Below, in pieces: positions 1 through 64,000 of a stretch of 64,000 nt of DNA (position 1 is its first letter; every line of letters starts with the position of its first letter). The notes beneath the pieces were generated by a model. The model saw only the letters and a program-made list of their open reading frames with translations, made no database searches and was not told the DNA's origin. The translations under genes were made by a program, and so were the position numbers. This DNA is from an uncultured Caulobacterales bacterium (GTDB taxonomy: Bacteria; Pseudomonadota; Alphaproteobacteria; Caulobacterales; Caulobacteraceae), in NCBI GenBank assembly GCA_903884425.1, contig CAISEP010000002.1, forward strand, positions 62,001-126,000. The letters run 5' to 3'.

Positions 1-690
1 CAGATAGGACCGGAAGGTCCCGGTGGAATGGCCGCTGATCGCCTCCAGCCGGTCGAGATTGGTGCCGAAATCCTCCCGCGAGGGATCGACCACGTCGTCG
101 GGGCGGAAGGTCGAGACGATCCGCCCGCCCCAGCCGGAGGCGCGGATGGCCTGGTGGTGGGCCAGCGCGTCCAGCCCGCCCTCGGTGGTGGCGATCACCT
201 CGATCCCGAACCGCTCGAACAGCGCCCGGGGCCGGAAGTCCGGCCGGGCCAGCGCATCGGCGATCACGTCGTAATAATGGTCTGCGGTGGCCGCCTCCAG
301 CTGCACCTCGAGGCCGAACACGGTGGCGAAGGCGTGGTCCAGCCACAGGCGCGACGGCGTGCCATGGAACAGCCGCCAGTGGGCCGCGAACCGTCGCCAG
401 ATCCCCCGGCGGTCGGTCTCCACCGGCCCCTCGCCCCCCGGCAGGCCCAGTTGGCCCAGCCCGATCCCCTGGCTGTAGAGCATGCGCAGAACATAGTGAT
501 CCGGCCACAGGAACAGGCTGACGGCGTCCTCGAAGGGCGCATCCTCCGCGAACCAGCGCGGGTCTGTGTGGTCGTGCGGGCTGAGGATCGGCAGGTGCTC
601 CACCGCCTCGAACAGGTCGCAGGACAGCCGCCGCAGGGTCGGGTCCGGCGCGAAGAACCGGTCGGGCGGAAGATGCAGCGGGCGCGCCAT
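1..690 (-). CDS. uxaC: Glucuronate (uronate) isomerase, 5' part only
   Basis: Reading the minus strand from the ATG at 690 gives 230 codons with no stop, so the gene runs out of the window at base 1. The N-terminus (MARPLHLPPDRFFAPDP) and the metal-ligand motif SPHDHTDPRWF match uronate isomerase, the first enzyme of hexuronate degradation (D-glucuronate to D-fructuronate, D-galacturonate to D-tagaturonate). Family members are about 470 residues, so roughly half is visible. The gene is divergent from a FadR-type regulator, with a palindromic operator between them, and a TonB receptor lies beyond the regulator, which fits a uronate or pectin-fragment utilisation locus. The identification rests on the N-terminal half only. 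Confidence 0.9.
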   Translation of the reverse strand, partial: MARPLHLPPDRFFAPDPTLRRLSCDLFEAVEHLPILSPHDHTDPRWFAEDAPFEDAVSLFLWPDHYVLRMLYSQGIGLGQLGLPGGEGPVETDRRGIWRRFAAHWRLFHGTPSRLWLDHAFATVFGLEVQLEAATADHYYDVIADALARPDFRPRALFERFGIEVIATTEGGLDALAHHQAIRASGWGGRIVSTFRPDDVVDPSREDFGTNLDRLEAISGHSTGTFRSYL

Positions 691-901
691 GGGGACCTTT
701 CAGGTCTGCGGTCGGGCGGGGAGGAGCCTACACCTGATTTCCCGTCCGGCGACGTAGGATCAGCCCCTCGTCGGGCGGAGCGATAATTGGTAAGTCCAAT
801 TTGGTCAATTCAAACTCGCCGGTCGGCACCGGATATCGACAGGTTCGGTCAGGCCGACCGGGCGCTCCTGCCGGTCGGTTCTGGGCAGACCGCCGGGCGC
901 C
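691..901. promoter_or_regulatory. Divergent uxaC / FadR-type regulator control region
   Basis: This 211-base gap separates two divergent starts. It holds a perfect palindrome AATTGG-taagt-CCAATT at 785-801, and a second perfect inverted repeat CGGTC-aggcc-GACCG at 846-860. The first resembles the E. coli UxuR/ExuR operator (AAATTGGTATACCAATTT is the recalled consensus) apart from a one-base-longer spacer. Assigning it to the adjacent regulator is inference. Confidence 0.6.
785..801. promoter_or_regulatory. Candidate UxuR/ExuR-type operator
   Basis: A 17-bp perfect palindrome with a 5-nt centre (AATTGGTAAGTCCAATT) lies 95 bp before uxaC and 101 bp before the FadR-family gene. It contains TGGT-aag-TCCA, close to the TnGTnnnACnA core used by FadR-subfamily GntR proteins. 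It is AT-rich in a GC-rich background, which makes a chance palindrome less likely. Confidence 0.6.
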
Positions 902-1732
902 ATGCTACAGGTTCGGTCCATGGTCGCCCTGCCTCCGTCCTCGCCGCCCCCCCGCGCGCCCCGCACCGCCGCCCCGCCCGCCGGCAGCCGCAGGCTCTAT
1001 GAACACGTGGCCGACGTGCTGGCAGACCGCATCCGGTCCGGCACCTACCAGCTGGGCGGTCGCCTGCCTTCGGAGCGGGAGCTGGCCCAGTCCCTCGCCG
1101 TGTCCCGACCCACGGTCCGGGAAGCCATCATGTCCCTGGAGCTGGAAGGCCTGGTGGAGGTCCGCCTCGGCTCCGGCGTCTATGTCCGGCGCACCACCCC
1201 GACCCAGCCCCCGGGCATTCCCGATGTCGGCCCGTTCGAGCTGCTGGAGGCGCGGCGCATCATCGAGAGCGAGGTCTGTGCCTGCGCCGCCCTGCGGGTG
1301 ACACCCGACTGCCTGGAACGGCTCGAGGCCCTGATCGGGGAGATGGAACGGGAGAACGAGACCGACGTGGTGCAGAGCGAGCGCGCGGATCGGCAGTTCC
1401 ACGAGACCATCGCCGAAGCGACGGAAAACTCTGCCCTGATGGCCGCCGTGGCCGCCCTCTGGGATGCCCGGGCCCGCTCGCCCCTGATCCAGCGGCTGAG
1501 CGTCAAGGCCCATGCGGCGGGGGTCAAGCCCGGCGTCGGGGAGCATCGGGCGATCCTGGCCGCCCTGTCCGCCCGGGATCCGCATGGGGCCCGCAATGCC
1601 ATGTCGGCGCATCTGGGCCGGGTCATGGACCAGTTGCTGGAAGCCACGGAAGTGGAAACCCTGGAGCAGGCCCGCCAGCAGGCCGAGGCCCGTCGGCGCA
1701 AGTTCGACATCCGTCCGGCCCTGGGCATCTGA
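902..1732 (+). CDS. GntR-family (FadR/FCD subfamily) transcriptional regulator, probable uronate repressor
   Basis: A 276-residue protein with an N-terminal winged helix (about residues 38-100; motifs LPSERELAQSLAVSRPTVRE and GLVEVRLGSGVYV) followed by an all-helical FCD ligand domain (about 115-240; ARRIIESEVCACAA, DRQFHETIAEATEN with the typical metal or ligand positions). FCD regulators of this type bind sugar acids. The position between uxaC and a TonB receptor, together with UxuR-like palindromes, suggests a role like ExuR/UxuR/KdgR. The start could be the ATG at 902 or the ATG at 920; both precede a proline-rich leader without function, and the choice does not affect the domains. Confidence 0.85.
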   Translation: MLQVRSMVALPPSSPPPRAPRTAAPPAGSRRLYEHVADVLADRIRSGTYQLGGRLPSERELAQSLAVSRPTVREAIMSLELEGLVEVRLGSGVYVRRTTPTQPPGIPDVGPFELLEARRIIESEVCACAALRVTPDCLERLEALIGEMERENETDVVQSERADRQFHETIAEATENSALMAAVAALWDARARSPLIQRLSVKAHAAGVKPGVGEHRAILAALSARDPHGARNAMSAHLGRVMDQLLEATEVETLEQARQQAEARRRKFDIRPALGI

Positions 1733-1838
1733 CCCCCGGACGGCCTATGGCCAAACTCACACACTCCGCAGGATTCGACGCGATCGCGTCTCAGTTGCTT
1801 GACAGATTGACGACAAGGCCGAAGGGTCCGGCTCACAG

Positions 1839-1849
1839 TGGTCAGACCG
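1839..1849. promoter_or_regulatory. Candidate FadR-type operator before the TonB receptor
   Basis: The sequence TGGTCAGACCG contains the perfect 9-bp palindrome GGTC-A-GACC and matches the FadR-subfamily core TnGTnnnACnA except for the last base. It lies about 75 bp before the TonB receptor start at 1923, just after a TTGACAGATTGAC stretch (1798-1811) that could be a -35 region. Linking it to the regulator at 902-1732 is inference. Confidence 0.35.
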
Positions 1850-1922
1850 CCTGTGCGCCGAGTCGTGGCGTCCCGGGCACCCGTCATGACCCACAAGAAT
1901 GCTAACGGGAAGGACTATCTAG

Positions 1923-4331
1923 ATGAAATACGGGATCACCCGCAGCCTGATGCTGTCCGCGGCATCGGTTGCCCTCATGGGCGGCACCCTGGTGGCGCAG
2001 CCCGCCCTGGCGGCCGCGGCCGCCACGTCGCCGGACACCGTCGCCGACGTCATCGTCACCGCGCAGAAGCGGTCCGAGAACCTGCAGAAGGTGCCGCTGG
2101 CCGTCAGCGTCGCCAGCCAGGAAACCCTGCGTGACAACGCCATCGGCAATGCCGAGAGCCTGGACGAGGTGGTTCCCTCGCTGACCTTCAAGAAGGGCAC
2201 GGCGAACGTGAACTCCACCCTGTCGGTGCGCGGCATCGGCACCCAGTCCTTCTCCTCCGGCGCGGAGCCCAGCGTCTCCACCGTGGTGGACGGCGTGGTG
2301 TTCGGCCGCTCCGGCATGGCCTTCCAGGAATTCACCGATCTCGACCACATCGAGGTGCTGCGCGGGCCGCAAGGCACCCTGTTCGGCAAGAACGCCTCGG
2401 CCGGTGCGGTGAACATCGTCACCAAGGGCCCGACGGCCACCCCGGCGGGCGACTTCTCCATCGCCGGTTATCAGCACGGCGAAGTCCGGGCCGACGCCAA
2501 TGTCAGCGGCCCGATCAATGACAAGATGGGCTACGCCCTGTCGGCGGTCTACGGCGACTTCAAGGGCAACATCTTCAACAACTACACGAACAAGTGGACC
2601 AACGGCTATCGCCACGAGGGCGTGCGCGGCACCTTCACCAACCAGATGAGCGACAACCTGCTGCTCACCCTGCGGGCGGACTATGTGAAGGCCGACGACA
2701 ACTGCTGCGCCGACGTGCTGGGCCCCTATGTTGCGGGTGCCTCGCCGATCGCCAACATCCTGCTGCCCTCGATCCCGGGCGTGCAGGCCTATTACGGCAG
2801 CAAGCGCGTCTACGACAACCTGACCCCCGGCACCCTGGACGACAACGGCGGCCTGTCCGCCCAGCTGGACTGGAGCCTGAAGGGCCTGAAGGTCACCTCG
2901 ATCACCGCCTGGCGCGAATGGCGCAACAAGCAGATCCGGGACGGGGACTTCCACGCCACCAATTCCAACTACGCCAACTCCATCGACGTGGCCGACGCCG
3001 ACTATGGCGAGCTGAACTACAACCAGTTCAGCCAGGAACTGCGCGTCGCCTCGGACAATGACAGCAAGCTGCAGTACGTGGCCGGGGCCTTCCTCTGGTA
3101 CACGCACGAGAACGACTGGTTCAACCGCTTCGTCCAGCAGTGCACGGCCTCGACCCTCCCGGCCGACGCCACCACCTACAAGCCCTGCAGCGCGGCCCCC
3201 GGCGTCTCCACCCTGATCAACGCCCAGGGCCCGGCCCAGTGGACCACGGACTTCTGGAACCAGGCCCTGTTCGGCCAGGCCACCTATGCCGTGACCGATG
3301 CCCTGAAGCTGATCGGCGGTCTGCGCGTCAGCCACGACCGGGTCGCCTACTCCCTGTCGCGGGTCTCCTATCCCACCGGCGCGCCCAATGCCCCGGCCGG
3401 GATCCAGCCGTCCTTCACCGGCGCGGAACATGCGGACAAGATGGGCGTCTCCGGCAAGCTGGGCGCCGAGTACCAGCTGAACGCCGACGAGATGCTCTAT
3501 GCGACCTATTCCCGCGGCTACAAGGGACCGTCGCTGAACGACTTCTACAGCGAGAACACGGGCAACAAGGGCACCATCGCGCCGGAAACCTCCAACGCCT
3601 ATGAAGTCGGGGCCAAGTCCCAGTTCTTCAACCACCACCTGACCCTGAATGCCGACCTGTTCTGGGAGGACTTCGACCACTTCCAGGCCAATACCTTCGT
3701 CTTGCAGGGCACCACGACCTTCGTGACCCTCGGCGACGCGGGCAATGTCCGGTCCAAGGGCTTCGAGATGGACGCCACCTGGCATGCCACGCCGGACCTG
3801 ACGATCACCGGCGGCTACACCTTCGATGACGCCACCATCGTCAGCTACAACTGCCTTGCGGCGCAGAACGTCTACAATGCCAGCCCGACCCTGGCGAACC
3901 AGCAGACCCTGACCAAGTGCACCCTGCACAACGGTCGCCCCCTGCCCTTCGCCCCGAAGAACAAGTTCAACGTGACCGGCGTCTATGACGTGCCGGTGCC
4001 GCAGAACATGCCCTTCGACCTGAAGGTCAGCTCCACCTACACCTATACCAGCACCATCAACTTCGACCTCGACCAGTCCGACCTGGCCCGGCAGAAGAGC
4101 TATGGTCTGTGGGACGCCCAGGCGACCTTCTCCTCCAAGGACGGCCGCTACCGGCTCTCGCTGATCGGCAAGAACCTGGCCAACCAGTACTACACCACCT
4201 TCGTCACCCCCGGTGGCGCGGGTCCGGCGCCGGGCACCCTGTCGCCCCTGCGGGCCGGGTCCTTCACCCGTCTGCAGGTGCCGCGGGACGCGGTGGCCTA
4301 TGTGGGTGTGAAGCTGACCGCCAGCTACTGA
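1923..4331 (+). CDS. TonB-dependent outer-membrane receptor (uronate-locus)
   Basis: An 802-residue protein with a signal peptide (MKYGITRSLMLSAASVALMG... cleaved near ALAAAAA), a TonB-box-like segment (ADVIVTAQKRSENLQKVPLA), a plug domain (GIGTQSFSSGAEPSVSTVVDGVVFG; EVLRGPQGTLFGKNASAGAVNIVTK, about residues 45-165) and a beta-barrel ending in an aromatic residue (GVKLTASY). Such receptors import bulky substrates through the outer membrane with TonB-ExbBD energy. The neighbouring FadR-type regulator and uxaC suggest an oligouronide or related ligand, but the sequence itself does not show the substrate. The start at 1923 follows an AGGA-like ribosome site and directly begins the signal peptide. 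A strong terminator follows. Confidence 0.9.
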   Translation: MKYGITRSLMLSAASVALMGGTLVAQPALAAAAATSPDTVADVIVTAQKRSENLQKVPLAVSVASQETLRDNAIGNAESLDEVVPSLTFKKGTANVNSTLSVRGIGTQSFSSGAEPSVSTVVDGVVFGRSGMAFQEFTDLDHIEVLRGPQGTLFGKNASAGAVNIVTKGPTATPAGDFSIAGYQHGEVRADANVSGPINDKMGYALSAVYGDFKGNIFNNYTNKWTNGYRHEGVRGTFTNQMSDNLLLTLRADYVKADDNCCADVLGPYVAGASPIANILLPSIPGVQAYYGSKRVYDNLTPGTLDDNGGLSAQLDWSLKGLKVTSITAWREWRNKQIRDGDFHATNSNYANSIDVADADYGELNYNQFSQELRVASDNDSKLQYVAGAFLWYTHENDWFNRFVQQCTASTLPADATTYKPCSAAPGVSTLINAQGPAQWTTDFWNQALFGQATYAVTDALKLIGGLRVSHDRVAYSLSRVSYPTGAPNAPAGIQPSFTGAEHADKMGVSGKLGAEYQLNADEMLYATYSRGYKGPSLNDFYSENTGNKGTIAPETSNAYEVGAKSQFFNHHLTLNADLFWEDFDHFQANTFVLQGTTTFVTLGDAGNVRSKGFEMDATWHATPDLTITGGYTFDDATIVSYNCLAAQNVYNASPTLANQQTLTKCTLHNGRPLPFAPKNKFNVTGVYDVPVPQNMPFDLKVSSTYTYTSTINFDLDQSDLARQKSYGLWDAQATFSSKDGRYRLSLIGKNLANQYYTTFVTPGGAGPAPGTLSPLRAGSFTRLQVPRDAVAYVGVKLTASY

Positions 4332-4363
4332 TCCCCGCAGACCCCGTCTGACGGACGACAATG

Positions 4364-4397
4364 CCGCCGCCTGGTCCCCGGACCGGGCGGCGGTTTT
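4364..4397 (+). terminator. Intrinsic terminator after the TonB receptor
   Basis: A 14-bp stem (4364-4377 pairs with 4380-4393, one G-T mismatch, 2-nt loop) followed by TTTT at 4394-4397. It begins 32 bp after the receptor stop codon and separates it from the choline transporter operon. Confidence 0.8.
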
Positions 4398-4412
4398 CGT
4401 TCGGGGATGCCG

Positions 4413-4428
4413 CTGAACACGGATTCAA
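4413..4428. promoter_or_regulatory. Distal BetI-like box upstream of the choline transporter
   Basis: CTGAACACGGATTCAA matches the site in front of the betI-betB fusion (read on the same strand as TTGAACGCTCATTCAA) at 12 of 16 positions, with both outer half-sites TGAAC and ATTCAA preserved. With the proximal box it would bracket the promoter region of the transporter operon. The assignment is inference from similarity to the site at 14026-14041. Confidence 0.4.
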
Positions 4429-4506
4429 TCCCCCCTCCGGCACCCGGGGCGGCAAGGGCGAGGAATTGACCCTTGCCTGCCGGGAAACCCTGCCGCACTC
4501 TTGCTG

Positions 4507-4522
4507 TTGAATGGTCGTTTAG
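4507..4522. promoter_or_regulatory. Proximal BetI-like box 10 nt before the ChoX-ChoW start
   Basis: TTGAATGGTCGTTTAG matches the box before the betI-betB fusion (TTGAATGAGCGTTCAA) at 12 of 16 positions. Both boxes end exactly 10 nt before their start codons, an arrangement that would block translation-start-proximal transcription. It suggests that the fused regulator controls uptake and synthesis together. Confidence 0.5.
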
Positions 4523-4532
4523 CGGAGGCTGC

Positions 4533-6371
4533 ATGAGACGGAGCGCGCCCAGGACACGGGCCGGCCGATCCGCGGGGGTGGGGGAAATCCTCTGGGCCCT
4601 GACGCTGCTCTTGACCGCGCTTGGCCTTGCCCTCCCCGGCATGGCGACGGCCGCCGACCCGGCCACCTGCAAGGCCGTGCGCCTGTCCGACATCGGCTGG
4701 ACCGACGTCACCGCCACCACGGCCGTCACCAGCGTGATCCTCGAGGACCTGGGCTATGCGCCGAAGATCACCGTCCTGTCCGTGCCCGTCACCTATGCGG
4801 CCCTGAAGAACAAGGACGTGGACGTCTTCCTCGGCAACTGGATGCCCTCCATGGCCGAGGACCGGGCACCCTTCATCAAGGACGGTTCGGTGGACGTGGT
4901 CCGCATGAACCTGGACGGGGCCAAGTACACGCTTGCGGTGCCCGAGGCCCTCTATCAGGCGGGGCTGCACGACTTCAACGACATCCGCAGGTTCGCCGGG
5001 CCGCTGAACCATTCCATCTACGGGATCGAGCCGGGGAACGACGGCAACCGCCAGATCCTGACCCTGATCCACAACAACACCCACGGCCTGGGGGACTTCA
5101 AGCTGGTGGAGTCCTCCGAGCAGGGCATGCTGGCGGAGGTGGAGCGGGCGATCCGCGACAAGCGCCCCATCGTCTTCCTGGGGTGGGAGCCGCACCCCAT
5201 GAACACCCGCTTTCCCATGCGCTACCTGTCCGGCGGCGATGCCAGCTTCGGCCCGAATTTCGGCGGGGCGAAGATCTATACCAACACCCGGGCCGGCTAT
5301 GTCCGCGACTGCCCCAATGTCGGGCGGCTGCTGCAGAATCTCAGCTTCACCCTCAAGGACGAGGATGAGCTGATGGGGGCGATCCTGGACGCGCACCAGC
5401 CGCCCAAGGCCGCCGCCACGGCCTGGCTGACCGCCCATCCGCAGACGCTGAAGCGCTGGCTGGAGGGGGTGACCACCCTTGACGGCAAGCCGGCCACGAC
5501 CCTGGCCGCCGCCGCCACGGCCGACGGCCCCATGGCCCTGATCACCGCCCACAAGATTCCCATCGGCCCAGCCATGTCGAGCCTGGTGGATGCGGTCAAG
5601 GCCCATGGGGCGGGCCTGTTCGACGCCATTTCCGTCGGTGTGCACGGGGCGGTGGACGGCCTGACCTTCCTTCTGAAGCAGGTGCCGCCGATCCTGCTGG
5701 TGGGTCTGATCGCCCTGCTGGCCTGGGGTCTGCAGCGGTCCCTGCCCCTGACCCTGTTCGTCGGCGCGGCCCTGCTGCTGATCATGAACCAGGGATACTG
5801 GGACGCCATGCTGGAGACCCTGTCCCTGGTGCTGTTCTCCGCCCTCATCTCCACCCTGATCGGGGTGCCCCTGGGCGTGGCGGCGGCGCACCGGCCGTGG
5901 CTGTACAACGCCCTGCATCCGGTGCTCGACCTGATGCAGACCCTGCCGACCTTCGTCTATCTGATCCCGACGCTGGTCCTGTTCGGGCTGGGGGTGGTGC
6001 CGGGGCTGATCTCCACCGTCATCTTCGCCCTGCCCGCACCCGTCCGACTGACCCATCTGGGCATCAGCTCCACGCCCAAGCCCCTGCTGGAGGCGGGAGA
6101 GGCCTTCGGGGCGACGAAGACCCAGCTGCTGTTCACCATCGAACTGCCGTCGGCCATGCCCACCATCGTCGCCGGGATCACCCAGTGCATCATGCTGAGC
6201 CTGTCCATGGTGGTGATCGCGGCCCTGGTGGGGGCCGGCGGGCTGGGCGTGCCGGTGGTGCGGGCCCTGAACACCGTGCAGGTGGCCATGGGCTTCGAGG
6301 CCGGGTTCGCCATCGTGCTGCTGGCCATCATCCTCGACCGGATCACCCGCCCACGGAAGGATGCGGCATGA
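4533..6371 (+). CDS. Choline/betaine ABC transporter: substrate-binding protein fused to permease (ChoX-ChoW type)
   Basis: A single 612-residue frame joins two usually separate subunits. Residues about 20-300 form a periplasmic binding protein of the OpuAC/ChoX type: signal or membrane segment, then VRLSDIGWTDVTATTAVTS, VDVFLGNWMPSM and IVFLGWEPHPMN, which carry the aromatic residues that cage quaternary ammonium groups. Residues about 370-608 form a ProW/ChoW-type permease with several membrane helices and the EAA-like loop (EAGEAFGATKTQLLFTIELP). The ATG at 4533 is chosen because GGAGG at 4524-4528 precedes it; an in-frame ATG at 4473 lacks a ribosome site. It overlaps the ATPase gene by ATGA. 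Two BetI-like boxes lie upstream. Binding protein-permease fusions are known in this transporter class, mostly with the permease first; this order should be checked. Confidence 0.85.
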   Translation: MRRSAPRTRAGRSAGVGEILWALTLLLTALGLALPGMATAADPATCKAVRLSDIGWTDVTATTAVTSVILEDLGYAPKITVLSVPVTYAALKNKDVDVFLGNWMPSMAEDRAPFIKDGSVDVVRMNLDGAKYTLAVPEALYQAGLHDFNDIRRFAGPLNHSIYGIEPGNDGNRQILTLIHNNTHGLGDFKLVESSEQGMLAEVERAIRDKRPIVFLGWEPHPMNTRFPMRYLSGGDASFGPNFGGAKIYTNTRAGYVRDCPNVGRLLQNLSFTLKDEDELMGAILDAHQPPKAAATAWLTAHPQTLKRWLEGVTTLDGKPATTLAAAATADGPMALITAHKIPIGPAMSSLVDAVKAHGAGLFDAISVGVHGAVDGLTFLLKQVPPILLVGLIALLAWGLQRSLPLTLFVGAALLLIMNQGYWDAMLETLSLVLFSALISTLIGVPLGVAAAHRPWLYNALHPVLDLMQTLPTFVYLIPTLVLFGLGVVPGLISTVIFALPAPVRLTHLGISSTPKPLLEAGEAFGATKTQLLFTIELPSAMPTIVAGITQCIMLSLSMVVIAALVGAGGLGVPVVRALNTVQVAMGFEAGFAIVLLAIILDRITRPRKDAA

Positions 6372-7441
6372 GCGCGCCCGTCCCCGCCTCCATCGCCGTC
6401 GAGTTTCGCGACGTGGACATCCTGTTCGCGCCCAGGGGGCCGCGGGACCCGGCCCTGTCCCGGGCGGAGGCCCTGCTGAAGGCGGGGGCCGACCGCACGC
6501 GGATCGCTGCGGAGACCGGCGTGGTGCTGGGCGTGGCCGGGGCCAACCTGACCGTCCGGGCGGGGGAGATCTCGGTACTGATGGGTCTGTCCGGGTCCGG
6601 AAAGTCCACCCTGCTGCGCGCCGCCAACGGCCTGAACCGGGTCACCCGGGGGGAGGTGCGGGTGCGCCACGGGGGCGGGACCGTGGATGTGGCCGCCTGC
6701 GATGAAGCGACCCTGCGGGACGTCCGGCGCAAGTCCGTGGCCATGGTCTTCCAGCAGTTCGGCCTGCTGCCCTGGCGCACGGTGCGGGACAATGTGGGCC
6801 TGGGGCTGGAGTTCCAGGGCGTGGACAAGGCCGAACGCGCCCGCCGAGTGGACGAGAAGCTGGCCCTGGTGGGCCTCACGGACTGGGCCGACCGCAAGAC
6901 CCAGGAACTGTCCGGCGGCATGCAGCAGCGGGTGGGCCTGGCGAGGGCCTTTGCCACCGACGCCGACATCCTGCTGATGGACGAGCCCTTCTCCGCCCTC
7001 GACCCCCTGATCCGCAGCCGGTTGCAGGACGAGCTGCTCAGCCTGCAGGCCAGCGTGCACAAGACCATCCTGTTCGTCAGCCACGACCTGGACGAGGCCC
7101 TGAAGCTGGGGGACAGCATCACCATCCTGGAGGGCGGGCGGATCATCCAGTCCGGCGGGTCGGAGGACATCGTGCTTCGTCCGGCCACGGACTATGTGGC
7201 GGAGTTCGTCCGGCACATGAACCCCCTGTCCGTGCTCACCGGCACCACGGTGATGCGGCCGGTGGATCCGGCGCAGGACGGAGCGCCGGAGGCGGAGGAT
7301 GTGATGGCGGCGGACACGTCCCTGGGCGACCTGATCGACCGGCTGCACCGGTCCGGACGGCCGGTATTCCTGTCCGACGACGGACGGATCGTCGGCGTGT
7401 GCGGACCGTCCGAGATCCTGGCGGCCCTCGCCCGGCGGTGA
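6368..7441 (+). CDS. choV: Choline/glycine betaine ABC transporter ATP-binding protein
   Basis: A 357-residue ATPase of the ProV/OpuAA/ChoV group. Visible motifs are Walker A (GLSGSGKST), Q-loop (MVFQQFGLLPW), signature (LSGGMQQRVGLARA), Walker B (ILLMDEPFSALDP) and the H-loop (FVSHDLDEA). The extra N-terminal segment before the core (about 55 residues) is typical of ProV, and the C-terminal tail resembles a shortened CBS-like region (SLGDLIDRLHRSGRPVFLSDDGRIVGV). The start ATG overlaps the stop of the ChoX-ChoW fusion (ATGA), indicating translational coupling. Together the two proteins make a complete importer, assuming homodimeric permease and ATPase. The 3' end abuts a composite REP-like repeat. 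Confidence 0.9.
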   Translation: MSAPVPASIAVEFRDVDILFAPRGPRDPALSRAEALLKAGADRTRIAAETGVVLGVAGANLTVRAGEISVLMGLSGSGKSTLLRAANGLNRVTRGEVRVRHGGGTVDVAACDEATLRDVRRKSVAMVFQQFGLLPWRTVRDNVGLGLEFQGVDKAERARRVDEKLALVGLTDWADRKTQELSGGMQQRVGLARAFATDADILLMDEPFSALDPLIRSRLQDELLSLQASVHKTILFVSHDLDEALKLGDSITILEGGRIIQSGGSEDIVLRPATDYVAEFVRHMNPLSVLTGTTVMRPVDPAQDGAPEAEDVMAADTSLGDLIDRLHRSGRPVFLSDDGRIVGVCGPSEILAALARR

Positions 7442-7450
7442 GGGGGGGCT

Positions 7451-7483
7451 GGACGGCCCCTGACGGGCCTCCTCACCATGACG
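7451..7483 (-). repeat. REP-like arm A1 (partial, GGT type)
   Basis: A partial copy of the repeat arm, ten bases after the choV stop. The inner half (CTCCTCACCATGACG as read on the plus strand) is intact; the outer TGGTTCGAGACG half is missing. It pairs with A2 as one inverted composite unit. Confidence 0.7.
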
Positions 7484-7531
7484 AAGGTTTATTGATCGAA
7501 CCCACAAGACTCGCCGCGGGTTCCACAACGC

Positions 7532-7571
7532 GCGTCATCCTGAGGAGGGCGAAGCCCGTCTCGAAGGACGC
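7532..7571 (+). repeat. REP-like arm A2 (CCT/AGG type)
   Basis: Runs GCGTCATCCTGAGGAG ... CGTCTCGAAGGACGC. The CATCCTG near one end pairs with CGAAGGA near the other, so the element can fold as an imperfect hairpin with an inner GGGC/GCCC stem. Confidence 0.85.
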
Positions 7572-7583
7572 AGGTCCGGTGCT

Positions 7584-7626
7584 GCGTGGTTCGAGACGCC
7601 CCGTTCCGGGGCTCCTCACCATGACG
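7584..7626 (-). repeat. REP-like arm A3 (GGT/ACC type)
   Basis: Inverted relative to A2. On the minus strand it has CATGGTGAGGAG at one end and CTCGAACCACGC at the other: the three bases that are CCT/AGG in A2 are GGT/ACC here, preserving pairing. The spacer to A4 resembles the A1-A2 spacer (shared GACGAAGGTTT and GGTTCCACAACG blocks), so A1-A2 and A3-A4 are tandem copies of one composite unit. Confidence 0.85.
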
Positions 7627-7675
7627 AAGGTTTGTGTGTTCGAGCCCGACGAGGCTGATGTTGGTTCCACAACGT

Positions 7676-7717
7676 GCGTCATCCTGAGGAGCCCCGAAGG
7701 GGCGTCTCGAAGGACGC
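7676..7717 (+). repeat. REP-like arm A4 (CCT/AGG type)
   Basis: Same orientation and type as A2, with an inner stem CCCC-GAA-GGGG. It ends 5 bp from the stop codon of the convergent TonB receptor gene. Confidence 0.85.
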
Positions 7718-7722
7718 CCCCC

Positions 7723-10059
7723 CTAGTTGAAGTGGTAGGTCAGGTTGACGCCCCAGGTCTGCGGCTTGGCATAGACGCTGGGGATCTGACCGGTCGAGGC
7801 CGCCACGTCATAGGTATAGACGCGGTAGATCTCGTTGGTGATGTTGTTGAGGAAGAAGGCGGCTTCCCACTTCTTGCCGTTGGGCGTCCAGCTGATCCGG
7901 GCATTGTAGACCGTGTGGGCCCCTTCCCGTTCCACCGGCGCGCACAGCACGGAGAAGCAGAACCGGCCCGTATACTGGGCGTCCCCCTGCAGGGCCAGGT
8001 AACCGGGACCCACCGGGAACTCGTAGCGGGCCAGCCCCTGGGCGGAGGTGTGCGGGGCCTGGGGCAGGTGGCGATCCACCAGGGTGCCGTCCGGCAGGTT
8101 CACGTTCTTCACCTGGTTGTCCAGCAGCGAGGTGGACCCCTGCAGGGTCAGGCCCTGGACCGGGTGCGTGACCAGCTCCACCTCGAAGCCCTCCTCGTTC
8201 GCCTTCTTGTTGACCACGCTCTCCACGAACTGCTGGTAGGTGAAGGCCTGATAGTTCGTGTAGTCGTAATAGAAGGACGTGACGTTCAGGGTGGTCTTCA
8301 GGGGCAGGGTCGACTTGAAGCCGACCTCATAGGCGTTCAGCACCTCCGGCTTGTAGGGAATGCCGTTGAGGAACGCCGCCTCGTAGCCGGCAAAGGGCGT
8401 GGCCGTGGACAGGGTGAAGCCGCCGCTCTTGGAGCCGCGGTTGAAGCTGCCATAGACCAGCACGTCCTGGGTCGGCTTCCAGTCCAGTTCGGCGCGGACG
8501 GAATAGTCGTCGAAGGTCTTGTCCGCATCCGACGGCTTCACATTGATCCCCGCCGTCACCTGCGAGGTGCCGTTGAAGGCATAGACCTCGCTGGTATTGA
8601 AGATGATGTGCTCGGCATAGGTGTCGAAGGCGTCGTAATTGACCTTGCGCTCATCGTTCCAGTAGCGCGCGCCGAAAATGGCCTTGAAGTTGTTGGGCAG
8701 GGTCCACTCGTCCTGGGCGAACAGGGCGTAGGAGGTGGTGTCCTGGGTGAAGGTCACGTTCGGCACATAGGGGCCATAGGCGCCGCCCACGGAATAGACG
8801 TCCGTATAGCCGTTCTGCGGGGCCGGCAGGGCGTAGGAGGCGGTATAGTAGCCGCTGACCTTCATGGCGAAGGCCCCCACCACCAGCTCGTGGTCGCCGA
8901 AGTGGCCGGAGGCGCGGATCTCTTCCGAAGCCTGCTTCACATTGGCGTTCTGGGCGAAGTTCACCTGATGGCTGGGAGACGCGCTGGGGTCCTCCAGATA
9001 GTGCTTGCCGTTGCTCTGCACGTCGGTGATCGAGGTGACGCGGAAGGCACCGACGGGGAATTCCACCTTCAGATTGGTGCCGAACAGGGTGCGGTCGGTA
9101 TAGGAGGGGCCGCGGGCCTCCGTCAGGAAGGGATTGCCCCCCCGCTGCGGGTCCAGCGCGGTGTTCTCATAGCCGCTGAAGTCCGGGCCCGACGAGGTGT
9201 AGGTGCCCTGGCCGTTGGCGTTGGGCACCGCGCCCTCCCAGGCATACATGCCCGCCGAATGCTCGTGCGGATTGCGGGCGAAGCGGACATTGAAGGTCAC
9301 GTCCACCTGGTCCGTCGGCTGCCAGGCGAAGATGCTGCGCAGGGCCCAGTGGTGGATGGCCCCACGGCTGGCGATGCTGGGGTCGAGGTTCTTGATGTAG
9401 CCGTCGGCCTCTTCCTGCATCCCCGACAGGCGCGCCTGCAGCCGGTCGGTGATCGGGCCGGAGACCGCACCCTCGATGTTGAAGTCCTGATAGCTGCCCG
9501 TGCCCACGGTCAGGTCCGACTGGAAGTCCCGGGTGGGCTTGTTGGAGATGAACTGGATGGCGCCGCCGGTGGCGTTGCGGCCGAACAGGGTGCCCTGCGG
9601 CCCGCGCAGCACCTCGACCCGCTGCAGGTCGAACAGGGGGAAGCCCGCCGAGACGAAGGAGCTGGAATAGCTGTCGTCCTGATAGACGGCCACCGGCGGC
9701 TCCTGCTCGTCGCCGAAGTCGTTCTGCGACACGCCGCGGATGTTGAAGACCACGGCGGACGGGGTGTACTCGTTCATCTTCAGGCCGGGCACGTCCCGCA
9801 CCAGATCGGTGGAGTCCTTGATGCCCTGGCTGGCCAGCTGGGCGGAGCCCACCACGGTCACGGCAATGCCCACGTCCTGCAGGCGCTGTTCCCGCCGCTG
9901 GGCGGTGACCACCACCTGCTCCACCTGATCCGCCGCCGGGGCTGCGGCCGCAGCGTCTGCCGCCGCCGCCACGGAGGGCACGACGCAGAGGCCGGCAAGG
10001 GCGGCGCCGGACAGCAGCGCGGAGCGAAGCGCGGTCGCCGATGGGTAAATCCGAGCCAT
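7723..10059 (-). CDS. TonB-dependent outer-membrane receptor (choline-locus)
   Basis: A 778-residue receptor with a signal peptide (MARIYPSATALRSALLSGAALAG...), TonB-box-like VEQVVVTAQRREQRLQDV, plug motifs (VPGLKMNEYTPSAVVFNIRG; VEVLRGPQGTLFGRNATGGA) and a barrel ending in aromatic-rich NLTYHFN. The start at 10059 is preferred because AGGATCAGGACC precedes it; a start at 10086 would add nine non-signal residues. It lies 168 bp downstream of betA on the same strand, and the partner ABC transporter converges on it, so a quaternary-amine or phosphocholine-type ligand is a reasonable guess only. No full BetI-like box was found before it; there is just a half-site (TTGAATG) at 10143. Confidence 0.88.
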   Translation of the reverse strand: MARIYPSATALRSALLSGAALAGLCVVPSVAAAADAAAAAPAADQVEQVVVTAQRREQRLQDVGIAVTVVGSAQLASQGIKDSTDLVRDVPGLKMNEYTPSAVVFNIRGVSQNDFGDEQEPPVAVYQDDSYSSSFVSAGFPLFDLQRVEVLRGPQGTLFGRNATGGAIQFISNKPTRDFQSDLTVGTGSYQDFNIEGAVSGPITDRLQARLSGMQEEADGYIKNLDPSIASRGAIHHWALRSIFAWQPTDQVDVTFNVRFARNPHEHSAGMYAWEGAVPNANGQGTYTSSGPDFSGYENTALDPQRGGNPFLTEARGPSYTDRTLFGTNLKVEFPVGAFRVTSITDVQSNGKHYLEDPSASPSHQVNFAQNANVKQASEEIRASGHFGDHELVVGAFAMKVSGYYTASYALPAPQNGYTDVYSVGGAYGPYVPNVTFTQDTTSYALFAQDEWTLPNNFKAIFGARYWNDERKVNYDAFDTYAEHIIFNTSEVYAFNGTSQVTAGINVKPSDADKTFDDYSVRAELDWKPTQDVLVYGSFNRGSKSGGFTLSTATPFAGYEAAFLNGIPYKPEVLNAYEVGFKSTLPLKTTLNVTSFYYDYTNYQAFTYQQFVESVVNKKANEEGFEVELVTHPVQGLTLQGSTSLLDNQVKNVNLPDGTLVDRHLPQAPHTSAQGLARYEFPVGPGYLALQGDAQYTGRFCFSVLCAPVEREGAHTVYNARISWTPNGKKWEAAFFLNNITNEIYRVYTYDVAASTGQIPSVYAKPQTWGVNLTYHFN

Positions 10060-10227
10060 GGTCCTGATCCTCGTTCCGGCGCGCACGCCAAGTGTTTTAG
10101 CCTGATTTTGAAAAAATGTACGTCCGACCGTGAGTCCGTCACTTGAATGTTTGCGCCACGGGTCCGCGCGTTTCCGTCATGGGAGCGTCATAAGCGACCT
10201 CGGCCGACGGCGGTTGCATTTGCGCCA

Positions 10228-11886
10228 CTACCGCTGGGCGGTCTCCCAGTTCCCGGCCACGTGGAAATCGGCGTTGGAGGGCGGCAGCGGCGTCCGGCCG
10301 AGGATGTGGTCCGACGCCTTCTCCGCCAGCATGATGGTGGGGGCATTCAGGTTGCCGGTGGTGATCGACGGCATGATCGAGGCATCGGCGACCCGCAGGC
10401 CCTCCACCCCGATCACCCGGGTCTCCGGGTCCACCACCGCCATGGGATCGTCGGCGCGGCCCATGCGGCAGCTGCAGGAGGGGTGATAGGCCGTCTCCAC
10501 CTTGTCGCGGATGAAGGCGTCGATGGCGGCGTCGTCGGTCACATGGCTGCCCGGCTGCAGCTCCTCCCCCCGATAGGGATCGAAGGGGGCCTGGGCGAAG
10601 ATCTCCCGGGTCAGGCGGACGCAGGCGCGCATCTCCTCCCAGTCGTCCGGGTGGCTCATGTAGTTGAAGCGGATCTCCGGCTTGGCCGACGGCTCGGGGG
10701 AGCGCAGGCGCACCCAGCCCCGGCTCTTGGACCGCATGGGGCCCACATGGGCCTGGAAGCCGTGCTGCTTCGCCATCGACTGGCCGTCATAGGTCACGGC
10801 CAGCGGCAGGAAGTGATACTGGATGTCCGGATAGCGGATGCCCGCCCGGCTGCGGATGAAGCCGCAGCTCTCGAAGTGGTTGGTGGCACCCAGCCCGTCC
10901 TTCAGCAGCACCCAGCGGGCCCCGATCAGGAACTGGGCCAGCGGATTCATGACGGAATAGAGGGTCACGGGCAGTTTGCTGGCGACCTGGAAGTAGAATT
11001 CCAGATGGTCCTGCAGGTTCTCCCCCACCCCCGGCCGGTCGGCGATCACCGGAAGGCCGTGACGGCGAAGCTCCTCCGCCGGGCCGATGCCGGACAGCTT
11101 CAGCAGCTGGGGCGAATTGATCGCGCCCCCGGCCAGCACCACCTCCCGCGCGGCGCGGACGGTCACGGTCCGGTCGCCCTGCCGGTAGGTGACGCCCACG
11201 GCGCGGCGTCCCTCGAAATCGATGCGGCTGACCTGGGCCCGGGTGCGGACCGCGAGGTTCGGGCGGTTCCGGGCGGGCTTCAGATAGGCGGTGGCCGCGC
11301 TCCAGCGCCGCCCCTCCCCCACCGTCATGTCCATCCGGCCGAAGCCCTCCTGCCGGCGGCCGTTGATATCGTCCGTATGCGGATAGCCCGCCGCCTCTGC
11401 CGCCGCCAGCCAGGCGGCGTGCAGGGGGTTCTTCAGCGTGCCGTAGCGGGTCTTCAGCGGCCCGCCCTCGCCCCGCCAGGCATCGCCCCCCTCGGCCCGG
11501 TCCTCTGCCCGCTTGAAATAGGGCAGCACGTCGGCATAGCCCCACCCCTGCGCCCCCTCGTCCCGCCAGCGCTCGAAATCCAGGGGATTGCCGCGGACAT
11601 AGACCATGCCGTTGATGGCCGACGAGCCGCCCAGCACCCGCCCGCGGGGGGTGTGCAGCCGCCGCCCGCCCAGGGCCGGTTCCGGCTCGGCCTCGTAGTC
11701 CCAGATGTAGCGCTTGTCGTTCATGGGGATCGACAGGGCCGTGGGCATCTGGATGAAGATCGAGCGGTCGTCGCCCCCGGATTCCAGCAGCAGCACCCGG
11801 TTGCCCGGGTCCGCGCTCAGCCGGTTGGCCATGACGCAGCCCGCAGACCCCGCGCCGATGATGACGAAGTCGAACATCTCCGACAT
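10228..11886 (-). CDS. betA: Choline dehydrogenase (GMC oxidoreductase)
   Basis: A 552-residue GMC flavoenzyme that oxidises choline to betaine aldehyde (and can continue to glycine betaine). The Rossmann FAD motif is at the N-terminus ([19 protein letters not shown]); GMC signatures follow ([36 protein letters not shown]), and BetA-specific segments are present ([32 protein letters not shown] with the catalytic His). Length matches BetA (about 550). The gene begins 8 bp after the betI-betB fusion stop and is almost certainly co-transcribed with it. Confidence 0.95.
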
Positions 11887-11894
11887 GGGTCGCC

Positions 11895-14015
11895 TCAGTA
11901 GGGGGCGTCGATGGCGCCCAGGGCGACATAGACGCTCTTCAGCTGGGTGTAGTGCTCGATGGCGGCGCGGCCGTTCTCCCGGCCCAGGCCCGAAGACTTG
12001 TAGCCGCCGAAGGGCAGCTCGATGGGCGTGACATTGTACTGGTTGATCCAGCAGGTGCCCGCCTGCAGCTCCGCAATCACCCGGTGGGCGCGGGTCAGGT
12101 CCTTCGTGAACACCCCGGCGGACAGGCCGAACTCGGTGTCATTGGCCCGGGCCACGACCTCCGCCTCGGTGTCGAAGTCCAGCACCGCCATCACCGGGCC
12201 GAAGATCTCCTCCCGCACGATGCTCATGTCGTCCGTACACGCATCGAATATGGCGGGGGAGACGAAGTGGCCCTGCGCCAGGGCCCCGGCGGTGAGGCGT
12301 TCGCCGCCCATCACCAGCCGCGCCCCCTCGGCCTTGCCCTGTGCGATATAGGCCAGCACCTTGTCCATGTGCGCGCGGGAGATCAGGGCCCCCACATGGG
12401 TGCTGGGATCGAGGGGATCGCCGATCACCATCTTCGCCACCCGCGCCGTCAGCCTGTCGAGGAAGGCCTGCTTGACTGACCGGTGCACGAAAACCCGGGT
12501 GCCGTTGGAACAGACCTCTCCCGCCGAATAGAAGTTGGCCATCAGGGCCCCGGACACGGCATTGTCCAGGTCCGCATCCTCGAACACGATGAAGGGCGAC
12601 TTGCCGCCCAGCTCCATGGTCACGGCCTTGAGCGTCGGCGCGGCATCGGCCATCACCTTCTTCCCCGTCTCCACCGCGCCGGTGAGGGAGACCTTGCGGA
12701 TCAGGGGATGGCGGGACAGCAGACGCCCGGTCTCGACCCCGCCCTGCACCACATTGAACACGCCGGGCGGCAGGCCCGCCTCGGTATAGATCTCCGCCAG
12801 CCGCAGCGCCGTCAGGGGCGTCAGGTCGGCGGGCTTGAAGATCATGGCATTGCCGCAGGCCAGCGCCGGGGCGGATTTCCAGCAGGCGATCTGGATCGGA
12901 TAGTTCCAGGCCCCGATGCCCGCCACCACGCCCAGGGGCTCGCGCCGTGTGTAGCCGAAGGCCTGGGGCCCCAGATCGATGTGCTCTCCGCTGATGGTCG
13001 CCGCCACCCCGCCGAAATATTCGAGGCAGTCCGCGCCGGACATCACGTCCACCGCCAGGGTCTCCTGGATCGGCTTGCCGGTGTCCCGGGTCTCCAGCTC
13101 CGCCAGTTCGGCATTGGCGGCACGCAGCAGGTCGGCGGCGCGCTTGAGCACTCGGCCGCGCTCCGTCCCGGTCATGCGGGCCCAGACCTTTTGCCCCGCG
13201 ACGGCGGCGGCCACGGCGGCCTCCACCGTGTCGGGACCGGCGATCTCCACCACGCCCAGCAGCGCCCCCGTCGCCGGGTTGCGGGTCTCGAAGGTCGCGC
13301 CGGACCCGTCGATGAAGGCCCCGCCCACATGGCTGCGGAACACATGCCCGGAGCCGGGAACCGCCACGGCCGGGGCTTCCGCCCCCATGGCCGCCAGACG
13401 GCTGTCGACAAAGGCGGTGAGCATGGCCCGGGCGCTTTCGCTGTCCGCCTCGCGCCAGGTGGACAGGGCCGCCCGCAGCCAGACCCCATCGATCATCGCC
13501 GCGATCATGGCCGCCAGCCGCCGCGCTTCCGCCCCCGGCAGCAGCATCTTCAGGGCATGCCGCAGATTGGACAGCATGCGCTTCTGGTAGACCAGCTGGA
13601 CCCGGCGCAGGCTCTCGTTGTGCAGGACCTGCCCCCAGAAGGCGAGCCAGGCGGAGCCGGTACGCTGGTCGAACTCCTTGGCGTCCAGATTGGCGTCAAT
13701 GACCGCCTGCACCCGCTCCCGCGGGCCGTCGGCGGCATTGAGCCGGGCCAGCACCGCCTCCCCCAGCCGGGTCGTCAGGGTCCGGAACGCCGCCTCGAGC
13801 AGGCCGTCCTTGTCGCCGAAATAATGGGCCACCAGACCGGGGCTCACCCCCGCCCGACCGGCGATCTGGGCGAGCGTCGATCCCACGTATCCCACCTCGG
13901 CCAGGCTATCGAGGGTCATCTCGATCAGCTGGCCGCGGCGTCCCTCATCCCCGTCGTTGCGGGAAGGGCCGGACGCGGACGGTTCGGGCGGCCTGGGCGG
14001 CTTTGAGGAGGACAT
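11895..14015 (-). CDS. BetI-BetB fusion: TetR-type choline repressor joined to betaine aldehyde dehydrogenase
   Basis: One uninterrupted 706-residue frame. Residues about 27-210 are a full BetI: TetR helix-turn-helix ([20 protein letters not shown], about 51-70) and the BetI ligand domain ([32 protein letters not shown]). Residues about 215-706 are a full betaine aldehyde dehydrogenase: [32 protein letters not shown], catalytic Glu468 (MELGGKSP) and Cys502 ([12 protein letters not shown]), and EEIFGPVM. The two parts adjoin with almost no linker ([20 protein letters not shown]). E. coli encodes them as separate genes betI and betB. The ATG at 14015 follows GGGGTGAA; a BetI-like box lies 10 nt upstream. 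An internal ATG at the junction (about 13388) has no ribosome site, so separate BetB synthesis is not obvious. The design resembles PutA, an enzyme that represses its own genes. Confidence 0.93.
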
Positions 14016-14358
14016 TTCACCCCGATTGAATGAGCGTTCAACCGGCAGGCTATCATGCTCCGGCCCCGGGGCGTCAATCCTGCCCGGGGTCGCAACACCC
14101 GGCACGGGACCGTCCGGAGGCGACAATATGCGACCCTGGATAGTATTTTCACTGCGATCCCGGCGGCCCGCTTCTCCCGACAGGTGAACCGGACCGGCGG
14201 GGATGGCCACGCTGGCAAGGAATGACGCCGCGCTGACCGGCCCATCGGTCGCTCACAACTCCCCCACTGGTTGTTCTGCCGCCGGGCCCTGCTGTTGCGC
14301 CGCCCGGGATTTCCGTTAAGATTTTCAACGTGCGGCGTAGCCCGCGAGGGGGTGCCGT
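14016..14358. promoter_or_regulatory. Divergent control region between betI-betB and the Ntn-hydrolase gene
   Basis: A 343-bp gap without a credible gene. It contains the BetI-like box (14026-14041) and, on the minus strand, a possible sigma70-type promoter: GTGAAA at 14152-14147 and TATTGT at 14128-14123 with an 18-bp spacer, in an AT-richer patch. Transcription from it would run into the box. Nothing distinctive was seen for the plus-strand gene apart from a GAGGGGG ribosome site at 14345-14351. Confidence 0.45.
14026..14041. promoter_or_regulatory. BetI-like operator before the betI-betB fusion
   Basis: TTGAATGAGCGTTCAA is a near-palindrome (12 of 16 positions symmetric, outer five bases perfect) placed 10 nt before the start codon. 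Autoregulatory TetR proteins usually bind such sites. Related boxes occur before the choline transporter at 4413 and 4507. Confidence 0.65.
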
Positions 14359-15642
14359 TTGACCAGCGAAGTCCTGCTGATGAATCTGGAGGCCGTCGTT
14401 CTCGGTGCCGACAGCGCCGTGACGATCTCTGCGCCGGACCGGGGCCGCTTTTCCCAGTCGGGCATCGAGAAGATCTTCCTGGTCAACGAGAGGGGACCGG
14501 TCGCGGCCATGGTCTATGGGGGCGGGTCCTATTGCGGCCTGCCCTGGCGTACGGTCCTAGGCCAGTTCAGCGACTATTGCGGCCCGGACCTGCTCAGTCT
14601 CGACGACTATTTTTCGAAGCTGAACGACTATCTCGCCAACATCGAAAAACACACCAACGTGGGCATCGACCCGAGCTACGAGGTCGACAACTTCAACGCC
14701 TACATGGACGACTTCATCCACGACTATCTGCTGTGGGTGCTGGCGGCGGGCTGGACGCCGGGCCAGCCGATCCCCGAGGCCACCGCCTTCAAGGCCCTGA
14801 AGTACCTGGAGCAGGAGGTGCTGTTCGAGCCGGACATGCCCTATTCCGGCGAGGCCGATGCGGGGGGGCCGGTCCCGCGGGCCCGGGTCGAGGCCAGTTC
14901 CCGGCTGACCGACCTGGTGGCGCGCAACCTCGCCTCGGCGGTGTCGACGGCCCTCGGTCGCAAGCTGCAGGGCGTCGCCATGCCGGAGGCGGTGATCCCG
15001 CCCCTGCTGCGCCTGGCGGTGGAATCCCTGGTGGTGGAGTGGCTGCCGGATTCCTCCCTCTATACGGGCCTCGTCCTGGCGGGGTTCGGGGCCGGTCAGG
15101 CCCTGCCGGCGCTTTACAGCTTCCGCTTCATCGGGGCCTTCGGCGGACTGCTGAAGACCCGCCGCTATGCCCCCCGCCGTCCGCGGCCGAACAGCGATCC
15201 GGTGATCTTCCATTCCTATGCCCAGGACCAGTTGATCCGCGGCTTCGTCTATGGCGCGCTGCCGGAATACGAGACCACCGTGCGCCATGTGACCATGGAC
15301 TATCTGATCCGGACCTTCGACGCGATCGTCGGCAACATCAGCGAGACCAACAAGAAGCTGGCCGAACAGGTCCGCGAACAGCTGGCCGACGTGGCGCGGG
15401 AGGCCACCGCGCTGGGCCTGAACACCGCCCGGGCGCAACGCTCCGGCGAGGTGTTCGAGACCCTGTGGCCGGCGCTGGATTCCGCCAATGCCGATGTCCT
15501 GTCCTCCCACGCCCTCAAGCTGATGGAGCTGACGGTGCTGGAACACGAACTCTTGGCCGAGCCCAGCGTCTCCCGGCCGATCTGGGTGCTCGCCATGGAA
15601 CGGGGCCGCTTCTACTGGCTGAAGGATGGGGTGCGAACATGA
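14359..15642 (+). CDS. Proteasome/HslV-like Ntn-hydrolase family protein (uncharacterised)
   Basis: A 427-residue protein beginning at a TTG codon that follows GAGGGGG with good spacing. Removing Met would expose Thr1 (TSEVLLMNLEAVVLGADSAV). Counting from that Thr, an Asp falls at position 17 in the GADSAVT motif, exactly where proteasome beta subunits have Asp17, and a Lys lies at 37 (EKIFLV), near the proteasome Lys33. The next strand AAMVYGGGSY resembles the glycine-rich turn of the fold. The rest (residues about 90-427) is helical and longer than HslV (about 175 residues); it shows no transmembrane segment and no recognised second domain. The residue spacing supports a threonine-type hydrolase, but family membership and substrate are inference. 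It overlaps the next gene by ATGA. Confidence 0.6.
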   Translation: MTSEVLLMNLEAVVLGADSAVTISAPDRGRFSQSGIEKIFLVNERGPVAAMVYGGGSYCGLPWRTVLGQFSDYCGPDLLSLDDYFSKLNDYLANIEKHTNVGIDPSYEVDNFNAYMDDFIHDYLLWVLAAGWTPGQPIPEATAFKALKYLEQEVLFEPDMPYSGEADAGGPVPRARVEASSRLTDLVARNLASAVSTALGRKLQGVAMPEAVIPPLLRLAVESLVVEWLPDSSLYTGLVLAGFGAGQALPALYSFRFIGAFGGLLKTRRYAPRRPRPNSDPVIFHSYAQDQLIRGFVYGALPEYETTVRHVTMDYLIRTFDAIVGNISETNKKLAEQVREQLADVAREATALGLNTARAQRSGEVFETLWPALDSANADVLSSHALKLMELTVLEHELLAEPSVSRPIWVLAMERGRFYWLKDGVRT

Positions 15643-15956
15643 GCCGAACCGACAAGGGCCCCGCGGGGCCGTCCGATGCCGCCCGCCGGGCAGAGGCCGC
15701 CGCCGCGGCCCGCAAGCTGGTGGAGGGCCTGTCCCGGGACATCACCGACCGCGCGCCGGTGGCCATTGCCCGCCGGTCCCGTCCCCTGTGGGCGCGGCTG
15801 ACCCGGCGCAGCGACCCCTTCCAGGTGACCGAGGCCGAAGTCCGGGCCTGGCTGGCCGGGATGGAGGCGCGTCACCCGCCCCTGATCGCGTCTGCGGAGA
15901 CGGCGGACACGGCCGGTCTGGCAGCGGTCCGCCATCGGGACAGCCGGGTGGCCTGA
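15639..15956 (+). CDS. Small basic protein of unknown function, coupled to the Ntn-hydrolase gene
   Basis: A 105-residue protein whose ATG overlaps the stop of the upstream gene (ATGA), so the two are translationally coupled. The first half is Ala/Arg-rich and helical (AARRAEAAAAARKLVEGLSR), with a central basic stretch (IARRSRPLWARLTRRSDPF) and an acidic C-terminal half (VTEAEVRAWLAGMEARH). No catalytic motif, signal peptide or membrane helix is visible. I do not recognise the family. Coupling suggests it acts with the Ntn-hydrolase protein, for example as an adaptor or inhibitor, which is a guess. Confidence 0.6.
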   Translation: MSRTDKGPAGPSDAARRAEAAAAARKLVEGLSRDITDRAPVAIARRSRPLWARLTRRSDPFQVTEAEVRAWLAGMEARHPPLIASAETADTAGLAAVRHRDSRVA

Positions 15957-15978
15957 GGGCTCGGGCTCCTACTGAGGC

Positions 15979-18540
15979 TCAGGCGCAGGCGCTGAGGGAT
16001 GCGGTGCCGGGATCGACCCGGACCGTGGACCACTGGTCCACCGCGAGCAGCAGGTCCGCCGGGGCAATGGGCTTGGCGATGTGGCCGTTCATGCCGGCCC
16101 GGGCCGTGGCCTCCCGGTGCTCCGGCAGCACATTGGCGCTCAGGGCGATGATCGGCGTGTCGGCATTGGGACCGCCCGGGGTGCGGATCGCCCGGGCCGC
16201 CTGATAGCCGTCCGTTCCCGGCATCTGCAGGTCCATGAACACCAGATCGAAGGTCTGCTGCGCGGCCAGGGTCACGGCCTCGTTGCCGCCTTCGGCGACG
16301 ACCACGGACTGGCCGGCGGCTTCCAGCATGGTGCGGATCAGTTCCCGGTTCACGGCCACGTCGTCCACCACCAGGACCTGACGGCCCGTCCGCCGCGGGC
16401 CGGCGCGCCGCTCGACCCCCGGGTCCCGGGGCGCGATGGCCAGGGCCTCCGCCGGGACCTCGAAGCGGAAGGTCGACCCCTGGCCGAACGCCGACTCCAC
16501 CGCGATCCGCCCCCCCATGAGGCTCACCAGCTTGGCGCAGATGGACAGGCCGAGCCCGGTGCCCCCGTGGCGGCGGTTGGAAGACCCGTCCAGCTGCGAG
16601 AAGCGCTGGAACAGCTGGCCCAGCTTGTCCCCCGGGATACCGAGCCCCGTGTCGCGGACGGCCACGGTGAGCTGCTGCGCTTGCGCATCGAAGGACGCGA
16701 CGATCGCGACTCCGCCCCGGTCCGTGAACTTCAGGGCATTGCTGATGAGATTGACCACCACCTGCCGCAGACGCCCCCAGTCCCCCACGGGCTGGTGGCC
16801 CTGCGGCGCATGGACCTCCAGGTCCAGGGTCAGCCCCCGGCTGGCCGCGATCTCGGCGAACATGGCCAGGGTGTCCTCGAGCTCCGCCTCCAGATCGAAG
16901 GGGGCGGGGCGCAACTGGACCTCTCCGGCCTCCATCCGGGCGAAGTCGAGGATGTCGTTGACCAGGGCCAGCAGGGTGTCGCCGCTGGAGGTGATGCGGT
17001 TGACGTGGGTCCGCGCCTCGTCCCGGATCGACTCGTTGCGCTGCAAGAGCCCGGCAAAGCCGATGATCGCAGTCAGCGGCGTGCGGATCTCGTGGCTCAT
17101 GTTGGTCAGGAATTCGGACTTGGCCGCCGCCGCCGCCTCGGCACGGAGCTTGGCCTCGATCAGGTCGTCCTCCAGCACCCGACGGGCCGTCACGTCCCGA
17201 TAGCTGGTGATGGCGCTGCGCTCGCCGGTCTGGGGATCGCAGACCAGGGTCGGGTTGCCCTCCAGCCAGTAATAGGCCCCGTCCCGACCGCGGACCCGGT
17301 ATTCGCGGCGGACGTCCTTGTCGACGGTGGTGCCGACGAACAGGCCGCAGAGGATCTCCTTCGCCCGCTCCACGTCGTCGGGATGCACGAAGTCGATGGT
17401 GGAGCGGCCGATCAGGTCCGACTCCTCGTAGCCATAGGCGCGAACGGAGGGGGACACGTAGCGGATCAGGCCATCGCTGCCGAGCCAGACCACCACGTCG
17501 GTCCCGTGGTCGGCGATCATCCGGAAGCGGGCCTCGCTCTCCTGCAGGGCCTGCTCCCGGCGGCGGGCGTCGGTGACGTCCATGATCATGCCGAAGACCG
17601 TGACGATCTGCCCGTCCTCGTCCCGCTGGAAGGCCCCGTTGGTCGCCACGTACCGCCGCTCGCCCTCGGGGGTGAGAATCGCCGCCTCGATGCTGTAGGG
17701 TCGGCCATCGACGATGGCGTCCAGCACCACCTGGCGCAGCCGGTCCCGGTCTTCCGGGGCATAGATGGCGACCAGGTCGTCCTGGGTCATTTCCTGCACA
17801 TGGCCGGGCACCCCCAGGATGCGGGCGGCCCCGCGGCCCAGGACAAAGACCTGCCGCACGGGATCGAACCGCCAGTGGCTGACCCCGGCCAGTTCCTCGG
17901 CCAGTTCCGTCAGCCGGGTGCTGGTGGCCACGGACTTTTCCGACCGGTCGGCCCGGGTCGCCTCGCGCCAGAACCGCTGGAGATTGCCGTGCAGGTCGAG
18001 GAACAGCGAGCGCAGCACCCACAGGACCAGCGCGCCGCTCGACAGGGTCGGCAGGACCATCCACGGCGTGCCGTTGCGCATCTGGGTCAGCCCCGCAGCG
18101 ACCTGGATCAGCGCCAGCAGGGACAGGGGCGGGATCAGGTTGATCAGCAGCCGGCCGGGCCGGGCATAGTCCTGGACCAGGGTCCGGAACATCAGCACGC
18201 CCAGCAGGGTCACCCCGAAGGTCTGGGGCGGGCCGGTGTAGAAATAGAGGAGGAAGCTCGCCGCGAGGGAGAATCCCAGATTGATCAGCCAGGCGGCGAC
18301 GGTGCGCATCCGCCGGTCGCCACTGGTCTCGGCCTCACCCGTGCCGCCGAGGCCCTTCTCCACGAGATAGAGGATGGCCATGCCGGCGAACCACGCCCCA
18401 GCGAGGGACGGTCCGACCACCGGAAGGGCGGCGACAAACACGATGGTGGCGTAGAGCAGGCTGGAGGACTTCAGTCCGGCGGCGGCGTCAAGTCGCTGTC
18501 GCAGAAGGGGAAGGAGCCGCTCGGGAACTGGGTCGGTCAT
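15979..18540 (-). CDS. Membrane hybrid sensor histidine kinase (PAS-PAS-HisKA-HATPase-REC)
   Basis: An 853-residue kinase. The N-terminal 200 residues carry about five or six membrane helices (LLYATIVFVAALPVVGPSLA etc.). Two PAS domains follow (about 215-330 and 345-460; the second has HPDDVERAKEIL and EYRVRGRDGAYYWLEGNPT), then HisKA with the phospho-acceptor His in NMSHEIRTPLTAIIGF, HATPase (NLISNALKF, DTGLGIPG, GGTGLGLSI), and a receiver domain with phospho-acceptor Asp in DLVFMDLQMPGTDGYQ and Lys in HIAKPI. No separate response regulator is adjacent, so the output partner (a phosphotransferase or distant regulator) is unknown. It is convergent with the small protein gene at a 22-bp gap. 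Confidence 0.92.
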   Translation of the reverse strand: MTDPVPERLLPLLRQRLDAAAGLKSSSLLYATIVFVAALPVVGPSLAGAWFAGMAILYLVEKGLGGTGEAETSGDRRMRTVAAWLINLGFSLAASFLLYFYTGPPQTFGVTLLGVLMFRTLVQDYARPGRLLINLIPPLSLLALIQVAAGLTQMRNGTPWMVLPTLSSGALVLWVLRSLFLDLHGNLQRFWREATRADRSEKSVATSTRLTELAEELAGVSHWRFDPVRQVFVLGRGAARILGVPGHVQEMTQDDLVAIYAPEDRDRLRQVVLDAIVDGRPYSIEAAILTPEGERRYVATNGAFQRDEDGQIVTVFGMIMDVTDARRREQALQESEARFRMIADHGTDVVVWLGSDGLIRYVSPSVRAYGYEESDLIGRSTIDFVHPDDVERAKEILCGLFVGTTVDKDVRREYRVRGRDGAYYWLEGNPTLVCDPQTGERSAITSYRDVTARRVLEDDLIEAKLRAEAAAAAKSEFLTNMSHEIRTPLTAIIGFAGLLQRNESIRDEARTHVNRITSSGDTLLALVNDILDFARMEAGEVQLRPAPFDLEAELEDTLAMFAEIAASRGLTLDLEVHAPQGHQPVGDWGRLRQVVVNLISNALKFTDRGGVAIVASFDAQAQQLTVAVRDTGLGIPGDKLGQLFQRFSQLDGSSNRRHGGTGLGLSICAKLVSLMGGRIAVESAFGQGSTFRFEVPAEALAIAPRDPGVERRAGPRRTGRQVLVVDDVAVNRELIRTMLEAAGQSVVVAEGGNEAVTLAAQQTFDLVFMDLQMPGTDGYQAARAIRTPGGPNADTPIIALSANVLPEHREATARAGMNGHIAKPIAPADLLLAVDQWSTVRVDPGTASLSACA

Positions 18541-18743
18541 CGGCGGCGGGGGCCCGTGGGTTGTGAGTGGCCGTTTCTCGGACGTGCCGGGTCTTCCGCC
18601 AGCCAGGTGCTCGCCGGAGTCGCGGTACTCTCGACCCCAGCCTTGCCCAATCGCCTAAACAATCGGTTGATATTTCCCGCAGGACCGGGCCGGCGCGCCC
18701 ATTCCGGGACCGGATGTGGGAGGAACATCAATTTCCATCGACG

Positions 18744-20396
18744 ATGGCTGTGAATTCGGGTGAAGTACGGCCTCACAACCAGCCTTCGCGGACGAGCAGC
18801 GACGAGGGCGGAGAGAACGGGACGGACACCCAGGTGGACCTGAGACGACGCGACGACCTGTTTGCCCGGCTGGAGGGGCAGACCTTCGACCTGCTGGTGA
18901 TCGGCGGCGGTGTCACCGGGGCCGGTGTGGCCCGGGATGCGGCCCAGCGCGGCCTGAGCGTGGCCCTGGTCGAGGCGGGGGACTTTGCCTCCGGCGCGTC
19001 CAGCCGGTCCTCGAAGATGATCCACGGGGGCCTGCGCTACATGGCCCAGGGCGACCTCGGCCTGGTGGGCGAAGCTGCGACGGAGCGCAAGGCGGTGGAG
19101 CACATCGCCCCCCACCTGACCCGCCAGACGCCCTTCGTCATCCCGGCCAAGAACGCCGCCGTGATCGCCAAGCTGCGGGCGGGCATGTGGGCCTTCGAGA
19201 AGCTGGGCTCGGTGCCGAAGGACCGGCGGCACGAGGTCTGGTCCCGGACCGATCTCGAGGCGCGGGAACCGGCCCTGCGGCGGGACGACCTGTTCGGTGC
19301 CGTGGTCTATCCGGAATATCTGACGGACGATGCCCGCCTGACCCTGGCCAATGTCCGCTCCGCCGTGGCGGACGGGGCGGAGGCCCTGAACTACGCGCCG
19401 GTGATCGAGGTGATCGTCGAGGACGGGCGGGCCACGGGGGTCGTGGTTGGGGACGGACTGAAGGACCGCGCCCCCCGCGCGCGGGTCCGGGCCCGGGTGA
19501 TCATCAATGCCGCCGGTCCCTGGGTGGATGCCCTGCGCGGGCTTGAGGCGGCCACTGCGCCGACGAGGCTCAGCCTGACCAAGGGCGTGCATCTGGTGAC
19601 CCCGCGGTCCCGCCTGCCGGTGTCGCGGACGGTGATCTATCCCGCCGCGGACCGGCGCAGCGTCTTTGCCGTGCCCAAGGGCGACGTCACCTATATCGGC
19701 ACCACCGACACCTTCCATCCGAAGGCGGAGCACTGGCCGGAGATCACCGGGGACGACGTGCGCTACCTGCTCGACGCCACCAATGCCCGCTTCGACATCC
19801 CCCCGCTGCGGCCGCAGGACCTGGTGTCCGCCTGGTCGGGTCTGCGCCCCCTGGTGGCGCAGGAGGGCAAGTCGGCCTCCGAGATCTCCCGCAAGGACGA
19901 GGTCTGGACCGGCCCCGGCGGCATATTGTCCATCGCCGGGGGCAAGCTGACCGCCTATCGCCGCATGGCGGAGCGGATCGTGGACATGGCGGAGGAGGCG
20001 CTGGGCCGGACACCGACCCCCTCCCGCACGGCGGACACGCCGCTGCAGGGCGGGGATGTGGACGTGGCCGCGGCCCGCGCCGCCTGCGGCCCGGACGGGG
20101 ACCGGCTGGTCGGCCTCTATGGTGCCGACGCGCCGGACATGGCCGCCGCAGGCGCTGGCCCGGCGGTGGAAGCCCGCCACGCAGTGCTGTGCGAGGGGGC
20201 AGTGACCCTGGAGGACTACTGGGTCCGCCGCAGCGCCCGGGCCTGGTTCGATGCCGACGGGGGCGTGGCCGCGCTGGCCCCCGCCGCCGAGGCCATGGCC
20301 CCGCTGCTGGGCTGGTCCCAGGCCGAGATCGCCCGGGAGATTGCGGGCTGCGTCGCCCGCCGGACGGCGCTGATGAGCGCCATGGAGACCACATGA
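18744..20396 (+). CDS. glpD: Glycerol-3-phosphate dehydrogenase (FAD-dependent)
   Basis: Catalyses sn-glycerol-3-phosphate to dihydroxyacetone phosphate, feeding electrons to quinone at the inner membrane. The FAD motif (FDLLVIGGGVTGAGVARDAA), the GlpD motif ASSRSSKMIHGGLRYMAQGD, and later signatures (DDARLTLANVRSAV; SAWSGLRPL; LSIAGGKLTAYRRMAE) are clear. Length from the ATG at 18744 is 550 residues; typical GlpD is 500-560. The start is uncertain: the ATG at 18744 lacks a good ribosome site, an ATG at 18714 and a GTG near 18834 are alternatives, and the conserved region only begins about 40 residues in. The next gene overlaps the stop (ATGA). Confidence 0.9.
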   Translation: MAVNSGEVRPHNQPSRTSSDEGGENGTDTQVDLRRRDDLFARLEGQTFDLLVIGGGVTGAGVARDAAQRGLSVALVEAGDFASGASSRSSKMIHGGLRYMAQGDLGLVGEAATERKAVEHIAPHLTRQTPFVIPAKNAAVIAKLRAGMWAFEKLGSVPKDRRHEVWSRTDLEAREPALRRDDLFGAVVYPEYLTDDARLTLANVRSAVADGAEALNYAPVIEVIVEDGRATGVVVGDGLKDRAPRARVRARVIINAAGPWVDALRGLEAATAPTRLSLTKGVHLVTPRSRLPVSRTVIYPAADRRSVFAVPKGDVTYIGTTDTFHPKAEHWPEITGDDVRYLLDATNARFDIPPLRPQDLVSAWSGLRPLVAQEGKSASEISRKDEVWTGPGGILSIAGGKLTAYRRMAERIVDMAEEALGRTPTPSRTADTPLQGGDVDVAAARAACGPDGDRLVGLYGADAPDMAAAGAGPAVEARHAVLCEGAVTLEDYWVRRSARAWFDADGGVAALAPAAEAMAPLLGWSQAEIAREIAGCVARRTALMSAMETT

Positions 20397-21802
20397 CCGT
20401 TGCCGAAGACCTGATCCGGACCCTGGGGCCCGACCGCGTGCTGACCTCCGACGAGGCCCGTGCGGCCCGCCGCCACGACTACTGGATGGTCTCGAACCTG
20501 CGGGACCGGCAGGGGCGCGGCGCGCCCATGCCCGCCTGCGTGGTCCGCCCGGCCTCGGTCGCCGACGTGCAGGCCACGGTCAGGGCCTGCGTGGCGACCG
20601 GCACCCCGCTGATCCCCTTCGGCCAGGGCAGCGGTGTGGTGGGCGGCGTCATCGCCGGATCGGAGGCGGTGCTGCTGGACCTGGGTGCCCTGAACCGGGT
20701 GCGGTCCATCGACCCGGTGAATCTGACCGCCAGCTTCGACGCGGGCCTGAACGGTCTGGCGGCGGAGGAGGCCGTGGCGGCACAGGGCCTGACCACCGGC
20801 CACTGGCCCCAGTCCATCGCCCTGTCCACCGTGGGCGGCTGGATCGCCACCCGGGCGTCGGGCCAGTTCTCCACCGCCTACGGCAATATCGAGGACATCG
20901 TCTATTCGGTGGAGGCGGTCCTGCCCTCCGGCGAGCTGGTGGTGCTGGGCCGCGGCCCCCGCGCCGCCGCCGGGCCGGACCTGCGCCACATCATGCTGGG
21001 CTCCGAAGGGACGCTGGGCGTGATCACCGGCGTCACCCTGTCGCTGCGCCGCAAGGCCGAGGCCCAGGCCGTGACCGCCTTTGCCGCCCAGACCATGCAG
21101 CAGGGCTTCGACTTCCAGCGGGAGATCGTCCAGACCGGCTGGCGTCCGCCGGTGATGCGCCAGTACGACGTGCGCGAGAGCGGCCGCCTGCATGCGGACG
21201 CGAAGGACTGCACGGTGATCATGGTGCACGAGGGGCCCGCGTCCCTGGTGGCGGCCGAGACCGCCGCGGTGACGGCGCTGGCCGCCCGCATGGGGCTGGA
21301 GCCCCTGCCCGGCACCATCGTCCAGCACTGGCTGGGGCACCGCAACCACGTCCCCGGCTGGGACCAGATCCTGGAGCGCGGCATCGTCGCCGACACGGTG
21401 GAGGTGTCCGCCCCCTGGGACCGGATCGGGGCGGTCTATGACGCGGCCACGGCCTCGGTGGCGGAGATCCCCGGCTGCCTCGCCGCCTCCGCCCATTCCA
21501 GCCACGTCTATCGCAGCGGGCTGAACCTCTACTTCACCTTCGCCATCCGCCCCGACGCGGAGGGTGACATGGAAGGGGCCTATTTCGAGTCCTGGCAGCG
21601 GATCATGGCGGCCACGGCGGCGGCGGGGGGCAGCCTGTCCCACCACCACGGCATCGGCCGGGTCCGCCGGGGGTGGATGGAGACCGAACTCGGCGCCACA
21701 GGCGTCACCCTGCTGCAGACCCTCAAGTCCGCCCTCGATCCCGCCGGCGTGATGAACCCCGGCGTGCTGGTGCCGGATCGTGCGGAAGGCGGGGCCCGCT
21801 GA
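20393..21802 (+). CDS. FAD-linked oxidase of the alkyl-dihydroxyacetonephosphate synthase type
   Basis: A 469-residue flavoprotein with a PCMH-type FAD domain (PASVADVQATVRACVATGTP; IPFGQGSGVVGG; MLGSEGTLGVITGVTL) and a C-terminal domain ending in the triple-His motif SLSHHHGIGRVRRGWM. That motif matches the active-site SHHHGxG of alkyl-DHAP synthase (ether-lipid synthesis), not the usual D-lactate or glycolate oxidases. Its start overlaps the glpD stop and its stop overlaps the kinase start, so the three form one unit. GlpD produces DHAP, the backbone of alkyl-DHAP, which is consistent. An alternative is an oxidase of a glycerol-like alcohol; no acyl-DHAP-making enzyme is nearby. Confidence 0.75.
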   Translation: MTVAEDLIRTLGPDRVLTSDEARAARRHDYWMVSNLRDRQGRGAPMPACVVRPASVADVQATVRACVATGTPLIPFGQGSGVVGGVIAGSEAVLLDLGALNRVRSIDPVNLTASFDAGLNGLAAEEAVAAQGLTTGHWPQSIALSTVGGWIATRASGQFSTAYGNIEDIVYSVEAVLPSGELVVLGRGPRAAAGPDLRHIMLGSEGTLGVITGVTLSLRRKAEAQAVTAFAAQTMQQGFDFQREIVQTGWRPPVMRQYDVRESGRLHADAKDCTVIMVHEGPASLVAAETAAVTALAARMGLEPLPGTIVQHWLGHRNHVPGWDQILERGIVADTVEVSAPWDRIGAVYDAATASVAEIPGCLAASAHSSHVYRSGLNLYFTFAIRPDAEGDMEGAYFESWQRIMAATAAAGGSLSHHHGIGRVRRGWMETELGATGVTLLQTLKSALDPAGVMNPGVLVPDRAEGGAR

Positions 21803-23238
21803 TGGGGGCCCTTGTCCTCGCCATCGATGCCGGGACCACCAATCTGCGGGTCTGCGTCTTCAGCCTGGACGGCACCCTGCTCGGCCAGACCACCCTGCCG
21901 GTGGCCACCCGGTCCCCGGCACCGGGCCTGGTGGAACAGGATGCCGAGGCCATCTGGCGCTCGACCCAGACCGCCATCGGCCGCACCCTCGCCCGGATCG
22001 GCCGCACCGCCCAGGACCTGGCCTGCATCGGCGTCACCTCCCAGCGGACCAGCGCGGTGCTGTGGGACCGCACGACCGGCGAGCCCCTCACCCCCCTGGT
22101 GGTGTGGAGCGACCTGCGCGGCGTCCAGCGGGCCCGCGCCCTGAACCGCGACGCGGGCACGGCGCTGGCCCCGCAGCAGGCGGCGGCCAAGCTGGAGGGC
22201 CTGGTGGCCTCCCGCCCGGACATCCCGGCCGCGCGCATGGCCTTCGGCAATATCGACACCTTCCTGATCTGGAAGCTCAGCGGCGGGACGGCCCATGTGA
22301 TGGACCGCAGCCAGGCCTGGCCGACGGGGTATCTGAACCTGCAGACCCTGGGCTGGAACACCGAGCTGATGGCCTTCCAGGCCCTGTCGCCGGAGATCTT
22401 CCCCACCCTGTGCGACACCTGGGGGCCGCTGGCCATGAGCGACCCGCGGGCCATCGGCGCGGCCGTGCCCATCGCCGCGGACGTGGCCGACCAGCAGAGC
22501 GCCCTGATCGGCCAGGGCTGCGAACGGGCGGGAGAGTTCAAGGTCACCTACGGCACCTCCGCCACCCTGGACGTGTCCACCGGCGGGGCCTTCCTCTATC
22601 CGGACCCGAACTTCCCGCCCTTCATCCTCTCCGCCGTCGGGGGGGAGTTCCGCTTCTGCCTCGAGGGCATGGTGTTCACCGCAGGCGCTGCCCTGGACTG
22701 GCTGCGCGCCACCTTCGGCCTGGGGGAGATTGCCGAGTTCAACGCGCTGGCCGACAGCGTGGCGACCAGCGACGGGGTGGCCTTCCTGCCCGCCCTGCAG
22801 GGCTTGGGCGCGCCCTGGGGCGATCCCGACCGCCGGGCGGGCCTGCACGGTCTGAGCGGCGCCACGGGGCGCGGCCAGATCGCCCTGGCGGCGCTGGAAA
22901 GCATCGCGTTTCGGGTCTGCGAGATCCATCACCGGCTCGGTCAGCTGACGGATCTTCCGCCTGCGGATCATCTGCGCGCCGACGGGGGCCTGACCTCCAG
23001 CGACCGGCTGATGCAGCTGCAGGCGGACCTGATCGGCCTGCCCGTGGCCCGCCATGCCCATCGGGAGGCCACGGCCGCCGGGGCCGCCGTCTGCGCCGCC
23101 CGGGGGGTGGGCCTGCTGGGTGCCGACGAGACCCGCGCCTTCGTCGCCCATGACCGGGTGTTCGAGCCGCAGATCAGCCGCGATGCGGCCGCCGCGCGGC
23201 TGGCGGCGTGGCAGGCGGCGGTGCACCCCGCCCCCTGA
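21802..23238 (+). CDS. FGGY-family carbohydrate kinase (glycerol kinase-like)
   Basis: A 478-residue ATP-dependent sugar/polyol kinase. N-terminal phosphate motif LAIDAGTTNLRVCVF, FGGY_N features (IGVTSQRTSAVLWDR; VVWSDLRGVQRARAL) and C-terminal nucleotide-binding motifs (TYGTSATLDVSTGG; LRADGGLTSSDRLMQLQADL) are present. Canonical GlpK has WQDRRT where this has WSDLRG, so the substrate may not be glycerol. The ATG overlaps the previous stop by one base (TGATG). In an operon with glpD it would supply the phosphorylated polyol oxidised by GlpD. Confidence 0.85.
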   Translation: MGALVLAIDAGTTNLRVCVFSLDGTLLGQTTLPVATRSPAPGLVEQDAEAIWRSTQTAIGRTLARIGRTAQDLACIGVTSQRTSAVLWDRTTGEPLTPLVVWSDLRGVQRARALNRDAGTALAPQQAAAKLEGLVASRPDIPAARMAFGNIDTFLIWKLSGGTAHVMDRSQAWPTGYLNLQTLGWNTELMAFQALSPEIFPTLCDTWGPLAMSDPRAIGAAVPIAADVADQQSALIGQGCERAGEFKVTYGTSATLDVSTGGAFLYPDPNFPPFILSAVGGEFRFCLEGMVFTAGAALDWLRATFGLGEIAEFNALADSVATSDGVAFLPALQGLGAPWGDPDRRAGLHGLSGATGRGQIALAALESIAFRVCEIHHRLGQLTDLPPADHLRADGGLTSSDRLMQLQADLIGLPVARHAHREATAAGAAVCAARGVGLLGADETRAFVAHDRVFEPQISRDAAAARLAAWQAAVHPAP

Positions 23239-23258
23239 CAGGTCCGGAGCAGATCAGA

Positions 23259-23735
23259 TCAGAGCAGGGCGGCGACGGCGGCGTCCAGCTGTTCCGGCGT
23301 GGTGGTGGGGGCATAGCGCTCCACCACCGCTCCGTTGCGGTCGATCAGGAACTTGGTGAAGTTCCACTTGATCCCCTCCGACCCCAGAAGCCCCTTCTTC
23401 TGCGCCTTCAGATAGGTATAGAGCGGGTGCGCCTTCGGCCCGTTCACCTCGATCTTGCCGAACATGGGGAAGGTCACGTCATAGGTCAGGCTGCAGAAGC
23501 TGGCGATCTCCTCTGCATTTCCGGGTTCCTGCGCGCCGAACTGGTTGCAGGGAAAGCCCAGGATCTCCAGACCCCGGTCCTTGTACTTGCGATAGAGCGC
23601 CTCGAGCCCGGTGAACTGCGGGGTGAAGCCGCACTTGGACGCCGTGTTGACGATCAGCAGCACCTTGCCCCGGTAGTCCGCCAGGGACACGGCCTTTCCG
23701 TCCAGGGTCTGGGCTTCGTGGTCATAGAGGCTCAT
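23259..23735 (-). CDS. Glutathione peroxidase (thiol peroxidase GPx family)
   Basis: A 158-residue peroxide-reducing enzyme. The peroxidatic Cys ([12 protein letters not shown]), the second conserved segment ([14 protein letters not shown], Gln of the tetrad) and the Trp/Asn segment ([11 protein letters not shown]) are all present. It has Cys, not selenocysteine, and the second Cys in GFPCNQF suggests thioredoxin may be the reductant, as in most bacterial members. The start at 23735 is supported by GGAG upstream; a longer frame to 23759 adds eight unlikely residues. It is convergent with the kinase gene at a 20-bp gap. Confidence 0.93.
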
Positions 23736-23771
23736 GTCGCGGCTCCGGCGTCGGGGCAAGGGGGCGAAGGC

Positions 23772-23984
23772 TCAGGCCTTCTTCAGGAATTCCGTGCGCA
23801 GGACCAGGTCCTTGACCTTGTCGGCGCGGCATTCGATCTCGGCGTCGTCGTCGGTCAGGCGGATGCCCCGGATCAGGGTGCCGCGCTTCAGGGTCACGGA
23901 CGTGCCCTTCACCTTCAGGTCCTTGATCAGGGTGACATTGTCCCCGTCCACCAGTTCGGCGCCGTTGCTGTCGCGACAGGTCAT
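23772..23984 (-). CDS. PhnA/YjdM-like small protein (short form)
   Basis: A 70-residue protein MTCRDSNGAELVDGDNVTLI... with the repeated-strand core typical of PhnA/YjdM (VKGTSVTLKRGTLIRGIRLT; IECRADKVKDLVLRTEFLKK). Longer family members carry an N-terminal zinc ribbon; this one lacks it. Despite the name, the family is not a proven part of the C-P lyase pathway. It starts 10 bp after the stop of the dioxygenase-like gene on the same strand and is probably co-transcribed with it. Confidence 0.8.
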   Translation of the reverse strand: MTCRDSNGAELVDGDNVTLIKDLKVKGTSVTLKRGTLIRGIRLTDDDAEIECRADKVKDLVLRTEFLKKA

Positions 23985-23994
23985 GGGGTCTCCG

Positions 23995-24858
23995 TCAGTG
24001 CGCGTCCGCGGCGGTCCACACCACCGGGAACAGGGGATGGTCGAGGGGGGCCCCGGCCGGCAGCTCGTCCGCCAGACCCGGAAAGTCCGGGGAGGTCTTC
24101 CACGGACGGGGCGCATGCACCACGTCGTCGCCGACGAACCGCAGGGACAGGGCCCGGCGGCGGGTGGTGGTGCCCGCAGACGCATGCAGGGTCAGCATGT
24201 GGAACATCAGCGCATCCCCCGGCTCCAGCGCCCAGTTGAGGATGCGGTAGCGGTCCGCCGGGGCGGCGTCGATGTCCGGCAGTTCCTCCAGCGAGCCCGG
24301 CGGGAACCACTTGGCCTCCTCGCTCATGAAGGTGCGGGGCATCAGCCAGGGCCCCAGGTGCGAGCCGGCCACGAACTTCAGGGCAGACTCCGCCGGGACC
24401 GGGTCCAGGGGGGCCCACAGGCTGACATTCTGGAAGCCGTCGATGTTGTAATAGGGCTGGTCCTGGTGCCAGGGCGTGGGCTGGCGGGTGGCGGCCTCCT
24501 TCACCAGCAGGTGATCGTGGTGCAGGCGCACGGTCTGCGCACCCATCAGGGCCCCGGCCACCGCCGGTGCCGCCGACCGGCTGGCCAGGGTGGCGTATTC
24601 CGGAATCCGCTGCCAGTTGCGGAAATCCTCGAAGAACCGTCCGGGGTCGGAGAGATCGCTGGCCACGGCGGCATAGGGGCCGGGCTTCGCCAGATTGGCC
24701 TCCACTCCCCGCTCGGCCAGGGCCACCTCCTCCGGCGTGAACAGGCCACGCACCACCACCGCACCGTCGGCCTTGAAGGCCCGGGCGAGGCTGTCCAGGT
24801 CGAAGCGGTCCGCCGCTTCCGCGTCTCGAAGATTGCGCAGGGTCGTCTCCTTGGTCAT
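23995..24858 (-). CDS. Phytanoyl-CoA dioxygenase (PhyH) family protein
   Basis: A 287-residue Fe(II)/2-oxoglutarate-dependent oxygenase. The HxD part of the facial triad is in TPWHQDQPYYN, the distal His in MLTLHASAGTTTRRRALSLR, which also contains the Arg that binds 2-oxoglutarate. Length fits the PhyH family. The substrate cannot be told from sequence; bacterial members hydroxylate lipids, ectoine, amino acids or natural products. It is upstream of the PhnA-like gene and divergent from the membrane hydrolase gene. Confidence 0.85.
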   Translation of the reverse strand: MTKETTLRNLRDAEAADRFDLDSLARAFKADGAVVVRGLFTPEEVALAERGVEANLAKPGPYAAVASDLSDPGRFFEDFRNWQRIPEYATLASRSAAPAVAGALMGAQTVRLHHDHLLVKEAATRQPTPWHQDQPYYNIDGFQNVSLWAPLDPVPAESALKFVAGSHLGPWLMPRTFMSEEAKWFPPGSLEELPDIDAAPADRYRILNWALEPGDALMFHMLTLHASAGTTTRRRALSLRFVGDDVVHAPRPWKTSPDFPGLADELPAGAPLDHPLFPVVWTAADAH

Positions 24859-24910
24859 GCTGCCAGCATAATCACGTCGGCTGGGTCACGCCAACCGGCG
24901 AAGCGGGGAA

Positions 24911-26590
24911 ATGACGGGCATGATCAAGGGATGGGTGGCCGCGCTGGCCGGACTGGCCATGATCCTTGGCGGATCGTGGCTGGGGGCGCAGATCCAGACC
25001 CGGGACGGGGTCGAGGTGCAGGACGTGCGCTTTCCCGGCGGCGACGGCACGGTGATGAGCGGGCTGCTCTATCTGCCGCGGACCGCCACGCCGCTGGCCC
25101 GGGCCCCGGGCATCCTGGCCGTGCACGGCTACATCAACAGCCGCGAGACCCAGGACGGCTTTGCCATCGAGTTCGCCCGGCGGGGCTATGTGGTGCTGGC
25201 CATGGACCAGACCGGTCACGGCTACAGCGGCGGGGCGGCCTTTTCCGCGGGCTTCGGCGGTCCGGCGGGGCTGAGATACCTGCGCAGCCTGCCCATGGTG
25301 GACACGGCCAATATCGGCCTGGAGGGCCATTCCATGGGGGGCTGGACGGTGCTGGCCGCCGCCGCCGCCATGCCCGGCGACTACCGCGCCATGGTGCTGG
25401 AGGGGTCCTCCACGGGAAAGCCCTTCGCCGCCGACGGCACCCGCACCTGGCCGCGCAATCTCGAGGTGGTGTTCAGCCGCTATGACGAGTTCTCCAAGAT
25501 CATGTGGGGCGTCGACCGGGCGCAGGACGTGACCCACAGCGCCAAGCTGCAGGCCGTGTTCGGCACCGACCGGACCATCGTGCCCGGCCGCATCTACGGC
25601 TCCCTGGCGGACGGCACCGCCCGGCGGCTGGAAACGCCGCTCACCACCCACCCGGGCGACCATTTCTCCCCCGAGGCCATCGGCCAGGCCCTGGACTGGT
25701 TCGCCGTGACCCTGAAGCCGGTGACGCCCCGGGCCAATGGCGACCAGATCTGGTACTGGAAGGAGATCGGCACGGGCGTGGCACTGGTGGGCTTTGCGGC
25801 CCTGATCCTCGGCCTGTTCGACGGACTCCTGGGCCTGCCCCTGTTCGCTCCCCTGCGGGCCTCGCCGCCCGCCGACGGCCCGGGCGCGTCCCCCGGCTGG
25901 ATCGCCACCACGGCCCTCGTCCCGATCCTGACCCTGTTCCCGGCCTTCATCGCCGTGACCCTGTTCGTGAAGCCGAGCGCGCTGCTGCCCCAGACCATCA
26001 ACAACCAGGTGATCGCCTGGGCGCTCACCAACACCGCCCTCACCGCCCTGTTCGGCCTGCGCGGAAAGGCCCCGGCGGGGCGGCCGGTGGACCTGGTCCG
26101 CGCCGCACTCCTGGCGCTGGTCGTCTCCGGGGCGGGGTGGCTGTCCCTGTACGCCGCCGACCAGCTGTTCAAGGTGGACTTCCGCTTCTGGGTGGTGGCG
26201 CTGAAGCTGCCGGATGCGGCGCAGTGGCGGATCATGCTGAGCTATTTCCCGCCGCTCTTGCTGTTCTTCTGGGTCAGCCTGACGGCGCTCTGCCGTCGCC
26301 TGCCGGGCGCGAAGTCGCCCTATGCGGTGGCGGTGGCGGCGCTCGCAGGCGGGTTCGCCCTGTTCCTCGCCCTCGACTACGGCGTCTTCTTCGTGACCGG
26401 TGCCCTGCCCACGGCCTTCGACCCCCTGACCACGGTGGTGGCCATCCAGTTCCTGCCGCTGATGAGCTTCGTGGCCGCACTGGCGGTGCTGGGCTGGAAG
26501 CGCACGGGCAGCGCCGTCCCAGGTGCCCTGCTCGCCGCGCTTTTGGTGACCTGGTACGTGGTGGCCGGCACCGCGACCCACGTGGTCTGA
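24911..26590 (+). CDS. Alpha/beta hydrolase with multi-spanning membrane C-terminus
   Basis: A 559-residue protein. After an N-terminal membrane anchor (about residues 5-25), residues 35-285 form an alpha/beta hydrolase: oxyanion region GILAVHGYINSRETQDGF, nucleophile elbow LEGHSMGGWTVLAA, and a late His in TTHPGDHFSPE. The remaining half (about 295-559) contains seven or so hydrophobic helices. This membrane-coupled hydrolase architecture is recognised in several bacteria but no substrate is known to me. An ATG at 24920 is an alternative start. The MHS transporter gene follows 16 bp later, so the two may act on the same compound. Confidence 0.8.
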   Translation: MTGMIKGWVAALAGLAMILGGSWLGAQIQTRDGVEVQDVRFPGGDGTVMSGLLYLPRTATPLARAPGILAVHGYINSRETQDGFAIEFARRGYVVLAMDQTGHGYSGGAAFSAGFGGPAGLRYLRSLPMVDTANIGLEGHSMGGWTVLAAAAAMPGDYRAMVLEGSSTGKPFAADGTRTWPRNLEVVFSRYDEFSKIMWGVDRAQDVTHSAKLQAVFGTDRTIVPGRIYGSLADGTARRLETPLTTHPGDHFSPEAIGQALDWFAVTLKPVTPRANGDQIWYWKEIGTGVALVGFAALILGLFDGLLGLPLFAPLRASPPADGPGASPGWIATTALVPILTLFPAFIAVTLFVKPSALLPQTINNQVIAWALTNTALTALFGLRGKAPAGRPVDLVRAALLALVVSGAGWLSLYAADQLFKVDFRFWVVALKLPDAAQWRIMLSYFPPLLLFFWVSLTALCRRLPGAKSPYAVAVAALAGGFALFLALDYGVFFVTGALPTAFDPLTTVVAIQFLPLMSFVAALAVLGWKRTGSAVPGALLAALLVTWYVVAGTATHVV

Positions 26591-26606
26591 GACAAAGAGC
26601 CCCGAC

Positions 26607-27887
26607 ATGACCGACACATCTGCGGGGGCGTCCACCCGCCGCATCCTGGGCGCCAGCCTCGTGGGCACGGCGGTGGAGTTCTACGACTTCTACATCTACG
26701 CCACCGCCGCCTCCCTGGTGTTCGGGCCCCTGTTCTTCCCGTCGAAGTCGGCCTCGGCGCAGCTGCTGGCGGCCTATGCCAGCTTTGCCGTGGCCTTTGT
26801 CGCCCGGCCGGTGGGGGCGGCCTTCTTCGGCCATTTCGGCGACCGGATCGGACGCAAGTCCACCCTGGTGGCGAGCCTGCTGGTCATGGGGGCCTCGACC
26901 TTCGCCATCGCCTTCCTGCCGGGCTATGCCATGCTGGGCTGGGCGGCACCCGCGATCCTGTGCCTGCTGCGCTTCGGCCAGGGCTTCGGCCTGGGGGGCG
27001 AGTGGGGCGGCGCGGCCTTGCTGGCGGTGGAGAATGCGCCCCCCGGCTGGCGGGGGCGGTTCGGCATGGTGCCGCAGCTGGGGGCGCCAGTGGGCTTCAT
27101 CGCCGCCAACGGCCTGTTCCTGCTGCTGGGCCTTAGCCTCGCCAGGGGAGAGTTCGCGGCCTGGGGCTGGCGGCTGCCGTTCCTGGCCAGCGCGGTGCTG
27201 GTGGGGCTGGGCCTGTGGGTCCGGGTCCGCCTGTCGGAGACGCCGGAATTCGCCGCCGTGCTGGCCCGCGCTCACACCGCGCCCGCCCCCATGGCCGAGG
27301 TGCTGCGGCACTACGGACGGGAGACCGTCTGCGGGACCCTGGGAGTGATCTGCTGCTTTGCCCTGTTCTATCTGGCGACGGCCTTTGCCCTGGGATTCGG
27401 CACCACGCGGCTGGGCTATGGACGCCAGACCTTCCTCGCCGTGCAGCTGGGGGCGATCCTGTTCCTGGCGGCGGGCATTTTGGCAGCGGGCTGGCTGTCG
27501 GACCGGACCACGCCCCGGCGGGTGCTGGGGCTGGGCTGCATCGCCGCCGTGGGGGTGGGCGCGGTGCTGGCGCCGATGCTGGGCTCCGGCTCCCTGCCGG
27601 TGGTGGGGGCGTTCCTGTCCCTGGCCCTGTTCGTGATGGGCTTTGTCTACGGACCGCTTGGGGCCTGGCTGCCGGGGCTGTTCCCGGCCCGGGTGCGCTA
27701 CACGGGAGTGTCCATCGCCTTCAACCTGGGCGGCGTGCTGGGAGGGGGCCTTGCCCCGATGCTGGCCCAGGCCCTGGCGGACCGGGGAGGGCTGGCCTGG
27801 GTCGGGGCCTATCTGGCAGCGGCGGGGGCGGCGAGCCTTGCCGGGGTGCTGCTGGCGGGGGGGGTGCGTCCTTCGAGACGGGCCTGA
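26607..27887 (+). CDS. MFS transporter, metabolite:H+ symporter (MHS/ShiA-ProP) family
   Basis: A 426-residue, twelve-helix transporter. MHS hallmarks are VGTAVEFYDFYIYATAAS in helix 1, the loop motif FGHFGDRIGRKSTLV, and RFGQGFGLGGEWGGAALL. The family carries carboxylates, shikimate, or proline/betaine; the sequence does not settle the ligand. The last six codons and the stop (RPSRRA) are formed by an inverted arm of a REP-like repeat, so the native C-terminus may have been replaced. It follows the membrane hydrolase by 16 bp. Confidence 0.9.
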   Translation: MTDTSAGASTRRILGASLVGTAVEFYDFYIYATAASLVFGPLFFPSKSASAQLLAAYASFAVAFVARPVGAAFFGHFGDRIGRKSTLVASLLVMGASTFAIAFLPGYAMLGWAAPAILCLLRFGQGFGLGGEWGGAALLAVENAPPGWRGRFGMVPQLGAPVGFIAANGLFLLLGLSLARGEFAAWGWRLPFLASAVLVGLGLWVRVRLSETPEFAAVLARAHTAPAPMAEVLRHYGRETVCGTLGVICCFALFYLATAFALGFGTTRLGYGRQTFLAVQLGAILFLAAGILAAGWLSDRTTPRRVLGLGCIAAVGVGAVLAPMLGSGSLPVVGAFLSLALFVMGFVYGPLGAWLPGLFPARVRYTGVSIAFNLGGVLGGGLAPMLAQALADRGGLAWVGAYLAAAGAASLAGVLLAGGVRPSRRA

Positions 27888-27907
27888 CGGCCCTCCTCAG
27901 GATGACG
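27866..27907 (-). repeat. REP-like arm B1 (CCT/AGG type), overlapping a gene end
   Basis: On the minus strand it reads CATCCTGAGGAG ... CTCGAAGGACGC. The arm supplies the final codons and stop of the MHS transporter gene. Confidence 0.85.
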
Positions 27908-27931
27908 ACTTTTGTTGAAATCCAAATACCT

Positions 27932-27973
27932 GCGTCATGGTGAGGAGCGCGGAACGCGCGTCTCGAACCACGC
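27932..27973 (+). repeat. REP-like arm B2 (GGT/ACC type)
   Basis: CATGGTGAGGAG ... CTCGAACCACGC with an inner GCGCGGAACGCGC hairpin. B1-B2 is the composite unit of the choV locus in reverse orientation. It ends 6 bp from the stop codon of the convergent fucosidase gene. Confidence 0.85.
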
Positions 27974-27979
27974 ACCTCC

Positions 27980-29122
27980 TCACCCACCCTCCAGCACCGT
28001 CCCAAGCGCCAGCAGCGGCGTGGCCTGCACCTGCGGGATGGTCCCGTCGGCCATGGGTCCCACATTGATCAGCAGATTGCCTCCCCGGCCGGTGACGTCG
28101 CGATAGAGGTCCACCAGCCCCGCCCCGGTCAGATAGTCCTCGGTCTCCTCGTTGGCGTTGTAGCCGAAGGCGAGGCCCAGGCCGCGGCACGACTCCCACT
28201 TCTGGTCGCCCATGTGCGCCCCGTCGGCATATTCCACGCAGCGGAAGTCGCAGTGCGGCGGGGCGGGCTGGGGCATCTCCCCCGTGATGGCAGCGATCTG
28301 GGCCTTCACGAAGCCGTTGAAGGTCGCCAGCCCCTCCGTATCCCGCAGGCTCTGGAACAGGCCCCGGTCCCCCATCCAGCGGTCGTTCACCACCCCGTCC
28401 GGCACCCGGTCGTAATAATAGGCGAACAGGTCGGGCACGGTGTCCGCATCCGGCCAGGCGATGTCGTTCCACAGGACCGAGGGCTGGTAGCGGTCGATCA
28501 GCTCCCGCACCTGGGCATTGGCATAGGTCCGGTAGTCGTCCCCCAGGGGCACGCAGGCGAACACCGAGCCGAAGTCGGTGATCGGCGGATTGTGAAAGGT
28601 CCAGTCCAGCCCGCCGGAATAGTAGAGGCCGAAGCGCAGGCCCCGGCGACGCACCGCGGCTGCCAGTTCGCCCACATAGTCCCGCGCCGAATGCCAGCCC
28701 GACCGGTGGGGGTTCTCTACCGCCGTCGGCCACAGGCAATAGCCGTCATGGTGCTTGGCGACGAACACGACGTATCCGGCCCCGGCCCGGACGAACAGGT
28801 CCGCCCAGGCGTCGGCGTCGAAGGCGGCGGCGGCGGCCTCGAAGTCCGGCCGGAAGCTCTCGTAGGACCGGTCGCCATGGTTCGCCGCATGGTGCTCGCG
28901 GGTGGGACTGCCCTCGATCCGCAGCGCATTGTCGTACCATTGCGCATACGGAGCATGGCGGAACAGGTTGTCATAGTCGTTGCGGGTCAGCTCGGTGATC
29001 GACGCACCCCGGGGGGCCCAGGCGGGTACGGCGAAGATCCCCCAGTGGATGAATACCCCCAGCTGCGGCCGTGCGTACCAGTCCGGGCAGGCCCGTCCGG
29101 CAAAGGCGGAATAGTCGGTCAT
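27980..29122 (-). CDS. Alpha-L-fucosidase family (GH29) glycosidase, short C-terminus
   Basis: A 380-residue cytoplasmic-looking glycoside hydrolase with no signal peptide. GH29 features are LGVFIHWGIFAVPAWAP, YVVFVAKHHDGYCLW, the nucleophile Asp in PSVLWNDIAWPD, and NLLINVGPMADGTIP near the barrel end. Most GH29 enzymes continue with a C-terminal beta-sandwich of about 100 residues; here the frame stops at LLALGTVLEGG, where others read on through NGEAIYGT-like sequence. The stop lies 6 bp from a REP-like repeat, so the tail may have been lost when the repeat arrived. The barrel itself looks complete, so activity is possible. Confidence 0.85.
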   Translation of the reverse strand: MTDYSAFAGRACPDWYARPQLGVFIHWGIFAVPAWAPRGASITELTRNDYDNLFRHAPYAQWYDNALRIEGSPTREHHAANHGDRSYESFRPDFEAAAAAFDADAWADLFVRAGAGYVVFVAKHHDGYCLWPTAVENPHRSGWHSARDYVGELAAAVRRRGLRFGLYYSGGLDWTFHNPPITDFGSVFACVPLGDDYRTYANAQVRELIDRYQPSVLWNDIAWPDADTVPDLFAYYYDRVPDGVVNDRWMGDRGLFQSLRDTEGLATFNGFVKAQIAAITGEMPQPAPPHCDFRCVEYADGAHMGDQKWESCRGLGLAFGYNANEETEDYLTGAGLVDLYRDVTGRGGNLLINVGPMADGTIPQVQATPLLALGTVLEGG

Positions 29123-29131
29123 GGCCGCGCC

Positions 29132-30529
29132 TCAGTCCCGGGCCGGAACCCAGTTGCCGTGGAAGCCGAAGGGCACGCGCCGGGGCATCTTCGCCGTGGC
29201 GATGGGACCGGCGGCCATGTCGAGGGCATCGAACACCAGAAGGTCGCTGCGGTTCTCCGCCGCCCGCCAGACCACCGCGGTGACGAAGCCGTCCCCCTCC
29301 TCCGCAGTGTCCGAGCGGGGGGTGAAGACCGGTTCGGAGGTCAGGTCCCCGCCGGACAGTTCGTAGGCGGACTGTTTCCCGCTGACCGTGTCCACATAGG
29401 CGATGGCGTTGAACTTCACCCCCGGGGTGTTGCGCACGTCCGCGGCGAACCAGCCGTGGCGATAGGACCGGCCGGTGCGCCGCTCGTCAAAGCGGGGGAA
29501 TTCGGAGTCCCGGTCGTCGATCTGCGTCTCCCGGATGGCGTCGGTGGTGCCGGACAGGTCCAGCGTCCAGCGCACCAGCTTGGCCGCCGCACGCTCCGGC
29601 ATCCTGCCATCCGCCCGGGGGAACAGGGGGGCTGTGTCATAGCGGCAGACATCGGCGAAGATCTTCCCGTCCGCCTCCCAGGCGTTCATGGGATGGAAGA
29701 CATAGCAGGCGTCCACATTGAACCAGCGGATGGAGGACACGTCCCCGTCCCGGCGCATGACCCCCACATAGCCGCCCTTGTCCGGCTCCCAGGCGAGCGG
29801 CGGCTGGCCCTTCATGGCCCGCTCCAGGCTCATGGTCAGGGGCAGGACCGGAAACAGCACGTAATTCTCGGTCACCAGGAAGTCGTGGACCATGGCGGAA
29901 TAGGGGGTCTCGAAGTCGTCCCGGCGGACGACCCGGCCCGTGGCGTCGGTCACCCCATAGGACATCTGGCTGTTGAACGGCACCTCCCCCGTGGAATAGC
30001 CGAACCAGACCATCTCCCCCGTCACGGCATCGATCTTGGGATGGGCCGTCACCCGGCCGCGGTAGTCGTTGAGATAGCCCAGGCTGTCGAGACTGGCCGG
30101 GTCCATGGCGAAGGGCGGGTGCCCCTCCTCCAGCGCCATCAGGTGACCGGCATGGAACAGGATGTTGGTGTTGGCCACGCCCCCGTCCTTGCCCAGGGCC
30201 TCGGGATCGGTGGTCATGGGATTGCCGAAGGTGCCGAACAGGGAGCGTCCGGCCCCCCGCTCCAGCTCATATTTGGGCGTCTTCACGAAGCGGTTGCGGT
30301 AACGGACCTTGCCGTCCTCCACATAGAAGCCGTGGACCATGCCGTCGCCGGAGAACCAGTGGTAGTTGGGGTCCCGGGGCTCGAACTGCGGGTTGGCGCC
30401 GATGCGGAACAGGGCCCCGCGCAGCTCCCGCGGGATCTCGCCCACCACCTCGAGATCGAAGTCGTCCTCCGACCGGATCGGGGCATAATTGCCCGACAGA
30501 TAGGGGCTGATGCGGGCGTCGCCGTCCAT
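29132..30529 (-). CDS. Carotenoid oxygenase (carotenoid cleavage dioxygenase) family
   Basis: A 465-residue non-heme iron dioxygenase. Four iron-binding His can be assigned to the conserved blocks RVTAHPKID, SAMVHDFLVTENY, YVFHPMNAWE and PFGFHGNW. The N-terminal motif SPYLSGNYAPIRSE and RNRFVKTPKYELERGAG also fit bacterial family members that cleave apocarotenoids or, in sphingomonads, lignin stilbenes. The start at 30529 follows GGGAGG; the frame extends to 30604 without a ribosome site. It lies 9 bp after the fucosidase start on the same strand, and diverges from a P450 gene. Confidence 0.9.
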   Translation of the reverse strand: MDGDARISPYLSGNYAPIRSEDDFDLEVVGEIPRELRGALFRIGANPQFEPRDPNYHWFSGDGMVHGFYVEDGKVRYRNRFVKTPKYELERGAGRSLFGTFGNPMTTDPEALGKDGGVANTNILFHAGHLMALEEGHPPFAMDPASLDSLGYLNDYRGRVTAHPKIDAVTGEMVWFGYSTGEVPFNSQMSYGVTDATGRVVRRDDFETPYSAMVHDFLVTENYVLFPVLPLTMSLERAMKGQPPLAWEPDKGGYVGVMRRDGDVSSIRWFNVDACYVFHPMNAWEADGKIFADVCRYDTAPLFPRADGRMPERAAAKLVRWTLDLSGTTDAIRETQIDDRDSEFPRFDERRTGRSYRHGWFAADVRNTPGVKFNAIAYVDTVSGKQSAYELSGGDLTSEPVFTPRSDTAEEGDGFVTAVVWRAAENRSDLLVFDALDMAAGPIATAKMPRRVPFGFHGNWVPARD

Positions 30530-30675
30530 GGATTGTCCTCCCGTTTCCCGCGACTGTCCGCCGACTTTCGTCACGGGACAAGCCGAAAGTTGGACGCCCG
30601 GCACCGCCTGCGCATTGCCACGGGTCGCCGCAGGGCGATAACCTGTCGCCCACCCGACGAACCGGAGAGACCCTG
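30530..30675. promoter_or_regulatory. Divergent control region, carotenoid oxygenase / P450
   Basis: A 146-bp gap between divergent starts. An inverted repeat ACTTTCG (30564-30570) ... CGAAAGT (30584-30590) with a 13-nt centre could be an operator for shared control. No clear promoter hexamers were picked. Confidence 0.35.
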
Positions 30676-31923
30676 ATGGCCGATGATGCGATGGCGATCG
30701 ACGCGCCGCCCCCGGTGCTGACCCTGACGCCCCTGAACCCCGCCTTCCGGGAGGACCCCTACCGGATCCTGAACGCCATCCGCGAACGCTATCCGGTGAT
30801 GCGCGACGAGATGGCCGGGGTGTTCTTCATCTCCCGCCACGAGGATGTGCGCGGGATCGTCACCGACCTGACCATGCTGCGCCACCCCGCCAATGCGGAG
30901 GAAGCGGCCGTGCTGACCCGCCGGGGCCTGGACGAGCGGGCCGGGCCGGACGGGGAGCCGCCGAGGTCCTCGATCCTGACCCTGGACGACCCCGACCATG
31001 CCCGCATCCGCAATCCCCTGGCCCAGGCCCTCTATCGCCGGGTGGCCAAGTTCAAGCCGGAGGTGGAGCGGATCGTGGACGAGACCCTCGACCGGATAGG
31101 TGATGCGAAGACCTTCGACCTGATGGCGCAATACGCCCTGCCCATCCCCATCGACGTGATCGCCGCCATTCTCGGCGTGGCCCATGACCGGCTGGACGAG
31201 TTCCGCACCTGGTCCGAGGGGGTCATCCAGGTCCTGAACCCCGTGGCCACGGAGGAGCAGAAGGCGGAGATGGCCCGCTGCTCCGAGGCGCTCAGCCACT
31301 ACATGACCGACATGCTGAACCAGCGCAGGGCCCACCCGCAGGACGACCTGGTCAGCGACATGGCGGCCCTGCAGGCGGCGGGGGCGGAGATCGACGATGT
31401 CGACCTGATCATCAACCTCTCGGCCCTGCTGGTGGCGGGCAACCTGACCACCACCGACCTGATCGGCAACGCGGTCCGCCTGTTCATGCTGAACCCGGGC
31501 GAGCTGGCCAAGCTGAAGGCCGACCCGTTCCTGATCAATGCGGCGGTGGAGGAGGCCCTGCGCTTCGAGCCGCCGGTGGACATCACCGGCCGCATCGCCT
31601 CGAAGGACATGGAGGTGGGCGGCTGCCCGGTGAAGGCGCGGCAGTCCATGCTGGTGTCCCTCCGCGCCGCCAACCGCGACCCGGCGGCCTTCGAGGACCC
31701 GGACCGCTTCGACATCACCCGCAAGAAGTCGCCGCACGTCTCCTTCGGCGGCGGGGCGCACATCTGCATCGGCGCGCCCCTCGCCCGGCTGGAGGCGCAG
31801 GTGGCGCTGGCGAAGCTGTTCGCGCGCTTTCCCGACATGAAGCTGGCGGACCCAGCGGCCCCGGCGGAATGGCGCCAGCTGCCCTTCTTCCGCGGGCTGG
31901 AACAGCTTCACGTCACCGTCTGA
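30676..31923 (+). CDS. Cytochrome P450
   Basis: A 415-residue soluble bacterial P450. The heme-binding loop is VSFGGGAHICIGAPLARLE with the Cys ligand, the K-helix ExxR is in VEEALRFEPP, and the I-helix shows LLVAGNLTTTDLIGN. The I-helix has Asn-Leu-Thr-Thr in place of the more usual Gly-His-Glu-Thr, so the acid next to the catalytic Thr is missing; this may mark an unusual proton-delivery route. No ferredoxin or ferredoxin reductase gene is nearby. An aldo/keto reductase follows 21 bp downstream. Confidence 0.93.
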   Translation: MADDAMAIDAPPPVLTLTPLNPAFREDPYRILNAIRERYPVMRDEMAGVFFISRHEDVRGIVTDLTMLRHPANAEEAAVLTRRGLDERAGPDGEPPRSSILTLDDPDHARIRNPLAQALYRRVAKFKPEVERIVDETLDRIGDAKTFDLMAQYALPIPIDVIAAILGVAHDRLDEFRTWSEGVIQVLNPVATEEQKAEMARCSEALSHYMTDMLNQRRAHPQDDLVSDMAALQAAGAEIDDVDLIINLSALLVAGNLTTTDLIGNAVRLFMLNPGELAKLKADPFLINAAVEEALRFEPPVDITGRIASKDMEVGGCPVKARQSMLVSLRAANRDPAAFEDPDRFDITRKKSPHVSFGGGAHICIGAPLARLEAQVALAKLFARFPDMKLADPAAPAEWRQLPFFRGLEQLHVTV

Positions 31924-31944
31924 CCCCGCAAGGACCGAAAGCCC

Positions 31945-32895
31945 ATGGCATCTCCACGCCCCCTCGGCCGCTCCGGCCTGTCGGCCGCCCCCCTCGCCTT
32001 CGGCGGCAACGTGTTCGGCTGGACGGCGGACGAGGCAACCTCGTTCCGCCTGCTGGACGCCTGTGTCGACCACGGGGTCAGCCTGATCGACACCGCCGAC
32101 GTCTATTCAGCCTGGGCCCCCGGCCACAAGGGCGGGGAGTCCGAGACCGTCATAGGTGCCTGGCTGAAAGCCCGGGGCCCGGCGGTGCGGGCCAGGGTGC
32201 TGATCGCCACCAAGGTCGCCATGCTGCCCACCCGGCCGGGCCTGTCCCGGGCCAATATCCTGGCCGCCTGCGACGACAGCCTGAAGCGGCTGGGGATCGA
32301 GGTGATCGACCTCTACCAGTCCCACCGGGACGATGCCGACACCCCGCAGGAGGAGACCCTCGCCGCCTTCGGGGAGCTGATCCAGGCGGGCAAGGTGCGG
32401 GCCATCGGCGCCAGCAACTTCGACGCCCCCCGGCTGGCCTCGGCGCTGCAGCTCAGCGCCGCCCACGGCCTGCCCCGCTACGAGACCCTGCAGCCCCTCT
32501 ACAACCTGTCCGACCGGGCGGGCTTCGAGGCGGAGCTGCAGCCCCTGTGCGTGAAGGAGGGGATCGGCGTGATCCCTTATTACGGCCTGGCCTCGGGCTT
32601 CCTCACCGGCAAGTACCGGTCCGAAGCGGACTTCGGCAAGAGCGTGCGGGGCGGCCGGATGGGCGGCTATCTGAACGACCGGGGCAAGCGCATCCTGGCG
32701 GCCCTGGACGAGGTGGCGGCGCAGACCCGGGGCACTCCGGCCCAGGTGGCGCTGGCCTGGCTGATGACCCGGCCGTCCCTGGCCGCCCCGATCGCCTCGG
32801 CCACCAGCCTGGAACAGTTCGGGGAACTGCTGGGGGCCCTGACCCTCAACCTGTCCCCGGCCCAGGTGGCGGCGCTGGACACCGCCAGCGCCTGA
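31945..32895 (+). CDS. Aldo/keto reductase
   Basis: A 316-residue NADPH-dependent reductase of the YajO/YghZ-like group (PLGRSGLSAAPLAFGGNVFGW). The catalytic tetrad is visible as Asp and Tyr in LIDTADVYSAW, Lys in VLIATKVAML, and His in DLYQSHRDDAD. The cofactor pocket shows GASNFDAPRL and VIPYYGLASGFLTGKYR. It sits 21 bp behind the P450 gene, so it may reduce a carbonyl in the same pathway. It is convergent with the cytochrome c gene at an 8-bp gap. Confidence 0.92.
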   Translation: MASPRPLGRSGLSAAPLAFGGNVFGWTADEATSFRLLDACVDHGVSLIDTADVYSAWAPGHKGGESETVIGAWLKARGPAVRARVLIATKVAMLPTRPGLSRANILAACDDSLKRLGIEVIDLYQSHRDDADTPQEETLAAFGELIQAGKVRAIGASNFDAPRLASALQLSAAHGLPRYETLQPLYNLSDRAGFEAELQPLCVKEGIGVIPYYGLASGFLTGKYRSEADFGKSVRGGRMGGYLNDRGKRILAALDEVAAQTRGTPAQVALAWLMTRPSLAAPIASATSLEQFGELLGALTLNLSPAQVAALDTASA

Positions 32896-32903
32896 GGCTT
32901 CGC

Positions 32904-33308
32904 CTACTTCTGGGTTTCCAGAAAGGCGACCAGGTCGTCCACCTTCTGGGCCGGGCGCAGGCCCGCATAGGGCATCTTGTTGCCGGGCACCATGGCGGCG
33001 GGGGCCGGCAGATAGGCCGTCAGCTTCTCCGCCGTCCAGGCAAAACCGGTGGCCTTCATGGCGGGGGAGTAGTTGTAGCCCTTCATCGTGCCCGCCGTGC
33101 GGCCGACGATCCCGTGCAGGTTCGGTCCCAGCAGGTTGGGCCCGCCCGCAGCAATGGTGTGGCACATGGCACACTGGGAGTTGAACACCGACTTGCCCGC
33201 CGCGGCATCACCGGCCGCAGCCGGTCCGGCGAGGGACAGGGCCAGCACCAGGGTCGCGGCCAGTCCGGTCAGGGGCGCATGGGCGCGAAGGCTCTTGGAC
33301 TCTCTCAT
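32904..33308 (-). CDS. Class I cytochrome c (periplasmic, c550/c2-like)
   Basis: A 134-residue exported monoheme cytochrome. A signal peptide (TGLAATLVLALSLAGPAAAGD) precedes the heme site CAMCHTIAAGGPNLLGPNLH, and the distal Met is in PGNKMPYAGLR. The start at 33308 is preferred because GAGGAG precedes it; a GTG at 33329 is possible. It is the last gene of a three-gene set with the outer-membrane cytochrome-porin and the hemerythrin-like protein and probably shuttles electrons in the periplasm. Confidence 0.92.
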   Translation of the reverse strand: MRESKSLRAHAPLTGLAATLVLALSLAGPAAAGDAAAGKSVFNSQCAMCHTIAAGGPNLLGPNLHGIVGRTAGTMKGYNYSPAMKATGFAWTAEKLTAYLPAPAAMVPGNKMPYAGLRPAQKVDDLVAFLETQK

Positions 33309-33392
33309 CTCGAACTCCTCATCCTGCACGGAGGCTCGGCAGGATCGTCTGTTTCACCCGCCATCACGGCGGCATTCCGGTCGGTTCCCCGC

Positions 33393-33941
33393 TCACCTTT
33401 CGGGATGCAGCCGGGCCTTGAGATAGTCGCCGATCAGGAGGACCGTCGGCTCCTGGATTTCCATGTCGTCCAGGGACTCCCCCGCCAGGGTCACGGCGAA
33501 CTCGATGGCCGCCCGGTCATGGGCCACCCGTCCGGCATCCCGCAGCTCCGTCAGGAGGGTGTTGATCCGGTTGTGCTCCTGCATGATCAACTCCCGGTCC
33601 GCCCGGAGGTGCTCCGCCATGGGGATCGCCCAGGCCATCTCCGCCGTCACCTTGCCGTCGGCCAGATAGGGCAGCAGGGCCAGGGGCGGCTTGATGTAGG
33701 CGTCCTCCCGGGCGATGTGGCGCTTCACCGCCGCCAGGGTTTCCCGGGCAATGGCACCGACCCGGCCGGGATGGCCGCTCAGGGCTTCCAGGTGGGAGAC
33801 CGCATCGGCGTGTCCCATCTCCACGGATGCGGGAATTTCGGTTCCGTTGGGCGGTGACTGGGCCGCAGCGGCACCGGCCAGGGCCAGCAGGCCGACGGCG
33901 GCGACGGTGAGGGCCCGTCCGGTTCTCTTCATCAGGTGCAT
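33393..33941 (-). CDS. Exported hemerythrin-like (HHE) protein
   Basis: A 182-residue protein with a signal peptide (ALTVAAVGLLALAGAAAAQ). The helical core has His/Glu spacing of hemerythrin HHE domains: HADAVSHLEAL, then VKRHIAREDAYIKPPLALL (His75, Glu79), then AEHLRADRELIMQEHNRINTLL (His111, His123). A di-iron site binding oxygen or NO is therefore possible, but the motifs are not canonical throughout. The start at 33941 is set by AGGAG six bases upstream. It lies between the cytochrome-porin and cytochrome c genes. Confidence 0.6.
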   Translation of the reverse strand: MHLMKRTGRALTVAAVGLLALAGAAAAQSPPNGTEIPASVEMGHADAVSHLEALSGHPGRVGAIARETLAAVKRHIAREDAYIKPPLALLPYLADGKVTAEMAWAIPMAEHLRADRELIMQEHNRINTLLTELRDAGRVAHDRAAIEFAVTLAGESLDDMEIQEPTVLLIGDYLKARLHPER

Positions 33942-34007
33942 GGTCATCTCCTGGGTTCCGATCCCGGGCGGCCGCATCCGCAGCCGCCCGGCCGTGTCGT
34001 CAACCGG

Positions 34008-35390
34008 TCAGTAGGCCGCCCAGAGGAAGACCCTCAGGGTGTTGTTGTCGGAGGCGTTGCCGCCCGCGCCGTCCCAGTTGTGGCTGGCTCCGTTGAACCG
34101 GGAATAGACCGTGTACTGGGCTCCCACCCGCATGTTGAACCGCGGGCCGAGGGGAGAGGCACCGGCCCCCCAGGGGGTAGCGTCGACCTGCAGCATGGCC
34201 CCGGCGCTGTCGGGCTTCAGCGTGCGGTTCCCCGCCCAGAGCACGGCGTTGGCGTTGCCGGTGGTGTTGAACAGCTGCACCGTCCCGCCGATCCGGTTCT
34301 TCCAGTAGTAGGAGGCATCCAGCCGCACGTCGTCGAGGCTGTTGTCCACGCACCCGCTGGTGACGGCCGCGAGGCTGCAGGTGGCGTCCAGGGACTGGTC
34401 CTCGTGGGTGTAGCGGCCGTTGAGGGTCACCAGATCGCCATTGCCCAGCGTCCGTTCATAGGCGGCGTCGAGGCCGAGGTCGGTATAGTTGTCCGTCTGG
34501 CCGGTGCTGCGGTCGCGACCGGGGTGGATGTCGGCCTTCATGGCGAACAGTCCGGTCTCCAGGGTCCCGCCCAGGGCCTGCTGCGTCAGGGCGAGCCTCG
34601 CATAGGGCGCGACCCCGTCGATGTCACCGGGGGCATAGGGATCCCCGCCGAGGCGGCGCAGGACCGCGGAGCCCACGGACTTGTAGCCCCCCACCTCCGC
34701 ATAGATGTGGCTGTCGATCCAGGCATAGGCGTTCAGGCCGATGACATTGGCCGCCAGTCCCCCCGCCAGCAGCGGGGCTGCGGCCGGGGACGGGGCCAGG
34801 GCGGACCCCGTATAGGGATAGCCCCAGGCCGGCAGGGTGTTCCACACGTCCTGGGCCGTGGGATTGTTGTTCAGGGACAGGCCGAAGAGCACGTTGTGCG
34901 GCCCCATGTCGACGGTGGTCACCGCCCGCAGGTCGGCATTGTCCCAGGAATAGGACTTGCCGATGCCGTCATAGGTGGACTGGATGAAGCCGCCGAAGTG
35001 ATTGTCGATCCCGCCGGCCACGAAGATGCTGACCTGGTCGAGGCCCAGATTGTCATTGCGCTTGAAGCCGTCCGCCGGAGGGGCGGCCTGGGCCTGTTGC
35101 GTCTGCACGAAGCTCTCGATGGCCATGATCGACACCGGCACCGTGTAGCCGGCGCTGCTGCGGGCGGTGTAGCCGTGCAGCTTGAAGTCCCGGCCATAGG
35201 CGGTCAGCTGGGGCCCGAAGCCCCCCACATGGCAGGCTTGGCAGGCCTGGCCGGTCTGCATGGCGAAGGCCGGAACGGCCCGGGCCGGCGCGCCGCCCAG
35301 GGCGACGGCGCCAATTGCCACCACGGCGGCGACCAGACCGGGCACCAGACGCGGCCCCGTCCGTGCGATCCTTTCGATCCATCCTTGCAT
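34008..35390 (-). CDS. Cyc2-like outer-membrane cytochrome-porin fusion
   Basis: A 460-residue protein. After a signal peptide (about residues 10-38), a single c-type heme site CQACH lies at residues 50-54 in the segment QTGQACQACHVGGFGPQLT. The remaining 390 residues look like an outer-membrane beta-barrel: alternating hydrophobic strands, Asn/Gly-rich turns and a terminal aromatic residue (VFLWAAY). This N-terminal monoheme plus porin layout is that of Cyc2, used by iron oxidisers to pass electrons across the outer membrane; related uncharacterised proteins exist in many non-iron-oxidisers. Two Cys in the barrel (CSLAAVTSGCVDN) could form a loop disulfide. The ATG at 35390 is preferred over 35396 because GGGAGG is correctly spaced. 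Confidence 0.75.
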   Translation of the reverse strand: MQGWIERIARTGPRLVPGLVAAVVAIGAVALGGAPARAVPAFAMQTGQACQACHVGGFGPQLTAYGRDFKLHGYTARSSAGYTVPVSIMAIESFVQTQQAQAAPPADGFKRNDNLGLDQVSIFVAGGIDNHFGGFIQSTYDGIGKSYSWDNADLRAVTTVDMGPHNVLFGLSLNNNPTAQDVWNTLPAWGYPYTGSALAPSPAAAPLLAGGLAANVIGLNAYAWIDSHIYAEVGGYKSVGSAVLRRLGGDPYAPGDIDGVAPYARLALTQQALGGTLETGLFAMKADIHPGRDRSTGQTDNYTDLGLDAAYERTLGNGDLVTLNGRYTHEDQSLDATCSLAAVTSGCVDNSLDDVRLDASYYWKNRIGGTVQLFNTTGNANAVLWAGNRTLKPDSAGAMLQVDATPWGAGASPLGPRFNMRVGAQYTVYSRFNGASHNWDGAGGNASDNNTLRVFLWAAY

Positions 35391-35572
35391 GATCATCCTC
35401 CCAGAGCCCCGATCAACGGGGGTTGGGAGAACTGTCCGGCGCGGCCGCGGGCGATACTTTGACAGGCATCAACAACGGACCATTGGCCCCGCTGTTCGAG
35501 TCCGGGGGCCGGTCAGCGCGTCATTCCTGCCACAAGGCCCCGTCTGCGACGGGGCGGCGCGAGGGCGAGCAC

Positions 35573-36187
35573 TCAGCCCTTCGGGGGGGCGGTGGCGACG
35601 AAGCTGGGGCGCGCGGCCAGTTCGGCGAAGGCCTCCGTCAGGCGCGGCCGCCCGGCCCGCCAGTCGATCTGCGGCAGGCGGAAATCCACGTAGCCGAACG
35701 CGGCGGACAGGGCGATGGCCCCGAGATCGAAGCCGAGCGGGCCGTGCGCCAGTTCCTGCTCCAGGGCATCGGCCGCCCCGTGCACCGCCCGGGCCCAGCG
35801 GTCCAGCCATTCGGTGGAGCGCTGGGCCTCGGGCCGCCGGTGCTCCATGACGATGTTGAAGGCGGCATCGGCCACTCCGTCCCCCAGCGCCTGACGGCGA
35901 AGGGCGGTCCAGCGGGCCGGACCCGCGGCGGGCAGCAGGGTCGGCCCCGTGCCCAGGCTGTCCAGATATTCGCAGATCACCGGGCTGTCGTAGAGGGCCT
36001 CCCCCGTGTCCAGCACCAGGGCCGGGATCTTGGCCAGGGGGTTCACCCGGCGCACGGCTGCGGCCTCGTCCGCAGTGCCCAGGGGCACGGCGGCGTCCAC
36101 GGTCACCTGGTCCGCCAGACCCTTCTCGATCAGGGTCATCCGGACCTTGCGGGCATAGGGGGAGGTGGGGGAACTCAGCAGGCGCAT
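35573..36187 (-). CDS. Glutathione S-transferase family protein
   Basis: A 204-residue GST. The thioredoxin-like N-terminal domain has the active-site region LLSSPTSPYARKVRMTLIE (Ser near the N-terminus) and the glutathione-binding VNPLAKIPALVLDTGEALYDSPVICEYLD, here cited as two short blocks around cis-Pro and Asp-Ser. The C-terminal helical domain follows (about residues 85-200). The start at 36187 gives the family-typical N-terminus. A GC-rich hairpin at 35537-35555 downstream could help terminate but has no T-tract. Confidence 0.9.
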   Translation of the reverse strand: MRLLSSPTSPYARKVRMTLIEKGLADQVTVDAAVPLGTADEAAAVRRVNPLAKIPALVLDTGEALYDSPVICEYLDSLGTGPTLLPAAGPARWTALRRQALGDGVADAAFNIVMEHRRPEAQRSTEWLDRWARAVHGAADALEQELAHGPLGFDLGAIALSAAFGYVDFRLPQIDWRAGRPRLTEAFAELAARPSFVATAPPKG

Positions 36188-36275
36188 GGCAGTCTCCGGC
36201 AGCGGACCCGGCGCGACGGTGCGGGTCACGAACCCCCGGGGTATAGGCCCCCCGCCGGGGCGCTGGAAGCCCCCG

Positions 36276-37718
36276 TCAGTCGGCGCGGCACCTGGAATGC
36301 CGCCCCTCGATGTCGCATCGGCGGACCACATGGCCGTCGGCATCGTGCACCGTGGCCGCCCAGCGGTCGGTGGCCCTGCGCTCCAGGGTCATGTAGCCGA
36401 ACTGGCCGTTCCAGACGCTGAACTGCTCCACCACCGCCCCCGGGGCCGGGGTCTCCGTCGGCGCCGGATGCTCCGGCAGGGACGGCACGTCCTCCAGGGT
36501 CCCGGAAAAGCCGGTCACGAACTGGCTGGGGTGCGGCGTGGAAAAGCTGACCTGCTCCCAGATATGGATGTGCCCGGACAGCAGCACCTGCACCGTCTCC
36601 GGAAACAGGGTGGGCGAGCGGGCCGCCAGCACGGACTGGGGCCCCAGATTGCCGGGACGCAGGCGGTGGGTGCCATCGCTCACCGTGCCGCCAAAGCCCA
36701 GGATCGGCTTGTGATTGGCCACGAAGCTGTAGGTTCCGCGCCGGGACAGGGCGTCCATGGCGTCATAGGTCTCGGCCACCTGGGCCGCGCGGCGGCTGCC
36801 GGGGGCCAGGGGCTTTTCCCCCACCGCCGTCAGGTCCAGCACGATCACCTGGGCCCCGCCGCCCAGCGGCACGGCATAGGGCGCGGAATAGTCCTCCTCC
36901 CCGTCCGCGGCGGGGTCCAGGCAGTCCCGACCGGCGGTGAAGGGGACGGGATCCAGCAGTCGGAACCAGCCCACCCCGGCCCGTTCGCAATCCTCGTGAT
37001 TGCCCCGCACCACCACCCAGGGGGCCGCGGCCAGCAGCGGGGCGGCCGGGGCGAACAGGTCGGCATTCCAGGCGTCCCAGCCATAGCCGGAGGGGGACCC
37101 CGCACAGCCCGGATGATCGTCCGGGCACGGAGATTCGCGATAGAGATAGTCGCCCACGTGGACGACGAGGTCCGGCTTCCACTCCGCCGCATGCCGCGCG
37201 ATCCGGGCAAAGGGATAGGCCGACGGGACATTGCAGTCCTGATAGGTCTTCTCGCCCTGCTTCAGCCGGCAGCCGGTGTCGCCGATCACCACGATCCGGT
37301 CGATCCGCGCCGGCGGCAGGGGCAGCGGGACCTTGTTGCTCCGTATACGAATGATATCCGGCGGCACGACTGCCTCGCATACGCGCACCGGAAAGGTCGT
37401 TTCACCGCCCATGGGTCCCGCTTCGGTCCGCGCCCGGGCAGGGACGGTTCCGGCGGCCTGGCGCGTGGACAGGGGCAGACTTCGCCGACGCCCATCGGCA
37501 CCGACGGCCTCCAGCGCCGGGCAGGTCTCGGCCTTGGTCACCACCCGGGCCACCCGGGCCCCGTCCGGTCCCAGCACCACATAGCGGGCCACCACTGCCG
37601 ACGGCACGGCCCCGCCGGTTCCTGCGGAAATGGCCGCACCCGCCGAAAGGGCGAGGCCCGCGACGAGGGTCACGACCGCAACCGCCGCCGCTCGCAGCCC
37701 TGTCACCCTCCGGCCCAT
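36276..37718 (-). CDS. Exported metallophosphoesterase (calcineurin-like)
   Basis: A 480-residue secreted phosphoesterase. A signal peptide (AAAVAVVTLVAGLALSAGA) is followed by an about 110-residue N-terminal domain, then the metallophosphatase core with metal ligands in VIGDTGCR, VVHVGDYLYRESPC, VRGNHEDCERAG, VANHKPILGFGG and LLSGHIHIWEQ. Eight or more Cys in the mature part suggest disulfides, consistent with the periplasm. The substrate is unknown. The stop of the adjacent HD-protein gene is one base from its start codon, so the two are probably co-transcribed, which may tie phosphate release to phosphonate use. Confidence 0.88.
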   Translation of the reverse strand: MGRRVTGLRAAAVAVVTLVAGLALSAGAAISAGTGGAVPSAVVARYVVLGPDGARVARVVTKAETCPALEAVGADGRRRSLPLSTRQAAGTVPARARTEAGPMGGETTFPVRVCEAVVPPDIIRIRSNKVPLPLPPARIDRIVVIGDTGCRLKQGEKTYQDCNVPSAYPFARIARHAAEWKPDLVVHVGDYLYRESPCPDDHPGCAGSPSGYGWDAWNADLFAPAAPLLAAAPWVVVRGNHEDCERAGVGWFRLLDPVPFTAGRDCLDPAADGEEDYSAPYAVPLGGGAQVIVLDLTAVGEKPLAPGSRRAAQVAETYDAMDALSRRGTYSFVANHKPILGFGGTVSDGTHRLRPGNLGPQSVLAARSPTLFPETVQVLLSGHIHIWEQVSFSTPHPSQFVTGFSGTLEDVPSLPEHPAPTETPAPGAVVEQFSVWNGQFGYMTLERRATDRWAATVHDADGHVVRRCDIEGRHSRCRAD

Positions 37719-37719
37719 C

Positions 37720-38280
37720 CTAGCGGCCCTGGCGCGAAGCCAGCCCCAGCAACAGGTCGCGGTAGTCGGACAGGCGCGTGGTCTCGCCCCCTTCGACCTT
37801 GCCCAGATCGTCGTAACGCCGCAGGCGCACCGCCTCCGCGGAGAAGGGCATGGCCTCGAACTGGCGGACCTGGGTGGCGTCGAACGGCCCGCCCTGCAGG
37901 GCCAGGGAATGGGCCGAGGCCGCGCTCAACCCCTCCAGATAGCCCGGCTCGGTGGCGCACAGATACTGCTTGGCTGCCACGTGCAGGGCGATGGGCTGGA
38001 CCACCTCGGGACCGAACACCGCGGCCAGGGCGTCCGCCGCCAGCATCTCGTGCATTTCGTCCGTAGACGGATTGTCCGGATCGGCCTGGCGGTCCACCTC
38101 GAGCAGATGGCCGTAGTCGTGCAGCAGGCTGGCCGCGACCATCGCGTCCCCTGCCCCCTCCCGGGCCGCCAGCTCGGCGCACTGCAGGGCATGAGCGGTC
38201 TGGCTGACCCGTTCGCCATAGTGCCGGTCCCCATGGCGGGCAAAGGCGTCGAGAATCATGTCGATGGCGGCGGAGGACAT
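37720..38280 (-). CDS. PhnZ-like HD-domain protein of aminophosphonate degradation
   Basis: A 186-residue HD-domain protein. The metal-binding pattern is clear: HALQCAELAAREG, SLLHDYGHLLE (His-Asp), DEMHEM and ALHVAAKQYL. It belongs to the HD family that accompanies phosphonate genes; its characterised member PhnZ is a mixed-valence di-iron oxygenase that splits 2-amino-1-hydroxyethylphosphonate into glycine and phosphate. The gene is divergent from a FAD oxidase and phnX, the usual partners. PhnY, which would make the PhnZ substrate, is not in the window, so its exact role here is open. Confidence 0.8.
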   Translation of the reverse strand: MSSAAIDMILDAFARHGDRHYGERVSQTAHALQCAELAAREGAGDAMVAASLLHDYGHLLEVDRQADPDNPSTDEMHEMLAADALAAVFGPEVVQPIALHVAAKQYLCATEPGYLEGLSAASAHSLALQGGPFDATQVRQFEAMPFSAEAVRLRRYDDLGKVEGGETTRLSDYRDLLLGLASRQGR

Positions 38281-38482
38281 GGGCGGGCCTTTCTGCGGCA
38301 GGGGCCTCGGGACTGACGGGCGACGTCCTGTCTAGAGGCGGGAGACGCCCGGAACTATCTCGGAAATATGACGGTGGATGACTTCCGCAGGAGGCGTTCT
38401 CATCCCGCCTGAAATCCGCTAGGCAGCGGGGCAGTGGAAGGGACGGCGGCCCGACGCCCTCCTGCCATCAGAGGTCCCGACC

Positions 38483-39637
38483 ATGGCCACGTCCCCTCGC
38501 CCCGTCTATGACCTGGCCGTGATCGGTGCCGGGATCATCGGTCTGGCCATGGCCACCGTCGCTGCCCGGCTGGGCAAGAGGGTGGTGGTGATCGAGCGCT
38601 CCGTCCGGGCGCACGGGGCCTCCATCCGCAACTTCGGCTTCGTCACCGTCACCGGCCAGGCCCGGGGGGAAAGCTGGCGGCTGGCCCGCCGCACCCGGGA
38701 TGTCTGGGCCGAGATCGCGCCCCTTGCCGGGATCGCGGTGGAGCATACCGGCCTGCTCCTGACCCTGCGCCGACCGGAGGCCGTGGCCGTGGCCGACGCC
38801 TTCCTCAAGACGGAGATGGCGCAAGGCTGCGACCTGCTGGGCGCGGCGGACCTCGCCCGCCTGCACCCGCAGATCGCGGCGCCGGACACGCTGGGGGCGC
38901 TTCGCTCCACCATCGACCTGCGGGTGGAATCCCGCACCGCCCTGCCCAAGCTCGCCGCCTGGCTGGAGCAGGAGATGGGTGTGACCTTCCTCAATGCCAC
39001 CGCCGCCCATTCCGCCCAGCCGCCGGAGATTGCCACCTCCCGCGGGCCGGTTTCGGCGGGGGCCTGCGTGGTCTGTCCCGGCGACGACTTCGCCACCCTC
39101 TATCCGGAGCGCATCGCCGCCTATCAGGTGGAGCGCTGCCGCCTGTCCATGCTGCGCCTGGCCGCCCCGGGCTTCGTCTGGCCCGCCTCGGTCATGTCCG
39201 ACCTCAGCCTGACCCGCTACGAGGGTTATGCCGCCCTGCCGGAGGCCGAGCCCCTGCGCCAGCGCCTGAAGGTGGAGCAGGCCACCCACCTGGCCCACGG
39301 GGTCCACCTGATCGCGGTGCAGAGCCACGACGGCAGCCTGGTGGTGGGGGACAGCCACCATTATGGCGACCAGCCCTGGCCCTTCGCCCCGGCGGAGGCG
39401 GAGGCCATGATCCTGGACGAGTTCGAGAAGGCCACCGGCCTCGCCCCGCCCCCGGTGATCGAGCGCTGGACCGGCGACTATGCCGTCTCCCCCGGCCGGA
39501 CCTTCTTCATCGACGCCCCCGACCCCGCCGTGCGCCTGGTGATGGTCACCAGCGGCACAGGGGCTTCCACCGCCTTCGGCATCGCCGAGAAGACCCTCGC
39601 CGACCTGTGGCAGATCCCCGGAGACATCGCCCCATGA
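38483..39637 (+). CDS. FAD-dependent oxidoreductase of phosphonate clusters (TIGR03364-type)
   Basis: A 384-residue DAO-fold flavoenzyme with the dinucleotide motif DLAVIGAGIIGLAMATVAAR and the sarcosine-oxidase-like middle (SIRNFGFVTVTGQARG; VVGDSHHYGDQ; WTGDYAVSPGRTFFID). This subfamily is found beside phnX and PhnZ-like genes; characterised members oxidise 2-aminoethylphosphonate or its N-methyl form to phosphonoacetaldehyde. The product would be the substrate of PhnX, whose start overlaps this stop by ATGA. The divergent 202-bp gap before it holds the promoter. Confidence 0.85.
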   Translation: MATSPRPVYDLAVIGAGIIGLAMATVAARLGKRVVVIERSVRAHGASIRNFGFVTVTGQARGESWRLARRTRDVWAEIAPLAGIAVEHTGLLLTLRRPEAVAVADAFLKTEMAQGCDLLGAADLARLHPQIAAPDTLGALRSTIDLRVESRTALPKLAAWLEQEMGVTFLNATAAHSAQPPEIATSRGPVSAGACVVCPGDDFATLYPERIAAYQVERCRLSMLRLAAPGFVWPASVMSDLSLTRYEGYAALPEAEPLRQRLKVEQATHLAHGVHLIAVQSHDGSLVVGDSHHYGDQPWPFAPAEAEAMILDEFEKATGLAPPPVIERWTGDYAVSPGRTFFIDAPDPAVRLVMVTSGTGASTAFGIAEKTLADLWQIPGDIAP

Positions 39638-40440
39638 GCTATGCCGTCAAGGCCGTCATCTTCGACTGGGCCGGGACCGTGGTGGACTTCGGCTGCGTCG
39701 CCCCCATCGAGGCCCTGGTGGCCGCCTTCGCCGCCGAAGGGGTACCGGTGAGCACCGCCGAGGCCCGCCGGGACATGGGGCGCGCCAAGCTCGACCATGT
39801 CTGGGCGCTGCTGCAGCATCCGCCGGTGGCGGCGCGCTGGACGGCCGCCAAGGGCGCCGCCCCCACGGTGGCGGACCGGGACCGGATCTATGCGGCGCTC
39901 GTCCCCCTGATGGAGGCCGCCGCCACCCGCCATGCGGTGCTGATCCCCGGCGCGGTGGAGACGGTGGACGAACTGCGCCACCGGGGGGTGAAGATCGGCT
40001 CCGGCACCGGTTACACCCGGGAGATGATGTCCGGCATCCTGCCCCGGGCGGCAGAGCAGGGCTATGCCCCCGACGTGGTGGTCTGCGCAGGCGAGACCCC
40101 GTCCGGCCGCCCGGCCCCGCTGATGACCTGGAAGGCCATGGTGGAGCTGGACGTGTGGCCGGCCAGCGCCTGCGTGAAGGTGGACGATGCCGAGGTGGGG
40201 ATCGAGGAAGGTCGCCTGGCCGGGTGCTGGACCGTGGGCTTCTCCGGCTCCGGCAATGGCGTCGGTCTCGGTCTCGCGGAGTACCGGGCGCTGGACGCCG
40301 CGGATCGCGCAGCCCGGGTGGCGGCGGCGGCGGCGTCCCTGACCGCCGCGGGTGCGCATCATGTGGTGGAGAGCGTGGCCGACCTGCTCCCCGCCCTCGA
40401 CGACATCGCCCGCCGGATCGAAGCAGGGGAGCGCCCCTGA
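39634..40440 (+). CDS. phnX: Phosphonoacetaldehyde hydrolase (phosphonatase)
   Basis: A 268-residue HAD-superfamily enzyme that hydrolyses phosphonoacetaldehyde to acetaldehyde and phosphate. The nucleophile Asp is in VIFDWAGTVVDFG (the DWAGT form is PhnX-specific), the Schiff-base Lys is in RRDMGRAKLDHVW, and later HAD motifs are KIGSGTGYTREMM and ACVKVDDAEVGIEEGR. Translationally coupled to the FAD oxidase. Together they make a two-step route from aminoethylphosphonate to phosphate without C-P lyase. No phosphonate transporter or AEP transaminase (PhnW) is present here. Confidence 0.95.
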   Translation: MSYAVKAVIFDWAGTVVDFGCVAPIEALVAAFAAEGVPVSTAEARRDMGRAKLDHVWALLQHPPVAARWTAAKGAAPTVADRDRIYAALVPLMEAAATRHAVLIPGAVETVDELRHRGVKIGSGTGYTREMMSGILPRAAEQGYAPDVVVCAGETPSGRPAPLMTWKAMVELDVWPASACVKVDDAEVGIEEGRLAGCWTVGFSGSGNGVGLGLAEYRALDAADRAARVAAAAASLTAAGAHHVVESVADLLPALDDIARRIEAGERP

Positions 40441-40552
40441 GCCTCTCCGCCTGACGCGGCCCTGCCCCGGCCCCCCGATCCTGTCCAAAACTTAACTGGT
40501 CTTCCCCGGCTCCGGCCACTAGGTCGGTCGGGACCGGACGGAGGCAGGGACG

Positions 40553-42022
40553 ATGCGGGGTATCAACAGACTGGGCTGGCTGATGGGGGTGGCCGTGCTC
40601 GCGACCGCCCAGGCGGCGGCGGCAGAGACCCTGCAGGACGCCCTCGCCCTCGCCTATGAGAGCAATCCCGCCCTGCAGCAGCAGCGCGCCCAGCTGCGGG
40701 CCCTGGACGAGACCTATGTGCAGGCCCTGTCCGGCTATCGCCCGACCCTGGGCGTGTCGGCCACCGCCTATTACGACCGCTATTCCCCAAGCGCGGGGCC
40801 CTCCCTCACCTCCCGCACCGCCCAGGCCACCCTGTCCGCCACCCAGCCGCTCTATACCGGCGGGCGGGTCAGCGCCGCGGTGCGCGCGGCTGAGGCCCAG
40901 GTGCTGGCCGGGCGCGAGAGCCTGCGCGCGCAGGAGGCCACGGTCCTGCAACAGGTGATCTCGGCCTATGTGGACGTGCGCCGGGACACCGAGATCGTCG
41001 AGATCCGCCGGGCCAATGTGGACGTGATCAAGGCCCAGCTGGACGAGACCACCGCCCGCTTCAAGGTCGGCCAGCTGACCCGGACGGACGTGGCCACGGT
41101 CAGCGCCCAGCACGCCCAGGCCCGCGCGGCCCTGGCCGCGGCACTCGGTCAGTTGAAGACCAGCCGCGCCGCCTATCTGACGGTGATCGGCCGCGCGCCC
41201 GGCACCCTTGCGCCGCAGGTGCCCCTGCCCGGGGCGCCCAAGACCCTGGACGAGGCCTTCGACACCGCCGAGGCGCGCAACCCGCTGCTGCTGGCCGCCA
41301 GCCTGAAGGAGCAGTCGGACCAGGCGCTGGTGGCCCAGGCCCGGGCGGCCCGGATGCCCACCGTGTCCGCCAGCGCCTCCTTCAGCCGCGGCGCGGCGCT
41401 GGGGGCCTATCCGGACAACAACGACCAGAGCACGGTGGTGGCGGGCGTGACCGTGACCCAGCCCCTGTTCTCCGGCGGGCTGATCAGCTCCCAGATCCGC
41501 GCGGCGCTGGAGCAGGACAATGCCGACCGCCAGGCCCTGGAGCAGGCGCGGCGGACCACCATCCAGTCGGTCTCAGTGGCGTGGAACCAGATCCTGGCCG
41601 CCCGGGCCGGTCTCGCCGCCAGCCGCGAGCAGAAGGAGGCCGCGGCGCTGGCCTTCGAAGGGCTGACGCAGGAGTTCCATGCCGGTCTGCGCACCGTGTT
41701 CGAGCTGGTCCAGGCCGAACAGGGCGTGCGGGATGCGGAACTGTCCGTCGCCAATGCCGACCATGACGCCTATGTGGCCGACGCCGCCCTGCTGACGGCG
41801 GTGGGGCGGCTGGACGTGACATCCCTGGGTCTCGAGGCCCGGCCCTATGATCCGGCCCGCAACCTGGACCGGGTCCGCGGCGGGCCCGCCGCCCTCCTCG
41901 ACCCGGTGGCCGGGGCCGTGGACGGGCTCAATGCCAACGGCACGCCCCGGCGCCTCGACCCGCATCTGGGCACCGACCTCGGCCCCCTGAAGACTGCGGC
42001 GGACACCGGTCAGCAGCCCTGA
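40553..42022 (+). CDS. TolC-family outer-membrane channel protein
   Basis: A 489-residue TolC homologue of the type I secretion type. A signal peptide (MGVAVLATAQAAAAE) precedes two repeats of the TolC fold; each has the strand-helix signatures (ETLQDALALAYESNPALQQQ; TLDEAFDTAEARNPLLLAAS; ATQPLYTGGRVSAAVRAAEA; VTQPLFSGGLISSQIRAALE). The last 60 residues are a flexible Pro/Ala/Gly-rich tail. No ABC exporter or membrane-fusion gene adjoins it, so it may serve as the shared outer-membrane partner, like RsaF in Caulobacter. Confidence 0.9.
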   Translation: MRGINRLGWLMGVAVLATAQAAAAETLQDALALAYESNPALQQQRAQLRALDETYVQALSGYRPTLGVSATAYYDRYSPSAGPSLTSRTAQATLSATQPLYTGGRVSAAVRAAEAQVLAGRESLRAQEATVLQQVISAYVDVRRDTEIVEIRRANVDVIKAQLDETTARFKVGQLTRTDVATVSAQHAQARAALAAALGQLKTSRAAYLTVIGRAPGTLAPQVPLPGAPKTLDEAFDTAEARNPLLLAASLKEQSDQALVAQARAARMPTVSASASFSRGAALGAYPDNNDQSTVVAGVTVTQPLFSGGLISSQIRAALEQDNADRQALEQARRTTIQSVSVAWNQILAARAGLAASREQKEAAALAFEGLTQEFHAGLRTVFELVQAEQGVRDAELSVANADHDAYVADAALLTAVGRLDVTSLGLEARPYDPARNLDRVRGGPAALLDPVAGAVDGLNANGTPRRLDPHLGTDLGPLKTAADTGQQP

Positions 42023-42038
42023 GCCGGCGTAGGCCGGG

Positions 42039-43604
42039 TCAGCCCAGCCGGGCCTTCAGGTGCTCCGCCACCCGCAGCGCATTGGCGACGATGGTCAGGG
42101 TCGGGTTCACCGCCGAGGACGAGCAGAAGAAGCTGGAATCCACCGCATACAGATTGTCCAGCTCGTGCGCCTTGCAGTTCACGTCGAGCACGGAGCTTGC
42201 CGGATCGGTCCCGAAGCGCAGCGTGCCGCACTGGTGCGCCGTGCCGTAGAGGGGCAACAGCTCGTCCACCTCGAAATGGTGGCCGGAGAAGACGTGGTGA
42301 TGGGTGACGAAGCCGTCGAGGCCCTCCCGCAGGCGCTGCACCAGCCGCTCGTGGGCCGACAGGTCGCCATAGGCGTAGCTCAGCCGGATCTGCCCGCCCG
42401 GCTCCACGGTCACGCGATTGTCCGGACGCGGAAGATCCTCGGACATGGCCAGGAAGCTGACCATCCGGTGGGCCAGGGCCTCGGAGAAGACGTCGGGGAT
42501 CAGGGCCGGGGGCAGCCAGTCGGAGATCTGCCCCTCCAGGGTCTGGCCGGACATGTATTCCAGCAGCTGGATCTGCCCCATGGGGAAGTCATAGGACCCG
42601 TCCGGCTCGCCGAAATAGAAGTCGTTGACGCACAGGGTCTTGGGGAAGGTGGCATCGAACGGCTCCGCCGCCAGGGAGATCACGGCGGAGGTGGCGTGGA
42701 ACATGTAGTTGCGCCCCACCTGGTCGGAGCCGTTGGCCAGGCCGTTGGGATGCCGGTCCGTGGCCGACTTCAGCCACAGGGCGGCGGAATTGGCGGCCCC
42801 GGCGGCGCTGACGATGATGTCGCCGGTGAAGCGCTCGTCCCCGTGCGCGCCGGTGGTGTGCACGGCGGTGGCCACCTTGCCGGTGGCGTCGGTCTCGATC
42901 CGCGTCGCCAGCCGACCGGTCAGCAGGTTGACAGTGTCGCGGGTCCGGGCATGGGCCAGCACCGCGGTGCGCGCATCCACCTTGGCCAGCACCTTGCACG
43001 GATAGCCGCCGCAGGTCTTGCACCGGATGCAGGGGGCCAGCGCCGGGTCGAAGTCGTCCCGCCGGATGCCCAGCGGCAGGGGTGACGGCGTCCAGCCCAA
43101 CCCCTCGAAATGGGCCTTCAGCTCCAGAACGCCGGGATCATGGGCCAGCGCCGGGAAGGGATAGGGCGGGTCGTCCGGCCGGTCGTTGCGGTCGATCCCC
43201 CGGGTGCCGTGGACCTCCCACAGGGCCTCTGCCTTCTGGTACCAGGGCGCGATGTCCTCGTAGCGGATCGGCCAGGCCGGCGAGACCCCGCCCGCATGGG
43301 TCACCTCCTCGAAGTCGCGGGTCTTCATCCGCATCAGGGCCGCGCCGTAGAAGGTGGTATTGCCGCCGACCCAGTAGTGGGTATTGGGAATGAACGGCTT
43401 GCCCGCCTTGTCGAGCCAGGTCTCCCGGGTGCGGTACTTGCGCTGGATGAAGACCGCGGACGGGGACCAGTTGTCGTCCTCCACCGGCAGCTCCTCCCCC
43501 CGCTCCAGGATCAGGATGGACTTGCCGGTGTCGGCCAGGGCGCTCGCAAGCGTCCCGCCGCCCGCGCCGGAGCCGATGATGATCACGTCGTAATGGTCAG
43601 GCAT
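42039..43604 (-). CDS. GMC-family FAD oxidoreductase with Cys-rich insert
   Basis: A 521-residue flavoenzyme. The FAD motif is HYDVIIIGSGAGGGTLASAL, followed by GMC features (YWVGGNTTFYGAALMRM; NPTLTIVANALRVAEHL; catalytic-region HHHVFSGHHF). A Cys cluster CIRCKTCGGYPC at about residue 190 is found in the glucose/gluconate-dehydrogenase-like branch and could bind metal or form disulfides. The ATG at 43604 gives the conserved start; an ATG at 43634 overlapping the upstream SDR stop (ATGA) would add ten residues and is also credible. Substrate not known. Confidence 0.85.
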   Translation of the reverse strand: MPDHYDVIIIGSGAGGGTLASALADTGKSILILERGEELPVEDDNWSPSAVFIQRKYRTRETWLDKAGKPFIPNTHYWVGGNTTFYGAALMRMKTRDFEEVTHAGGVSPAWPIRYEDIAPWYQKAEALWEVHGTRGIDRNDRPDDPPYPFPALAHDPGVLELKAHFEGLGWTPSPLPLGIRRDDFDPALAPCIRCKTCGGYPCKVLAKVDARTAVLAHARTRDTVNLLTGRLATRIETDATGKVATAVHTTGAHGDERFTGDIIVSAAGAANSAALWLKSATDRHPNGLANGSDQVGRNYMFHATSAVISLAAEPFDATFPKTLCVNDFYFGEPDGSYDFPMGQIQLLEYMSGQTLEGQISDWLPPALIPDVFSEALAHRMVSFLAMSEDLPRPDNRVTVEPGGQIRLSYAYGDLSAHERLVQRLREGLDGFVTHHHVFSGHHFEVDELLPLYGTAHQCGTLRFGTDPASSVLDVNCKAHELDNLYAVDSSFFCSSSAVNPTLTIVANALRVAEHLKARLG

Positions 43605-43630
43605 CTCGCAGGCTCCGTCCTCGTCCAGCA

Positions 43631-44443
43631 TCATGTTCCATGGGCACCGAACGCCCCTGCCGCCCGGGCGGCGGCCCAGCGCTGAAGTCCGTCCGGCAGC
43701 AGACGGAACATCAGGGCCGCCAGGCGGTTGTACCAGCCCGGAATCACCACCAGCTGCCCCCGGTCACTGGCGGCGAGGGCGGCCTCCACCACCTCGTCCG
43801 CCGTGGCGATGAAGGCCCGGGGCATGCCCTGCATGGCCGCCTCGGTCCCGTTGGCGGCCTGGAAGCCGCTGGCGGTGGAGCCGGGCAGGACGCAGGTCAC
43901 CCGCACCCCCCGGGGCTTCACCTCGGCATGGAGGGACAGCATGAACTTCAGCACGAAGCTCTTGGACGCGGGATAGACGGTGTGTCCCGGCCCGCCCTGG
44001 GACAGGGCCAGCAGGGAGCTGGTGGTGATGATCCGCCCCTGCCCCGCCGCCAGCATGCCGGGCAGCACGGCGTGGGTCAGCGCGCAGACGGCCATGACCA
44101 GGGTCATGACGCAGTCCCGCTGGGTCGGCCAGTCGGTGTCGGCATAGGCACGGGCGAGGCTGTAGCCGGCATTGTTCACCAGCACCGCCACCGGCCGTCC
44201 CTCCAGCGCCGCCAGCACCCGGTCATGGGCATCGGCCCCGGACAGGTCGAGGGGGAGGACGAGGCAGCTCACCCCGTGGGCCGCCTCCAGCTCCGCCGCC
44301 AGGGCCTCCAGCCGGTCCCGGCGCCGGGCGACCAGCGCCACGTCATGTCCCCGGGCCGCGAGGCGGCGGGCGAAGGCCGCGCCCATGCCGGACGATGCCC
44401 CGGTGACGAGGGCCAGCGGTCGGCAGGCGGCGGGCGTTGTCAT
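43631..44443 (-). CDS. Short-chain dehydrogenase/reductase
   Basis: A 270-residue classical-type SDR. The cofactor motif is LVTGASSGMGAAFARRLA; VLVNNAGYSLARAY and the catalytic Ser/Tyr/Lys in TTSSLLALSQG and VYPASKSFVLKF follow. Arg residues after strand 2 (VARRRDRLEA) suggest NADP(H). The tail (VIPGWYNRLAALMFRLLP) is hydrophobic and may touch the membrane. A GTG at 44458 is an alternative start overlapping the LytTR gene. It sits between LytTR and GMC genes, all overlapping, so the three probably form one operon. Confidence 0.9.
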   Translation of the reverse strand: MTTPAACRPLALVTGASSGMGAAFARRLAARGHDVALVARRRDRLEALAAELEAAHGVSCLVLPLDLSGADAHDRVLAALEGRPVAVLVNNAGYSLARAYADTDWPTQRDCVMTLVMAVCALTHAVLPGMLAAGQGRIITTSSLLALSQGGPGHTVYPASKSFVLKFMLSLHAEVKPRGVRVTCVLPGSTASGFQAANGTEAAMQGMPRAFIATADEVVEAALAASDRGQLVVIPGWYNRLAALMFRLLPDGLQRWAAARAAGAFGAHGT

Positions 44444-44450
44444 CGGGCTG

Positions 44451-45269
44451 TTATGCACCTGTCGGGGGGGATTGCACAGGCGAAGCCGTCTCCGGCGCCA
44501 GCCAGCCCGCGTCCCGCAGCCGGGCCACCGCCGAGCGCGCCACCGGGGTCTCCAGCCCGTTCACCAGCCGAAGCCGGACATTGCGGCCGGAGCGGATCAC
44601 GTCCTGCACCGCGTCCCGCGCCACCCACCAGGACCGGTGGGTCTGCAGGCCCTCCACCCCCGGCAGGGCGGCCAGGGCCTCCTTCAGGGGGGTGAGGACC
44701 AGTTCCGAGCCAAGGTCCGTGTGGACGCGGACATAGTGATCCTCCATCTGCAGGCAGACGATCCGGTCCCCCAGCCGGGGGGGCAGCCGGTCCCGCAGGT
44801 CGCCGGTGAGGACCCGGCGGGCGTCCGCCGTCTCCACCGGGGCGGGGGGCGTCTCCAGCATCCGGCGCGCCCAGAACAGCAGCAGGTTCAGGGGTACGCT
44901 GACGAAGGCTACCTGCAGGTACCAGTCCGCCGCGCCCATGTAATGGGCCGCCCGGGGCCAGAGCGCGGTGTCGATGACGGCGCACAGGGCGCTCATGGGT
45001 GCCGCGAGGACCGCCGCCATCAGGCTGACCAGCAGCCAGGCCGGCCAGCCCGTCCGCGGGGCCAGCCGGATCACCCCCCGCAGGCCCGTGCCGTAGAGCA
45101 GGACGCCGAAGCCGAACATCCCCGCCCAGTAGGCGATCCGCAGCCAGGTGGGCCCGAACAGGAAGGTGCCGAAGGGGCCGATGACGCCGATGAACGCGCC
45201 CACGACCAGGGCCGCCGCGATGTCGCGGACCCAGTCCCGTCCCCGTCCCAGCCAGTTCGGTGCGCCCAT
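44451..45269 (-). CDS. Membrane-anchored LytTR DNA-binding regulator
   Basis: A 272-residue protein with four hydrophobic helices in the first 150 residues (IAAALVVGAFIGVIGPFG; AWLLVSLMAAVLAAPMSAL; WYLQVAFVSVPLNLLLFW) and a C-terminal LytTR domain (about 170-260; IVCLQMEDHYVRVHTDLGSE, LQTHRSWWVARDAV). Membrane LytTR proteins often pair with a small membrane partner that inhibits them, but none is adjacent. The ATG at 45269 gives the natural start; a long upstream open frame lacks a ribosome site. It leads the SDR-GMC gene group. Confidence 0.88.
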   Translation of the reverse strand: MGAPNWLGRGRDWVRDIAAALVVGAFIGVIGPFGTFLFGPTWLRIAYWAGMFGFGVLLYGTGLRGVIRLAPRTGWPAWLLVSLMAAVLAAPMSALCAVIDTALWPRAAHYMGAADWYLQVAFVSVPLNLLLFWARRMLETPPAPVETADARRVLTGDLRDRLPPRLGDRIVCLQMEDHYVRVHTDLGSELVLTPLKEALAALPGVEGLQTHRSWWVARDAVQDVIRSGRNVRLRLVNGLETPVARSAVARLRDAGWLAPETASPVQSPPTGA

Positions 45270-45449
45270 GCCCCGCTTATAGCCCAGTCTCCGGCCGGGG
45301 CGGGAGCCGCTTCGGTGAAAATGGGCGGCCAGTCCCGGCCCTGAACCGTTCGCCGGGCCGCGTACCCGTTCGCCCACTGGCGAAAACCGGGCTTCCGACG
45401 GTCGCGGGAAGCCCTCATCCCTGAGGTCCCGCCAGACTTCGGAGCTTCC

Positions 45450-46514
45450 ATGTCCAGACGCCATTACGCCCTTGCTGCCGTCGCGTCCCTCGCCCTCGGC
45501 CTCACCCTTGCCGCGACCGCGGTCGCCCCGCCTGCTCTCGCCGCCGAACCCTCACCCGCTGCCGCCCCGTCCATGCCGGCGTTTCCGGGAGTCGGCTTCC
45601 AGTACCTGCAGATTCCGGACGCGTCGGGCACGCCGGTGGAGGTGGGCATCTGGTATCCGGCCGCCGCGGACGCGCCGCTGGTGCCCTCCCGCGTCGGGAC
45701 CTATGTGCTGAAGCTGGCCCTCGACGCCCCCGTGCGGGGCGCGCACCTGCCCCTGGTGGTCATGTCGCACGGCAATGGCGGCGAATTCTCCGGCCATTGG
45801 GACACCGCGGTGGCCCTGGCGCAGGCCGGGTTCGTGGTCGCCGCCCTCACCCATCCCGGGGACAACTGGCGGGACCAGAGCCGGGCGGTGCACCTTCCCG
45901 ACCGTCCCCTGCAGCTGAAGCACCTTCTCGACTACATGACCGACAGCTGGCCGGGCCGGGCCGCCCTCGACCCCGCCCGGATCGGGGCCTTCGGCTTCTC
46001 CGCCGGGGGATTCACCGTGCTGGCCCTCGCCGGGGGCGAGCCGGACCTCGGGACCGTTACGCCCCACTGCGCCGCCCATCCGGACTATTATGACTGCACC
46101 CTGGTCCGCCGCTTTCCCGGTGCCGCGGAGTCCCTTGCCAAGGCAAGGCCCGCCTGGACCCACGACACCCGCATCCGCGCCGTGGTCTCCGCCGCCCCGG
46201 CGGTGGGCTTCGCCTTCGGCAAGGAGGGGCTGAAGGGCGTGACGGTGCCGGTGCAGCTGTGGCGGGCGGAGAAGGACCACATCCTGCCCCACCCCCTCTA
46301 CGCCCAGGCGGTGCGCGACGACCTGCCCACGGCCCCGGACTATCACGAGGTTGCCGGTGCCGATCACTTCGACTTCCTGGTGCCGTGCAACGACATCCTG
46401 CGGAAGAGCGCGGCCTTCATCTGCCAGAGCCTGCCCGGCTTCGACCGGGCGGCCTTCCACGAGACCTTCGACCGGGAGGTGGTGGCGTTCTTCCGGCGGA
46501 CTCTGGGGGGATAG
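45450..46514 (+). CDS. Exported alpha/beta hydrolase (dienelactone hydrolase/PAF-acetylhydrolase-like)
   Basis: A 354-residue secreted hydrolase. A signal peptide (YALAAVASLALGLTLAATAV) precedes the fold: LPLVVMSHGNGGEFSGHW (oxyanion region), nucleophile elbow GAFGFSAGGFTVLALAG, acid in LWRAEKDHILPH, and catalytic His in EVAGADHFDFLV. Five Cys in the mature chain may form disulfides. The family includes lipases, esterases and platelet-activating-factor hydrolases; the substrate is not shown. The stop is 8 bp before a REP-like repeat. Confidence 0.85.
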   Translation: MSRRHYALAAVASLALGLTLAATAVAPPALAAEPSPAAAPSMPAFPGVGFQYLQIPDASGTPVEVGIWYPAAADAPLVPSRVGTYVLKLALDAPVRGAHLPLVVMSHGNGGEFSGHWDTAVALAQAGFVVAALTHPGDNWRDQSRAVHLPDRPLQLKHLLDYMTDSWPGRAALDPARIGAFGFSAGGFTVLALAGGEPDLGTVTPHCAAHPDYYDCTLVRRFPGAAESLAKARPAWTHDTRIRAVVSAAPAVGFAFGKEGLKGVTVPVQLWRAEKDHILPHPLYAQAVRDDLPTAPDYHEVAGADHFDFLVPCNDILRKSAAFICQSLPGFDRAAFHETFDREVVAFFRRTLGG

Positions 46515-46522
46515 GGGGCCCT

Positions 46523-46561
46523 GCGTCCTTCGAGACGGGCTACGCCCTCCTCAGGATGACG
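46523..46561 (-). repeat. REP-like arm C1 (CCT/AGG type)
   Basis: Same arm as B1, starting 8 bp after the hydrolase stop. On the minus strand CATCCTGAGGAG ... CTCGAAGGACGC. Confidence 0.85.
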
Positions 46562-46576
46562 AAGGCATTAGGACAG

Positions 46577-46618
46577 TCGTCATGGTGAGGAGCCCCGAAG
46601 GGGCGTCTCGAACCACGC
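46577..46618 (+). repeat. REP-like arm C2 (GGT/ACC type)
   Basis: CATGGTGAGGAGCCCC-GAA-GGGG ... CTCGAACCACGC, ending 12 bp from the stop codon of convergent purB. C1-C2 has the same arrangement as B1-B2 with a shorter spacer. Confidence 0.85.
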
Positions 46619-46630
46619 ACCGCCCCCCCC

Positions 46631-47938
46631 TCACGCCTCCCCGAACACCCGGGCGAAGATCGTGTCCACGTGCTTGAAGTGGTAGTCGTCGTTGAACAGG
46701 GCCTCGAGTTCCCGGGGGGTCATCAGCGCCGTGACCGAAGCATCCGCCTTCAGGAAGTCGAGGAACCGCCCCTCCCCCCGCCAGACGCGCATGGCGTTGG
46801 ACTGGACCAGGGCATAGGCGTCCTCCCGGCTCATGCCCTTCTGGGTCAGGGCCAGCAGCACCCGCTGGGAATGCACGAGCCCCCCCAGCCGGTCGAGGTT
46901 GCGGCGCATGTTCTCCGGATAGATCACCAGCCGCTCCATCACATTGGCGAGGCGACGCAGCGCGAAGTCCAGATGGATGGTGGCGTCCGGCGCGATGCCC
47001 CGCTCCACGGAGGAGTGGCTGATGTCCCGCTCGTGCCACAGGGCCACATTCTCCAGGGCCGGGATCACGGCGGAGCGCACCAGCCGGGCGAGGCCGGTGA
47101 GGTTCTCCGTCAGGATCGGATTGCGCTTGTGCGGCATGGCCGAGGACCCCTTCTGGCCGGGATCGAAGGGCTCCTCCGCCTCCAGCACCTCGGTGCGCTG
47201 CAGGTGGCGGATCTCCACCGCCAGCCGCTCCACCGACGAGGCGACGACGGCGAGCGCGGCGAAGAAGGCCGCGTGCCGGTCCCTGGGGATCACCTGGGTG
47301 GAGACCGGCTCGACGGCCAGGCCCAGCTGGTCGGCCACATGCTGCTCCACCCGGGGGTCCACATTGGCGAAGGTGCCCACGGCCCCGGAAATGGCGCAGG
47401 TGGCGATCTCGTAGCGGGCCATGGCCAGCCGGTCCCGCGCCCGCACGAACTCCGCATAATGCCCGGCCAGCTTCAGGCCGAAGGTGGTGGGCTCCGCATG
47501 AATGCCGTGGCTGCGGCCGGTGCAGGCGGTGAACTTGTGCTCCTCCGCCCGGCGCTTGAGGGCCGCCAGCACCAGCTCCACATCCTCCATCAGGAGGTCC
47601 GCCGACCGGGTCAGCTGCACGGCGAGGCAGGTGTCCAGCACGTCCGACGAAGTCATGCCCTGGTGCAGGAAGCGCGCCTCCGGCCCCACGATCTCGGACA
47701 CATGGGTGAGGAAGGCGATCACGTCGTGCTTGGTGGTCCGCTCGATCTCGTCGATCCGGTCGGGGTCGAAGACCGCATCCTTGCCCTTGGCCCAGATGGC
47801 GGCGGCGGCGTCCTTCGGGATCACCCCCAGCTCCGCCATGGCGTCGGCGGCGTGGGCCTCGATCTCGAACCAGATGCGGTAGCGGGTCTCCGGCGACCAG
47901 ATGGCGACGGCCTGGGGGCGGGCATAGCGGGGGATCAT
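46631..47938 (-). CDS. purB: Adenylosuccinate lyase
   Basis: A 435-residue enzyme of purine synthesis, acting on SAICAR and on adenylosuccinate. The start MIPRYARPQAVAIWSPETRY is typical, the fumarase/aspartase superfamily signature GSSAMPHKRNPI is complete, and the catalytic His region is TGRSHGIHAEPTTFG. Length matches the family (about 430). Its 3' end faces the hydrolase gene across a repeat pair; its 5' end diverges from phaR. Confidence 0.97.
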   Translation of the reverse strand: MIPRYARPQAVAIWSPETRYRIWFEIEAHAADAMAELGVIPKDAAAAIWAKGKDAVFDPDRIDEIERTTKHDVIAFLTHVSEIVGPEARFLHQGMTSSDVLDTCLAVQLTRSADLLMEDVELVLAALKRRAEEHKFTACTGRSHGIHAEPTTFGLKLAGHYAEFVRARDRLAMARYEIATCAISGAVGTFANVDPRVEQHVADQLGLAVEPVSTQVIPRDRHAAFFAALAVVASSVERLAVEIRHLQRTEVLEAEEPFDPGQKGSSAMPHKRNPILTENLTGLARLVRSAVIPALENVALWHERDISHSSVERGIAPDATIHLDFALRRLANVMERLVIYPENMRRNLDRLGGLVHSQRVLLALTQKGMSREDAYALVQSNAMRVWRGEGRFLDFLKADASVTALMTPRELEALFNDDYHFKHVDTIFARVFGEA

Positions 47939-48093
47939 GCGGGGCGGGCTTCCATCAGCGGGATCGGGCGGGGGTCTGCCGCGGGAGTGGGCAGGCTTGC
48001 GGCGCTTGTCAAGCGCGCCACTAGCCTTAAGGCGCGGAACTCGCAATACTAAAACCCGACCGCCCGGACCGGACGACTCGAACCCAGAAGAGG

Positions 48094-48732
48094 ATGACAG
48101 ACTTGGCCGACGCTTCGCCGACGACGGACCCGGGCGCAAAGTCCTCCCACGGGAAGAAGGGGGGCGACCGGGTGGTGATCAAGAAGTACGCCAACCGGCG
48201 GCTCTACAACACCGCCTCGTCCTCCTACGTCACCCTCGAGCACCTGAGCGAGATGGTGAAGGACGGGGTCGACTTCGTGGTGTTCGACGCCAAGACCAAC
48301 GAGGACATCACCCGCTCGGTCCTGACCCAGATCATCTTCGAGGAGGAGAGCCGCGGGCAGAACCTGCTGCCGATCCAGTTCCTGCGCCAGCTGATCCGCT
48401 TCTACGGCGACCAGATGCAGAGCTTCGTGCCCTCCTATCTGGAAATGTCGCTGGAGGCCTTCGCCCGGCAGCAGGAAACCATGCAGAAGCAGATGACCGG
48501 GGCCCTGGGCAGTCCGCAGGGCTTCGGCCTGTTCGAGGACCAGGTGCGGCAGAACCTGGCCATGTTCGACCGGGCCATGAAGATGTTCACCCCCTTTGCC
48601 TATCCGCCGCGCGCCGAGGACGCCGCCGAGCCGAAGCCCGCCGCCACCGGCAGCGACCCGGACACCATCGCCGAGCTGAAGCGGCAGATGGAGGAGATGC
48701 AGGCCAAGCTGGCGAAGCTGTCGGAGAAGTAG
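48094..48732 (+). CDS. phaR: Polyhydroxyalkanoate synthesis repressor PhaR
   Basis: A 212-residue regulator. The N-terminal PHB/PHA accumulation domain is intact (VVIKKYANRRLYNTASSSYV; ITRSVLTQIIFEEESRGQ, about residues 25-90), followed by a second conserved region (LLPIQFLRQLIRFYGDQMQS) and a C-terminal coiled coil (AELKRQMEEMQAKLAKLSEK). PhaR binds PHB granules and represses phasin and depolymerase genes, so the organism probably stores polyhydroxybutyrate. The start at 48094 follows AGAGG. The gene is convergent with ctrA across a tandem repeat. Confidence 0.95.
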   Translation: MTDLADASPTTDPGAKSSHGKKGGDRVVIKKYANRRLYNTASSSYVTLEHLSEMVKDGVDFVVFDAKTNEDITRSVLTQIIFEEESRGQNLLPIQFLRQLIRFYGDQMQSFVPSYLEMSLEAFARQQETMQKQMTGALGSPQGFGLFEDQVRQNLAMFDRAMKMFTPFAYPPRAEDAAEPKPAATGSDPDTIAELKRQMEEMQAKLAKLSEK

Positions 48733-48739
48733 GGATTGG

Positions 48740-48934
48740 TCCGGATGGAGGTTCCCGCCTCAAGGGCGGGAATGACGAGTTATAATAATGATTGGTCGTC
48801 ATTCCCGGGCGAAGACCCGGGAACCTTGATAAGGATATAGCGCCCTCTCCGGACGGAGGTTCCCGCCTCAAGGGCGGGAATGACGAGTTATAATAATGAT
48901 TAGTCGTCATTCCCGGGCGAAGACCCGGGAACCT
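48740..48934. repeat. Tandem pair of an 87-bp palindromic repeat with AT-rich loop
   Basis: Units at 48740-48826 and 48848-48934 (period 108) differ at only two positions. Each unit is a large inverted repeat: GGTTCCCG...CGGGAATGACGA, an AT-rich loop containing TTATAATAATGATT, then TCGTCATTCCCG...CGGGAACC. Each half has its own inner stem-loop. It lies between convergent phaR and ctrA. This is a different family from the CCT/GGT repeats. Confidence 0.9.
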
Positions 48935-48958
48935 CGATCAGTATAAAGCCCCCAAACA

Positions 48959-48986
48959 AGAAGGGCGCTGTCACCAGCGCCCTTCT
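48959..48986 (-). terminator. Intrinsic terminator of ctrA
   Basis: A perfect 12-bp stem AGAAGGGCGCTG / CAGCGCCCTTCT with a 4-nt loop, followed on the minus strand by TGTTTG. It begins 22 bp after the ctrA stop codon. The T-tract is short, but the stem is strong. Confidence 0.8.
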
Positions 48987-49008
48987 GTCTTCGGATCGGG
49001 AACGGAAA

Positions 49009-49710
<702 letters not shown>

Positions 49711-50034
49711 TAGCCCCTCCCGCTGGCGCTCGCGCCCTTTTGGCGCACCCACTACGAGCGCGGAATCCGAAATCCGACCCTCCACAACGGTAAGCGGAGA
49801 GTTACTTAAACTTTGTTAATCGTGAAACGCTCAAACCGAATCGGTAGGGTGCGTCGCGCCTTACATCAAGCAAGTCTGGTAAGACACTGATTTCCAACGA
49901 TTCAGCTTCGAACCCATGCTTGAATCGTGAGGTGCTTCGCGTTGGCTCGCAAGAGTCCCGCAAACAAAAAAACACCACCTTCGAAAACTTTTTTCGTTCA
50001 CATCCGCGGCCGATATCGCGCGCGGGGAAGGGCT
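49711..50034. promoter_or_regulatory. ctrA upstream region with five GANTC sites
   Basis: A 324-bp region with no credible gene. GANTC (CcrM methylation) sites occur at 49763, 49838, 49899, 49922 and 49953: five in 195 bp. A TTAA-N6-TTAA pair at 49806-49819 resembles, but is one base shorter than, the CtrA box (TTAA-N7-TTAA), so autoregulation is only a possibility. In Caulobacter the ctrA P1 promoter is controlled by GANTC methylation state. The region is AT-richer than its surroundings. Confidence 0.6.
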
Positions 50035-50244
50035 CTAGCCGTCCAGATCCTCGGCGAGAATGGCCATTTCGAACAGGAACGAGCCGTCGTCATCCTCGTC
50101 CTGATAGATCACGCCGACGAACTCGTCGCCGATATAGGCCTCGGCGGAGTCCTTCTGGCGGGGGCGCGGCTTCAGGTTCAGGTTGGGAGTCCCGAAGGTG
50201 CGCTTCAGGTGGGCCTCGATCTTCTTGATGTCTTTGTCGTTCAC
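50035..50244 (-). CDS. DUF3126 family protein
   Basis: A 69-residue protein (MNDKDIKKIEAHLKRTFGTP; AYIGDEFVGVIYQDEDDDGS) recognised as DUF3126, a small alphaproteobacterial family of unknown function. It is acidic at the C-terminus and has no membrane segment. Its position next to cysE is common in the group. Codon use is normal and a ribosome site (GGTCTCGTGAACG) is weak. Confidence 0.85.
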   Translation of the reverse strand: MNDKDIKKIEAHLKRTFGTPNLNLKPRPRQKDSAEAYIGDEFVGVIYQDEDDDGSFLFEMAILAEDLDG

Positions 50245-50390
50245 GAGACCGCAGCTCCAGATGTCCGGTTTGCGCCCGGCGACGCGGGCCCGACTCCTTT
50301 AGAGCCTAAAGCCGGGGAACGGAAGCGCGACCGGTGGCATAATCCCCAGAGATCGTCGGCGGAGAGGGCCGGGGTCCGCGGACCGGCGTC

Positions 50391-51218
50391 TCAGATGACG
50401 TAGTCGTAGGCCGCGTCCACCAGGGTCTGGTCCATGTTGGCGGCCGGATCGGGACCGGCGGGGCAGTTGACCAGGCGCGCCGGCACGCCCGCGGCCGTGC
50501 AGCCGGGAGGCACCTCCTTCAGCACCACCGAGCCGGAAGCCACCTTGGCATAGTCGCCGATGCGGATGGCCCCCAGCACCTTGGCCCCGGCCCCCAGCAG
50601 CACACCCTTGCCGATCTTCGGGTGGCGGTCGCCCCCCTGCTTGCCGGTGCCGCCCAGGGTCACGTTCTGGAGCATGGAGACCCCTTCGTCGATGGTGGCG
50701 GTCTCGCCGATGACGATGCCGGTGCCGTGGTCGAGGAAGGCCCCCTTGCCGATGGGCACGGCGGGGTGGATGTCCACCTGGCACAGCTCCGAGGCGCGGC
50801 TCTGCACGTGGAAGGCCAGGGTCTCGCGCCCGTCCTGCCACAGGGCATAGGCCAGCCGGTGGGCCTGCAGGGCAAGGAAGCCCTTGAAGAACAGGAAGGG
50901 CTGGAGATAGCCCCGGGCCGCGGCGTCCCGGTCGAACACGGCCTGCATGTCCGCCTCCACCGCCTCGATCACCTTCGGGTCGGCGGCATAGACCCCCATG
51001 GCCAGGTCGCGGAGATAGAGGGAGCCCACGTCCGGCTCCCCCATCTTGCGGCCCAGCTGGTAGGCCAGCGCCGAGGCCAGGTCGTCATGGGACAGGATCA
51101 CGGCGTTGAGCATGCTGGTCAGCATCGGCTCGGCCCGGGCGGCGGCCTCCGCCTCGGCCCGGAGCTTGTGGAACACCACTTCCGTGGCCCGCGCCAGGGT
51201 GCGCTCGTGCTGCGTCAT
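50391..51218 (-). CDS. cysE: Serine O-acetyltransferase
   Basis: A 275-residue enzyme making O-acetylserine for cysteine synthesis. The N-terminal helical domain (NAVILSHDDLASALAYQLG) and the left-handed beta-helix with hexapeptide repeats are clear (DIHPAVPIGKGAFLDHGTGI; VIGETATIDEGVSMLQNVTL). The catalytic Asp/His pair is in LDHGTGIVIGE and GGTGKQGGDRHPKIG. The ATG overlaps the stop of the Nudix gene (ATGA). The C-terminal tail is longer than in E. coli CysE; it lacks the final Ile of the CysK-binding tail only if the terminal VI is shifted: here it ends DYVI, which is compatible with CysK binding. Confidence 0.95.
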   Translation of the reverse strand: MTQHERTLARATEVVFHKLRAEAEAAARAEPMLTSMLNAVILSHDDLASALAYQLGRKMGEPDVGSLYLRDLAMGVYAADPKVIEAVEADMQAVFDRDAAARGYLQPFLFFKGFLALQAHRLAYALWQDGRETLAFHVQSRASELCQVDIHPAVPIGKGAFLDHGTGIVIGETATIDEGVSMLQNVTLGGTGKQGGDRHPKIGKGVLLGAGAKVLGAIRIGDYAKVASGSVVLKEVPPGCTAAGVPARLVNCPAGPDPAANMDQTLVDAAYDYVI

Positions 51219-51898
51219 GACCGGCCTCCCGCGTCGGTGCGTCCGGGGTCAACGGCGTCCCCGGCTCCCGGTTTCGGGGCCAGGAGCGCCGACGCCAGGT
51301 CGGGAGACAGGGCCCCCGTCACAGACATATGGTGCAACCTTAGCAGCGCCGCCACTGTTATGGAGTCCAGAATACGCCCTTCGACCGCCGCCGCGAGGGC
51401 CTCTTGGAACGGCACGCGGGCGGAGGTGAGCATCTCGGTGGGATCAGGATCCGTCGGCACCTCGACCAGGCCGGTGGCGAGGAACACCTCGCACACCTCG
51501 TCGGAGGAGGAGTTGGAGAGCTGCATCCGCAGGATCGGCTGCCAGTCCCGGGCCTCCAGCCCCACCTCCTCCCGCAGCTCCCGCCGGGCCCCGTCCAGGG
51601 CCGTCTCCCCCGGCGGGACCCCGCCCTCCGGCAGTTCCCAGCTGTAGGTTCCGAAGGGAAACCGCCACTGCCCCACCAGCATGATGTCGCCGTTGGGGAA
51701 CAGGGGAATGACGCCCACGGCCAGATTCTTCTGGTGGTGCACCCAGTAGGCGGCAGCCCGGCCGGTCGGGGCGACGGCGTCATAGGCATCGACGGCGAAA
51801 TAGGGATTGTCGTGCAGCCGGCGGGGCGGACCGGCCGTCCAGCCCCGTCCGTGGGCCCTGAGCCAGCCGGGCCCCGGTCGTCCGTCCGGATCGCGCAT
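51215..51898 (-). CDS. Nudix hydrolase (ADP-ribose pyrophosphatase-like)
   Basis: A 227-residue Nudix protein. The Nudix box is PGETALDGARRELREEVGLE preceded by SWELPEGGVPP, as in ADP-ribose/ADP-sugar pyrophosphatases. Start at 51898 follows GGGAGGG. Coupled to cysE by ATGA overlap. The substrate is probably a nucleotide-sugar or NAD-derived compound. Confidence 0.9.
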   Translation of the reverse strand: MRDPDGRPGPGWLRAHGRGWTAGPPRRLHDNPYFAVDAYDAVAPTGRAAAYWVHHQKNLAVGVIPLFPNGDIMLVGQWRFPFGTYSWELPEGGVPPGETALDGARRELREEVGLEARDWQPILRMQLSNSSSDEVCEVFLATGLVEVPTDPDPTEMLTSARVPFQEALAAAVEGRILDSITVAALLRLHHMSVTGALSPDLASALLAPKPGAGDAVDPGRTDAGGRS

Positions 51899-51994
51899 GG
51901 GATCCCTCCCCCTTGATTGCACCCGGCCTCTATAGACGATATGCCGCCCGCCAGAAGCCCCGTTCCCCGCAGCCACCCAAGAGGTCCGGCCTTG

Positions 51995-52603
51995 TCCGCA
52001 AAGCTCCCGATCCCTGAACTGGGCGCGCCCCTGCCCACCGTCGGGTCCGCAGAGATGCTGGACCGGCTGGCCACCCGCCGCTCCGCCTCCGCCCCCCTGC
52101 TGGCGGCCCCCGGGCCGGACGCGGCGCAGCTGCAGGACCTGTTGCTGATCGCCGCCCGGGCGCCGGACCACGGCAAGCTGTTCCCCTGGCGCTTCATCGT
52201 CCTGCGGGACGCGGCCAAGGCGGCCTTTGCCGACACGCTTCGTCAGCGGGCCGAGGCGCAGCCGGACCCGGACCGGGCCCGCACCGCCCTGCGCAAGCTG
52301 GAAGCGCCGCCGGTGGCGGTGGTGGTGGTGTCGAGCCCGAAGGCCGCGGCAATCCCGGCCTGGGAGCAGGAGCTGTCCGCGGGCGCCGTCTGCACCCTGC
52401 TGCTGCTGGCGGCGCAGGCCATGGGCTTCGGTGCCAACTGGATCACCGACTGGTACAGCTATGACCGCACGGTGGCGGACGACCTGGGCCTTGCAGCCAC
52501 GGAGCGGGTCGCGGGCTTCGTCTATCTGGGCACCTCGACGGAGGCCCCGCTGGAACGGGTCCGGCCGGACCTGGCGGCCCTGACCACCGTCCGGGAGGCC
52601 TGA
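51995..52603 (+). CDS. Nitroreductase family protein (FMN-dependent)
   Basis: A 202-residue protein of the YdjA/RutE-like nitroreductase branch: LDRLATRRSASAPLLAAPGP, LLIAARAPDHGKLFPWRFIV (FMN phosphate region), VCTLLLLAAQAMGFGANWIT, and ERVAGFVYLGTSTE near the end. I chose a TTG start at 51995 because AAGAGG lies seven bases upstream; an ATG at 51941 without a ribosome site would add 18 residues. The substrate is unknown. It is convergent with the GGDEF-EAL gene at a 6-bp gap. Confidence 0.85.
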   Translation, partial: SAKLPIPELGAPLPTVGSAEMLDRLATRRSASAPLLAAPGPDAAQLQDLLLIAARAPDHGKLFPWRFIVLRDAAKAAFADTLRQRAEAQPDPDRARTALRKLEAPPVAVVVVSSPKAAAIPAWEQELSAGAVCTLLLLAAQAMGFGANWITDWYSYDRTVADDLGLAATERVAGFVYLGTSTEAPLERVRPDLAALTTVREA

Positions 52604-52609
52604 GCCGCC

Positions 52610-55048
52610 TCAGCCCACCTGGCGGCGGGGTCGCGCGACCTCGGCAACGGCGCTGGCACTGGCACCGGCACCGGGCGCGACCGCGGCCATGGCGTCGGCG
52701 GCGATCTTCAGCAGCGTGGCGTGATCGGCCAGGGGTGCCGGTCGCCCGAACAGATAGCCCTGGATGACGGCGCACTGCTCTTCCCGCAGGAAGTCCAGCT
52801 GGGCCTCGGTCTCCACCCCTTCGGCCACCACCGGGATGCCGAGGCCGCGGCCGATACCCAGCACCGCCCGCACGATCACGGTGGATCGCTCGAACTGGCC
52901 GATGCCCTGGACGAAGCTCTTGTCGATCTTGATCTTGTCGAAGGGGAAGGACTGCAGCGTCGACAGGGACGAGAAGCCGGTGCCGAAGTCGTCCATGGCC
53001 ACGCCCACCCCCATGGCCTTGATCTGGCGAAGGGTGTCCAGCGCGCCCTGGTAGTTGCGGAACAGGGCGCTCTCGGTGACCTCCAGCTCCAGCCGGGACG
53101 GGGCAAGGCCGGTCTCGAACAGGATCTGGCGCACCCGGTCGGCCAGGTGGGCCTCGCTGAGCTGCAGGGGGGACAGGTTGACGGCGATGCTGATGTCCGA
53201 CGGCCACTGCGCCGCCGCGGCGCAGGCCTCGCGCAGCACCCACTCCCCCAGCTCCACGATCAGGCCCTGCTCCTCGGCAATGGGAATGAACAGGTCCGGC
53301 GGCACCAGGCCGCGCTCGGGATGGCGCCAGCGCACCAGGGCCTCGAAGCCGCAGAGAATCCCCGTCTGGGTCCGGCCCTGGGGCTGGTAGTAGACCACCA
53401 GCTCGTTGTTCTTCACCGCATCGCGCAGGTCGCGGGCCAGGTTCCGGCGCTCGCGCACCGTGTTGTCGGTGTCGTATTCGAAGAAGCAGAAGTTCTGCCG
53501 ACCGGCCGCCTTGGCCCGCTGCAGGGCGGTGTCGGCATTGATCAGCAGGGTGTCCACGTCGGCCCCGTTGTCCGGGAACAGGCTGACCCCCATGCAGGCG
53601 CTGGGCTCGATCACCGTGCCGGACCAGTCGATCGGGCGGCGGATCTCGTTCTGCAGGGCCTGCAGCCACTGGGCGAGGCCAAGGGCCGTGTTCTCTTCGG
53701 GAACGAAGACCACCAGCACGAACTCGTCGCCGCCATAGCGCGCGACAAAGGACGGATCATGGAGGTGGTTGGAGAAGCGCTGGCCCAGCTGCGCCAGGAC
53801 CGCGTCCCCGGCCGCCTGCCCGTGCAGGTCGTTCACGTCCTTGAAGCCGTCGAGATTGGCGCAGACCACGGCGAACTTCTCCCGCGTCCGCCGGGCCCGG
53901 TCCACGCACGCGGCGAGACGCGCATGCATGGCTTTGCGGTTGGGCAGGCCGGTCAGGCTGTCGTGCTCCGCCAGATAGTGGATCCGGCTTTCCGCGGCGC
54001 GCTGCTCGCGCAGGTCGCGAAGGGTGACGATGAGGTGGTCGGAACTGCCCGAGGACCCCGGCTCGTCGGCAATGTAGACCTCCACCGGAATCGGCGGCAG
54101 GGCGGCATCCACCGGCTGGATCCAGCCTTCCCGGCGCTCGTCCCCGGCAATGGCGGGCTCCAGGCTGAGCAGGCGCTCGAACAGCTCGGTCCCCAAGAGG
54201 TCGCCGGCCTCGACGCCCACCAGCTTGCAGAAGGAGACATTGGCGTCGTTGATCCGCCCGGCGCGCACGATGACGATGCCTTCCCGGGCCGCATTGGCCA
54301 GGCGGCGCAGGCGCAGCACGGTCACCACCGACTGGGCGTCGTCGATATAGGCCGCGCCCAGGCCGCCGGTCAGGATCATGGCCGCCAGCATGATGACCAC
54401 GAACATCAGCGACATGGGATTGATCAGCCCGGCCATGGACTGGGACGGATCGGGGGTGAGGCTCATGGCCGACAGGGTAAGGACGTGGGCGGAGATCACC
54501 GCCAGGGTCAGGAGGGTCGCCCCGGCCACCTGGCGGACAAAGGTCCGCGCCCGGCCGGACGCCACCAGCGCCCCGTGCACGCCCAGGAGATTGAGCACCA
54601 TGGCCACCCAGACGAGGGAGGGCTCCCAATGGACGACGGCGGCCGCGTGATAGGCCCCGAACACCAGCCACTGGTTCACGCCCACGGTCATGGCCAGCAC
54701 CATGCTGCCCGCCAGCACCCGGGTGCGGTCCGCGCTGGTCCAGCCGATGGCGAGGGCGAAGGTCGCACCGACCACCGAGGTCAGCAGCCCGAACAGGGTC
54801 AGCAGCGGGTCGATCCCCACCCCGACCCCGGGCCGGTTGGCGATCAGCACGATGCACTGGGTCGCCCAGATGGCTACCCCGGCCTCGAGACCGGTCAGGA
54901 AGATCCAGCTCGCGCGGACAAGACCGGTCGAATGTCGCATGCGGGACCGCAGCCGGAACACGCACAGGCAACCTGCAAAGCACAGGGACACACCCAGCCC
55001 CATCAGGGCTCCGTCCGTGTGTGCAGCCAGACTCATCAACAGTTCCAA
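52610..55048 (-). CDS. Membrane GGDEF-EAL protein with degenerate MHYT-like sensor
   Basis: An 812-residue c-di-GMP enzyme. The first 240 residues have about seven membrane helices arranged like an MHYT sensor, but the diagnostic Met-His-Tyr-Thr positions are changed (GVAIWATQCIVLIAN instead of an IWSMH-type motif; ISAHVLTLSAMS instead of MHYT). A PAS-like domain follows, then GGDEF (HDSLTGLPNRKAM; VARYGGDEFVLVV) and EAL (CGFEALVRWRHP; AMDDFGTGFSSLS; KIDKSFVQG; VVAEGVET), both with intact catalytic motifs. The start is uncertain: a TTG at 55048 has GGGAGAG upstream; ATG 55036 and GTG 55078 are alternatives. Which activity dominates cannot be read from sequence. Confidence 0.9.
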   Translation of the reverse strand: MELLMSLAAHTDGALMGLGVSLCFAGCLCVFRLRSRMRHSTGLVRASWIFLTGLEAGVAIWATQCIVLIANRPGVGVGIDPLLTLFGLLTSVVGATFALAIGWTSADRTRVLAGSMVLAMTVGVNQWLVFGAYHAAAVVHWEPSLVWVAMVLNLLGVHGALVASGRARTFVRQVAGATLLTLAVISAHVLTLSAMSLTPDPSQSMAGLINPMSLMFVVIMLAAMILTGGLGAAYIDDAQSVVTVLRLRRLANAAREGIVIVRAGRINDANVSFCKLVGVEAGDLLGTELFERLLSLEPAIAGDERREGWIQPVDAALPPIPVEVYIADEPGSSGSSDHLIVTLRDLREQRAAESRIHYLAEHDSLTGLPNRKAMHARLAACVDRARRTREKFAVVCANLDGFKDVNDLHGQAAGDAVLAQLGQRFSNHLHDPSFVARYGGDEFVLVVFVPEENTALGLAQWLQALQNEIRRPIDWSGTVIEPSACMGVSLFPDNGADVDTLLINADTALQRAKAAGRQNFCFFEYDTDNTVRERRNLARDLRDAVKNNELVVYYQPQGRTQTGILCGFEALVRWRHPERGLVPPDLFIPIAEEQGLIVELGEWVLREACAAAAQWPSDISIAVNLSPLQLSEAHLADRVRQILFETGLAPSRLELEVTESALFRNYQGALDTLRQIKAMGVGVAMDDFGTGFSSLSTLQSFPFDKIKIDKSFVQGIGQFERSTVIVRAVLGIGRGLGIPVVAEGVETEAQLDFLREEQCAVIQGYLFGRPAPLADHATLLKIAADAMAAVAPGAGASASAVAEVARPRRQVG

Positions 55049-55228
55049 CAGGGCTCTCCCGCCTTTGGCACAGGACACCCTAGTCGCCGTTTGTTTAATT
55101 TCCGGTCAATTCTAAATCGTTAAACAATAGTTTATTGGAAAATCGCCGTTAAGCGCCACTTAACGGGACACTCAATCAGAAGTAAACGAATACAGCCTGA
55201 ACTGTGCTTTCCTGATTATTTGCCAGAT

Positions 55229-56197
55229 CTATACTGAGTGCCCCTCGACCTGCAGCAGGTCGATCAGCCAGCCCACGGCCGGGTGGCTGCCTTGGTCCCG
55301 CCGCCACAGGGCGCAGACGTCGATGGGCCGGGTCTCGTAGGGCGGCGGCTTGATCACCAGGGAAAAGGCCGGCCCGAAATGCCGCGCCATCCGCAGGGGG
55401 GCCAGGGCCAGGATGTCGGTCTCCGCGGCGATGGCCAGCGCGGTGATGCTGTCCGGCGCGGTCATGCCGGTGACCTCCGTCCGCCCGGCCCGGGACATGG
55501 CCCCCAGATAGGCCCCGTCATCGTCCCAGATCACCCGGCGCTCGAGCCCGTTGTCGATGAAGACCGTGTCCATCTCCGAGATCGAACCCGTGGCCGAGAC
55601 GATCAGGTGCGGCTCCGCGGCCAGTCGCTCCAGGGTCAGGTCCTGGTCCGCCCGGGGGTGCGCCTTGCGCATCACCCAGACCAGCTGTTCCTGGAACAGG
55701 ACGCAGCGGTCGAACCGGTCGGAGGACCGGCCGAAGGCCCCGATGGCGATGTCCATCCGCCCGGAGTCCAGGGCCTCGGTCACGCTCTTCTCATGGTGGC
55801 GCAGCACGAGTTCGGCCCGCGGCGCCCGCTCCCGGAACGTCCGCACCAGACCGGGCGCCAGCACGGCGGACAGATAGGGAGACATGCCCAGGGCAAAGCG
55901 CCGGTCCGAGGTCGAGGGGTCGAAGACGGACGGGGCCAGCGCCCGCTGCATCATCTGCAGGGCGCGGGAGACCTTGGGTCCGGCCTCCAGCGCCCAGGGG
56001 GTCGGACGCATGCCGTCGGAGGTGCGGACGAACAGGTCGTCCCCCAGGGTCAGGCGCAGGCGATTGAGGGCATGGCTGACCGCGGACTGGGTCAGGCCCA
56101 GCCGTTCCCCCGCCCGGGTGACGCTGCGCTCCTCGAGCAGGGCCTCGAAAACCCGGAGGAGATTGAGGTCCACATTTGTGAAATGAACTTTCTTCAT
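55229..56197 (-). CDS. LysR-family transcriptional regulator
   Basis: A 322-residue LysR protein. The HTH is FEALLEERSVTRAGERLGLT followed by QSAVSHALNRLRLTLGDDLF; the C-terminal effector domain has GMSPYLSAVLAPGLVRTF and DIAIGAFGRSSDRFD. It is of the NodD/PcaQ-like type. It is divergent from a three-gene drug-efflux operon, the standard layout for LysR control of a neighbour; the 168-bp gap contains a T-N11-A-like stretch ATTCTTGAGCAAAAT at 56201-56215. The ATG at 56197 is chosen over a TTG at 56212. Confidence 0.92.
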   Translation of the reverse strand: MKKVHFTNVDLNLLRVFEALLEERSVTRAGERLGLTQSAVSHALNRLRLTLGDDLFVRTSDGMRPTPWALEAGPKVSRALQMMQRALAPSVFDPSTSDRRFALGMSPYLSAVLAPGLVRTFRERAPRAELVLRHHEKSVTEALDSGRMDIAIGAFGRSSDRFDRCVLFQEQLVWVMRKAHPRADQDLTLERLAAEPHLIVSATGSISEMDTVFIDNGLERRVIWDDDGAYLGAMSRAGRTEVTGMTAPDSITALAIAAETDILALAPLRMARHFGPAFSLVIKPPPYETRPIDVCALWRRDQGSHPAVGWLIDLLQVEGHSV

Positions 56198-56365
56198 GGT
56201 ATTCTTGAGCAAAATCCATTTGGATCATAGTGTCGAAGGGCTATTTGTGCAACGCACCATGTCAGTTCGCCGTCAGGTCCGTGCTACACTCCTCCGTGAG
56301 CCGGGTGGCACGAGACGGGGACCCGCGGTGCCGGTGCGTGACCTGCCGCTGATCAGGATGAAACC

Positions 56366-57505
56366 ATGAGTACGAACAGTTCCGAGGCCCGGGCGACCCA
56401 GGCCCCCCGCGTGGCCAGCGTCGAGGGGCGTATCGACCGGGACGAGGTCCTGCCGCCGCGTCCGCTGGCGGAACGCCTGCGCCTGCCGCTGATGGTGGGG
56501 GTGCCGGTGGTGGTGATCGCCGGGGCGCTGTTCGTCTGGCTGACCGGCGGACGCTACCAGACCACGGACGACGCCTATGTCCAGGCGGCTCGGGTGCAGG
56601 TGTCCAGCAACATTCCCGGCCGGGTGATCCAGGTGACGGTGCACGAGAACCAGCTGGTCCACACCGGCGACGTGCTGTTCCGCCTCGACCCCCAACCCCT
56701 GGACACCGCCCTGTCCCAGAGCGAGGCCATGGCCGCCCAGGCCCGCCTGCAGATCGACGCCTATCGCGCCGCCTATGGCCAGCGGAAGGCCGAGACGGCG
56801 GCGGCGGCGGACACGCTCTCCTACCAGCAGCGGGAACTGGCCCGGCAGAAGACCCTGCTGGCGGCCGGCGTCGCCTCCCAGTCCCAGGTGGACCTGGCCC
56901 AGAACGCCGTGGACTCCGCCCAGCAGAAGCTGTCCGCGGCGAAGGAGGCTGAAGCCGCCGCCCTCGCCCAGCTTGGCGGGGTGCCCGATGCCGGGGCCGA
57001 TCGGCATCCCTCCGTCCGTGCGGCGGACGCCATGGTGGCCCGGGACCGGCTGAACCGCTCCTACGGCATCATCACCGCCCCGCAGGACGGGGTCGCCACC
57101 AAGGTGGAGCAGCTGCAGGTGGGCAACTACGTGAATGCCGCCCAGCCCCTGTTCTCGCTGGTGTCTCCGCGCATGTGGATCGACGCCAACCTGAAGGAGG
57201 ACCAGCTGGCCCATGTCCGTCCCGGCCAGCCGGCGACGGTGGAGGTGGATGCGCACAAGGGCGTCACCTATCACGGGCGGGTGGCCAGCCTGTCCCCTGG
57301 CACGGGCTCCAGCTTCGCCCTGCTGCCGCCGGAAAACGCCACCGGCAACTGGGTCAAGGTGGTGCAGCGGGTCACCGTCCGGGTCGAGCTGGACGAGCAG
57401 GACCTGAAGGACCACCCGCTGCAGGCGGGCCTCAGCGCCCGGGTGAAGATCGACACCAAGCCTCCCGGCGGCGGCACCGGAAGCGGAGCGGCGGCCCGGC
57501 CATGA
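56366..57505 (+). CDS. HlyD/EmrA-type membrane fusion protein of an efflux pump
   Basis: A 379-residue periplasmic adaptor. One N-terminal membrane helix (LMVGVPVVVIAGALFVWLTG) is followed by TDDAYVQAARVQVSSNIPGR (lipoyl half), a coiled coil rich in Ala/Gln (about residues 110-215), SYGIITAPQDGVATKVEQLQ, and a beta-barrel (MWIDANLKEDQLAHVRPGQP). It would link the MFS pump to the outer-membrane channel. It is the first of three closely packed genes; the next overlaps by ATGA. Confidence 0.92.
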   Translation: MSTNSSEARATQAPRVASVEGRIDRDEVLPPRPLAERLRLPLMVGVPVVVIAGALFVWLTGGRYQTTDDAYVQAARVQVSSNIPGRVIQVTVHENQLVHTGDVLFRLDPQPLDTALSQSEAMAAQARLQIDAYRAAYGQRKAETAAAADTLSYQQRELARQKTLLAAGVASQSQVDLAQNAVDSAQQKLSAAKEAEAAALAQLGGVPDAGADRHPSVRAADAMVARDRLNRSYGIITAPQDGVATKVEQLQVGNYVNAAQPLFSLVSPRMWIDANLKEDQLAHVRPGQPATVEVDAHKGVTYHGRVASLSPGTGSSFALLPPENATGNWVKVVQRVTVRVELDEQDLKDHPLQAGLSARVKIDTKPPGGGTGSGAAARP

Positions 57506-59040
57506 GCGGGACCCCGGCCCCGGGGCGCAGCGACGGCTTCACCCGTCTGATGATCACGGCGTCGATCATGACCGCGACGCTGATGAACGCCCTCGACATG
57601 ACCATCGCCAATGTCGCCCTGCCCCATATCCAGGGCAGCGTGTCGGCCAGTGCAGATCAGGTCACCTGGGTGCTGACCTCCTACATCGTGTCGGCGGCGA
57701 TCATGACGCCCCTGACCGGGGCGGTGTCGTCGCGGTTCGGGCAGAAGACCGTGTTCCTGGTCAGCGTGGTGGGCTTCACCATCGCCTCGGCCCTGTGCGG
57801 CGTGGCCCAGAACCTGGTGCAGATCGTCGGCTTCCGCCTGCTGCAGGGCATCTGCGGTGCCCCCCTGATCCCCCTGGCCCAGTCGGTGCTGCTGGACATC
57901 AACCCGCGGGAGAAGCAGGGCCAGGCCATGGCCGTCTGGGGCATGGCCTCGATGCTCGGCCCGATCATGGGGCCGGTGCTGGGGGGGTATCTGACGGATC
58001 ACTTCTCCTGGCGCTGGGTGTTCTACATCAACGTGCCCTTCGGCATTGCGTCCTTCCTCGGCATCTGGACCTTCGTCCCCGGCGGCCGCCCGGCCCAGTC
58101 CCGGCGCTTCGACCTGATGGGGTTCATGTTCCTCGCGCTTGCCGTGGGGGTGGGCCAGTTGATGTTCGACCGGGGGGAGGGCCAGGACTGGTTCAATGCA
58201 CCGGAGATCTGGATCGAGGCCTTCATCGCCGCCATCGCCGCCTGGCTGTGCGTGGTGCAGACCGCCACGGCGAAGCAGCCCTTCATCAGCCGGGAGCTGC
58301 TGCGGGACCGGAACTTCGTCACCGCCGCGGGCTTCAGCCTGATCATCGGCGTGCTGATGTTCTCCACCACCGCCCTCCTGCCGCCGATGATCGAGACCCT
58401 GCTGGGCTATCCCGTCACCCAGGCAGGGATGGTGCTGGCCCCCCGGGGGGTGGGCACGCTGTTCGCCATGTTCTTCGTCGGCCGACTGGTCGGTCGCATC
58501 GACAACCGGATCATCCTGGGGGTCGGGCTGTCGCTGATGGCGCTGTCCACCTGGCAGATGACCCACTTCTCCCTCTACATGTCGTCGAGCCCGCTGATCA
58601 TCGCCGGCCTGACCCAGGGGCTGGGCATGGGGCTCCTGTTCGTGCCCCTGTCCACCATCGCCTTCTCCACCCTGCCCGGCCATCTGCGGACCGAGGGGGC
58701 GGGGCTGTTCACCCTGATCCGCAACATCGGCTCCAGCGCCGGCATCTCGCTGCTGGCCGCCTCGCAGATCCAGGCGATGGAGGTCTCCCGCTCCGAACTG
58801 AACGACCACATCCGCGCCGACAATCCGGCCATGAACATGCTGGGCCGGGTCATCGACCCGCAGAGCCCCGCGGCGCTGGCCCGGATCACCGGCGAGATCG
58901 CCCGCCAGGCGGCCATGGTCGCCTATGTGGATGCCTTCAAGGCCATCATGGTCATCTGCCTCATCGCCCTGCCCATCCTGATCCTCCTGCGTCCCCCCAA
59001 GGCCAGCCTGGCCGCCGACCTGCACACGGCGGTGGAGTAA
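57502..59040 (+). CDS. EmrB/QacA-type (DHA2) MFS drug exporter
   Basis: A 512-residue transporter with about fourteen membrane helices. DHA2 motifs are MNALDMTIANVALPHIQGSV in helix 1, WVLTSYIVSAAIMTPLTG, the loop SSRFGQKTVFLV, and GPVLGGYLTDHFSWRWVFYI. It would export lipophilic compounds with the adjacent adaptor and channel. The start overlaps the adaptor stop. Confidence 0.95.
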   Translation: MSGTPAPGRSDGFTRLMITASIMTATLMNALDMTIANVALPHIQGSVSASADQVTWVLTSYIVSAAIMTPLTGAVSSRFGQKTVFLVSVVGFTIASALCGVAQNLVQIVGFRLLQGICGAPLIPLAQSVLLDINPREKQGQAMAVWGMASMLGPIMGPVLGGYLTDHFSWRWVFYINVPFGIASFLGIWTFVPGGRPAQSRRFDLMGFMFLALAVGVGQLMFDRGEGQDWFNAPEIWIEAFIAAIAAWLCVVQTATAKQPFISRELLRDRNFVTAAGFSLIIGVLMFSTTALLPPMIETLLGYPVTQAGMVLAPRGVGTLFAMFFVGRLVGRIDNRIILGVGLSLMALSTWQMTHFSLYMSSSPLIIAGLTQGLGMGLLFVPLSTIAFSTLPGHLRTEGAGLFTLIRNIGSSAGISLLAASQIQAMEVSRSELNDHIRADNPAMNMLGRVIDPQSPAALARITGEIARQAAMVAYVDAFKAIMVICLIALPILILLRPPKASLAADLHTAVE

Positions 59041-59045
59041 GTCCG

Positions 59046-60506
59046 TTGAACCCGACCCCGATCCGCCTCCTTGCCTCCGTCGCCCTCGCCGCCCTGCTGA
59101 CCGGCTGCGCCGCCGTGGGGCCGAACTTCACCCGCCCCGCCCCCCTGACCGCGGCGAAGGACTATCGCCCGGCGGACGAGCGCGGTGCGGCGACCCCCGC
59201 TGTCCTGTCCGAGTCCGGCGAGGCCGTGGCCCGGGACTGGTGGACCCTGTTCCCCTCGAAGGACCTGGACGGGGTGATCCGCATGGCCCTCGCCGCCAAT
59301 CCGGAGATCGCGTCCGCCGATGCCAGCCTGGACGCCGCAAGGGCCGAGCTGGCCGCCGCCCGGGGGGCCGAACTGCCGGAGGTGAGCGCCAGCTCCAGCG
59401 CCTCGCAGAACCGGCTGAACCTGGCCTCCTTCGGCTTCGGCGGCGGCCTGCCGGGCTTTTCCAACAACCCCGAATTCAGCCTCTATTCCCTGGGCGGCGC
59501 GGTGACCTTCCCGCTGGACGCCTTCGGTCGCGCGCGCCGGGGCAGCGAGAGCGCCTCCGCCCGGGCGGAGGCTGCGCAGCACCAGCGGGATGCCGCGTGG
59601 CTGACCCTGACCGGACAGGTGGCCACCCAGGCCGTGACCCTGGCCGTGCTGCGGGAGGAGCTGGCCCAGGTGGACGCCATCCTGGCCGACGACCGCCGCA
59701 CGGTGGACCTGGCCGACCAGGCGGAAAAGGCCGGGGGCGAGGCCCACAGTGCCGGTGTCAGCGCCAGCGCCCAGCTGGCCGCCGACGAGACCCTGGTGGC
59801 CCCGCTGAAGAAGCAGCTGGATGCCGCCCGCCACGCGCTCGCCGTGCTCACCGGCCACGCCCCGTCGGACTGGACGCCGCCGGACTTCGACCTGGCGGCC
59901 CTCACCGTGCCGAAGACCCTGCCCGTGGCCCTCCCCTCGGCCCTGGTGCACCAGCGGCCGGACATCCTGGCGGCGGAGGCGCGGCTGCATGCGGCCACCG
60001 CCGATGTGGGGGTGGCCACCGCCCGGCTCTATCCCGACCTGTCCCTCAGCGCCCAGATCACCCAAGGGGCCCTGAAGCCCGGGAACATCTTCGACACTCC
60101 CTCCACCGCCTATGGCCTGGCCGCAGGCGTGACCCAGCCCCTGTTCGACGGCGGCCGCCTGCGCGCGGGCGTGAAGGGGGCAGAGGCGAAGCGGCGCGGG
60201 GCGCTGGCCGCCTATCAGCAGACCGTGCTCCGGGCCTTCGGCCAGGTGGCGGACCTGATGCAGGCGGTGCAGCGGGATGAGGAGGCCCTGGCCGCGCAAC
60301 ATGCCTCGGTGGACCATGCGGCGGAGACCCTGCGCCTGAACCGGCTGGCCTATTCGGCCGGTGCCACGGGCCTGTTCCCGGTGATCGACGCGTCGCGCCA
60401 GCTCAGCAATGCGCGCCTCGGCCTCGCCCGGGCGGAGGGCCAGCTGCGGCTGGACGCCATGGCCCTGTTCGTCGCCACCGGTCGCGGTCTGGCGCACGGC
60501 GCGTGA
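59046..60506 (+). CDS. NodT-family outer-membrane efflux lipoprotein
   Basis: A 486-residue TolC-like channel with a lipoprotein signal (LLASVALAALLTGCAAVGPN, lipobox LTGC). Family motifs: WWTLFPSKDLDGVIRMALAA, HQRPDILAAEARLHAATADV and VTQPLFDGGRLRAGVKGAEA. I use a TTG start at 59046, five bases after the exporter stop, because it places the lipobox at the right distance and GGAG lies upstream at the end of the previous gene. Third component of the tripartite pump. Confidence 0.92.
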   Translation: MNPTPIRLLASVALAALLTGCAAVGPNFTRPAPLTAAKDYRPADERGAATPAVLSESGEAVARDWWTLFPSKDLDGVIRMALAANPEIASADASLDAARAELAAARGAELPEVSASSSASQNRLNLASFGFGGGLPGFSNNPEFSLYSLGGAVTFPLDAFGRARRGSESASARAEAAQHQRDAAWLTLTGQVATQAVTLAVLREELAQVDAILADDRRTVDLADQAEKAGGEAHSAGVSASAQLAADETLVAPLKKQLDAARHALAVLTGHAPSDWTPPDFDLAALTVPKTLPVALPSALVHQRPDILAAEARLHAATADVGVATARLYPDLSLSAQITQGALKPGNIFDTPSTAYGLAAGVTQPLFDGGRLRAGVKGAEAKRRGALAAYQQTVLRAFGQVADLMQAVQRDEEALAAQHASVDHAAETLRLNRLAYSAGATGLFPVIDASRQLSNARLGLARAEGQLRLDAMALFVATGRGLAHGA

Positions 60507-60524
60507 ATCCGCTAACCCGACCGG

Positions 60525-62747
<2,223 letters not shown>

Positions 62748-62765
62748 GGCCCGCGCCCTTTACCC

Positions 62766-63671
62766 TCAGGCGGTCCGCTTCGGCCAGACGAGGTGGACCG
62801 CCAGGACCAGCAAGGCAACGGCGGCGGTGCACAGAAGCCCGCCCTCCGGCCCGGCCGTGCCGCCGGTCAGCCAGTCCGGCCCTGCGCCCAGGGTGGCCAC
62901 GGTGAGGGAGCCCTTCACCATCAACCCGCTGTCCGGCACGCCCCAGACATAGCTCTGGGCGAAGTCCCAGGTGGCGTGGAAGCCGATGGCCACCCACAGG
63001 GCCCCGGTCCGGCGACGGATCCAGGCCAGGGCCAGGCCCACCACCCCCACATTGGCAATGCCGATCACCGTCTCGCCCTTGTTGCCCAGGTGCAGGGAGA
63101 GGAAGATCGCGCTGGTCAGCAGGGCCGCGGGCCAGAAGCCCATGGCCCGGGCGAACAGGGCCAGCAGGGGGCCGCGCATCAGCCCCTCCTCCACCAGCGC
63201 GACCAGGGCGAACAGGGCCGAGAACTCCGCCAGCCAGGTCACCCCGGTCACGCCGTCGAAGCTGAGCGGCCCGAAATGGATATAGCCCCCGGCATAGAGC
63301 ACGCCGATGATGGCCGAGAGCAGGACAAAACCCAGCATGCCCCCGATCAGGAGGCCGGACCCGACCCGGTGCCGGTCATAGCCTGCCTCCGCCAGGGGGA
63401 CCTTGAAGGCCCAGGCGGCGATGGCGGTGGCCACCAGCACGCCCAGCCACTGCACCCCCTCCAGGGCGGCCATGACCGGCAGGCTGGGCGCGGCCCCCTT
63501 CATCTTCATGTGCAGGGCCGCGAGCGCGCCGGCGATGATCAGCCCGCCCACCAGCACCGCCAGGACGAAGAAGGCGAAGGCCTGGCCCACGGACAGCCAG
63601 CGCCGCTTCGCGCCCGAAACCGCCGCAAGCTCCCCCGCCGACGCCGCCGCCGTGCCCGTGATGTCCGTCAT
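62766..63671 (-). CDS. CPBP-family intramembrane metalloprotease
   Basis: A 301-residue integral membrane protein with about eight helices. The three CPBP/Abi motifs are in place: VALVEEGLMRGPLLALF (Glu-Glu..Arg), AIFLSLHLGNKG (His) and AIGFHATWDFAQS (His). Members process prenylated proteins in eukaryotes or act in bacteriocin immunity and stress; the target here is unknown. It is convergent with purL at a 18-bp gap. Confidence 0.9.
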   Translation of the reverse strand: MTDITGTAAASAGELAAVSGAKRRWLSVGQAFAFFVLAVLVGGLIIAGALAALHMKMKGAAPSLPVMAALEGVQWLGVLVATAIAAWAFKVPLAEAGYDRHRVGSGLLIGGMLGFVLLSAIIGVLYAGGYIHFGPLSFDGVTGVTWLAEFSALFALVALVEEGLMRGPLLALFARAMGFWPAALLTSAIFLSLHLGNKGETVIGIANVGVVGLALAWIRRRTGALWVAIGFHATWDFAQSYVWGVPDSGLMVKGSLTVATLGAGPDWLTGGTAGPEGGLLCTAAVALLVLAVHLVWPKRTA

Positions 63672-63851
63672 TGTCGTCCCCCCGTGATCGGTCCCCGGCC
63701 CGGAGGTTGGCCTCTGCCGGTGCCCCCGTCAACGCAACCCCAGATTAACAATCATTCACCCCGTTTCTTAGCGGGACACAAAGGTGCTCCGGCGCAGCCT
63801 CGTGGAAACAGAAAAGCGTCGCGATCCGGCGACGGGATGGGGGACACCGGA

Positions 63852-64000
63852 ATGGATACACTCGACCAGCGCGAGCGCGCGTTCGAAGCGCATTTTGCCT
63901 TCAGCGAGCACATGGCCTTTACCGTCGCCACCTACCGCAACCGTCTGCTCGGCCTGTGGGCGGGGGAGCGGCTCGGCCTCGCCGGAGCGGCCCTGGACGC
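63852..64000 (+). CDS. DUF1476 / ATPase inhibitor zeta-subunit-like protein, 5' part
   Basis: Only 49 codons are visible before the window ends. The sequence MDTLDQRERAFEAHFAFSEH matches DUF1476, whose characterised member in Paracoccus is the zeta inhibitor of the F1F0-ATPase; it is helical and about 105 residues long. It lies after purL, near which DUF1476 genes are often found in alphaproteobacteria. A GGGGGACACCGGA run precedes the start. Confidence 0.85.
   Translation, partial: MDTLDQRERAFEAHFAFSEHMAFTVATYRNRLLGLWAGERLGLAGAALD

Follow-up and report, generated by a model that had tools for sequence, protein, structure and literature searches.

The betIB locus

In the window, by which we mean the whole 64-kb stretch of DNA analysed here, one open frame of 706 codons on the reverse strand joins the repressor BetI to the betaine aldehyde dehydrogenase BetB (Table 1). 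This frame, betIB, starts at an ATG at position 14015 and continues stop-free upstream of it to about 14250. Both halves score above curated NCBI equivalog cut-offs: the BetI half alone passes TIGR03384 (207.8 bits, cut-off 201.3) and NF001978 (203.2, cut-off 118), and the whole chain passes the BetB models NF009725 (793.3, cut-off 593) and TIGR01804 (683.0, cut-off 668.6). In Pfam, the Aldedh match covers the full profile. The first-pass annotation of this DNA had described a complete BetI and a complete BetB in a single frame, which is thus borne out, but it had also seen almost no linker between them, which is wrong, since about 26 residues (208-233) separate the Pfam domains. Elsewhere in the bacterium's own 3.58-Mb genome, the next aldehyde dehydrogenase (ALDH) is only 44% identical to the BetB half, and the next match to the BetI C-terminal family reaches 52.6 bits versus 100.5 for betIB.

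The window holds a second fusion from the same pathway, choXW, in which an OpuAC domain is joined to an ABC permease. Two TonB-dependent receptors, at 1923-4331 (+) and 7723-10086 (-), flank the choline genes, and a 427-aa frame upstream of betIB (14359-15642, +) has no Pfam match.

Table 1 Features of the choline locus, in window coordinates
Feature	Position	Strand	Basis
betIB, BetI-BetB fusion gene, 706 aa	11895..14015	-	open frame, Pfam, NCBIfam
TetR_N DNA-binding domain, residues 31-76	13788..13925	-	Pfam
TetR_C_6, BetI-type ligand/dimer domain, residues 98-207	13395..13724	-	Pfam
Linker, residues 208-233, with in-frame ATG codon (M210) lacking an SD-like sequence	13317..13394	-	Pfam gap, junction comparison
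Aldehyde dehydrogenase domain (BetB), residues 234-695	11931..13316	-	Pfam, NCBIfam, Foldseek
Catalytic Glu468 codon	12612..12614	-	alignment
Catalytic Cys502 codon	12510..12512	-	alignment
BetI-box palindrome, 9 nt before betIB ATG	14025..14042	-	motif scan
betA, GMC choline dehydrogenase, starts 8 nt after betIB stop	10228..11886	-	open frame, Pfam
Second BetI-box-like site, 9 nt before choXW ATG, 3 mismatches to search pattern	4506..4523	+	
choXW, OpuAC binding protein fused to ABC permease, probable choline uptake	4533..6371	+	Pfam
ABC ATPase frame, start approximate	6371..7441	+	

The alignment places Asn371, Lys394, Glu468, Cys502 and Glu603 in betIB, and the catalytic Glu468 and Cys502 had been numbered rightly in the first pass. 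We take their roles to be those in BetB, with Cys and Glu catalytic, Asn in the oxyanion site and Lys in the NAD site. Among the intact fused chains aligned, Asn371, Lys394 and Glu468 were present in 21 of 21, and Cys502 in all 20 that reach that position. From homology to BetI and BetB, the fused chain would be expected to respond to choline and to be enzymatically active. In an AlphaFold model of the window chain the ALDH half resembles solved betaine aldehyde dehydrogenases (BADHs; Foldseek TMt 0.84). For the model of a degenerate chain, L090 (see below), Foldseek also finds BADHs, but only at a TM of 0.3-0.4 and an rmsd of about 12. Both models, built from shallow alignments of 15 and 17 rows, are middling in quality (mean pLDDT 74.0 and 72.2, pTM 0.55 and 0.42), the window model being poor at residues 652-706, and no domain interface could be read from either.

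Distribution of the fusion

The same in-frame chain is common to many other genomes, in Caulobacterales, Xanthobacteraceae, Sphingomonadaceae, Acetobacteraceae, Aurantimonadaceae and gammaproteobacterial MAGs. The fusion is therefore broader in occurrence than the single sequence of the first pass indicated, and a sequencing error hiding a stop or frameshift, the caveat raised there, is excluded by these many in-frame counterparts. In a scan of named genomes, BetI and BetB shared one frame in 18 of the best 80 loci of a larger list, coming from a Caulobacterales MAG, Ancylobacter, Azorhizobium, Faunimonas, Aureimonas, Gluconacetobacter, Sphingomonadaceae, several gammaproteobacterial MAGs and one record labelled Arthrobacter, which groups among Proteobacteria in trees. 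The gene betA follows betIB on the contig in 15 of these 18 loci; of the three exceptions, L045 and L060 stop within the ALDH or right at it, and L049 has a betA frame further on.

Since the scan of named genomes favours full-length matches, we sampled further with the BetI half alone. The distribution of the fusion is patchy: in the window's own order, among the matches listed, at least 2 of 299 genomes (the source genome and one of the same genus) have a close BetI match in a fusion-length frame, a count that covers close matches and places weaker long-frame ones, such as that of G136 (707 aa, E 5.9e-8), outside it. A sample of 385 genomes from the class yielded 32 matches to the BetI half at E 1e-28 or better, the fused ones being those of the source genome and G650, where the enzyme is live, and of G562, where it is degenerate. 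By comparison, 26 of 296 genomes from the order to which one gammaproteobacterial MAG belongs matched at E 1e-36, with 25 fused (22 in frames of at least 699 aa, 3 cut by contig ends) and one split, and in the Azorhizobium family all 34 matches among 296 genomes lay in frames of 696-831 aa (29 of them read). Of 54 further loci read, some of which repeat genomes already sampled through the other collection (L060/L177, L039/L204 and L051/L214, for example, share junctions), 53 were fused.

The ALDH half leaves the frame in L049 and L056, in both of them part way, and in L164, which may reflect decay or assembly error. One candidate, the 663-aa frame of G326, was rejected as a fusion, its long frame lying upstream of BetI. 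Two Komagataeibacter plasmid records match both halves, and in the record examined both are covered by a 2031-nt CDS whose sole name is betB, a naming gap that hides the repressor half from database users. We found no report of a BetI-BetB fusion in the literature searched, in which few subscription journals were within reach.

Origin, re-splitting and loss

A BetI tree of 107 rows placed all 30 chains that are fused, degenerate or relic in one clade (SH-aLRT 98), without any split BetI among them. A mixture-model tree of 80 rows that included further loci gave a clade of 42 rows (support 98) with one split member, L197. Similarly, in a BetB tree of 94 rows all 20 fused sequences fell within a clade of 24 (support 97), the other four of which (L048, L052, L054 and L057) have no BetI half. 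These trees favour a single origin of the fusion over several independent ones. The number of changes of state was 5 in a FastTree run of 129 rows, in which fused L181 and L192 were labelled unfused by the motif test and long branches met, and 2 in the mixture-model run, which used 12 of the 54 new loci and omitted eight unfused rows that were distant or long (L007, L019, L068, L119, L134, L135, L138 and L141), most of which are present in the 107-row tree that still gives one clade. One of the four BetBs without BetI, that of Methylocapsa sp. S129 (L054:3629-5491), carries an in-frame N-terminal DUF302 domain instead, and a second kind of BetB fusion may thus exist.

The near relatives L117 and L118 have betI and betB as separate neighbours, which in the sister locus L118 lie in the same frame, divided by just one stop, so that losing this stop would create a fusion. 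The simplest origin would therefore be a one-time loss of the stop codon between two operon neighbours. The reverse was seen once, at L197:54-2232 (-), where there is a single operator. Because L197 is nested inside the fusion clade and its betB has its own GTG preceded by AAAGG, we read it as a later fission. Together with the four BetBs without BetI, this re-splitting indicates that the fusion is not indispensable.

The junction between repressor and enzyme

The first-pass annotation had noted that two separate proteins, made from an internal start, would undo the fusion. The distance from a fixed BetI point to the NPATG motif ranges from 17 to 48 residues across 68 junctions (one of 69, without the motif, was dropped). 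In the window chain AlphaFold confidence is low at residues 212-222 and the linker is predicted to be unstructured. An in-frame ATG occurs in 31 of the 68 junctions and a start codon of any kind in 56, in 9 of them together with an SD-like sequence, whereas 12 junctions have zero start codons, so that in some lineages a free BetB cannot begin within the junction. This excludes the objection in part. In the Xanthobacteraceae group a Met about 27 residues before NPATG, roughly where a free BetB would begin, recurs in many loci, and a separate BetB could be made there. On balance, with few SD-like sequences and none at M210 of the window, we think it unlikely that a start at or near M210 yields free BetB beside or instead of the fusion.

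A dead enzyme half under selection in Chelatococcus relatives

Of 18 genomes in the family to which Chelatococcus sambhunathii belongs, 6 (C. sambhunathii, a Methylopila MAG and four more) carry BetI followed in frame by an ALDH-like domain, 2 carry BetI with a short remnant, and 10 have no match at E 1e-45. The ALDH-like domain scores 148 bits in L090 and 193 in L157 by Pfam. Asn, Lys and the catalytic Glu and Cys are lost in all seven degenerate chains, if that of G562, which is shorter, is included. Separate betB and betA genes lie nearby in L089 and L090, the two degenerate loci with wide flanks; in L090, choX-, permease- and ATPase-like frames run divergently from the chain, betB and betA come after these frames, and each start has one strong box.

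The dead ALDH halves are under relaxed purifying selection. Four close pairs, of which three are drawn from the same three sequences, gave dN/dS values of 0.21, 0.32, 0.25 and 0.24 for these halves, compared with 0.006-0.09 for the BetI halves of degenerate chains and 0.04-0.15 for the ALDH halves of intact fusions. In no pair did the amino-acid changes reach even the lowest of 300 neutral placements (59 versus a minimum of 106, 47 versus 64, 67 versus 102 and 93 versus 136). Over longer distances the constraint is looser (dN/dS 0.45-0.49 at dS 0.83-0.98). Between G562 and G707 the ALDH half evolves at the neutral rate (dN/dS 1.14; 197 changes, neutral mean 211), so plain decay also happens. 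What is new here is a selected BetI-ALDH chain whose enzyme half, judging from its residue losses, is catalytically dead. With the catalytic residues gone and the fusion still selected, the enzyme half would do something other than catalysis in these bacteria.

These findings bear on how far the two halves are coupled. Loss of a stop codon may simply have joined neighbours that work as before, with enzyme activity, oligomeric form and DNA binding uncoupled. This fits the 7 of 28 unfused adjacent pairs, including L118, that share one frame, the variable and apparently unstructured linker, and the ability of the chain to re-split (L197) and to lose its halves separately. It sits less well with a chain of single origin that persists in 25 of the 26 close BetI matches of one group and in all 34 of another, and with a catalytically dead half under purifying selection in one family. 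We regard this reading as plausible, if somewhat short of an even chance.

Alternatively, the ALDH half could act as a trigger enzyme like PutA, its occupancy by betaine aldehyde or NAD(H) altering DNA binding, as the first pass had also considered. An enzyme and a repressor do share one chain with intact active-site residues, and PutA has been described as switching in response to substrate and cofactor (PMC9132996). Nevertheless, BetI already has its own choline-binding half, and of the seven degenerate chains, all without Asn, Lys, Glu and Cys, six are still selected as fusions, which makes such switching unlikely in our judgement.

Operator and putative regulon

The BetI-like palindrome reported just upstream of the gene in the first pass is real: GTTGAACGCTCATTCAAT at 14025-14042 (-) ends 9 nt before the ATG and is conserved in relatives. 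Upstream of fused genes it takes the form of an 18-bp palindrome with the consensus ATTGAACGATCATTCAAT. With the motif built without the locus tested, the box beat all 200 shuffles in each of 29 upstream regions (21 intact, 6 degenerate and 2 relic); in the upstream region of L160, left out of the motif, the scan found no box. In Ruegeria pomeroyi, BetI is reported to be a choline-responsive repressor acting at such a box, ATTGACG-CGTCAAT (PMC12442346); the half-sites given there are similar to ours, but the spacing differs. Given the conserved operator directly upstream, it is very likely that the fusion represses its own gene, as first suggested. A promoter scan found no sigma-70-like promoter near the betIB start.

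The betIB box is the best motif match in the window, with a score of 27.1 to which the window's own site contributes as one of the 29 sites building the motif, versus 16.7 for the next. This weaker second site stands 9 nt before the choXW ATG. In the source genome, when up to 3 mismatches were allowed, the pattern was found at 12 places, with 14 strand matches in all, compared with 2 for a reversed control. One of these sites, with a single mismatch, lies 3 nt before a gene for an AraC/DJ-1 regulator (L167:433-1515 (-); C17 near 173119 in the source genome) beside soxG, encoding sarcosine oxidase gamma. We take this regulator to be GbdR-like, and the box at its gene suggests that the choline repressor may also gate betaine breakdown. 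With boxes before betIB, choXW and the AraC/DJ-1 gene, the fusion probably governs choline uptake, choline oxidation and entry into betaine breakdown. In the same-genus genome (L175:4920) a BetI-box-like site was seen near the start of the TonB receptor that follows betA, a hint that this receptor might serve outer-membrane uptake of choline or betaine.

Paired boxes

Fixed patterns found two boxes within 420 nt upstream of 59 of 72 fused loci and of 1 of 46 unfused loci (57 of 70 labelled fused and 3 of 48 labelled unfused before two mislabelled fused rows were moved). By motif matrix, 41 of 73 fused loci had paired boxes, as did 6 of the 7 degenerate loci and both relics, but none of the 46 unfused loci; both patterns and matrix derive from fused loci and so favour them. 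The gene choX lies on the opposite strand in 53 of 70 loci labelled fused and 28 of 48 labelled unfused; such divergence being common in both groups, gene order alone fails to explain the difference.

BADHs are tetramers and TetR proteins are dimers, and the LacI tetramer bridges two operators. The first pass had held that the fusion forces an unusual assembly, and the paired operators, the one pointer to it here, may hint at this. A tetrameric ALDH core could carry two BetI dimers and thereby form a bivalent repressor that bridges the paired boxes at the choX/betIB divergon, the enzyme half having then lost catalysis in the Chelatococcus group and been kept as a dead scaffold or sensor. The abundance of paired boxes in fused loci, by both methods, is consistent with this, as is the one box of the re-split L197. 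The trait follows one clade, however, and so comes close to a single event, scored with patterns trained on fused loci. Moreover, the relics without ALDH (L161 and L162) retain both boxes, each box may serve one of two divergent genes, and the window has a single box at betIB. Nor is helix phasing significant, at p 0.25 for 10.5 bp and p 0.08 for the best of 10.2-10.8 bp (33 spacings without near-copies). Bridging is thus a tentative and rather doubtful reading. If true, it would provide a natural series leading from an enzyme to a regulatory domain, in which the intact, dead, shortened and lost stages can all still be found.

A probable self-repressing choline enzyme and its relation to known systems

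Our combined findings make it likely that betIB unites, in one protein, an autoregulated, choline-relieved BetI repressor and the betaine aldehyde dehydrogenase BetB. The analysis directly shows the fusion itself, its intact active-site residues, a clade for which a single origin is favoured, a conserved operator, the presence of such boxes before three genes of the source genome and, in one family, a dead but selected ALDH. Without choline, a dimer of the BetI half would occupy the 18-bp box at the start of the betIB-betA transcript and the like boxes at the choline ABC transporter and the AraC/DJ-1 regulator, keeping all of these genes repressed. Binding of choline by the BetI half would release it from DNA and switch on uptake, betA and betIB, after which the BetB half, if catalytic when fused as we infer, would oxidise the betaine aldehyde produced by BetA. 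Every enzyme molecule made would come with a repressor, so that the system would shut itself once choline is gone. The ALDH half probably also sets the oligomeric form of the repressor.

The chief value of these findings lies in a natural series in which one repressor is followed by enzyme halves that are live, dead, shortened or lost, a series that makes the question of how an enzyme becomes a regulatory domain testable on natural proteins. Furthermore, since the repressor half carries a ligand domain of its own, experiments could tell choline sensing apart from enzyme state.

Compared with BetI (TIGR03384) and BetB (TIGR01804/NF009725) of bet operons, betIB is alike in sequence, operator type and neighbouring betA, but it is one chain rather than two genes, often has paired boxes, and has dead-enzyme descendants. 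It extends the range of known enzyme-regulator fusions to a further pathway, and its TetR repressor brings a ligand domain. PutA contains ribbon-helix-helix, PRODH and ALDH domains. It resembles betIB in combining an enzyme and a self-regulating DNA-binding protein in one chain, with an ALDH domain in both. In betIB, however, Pfam finds only TetR_N, TetR_C_6 and Aldedh, outside the PutA domain set: a TetR repressor with its own ligand domain replaces the ribbon-helix-helix and there is no proline dehydrogenase. PutA is described as a trigger enzyme of proline catabolism (PMC9132996). A further parallel is BzdR, which is reported to join a DNA-binding domain to a shikimate-kinase-like domain, an enzyme domain turned regulatory with its activity lost (PMC3602430). 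The BzdR intermediate is reported to have been laboratory-built, whereas the intact, dead, shortened and lost stages of betIB are natural, and the DNA-binding half of betIB brought its own effector domain.
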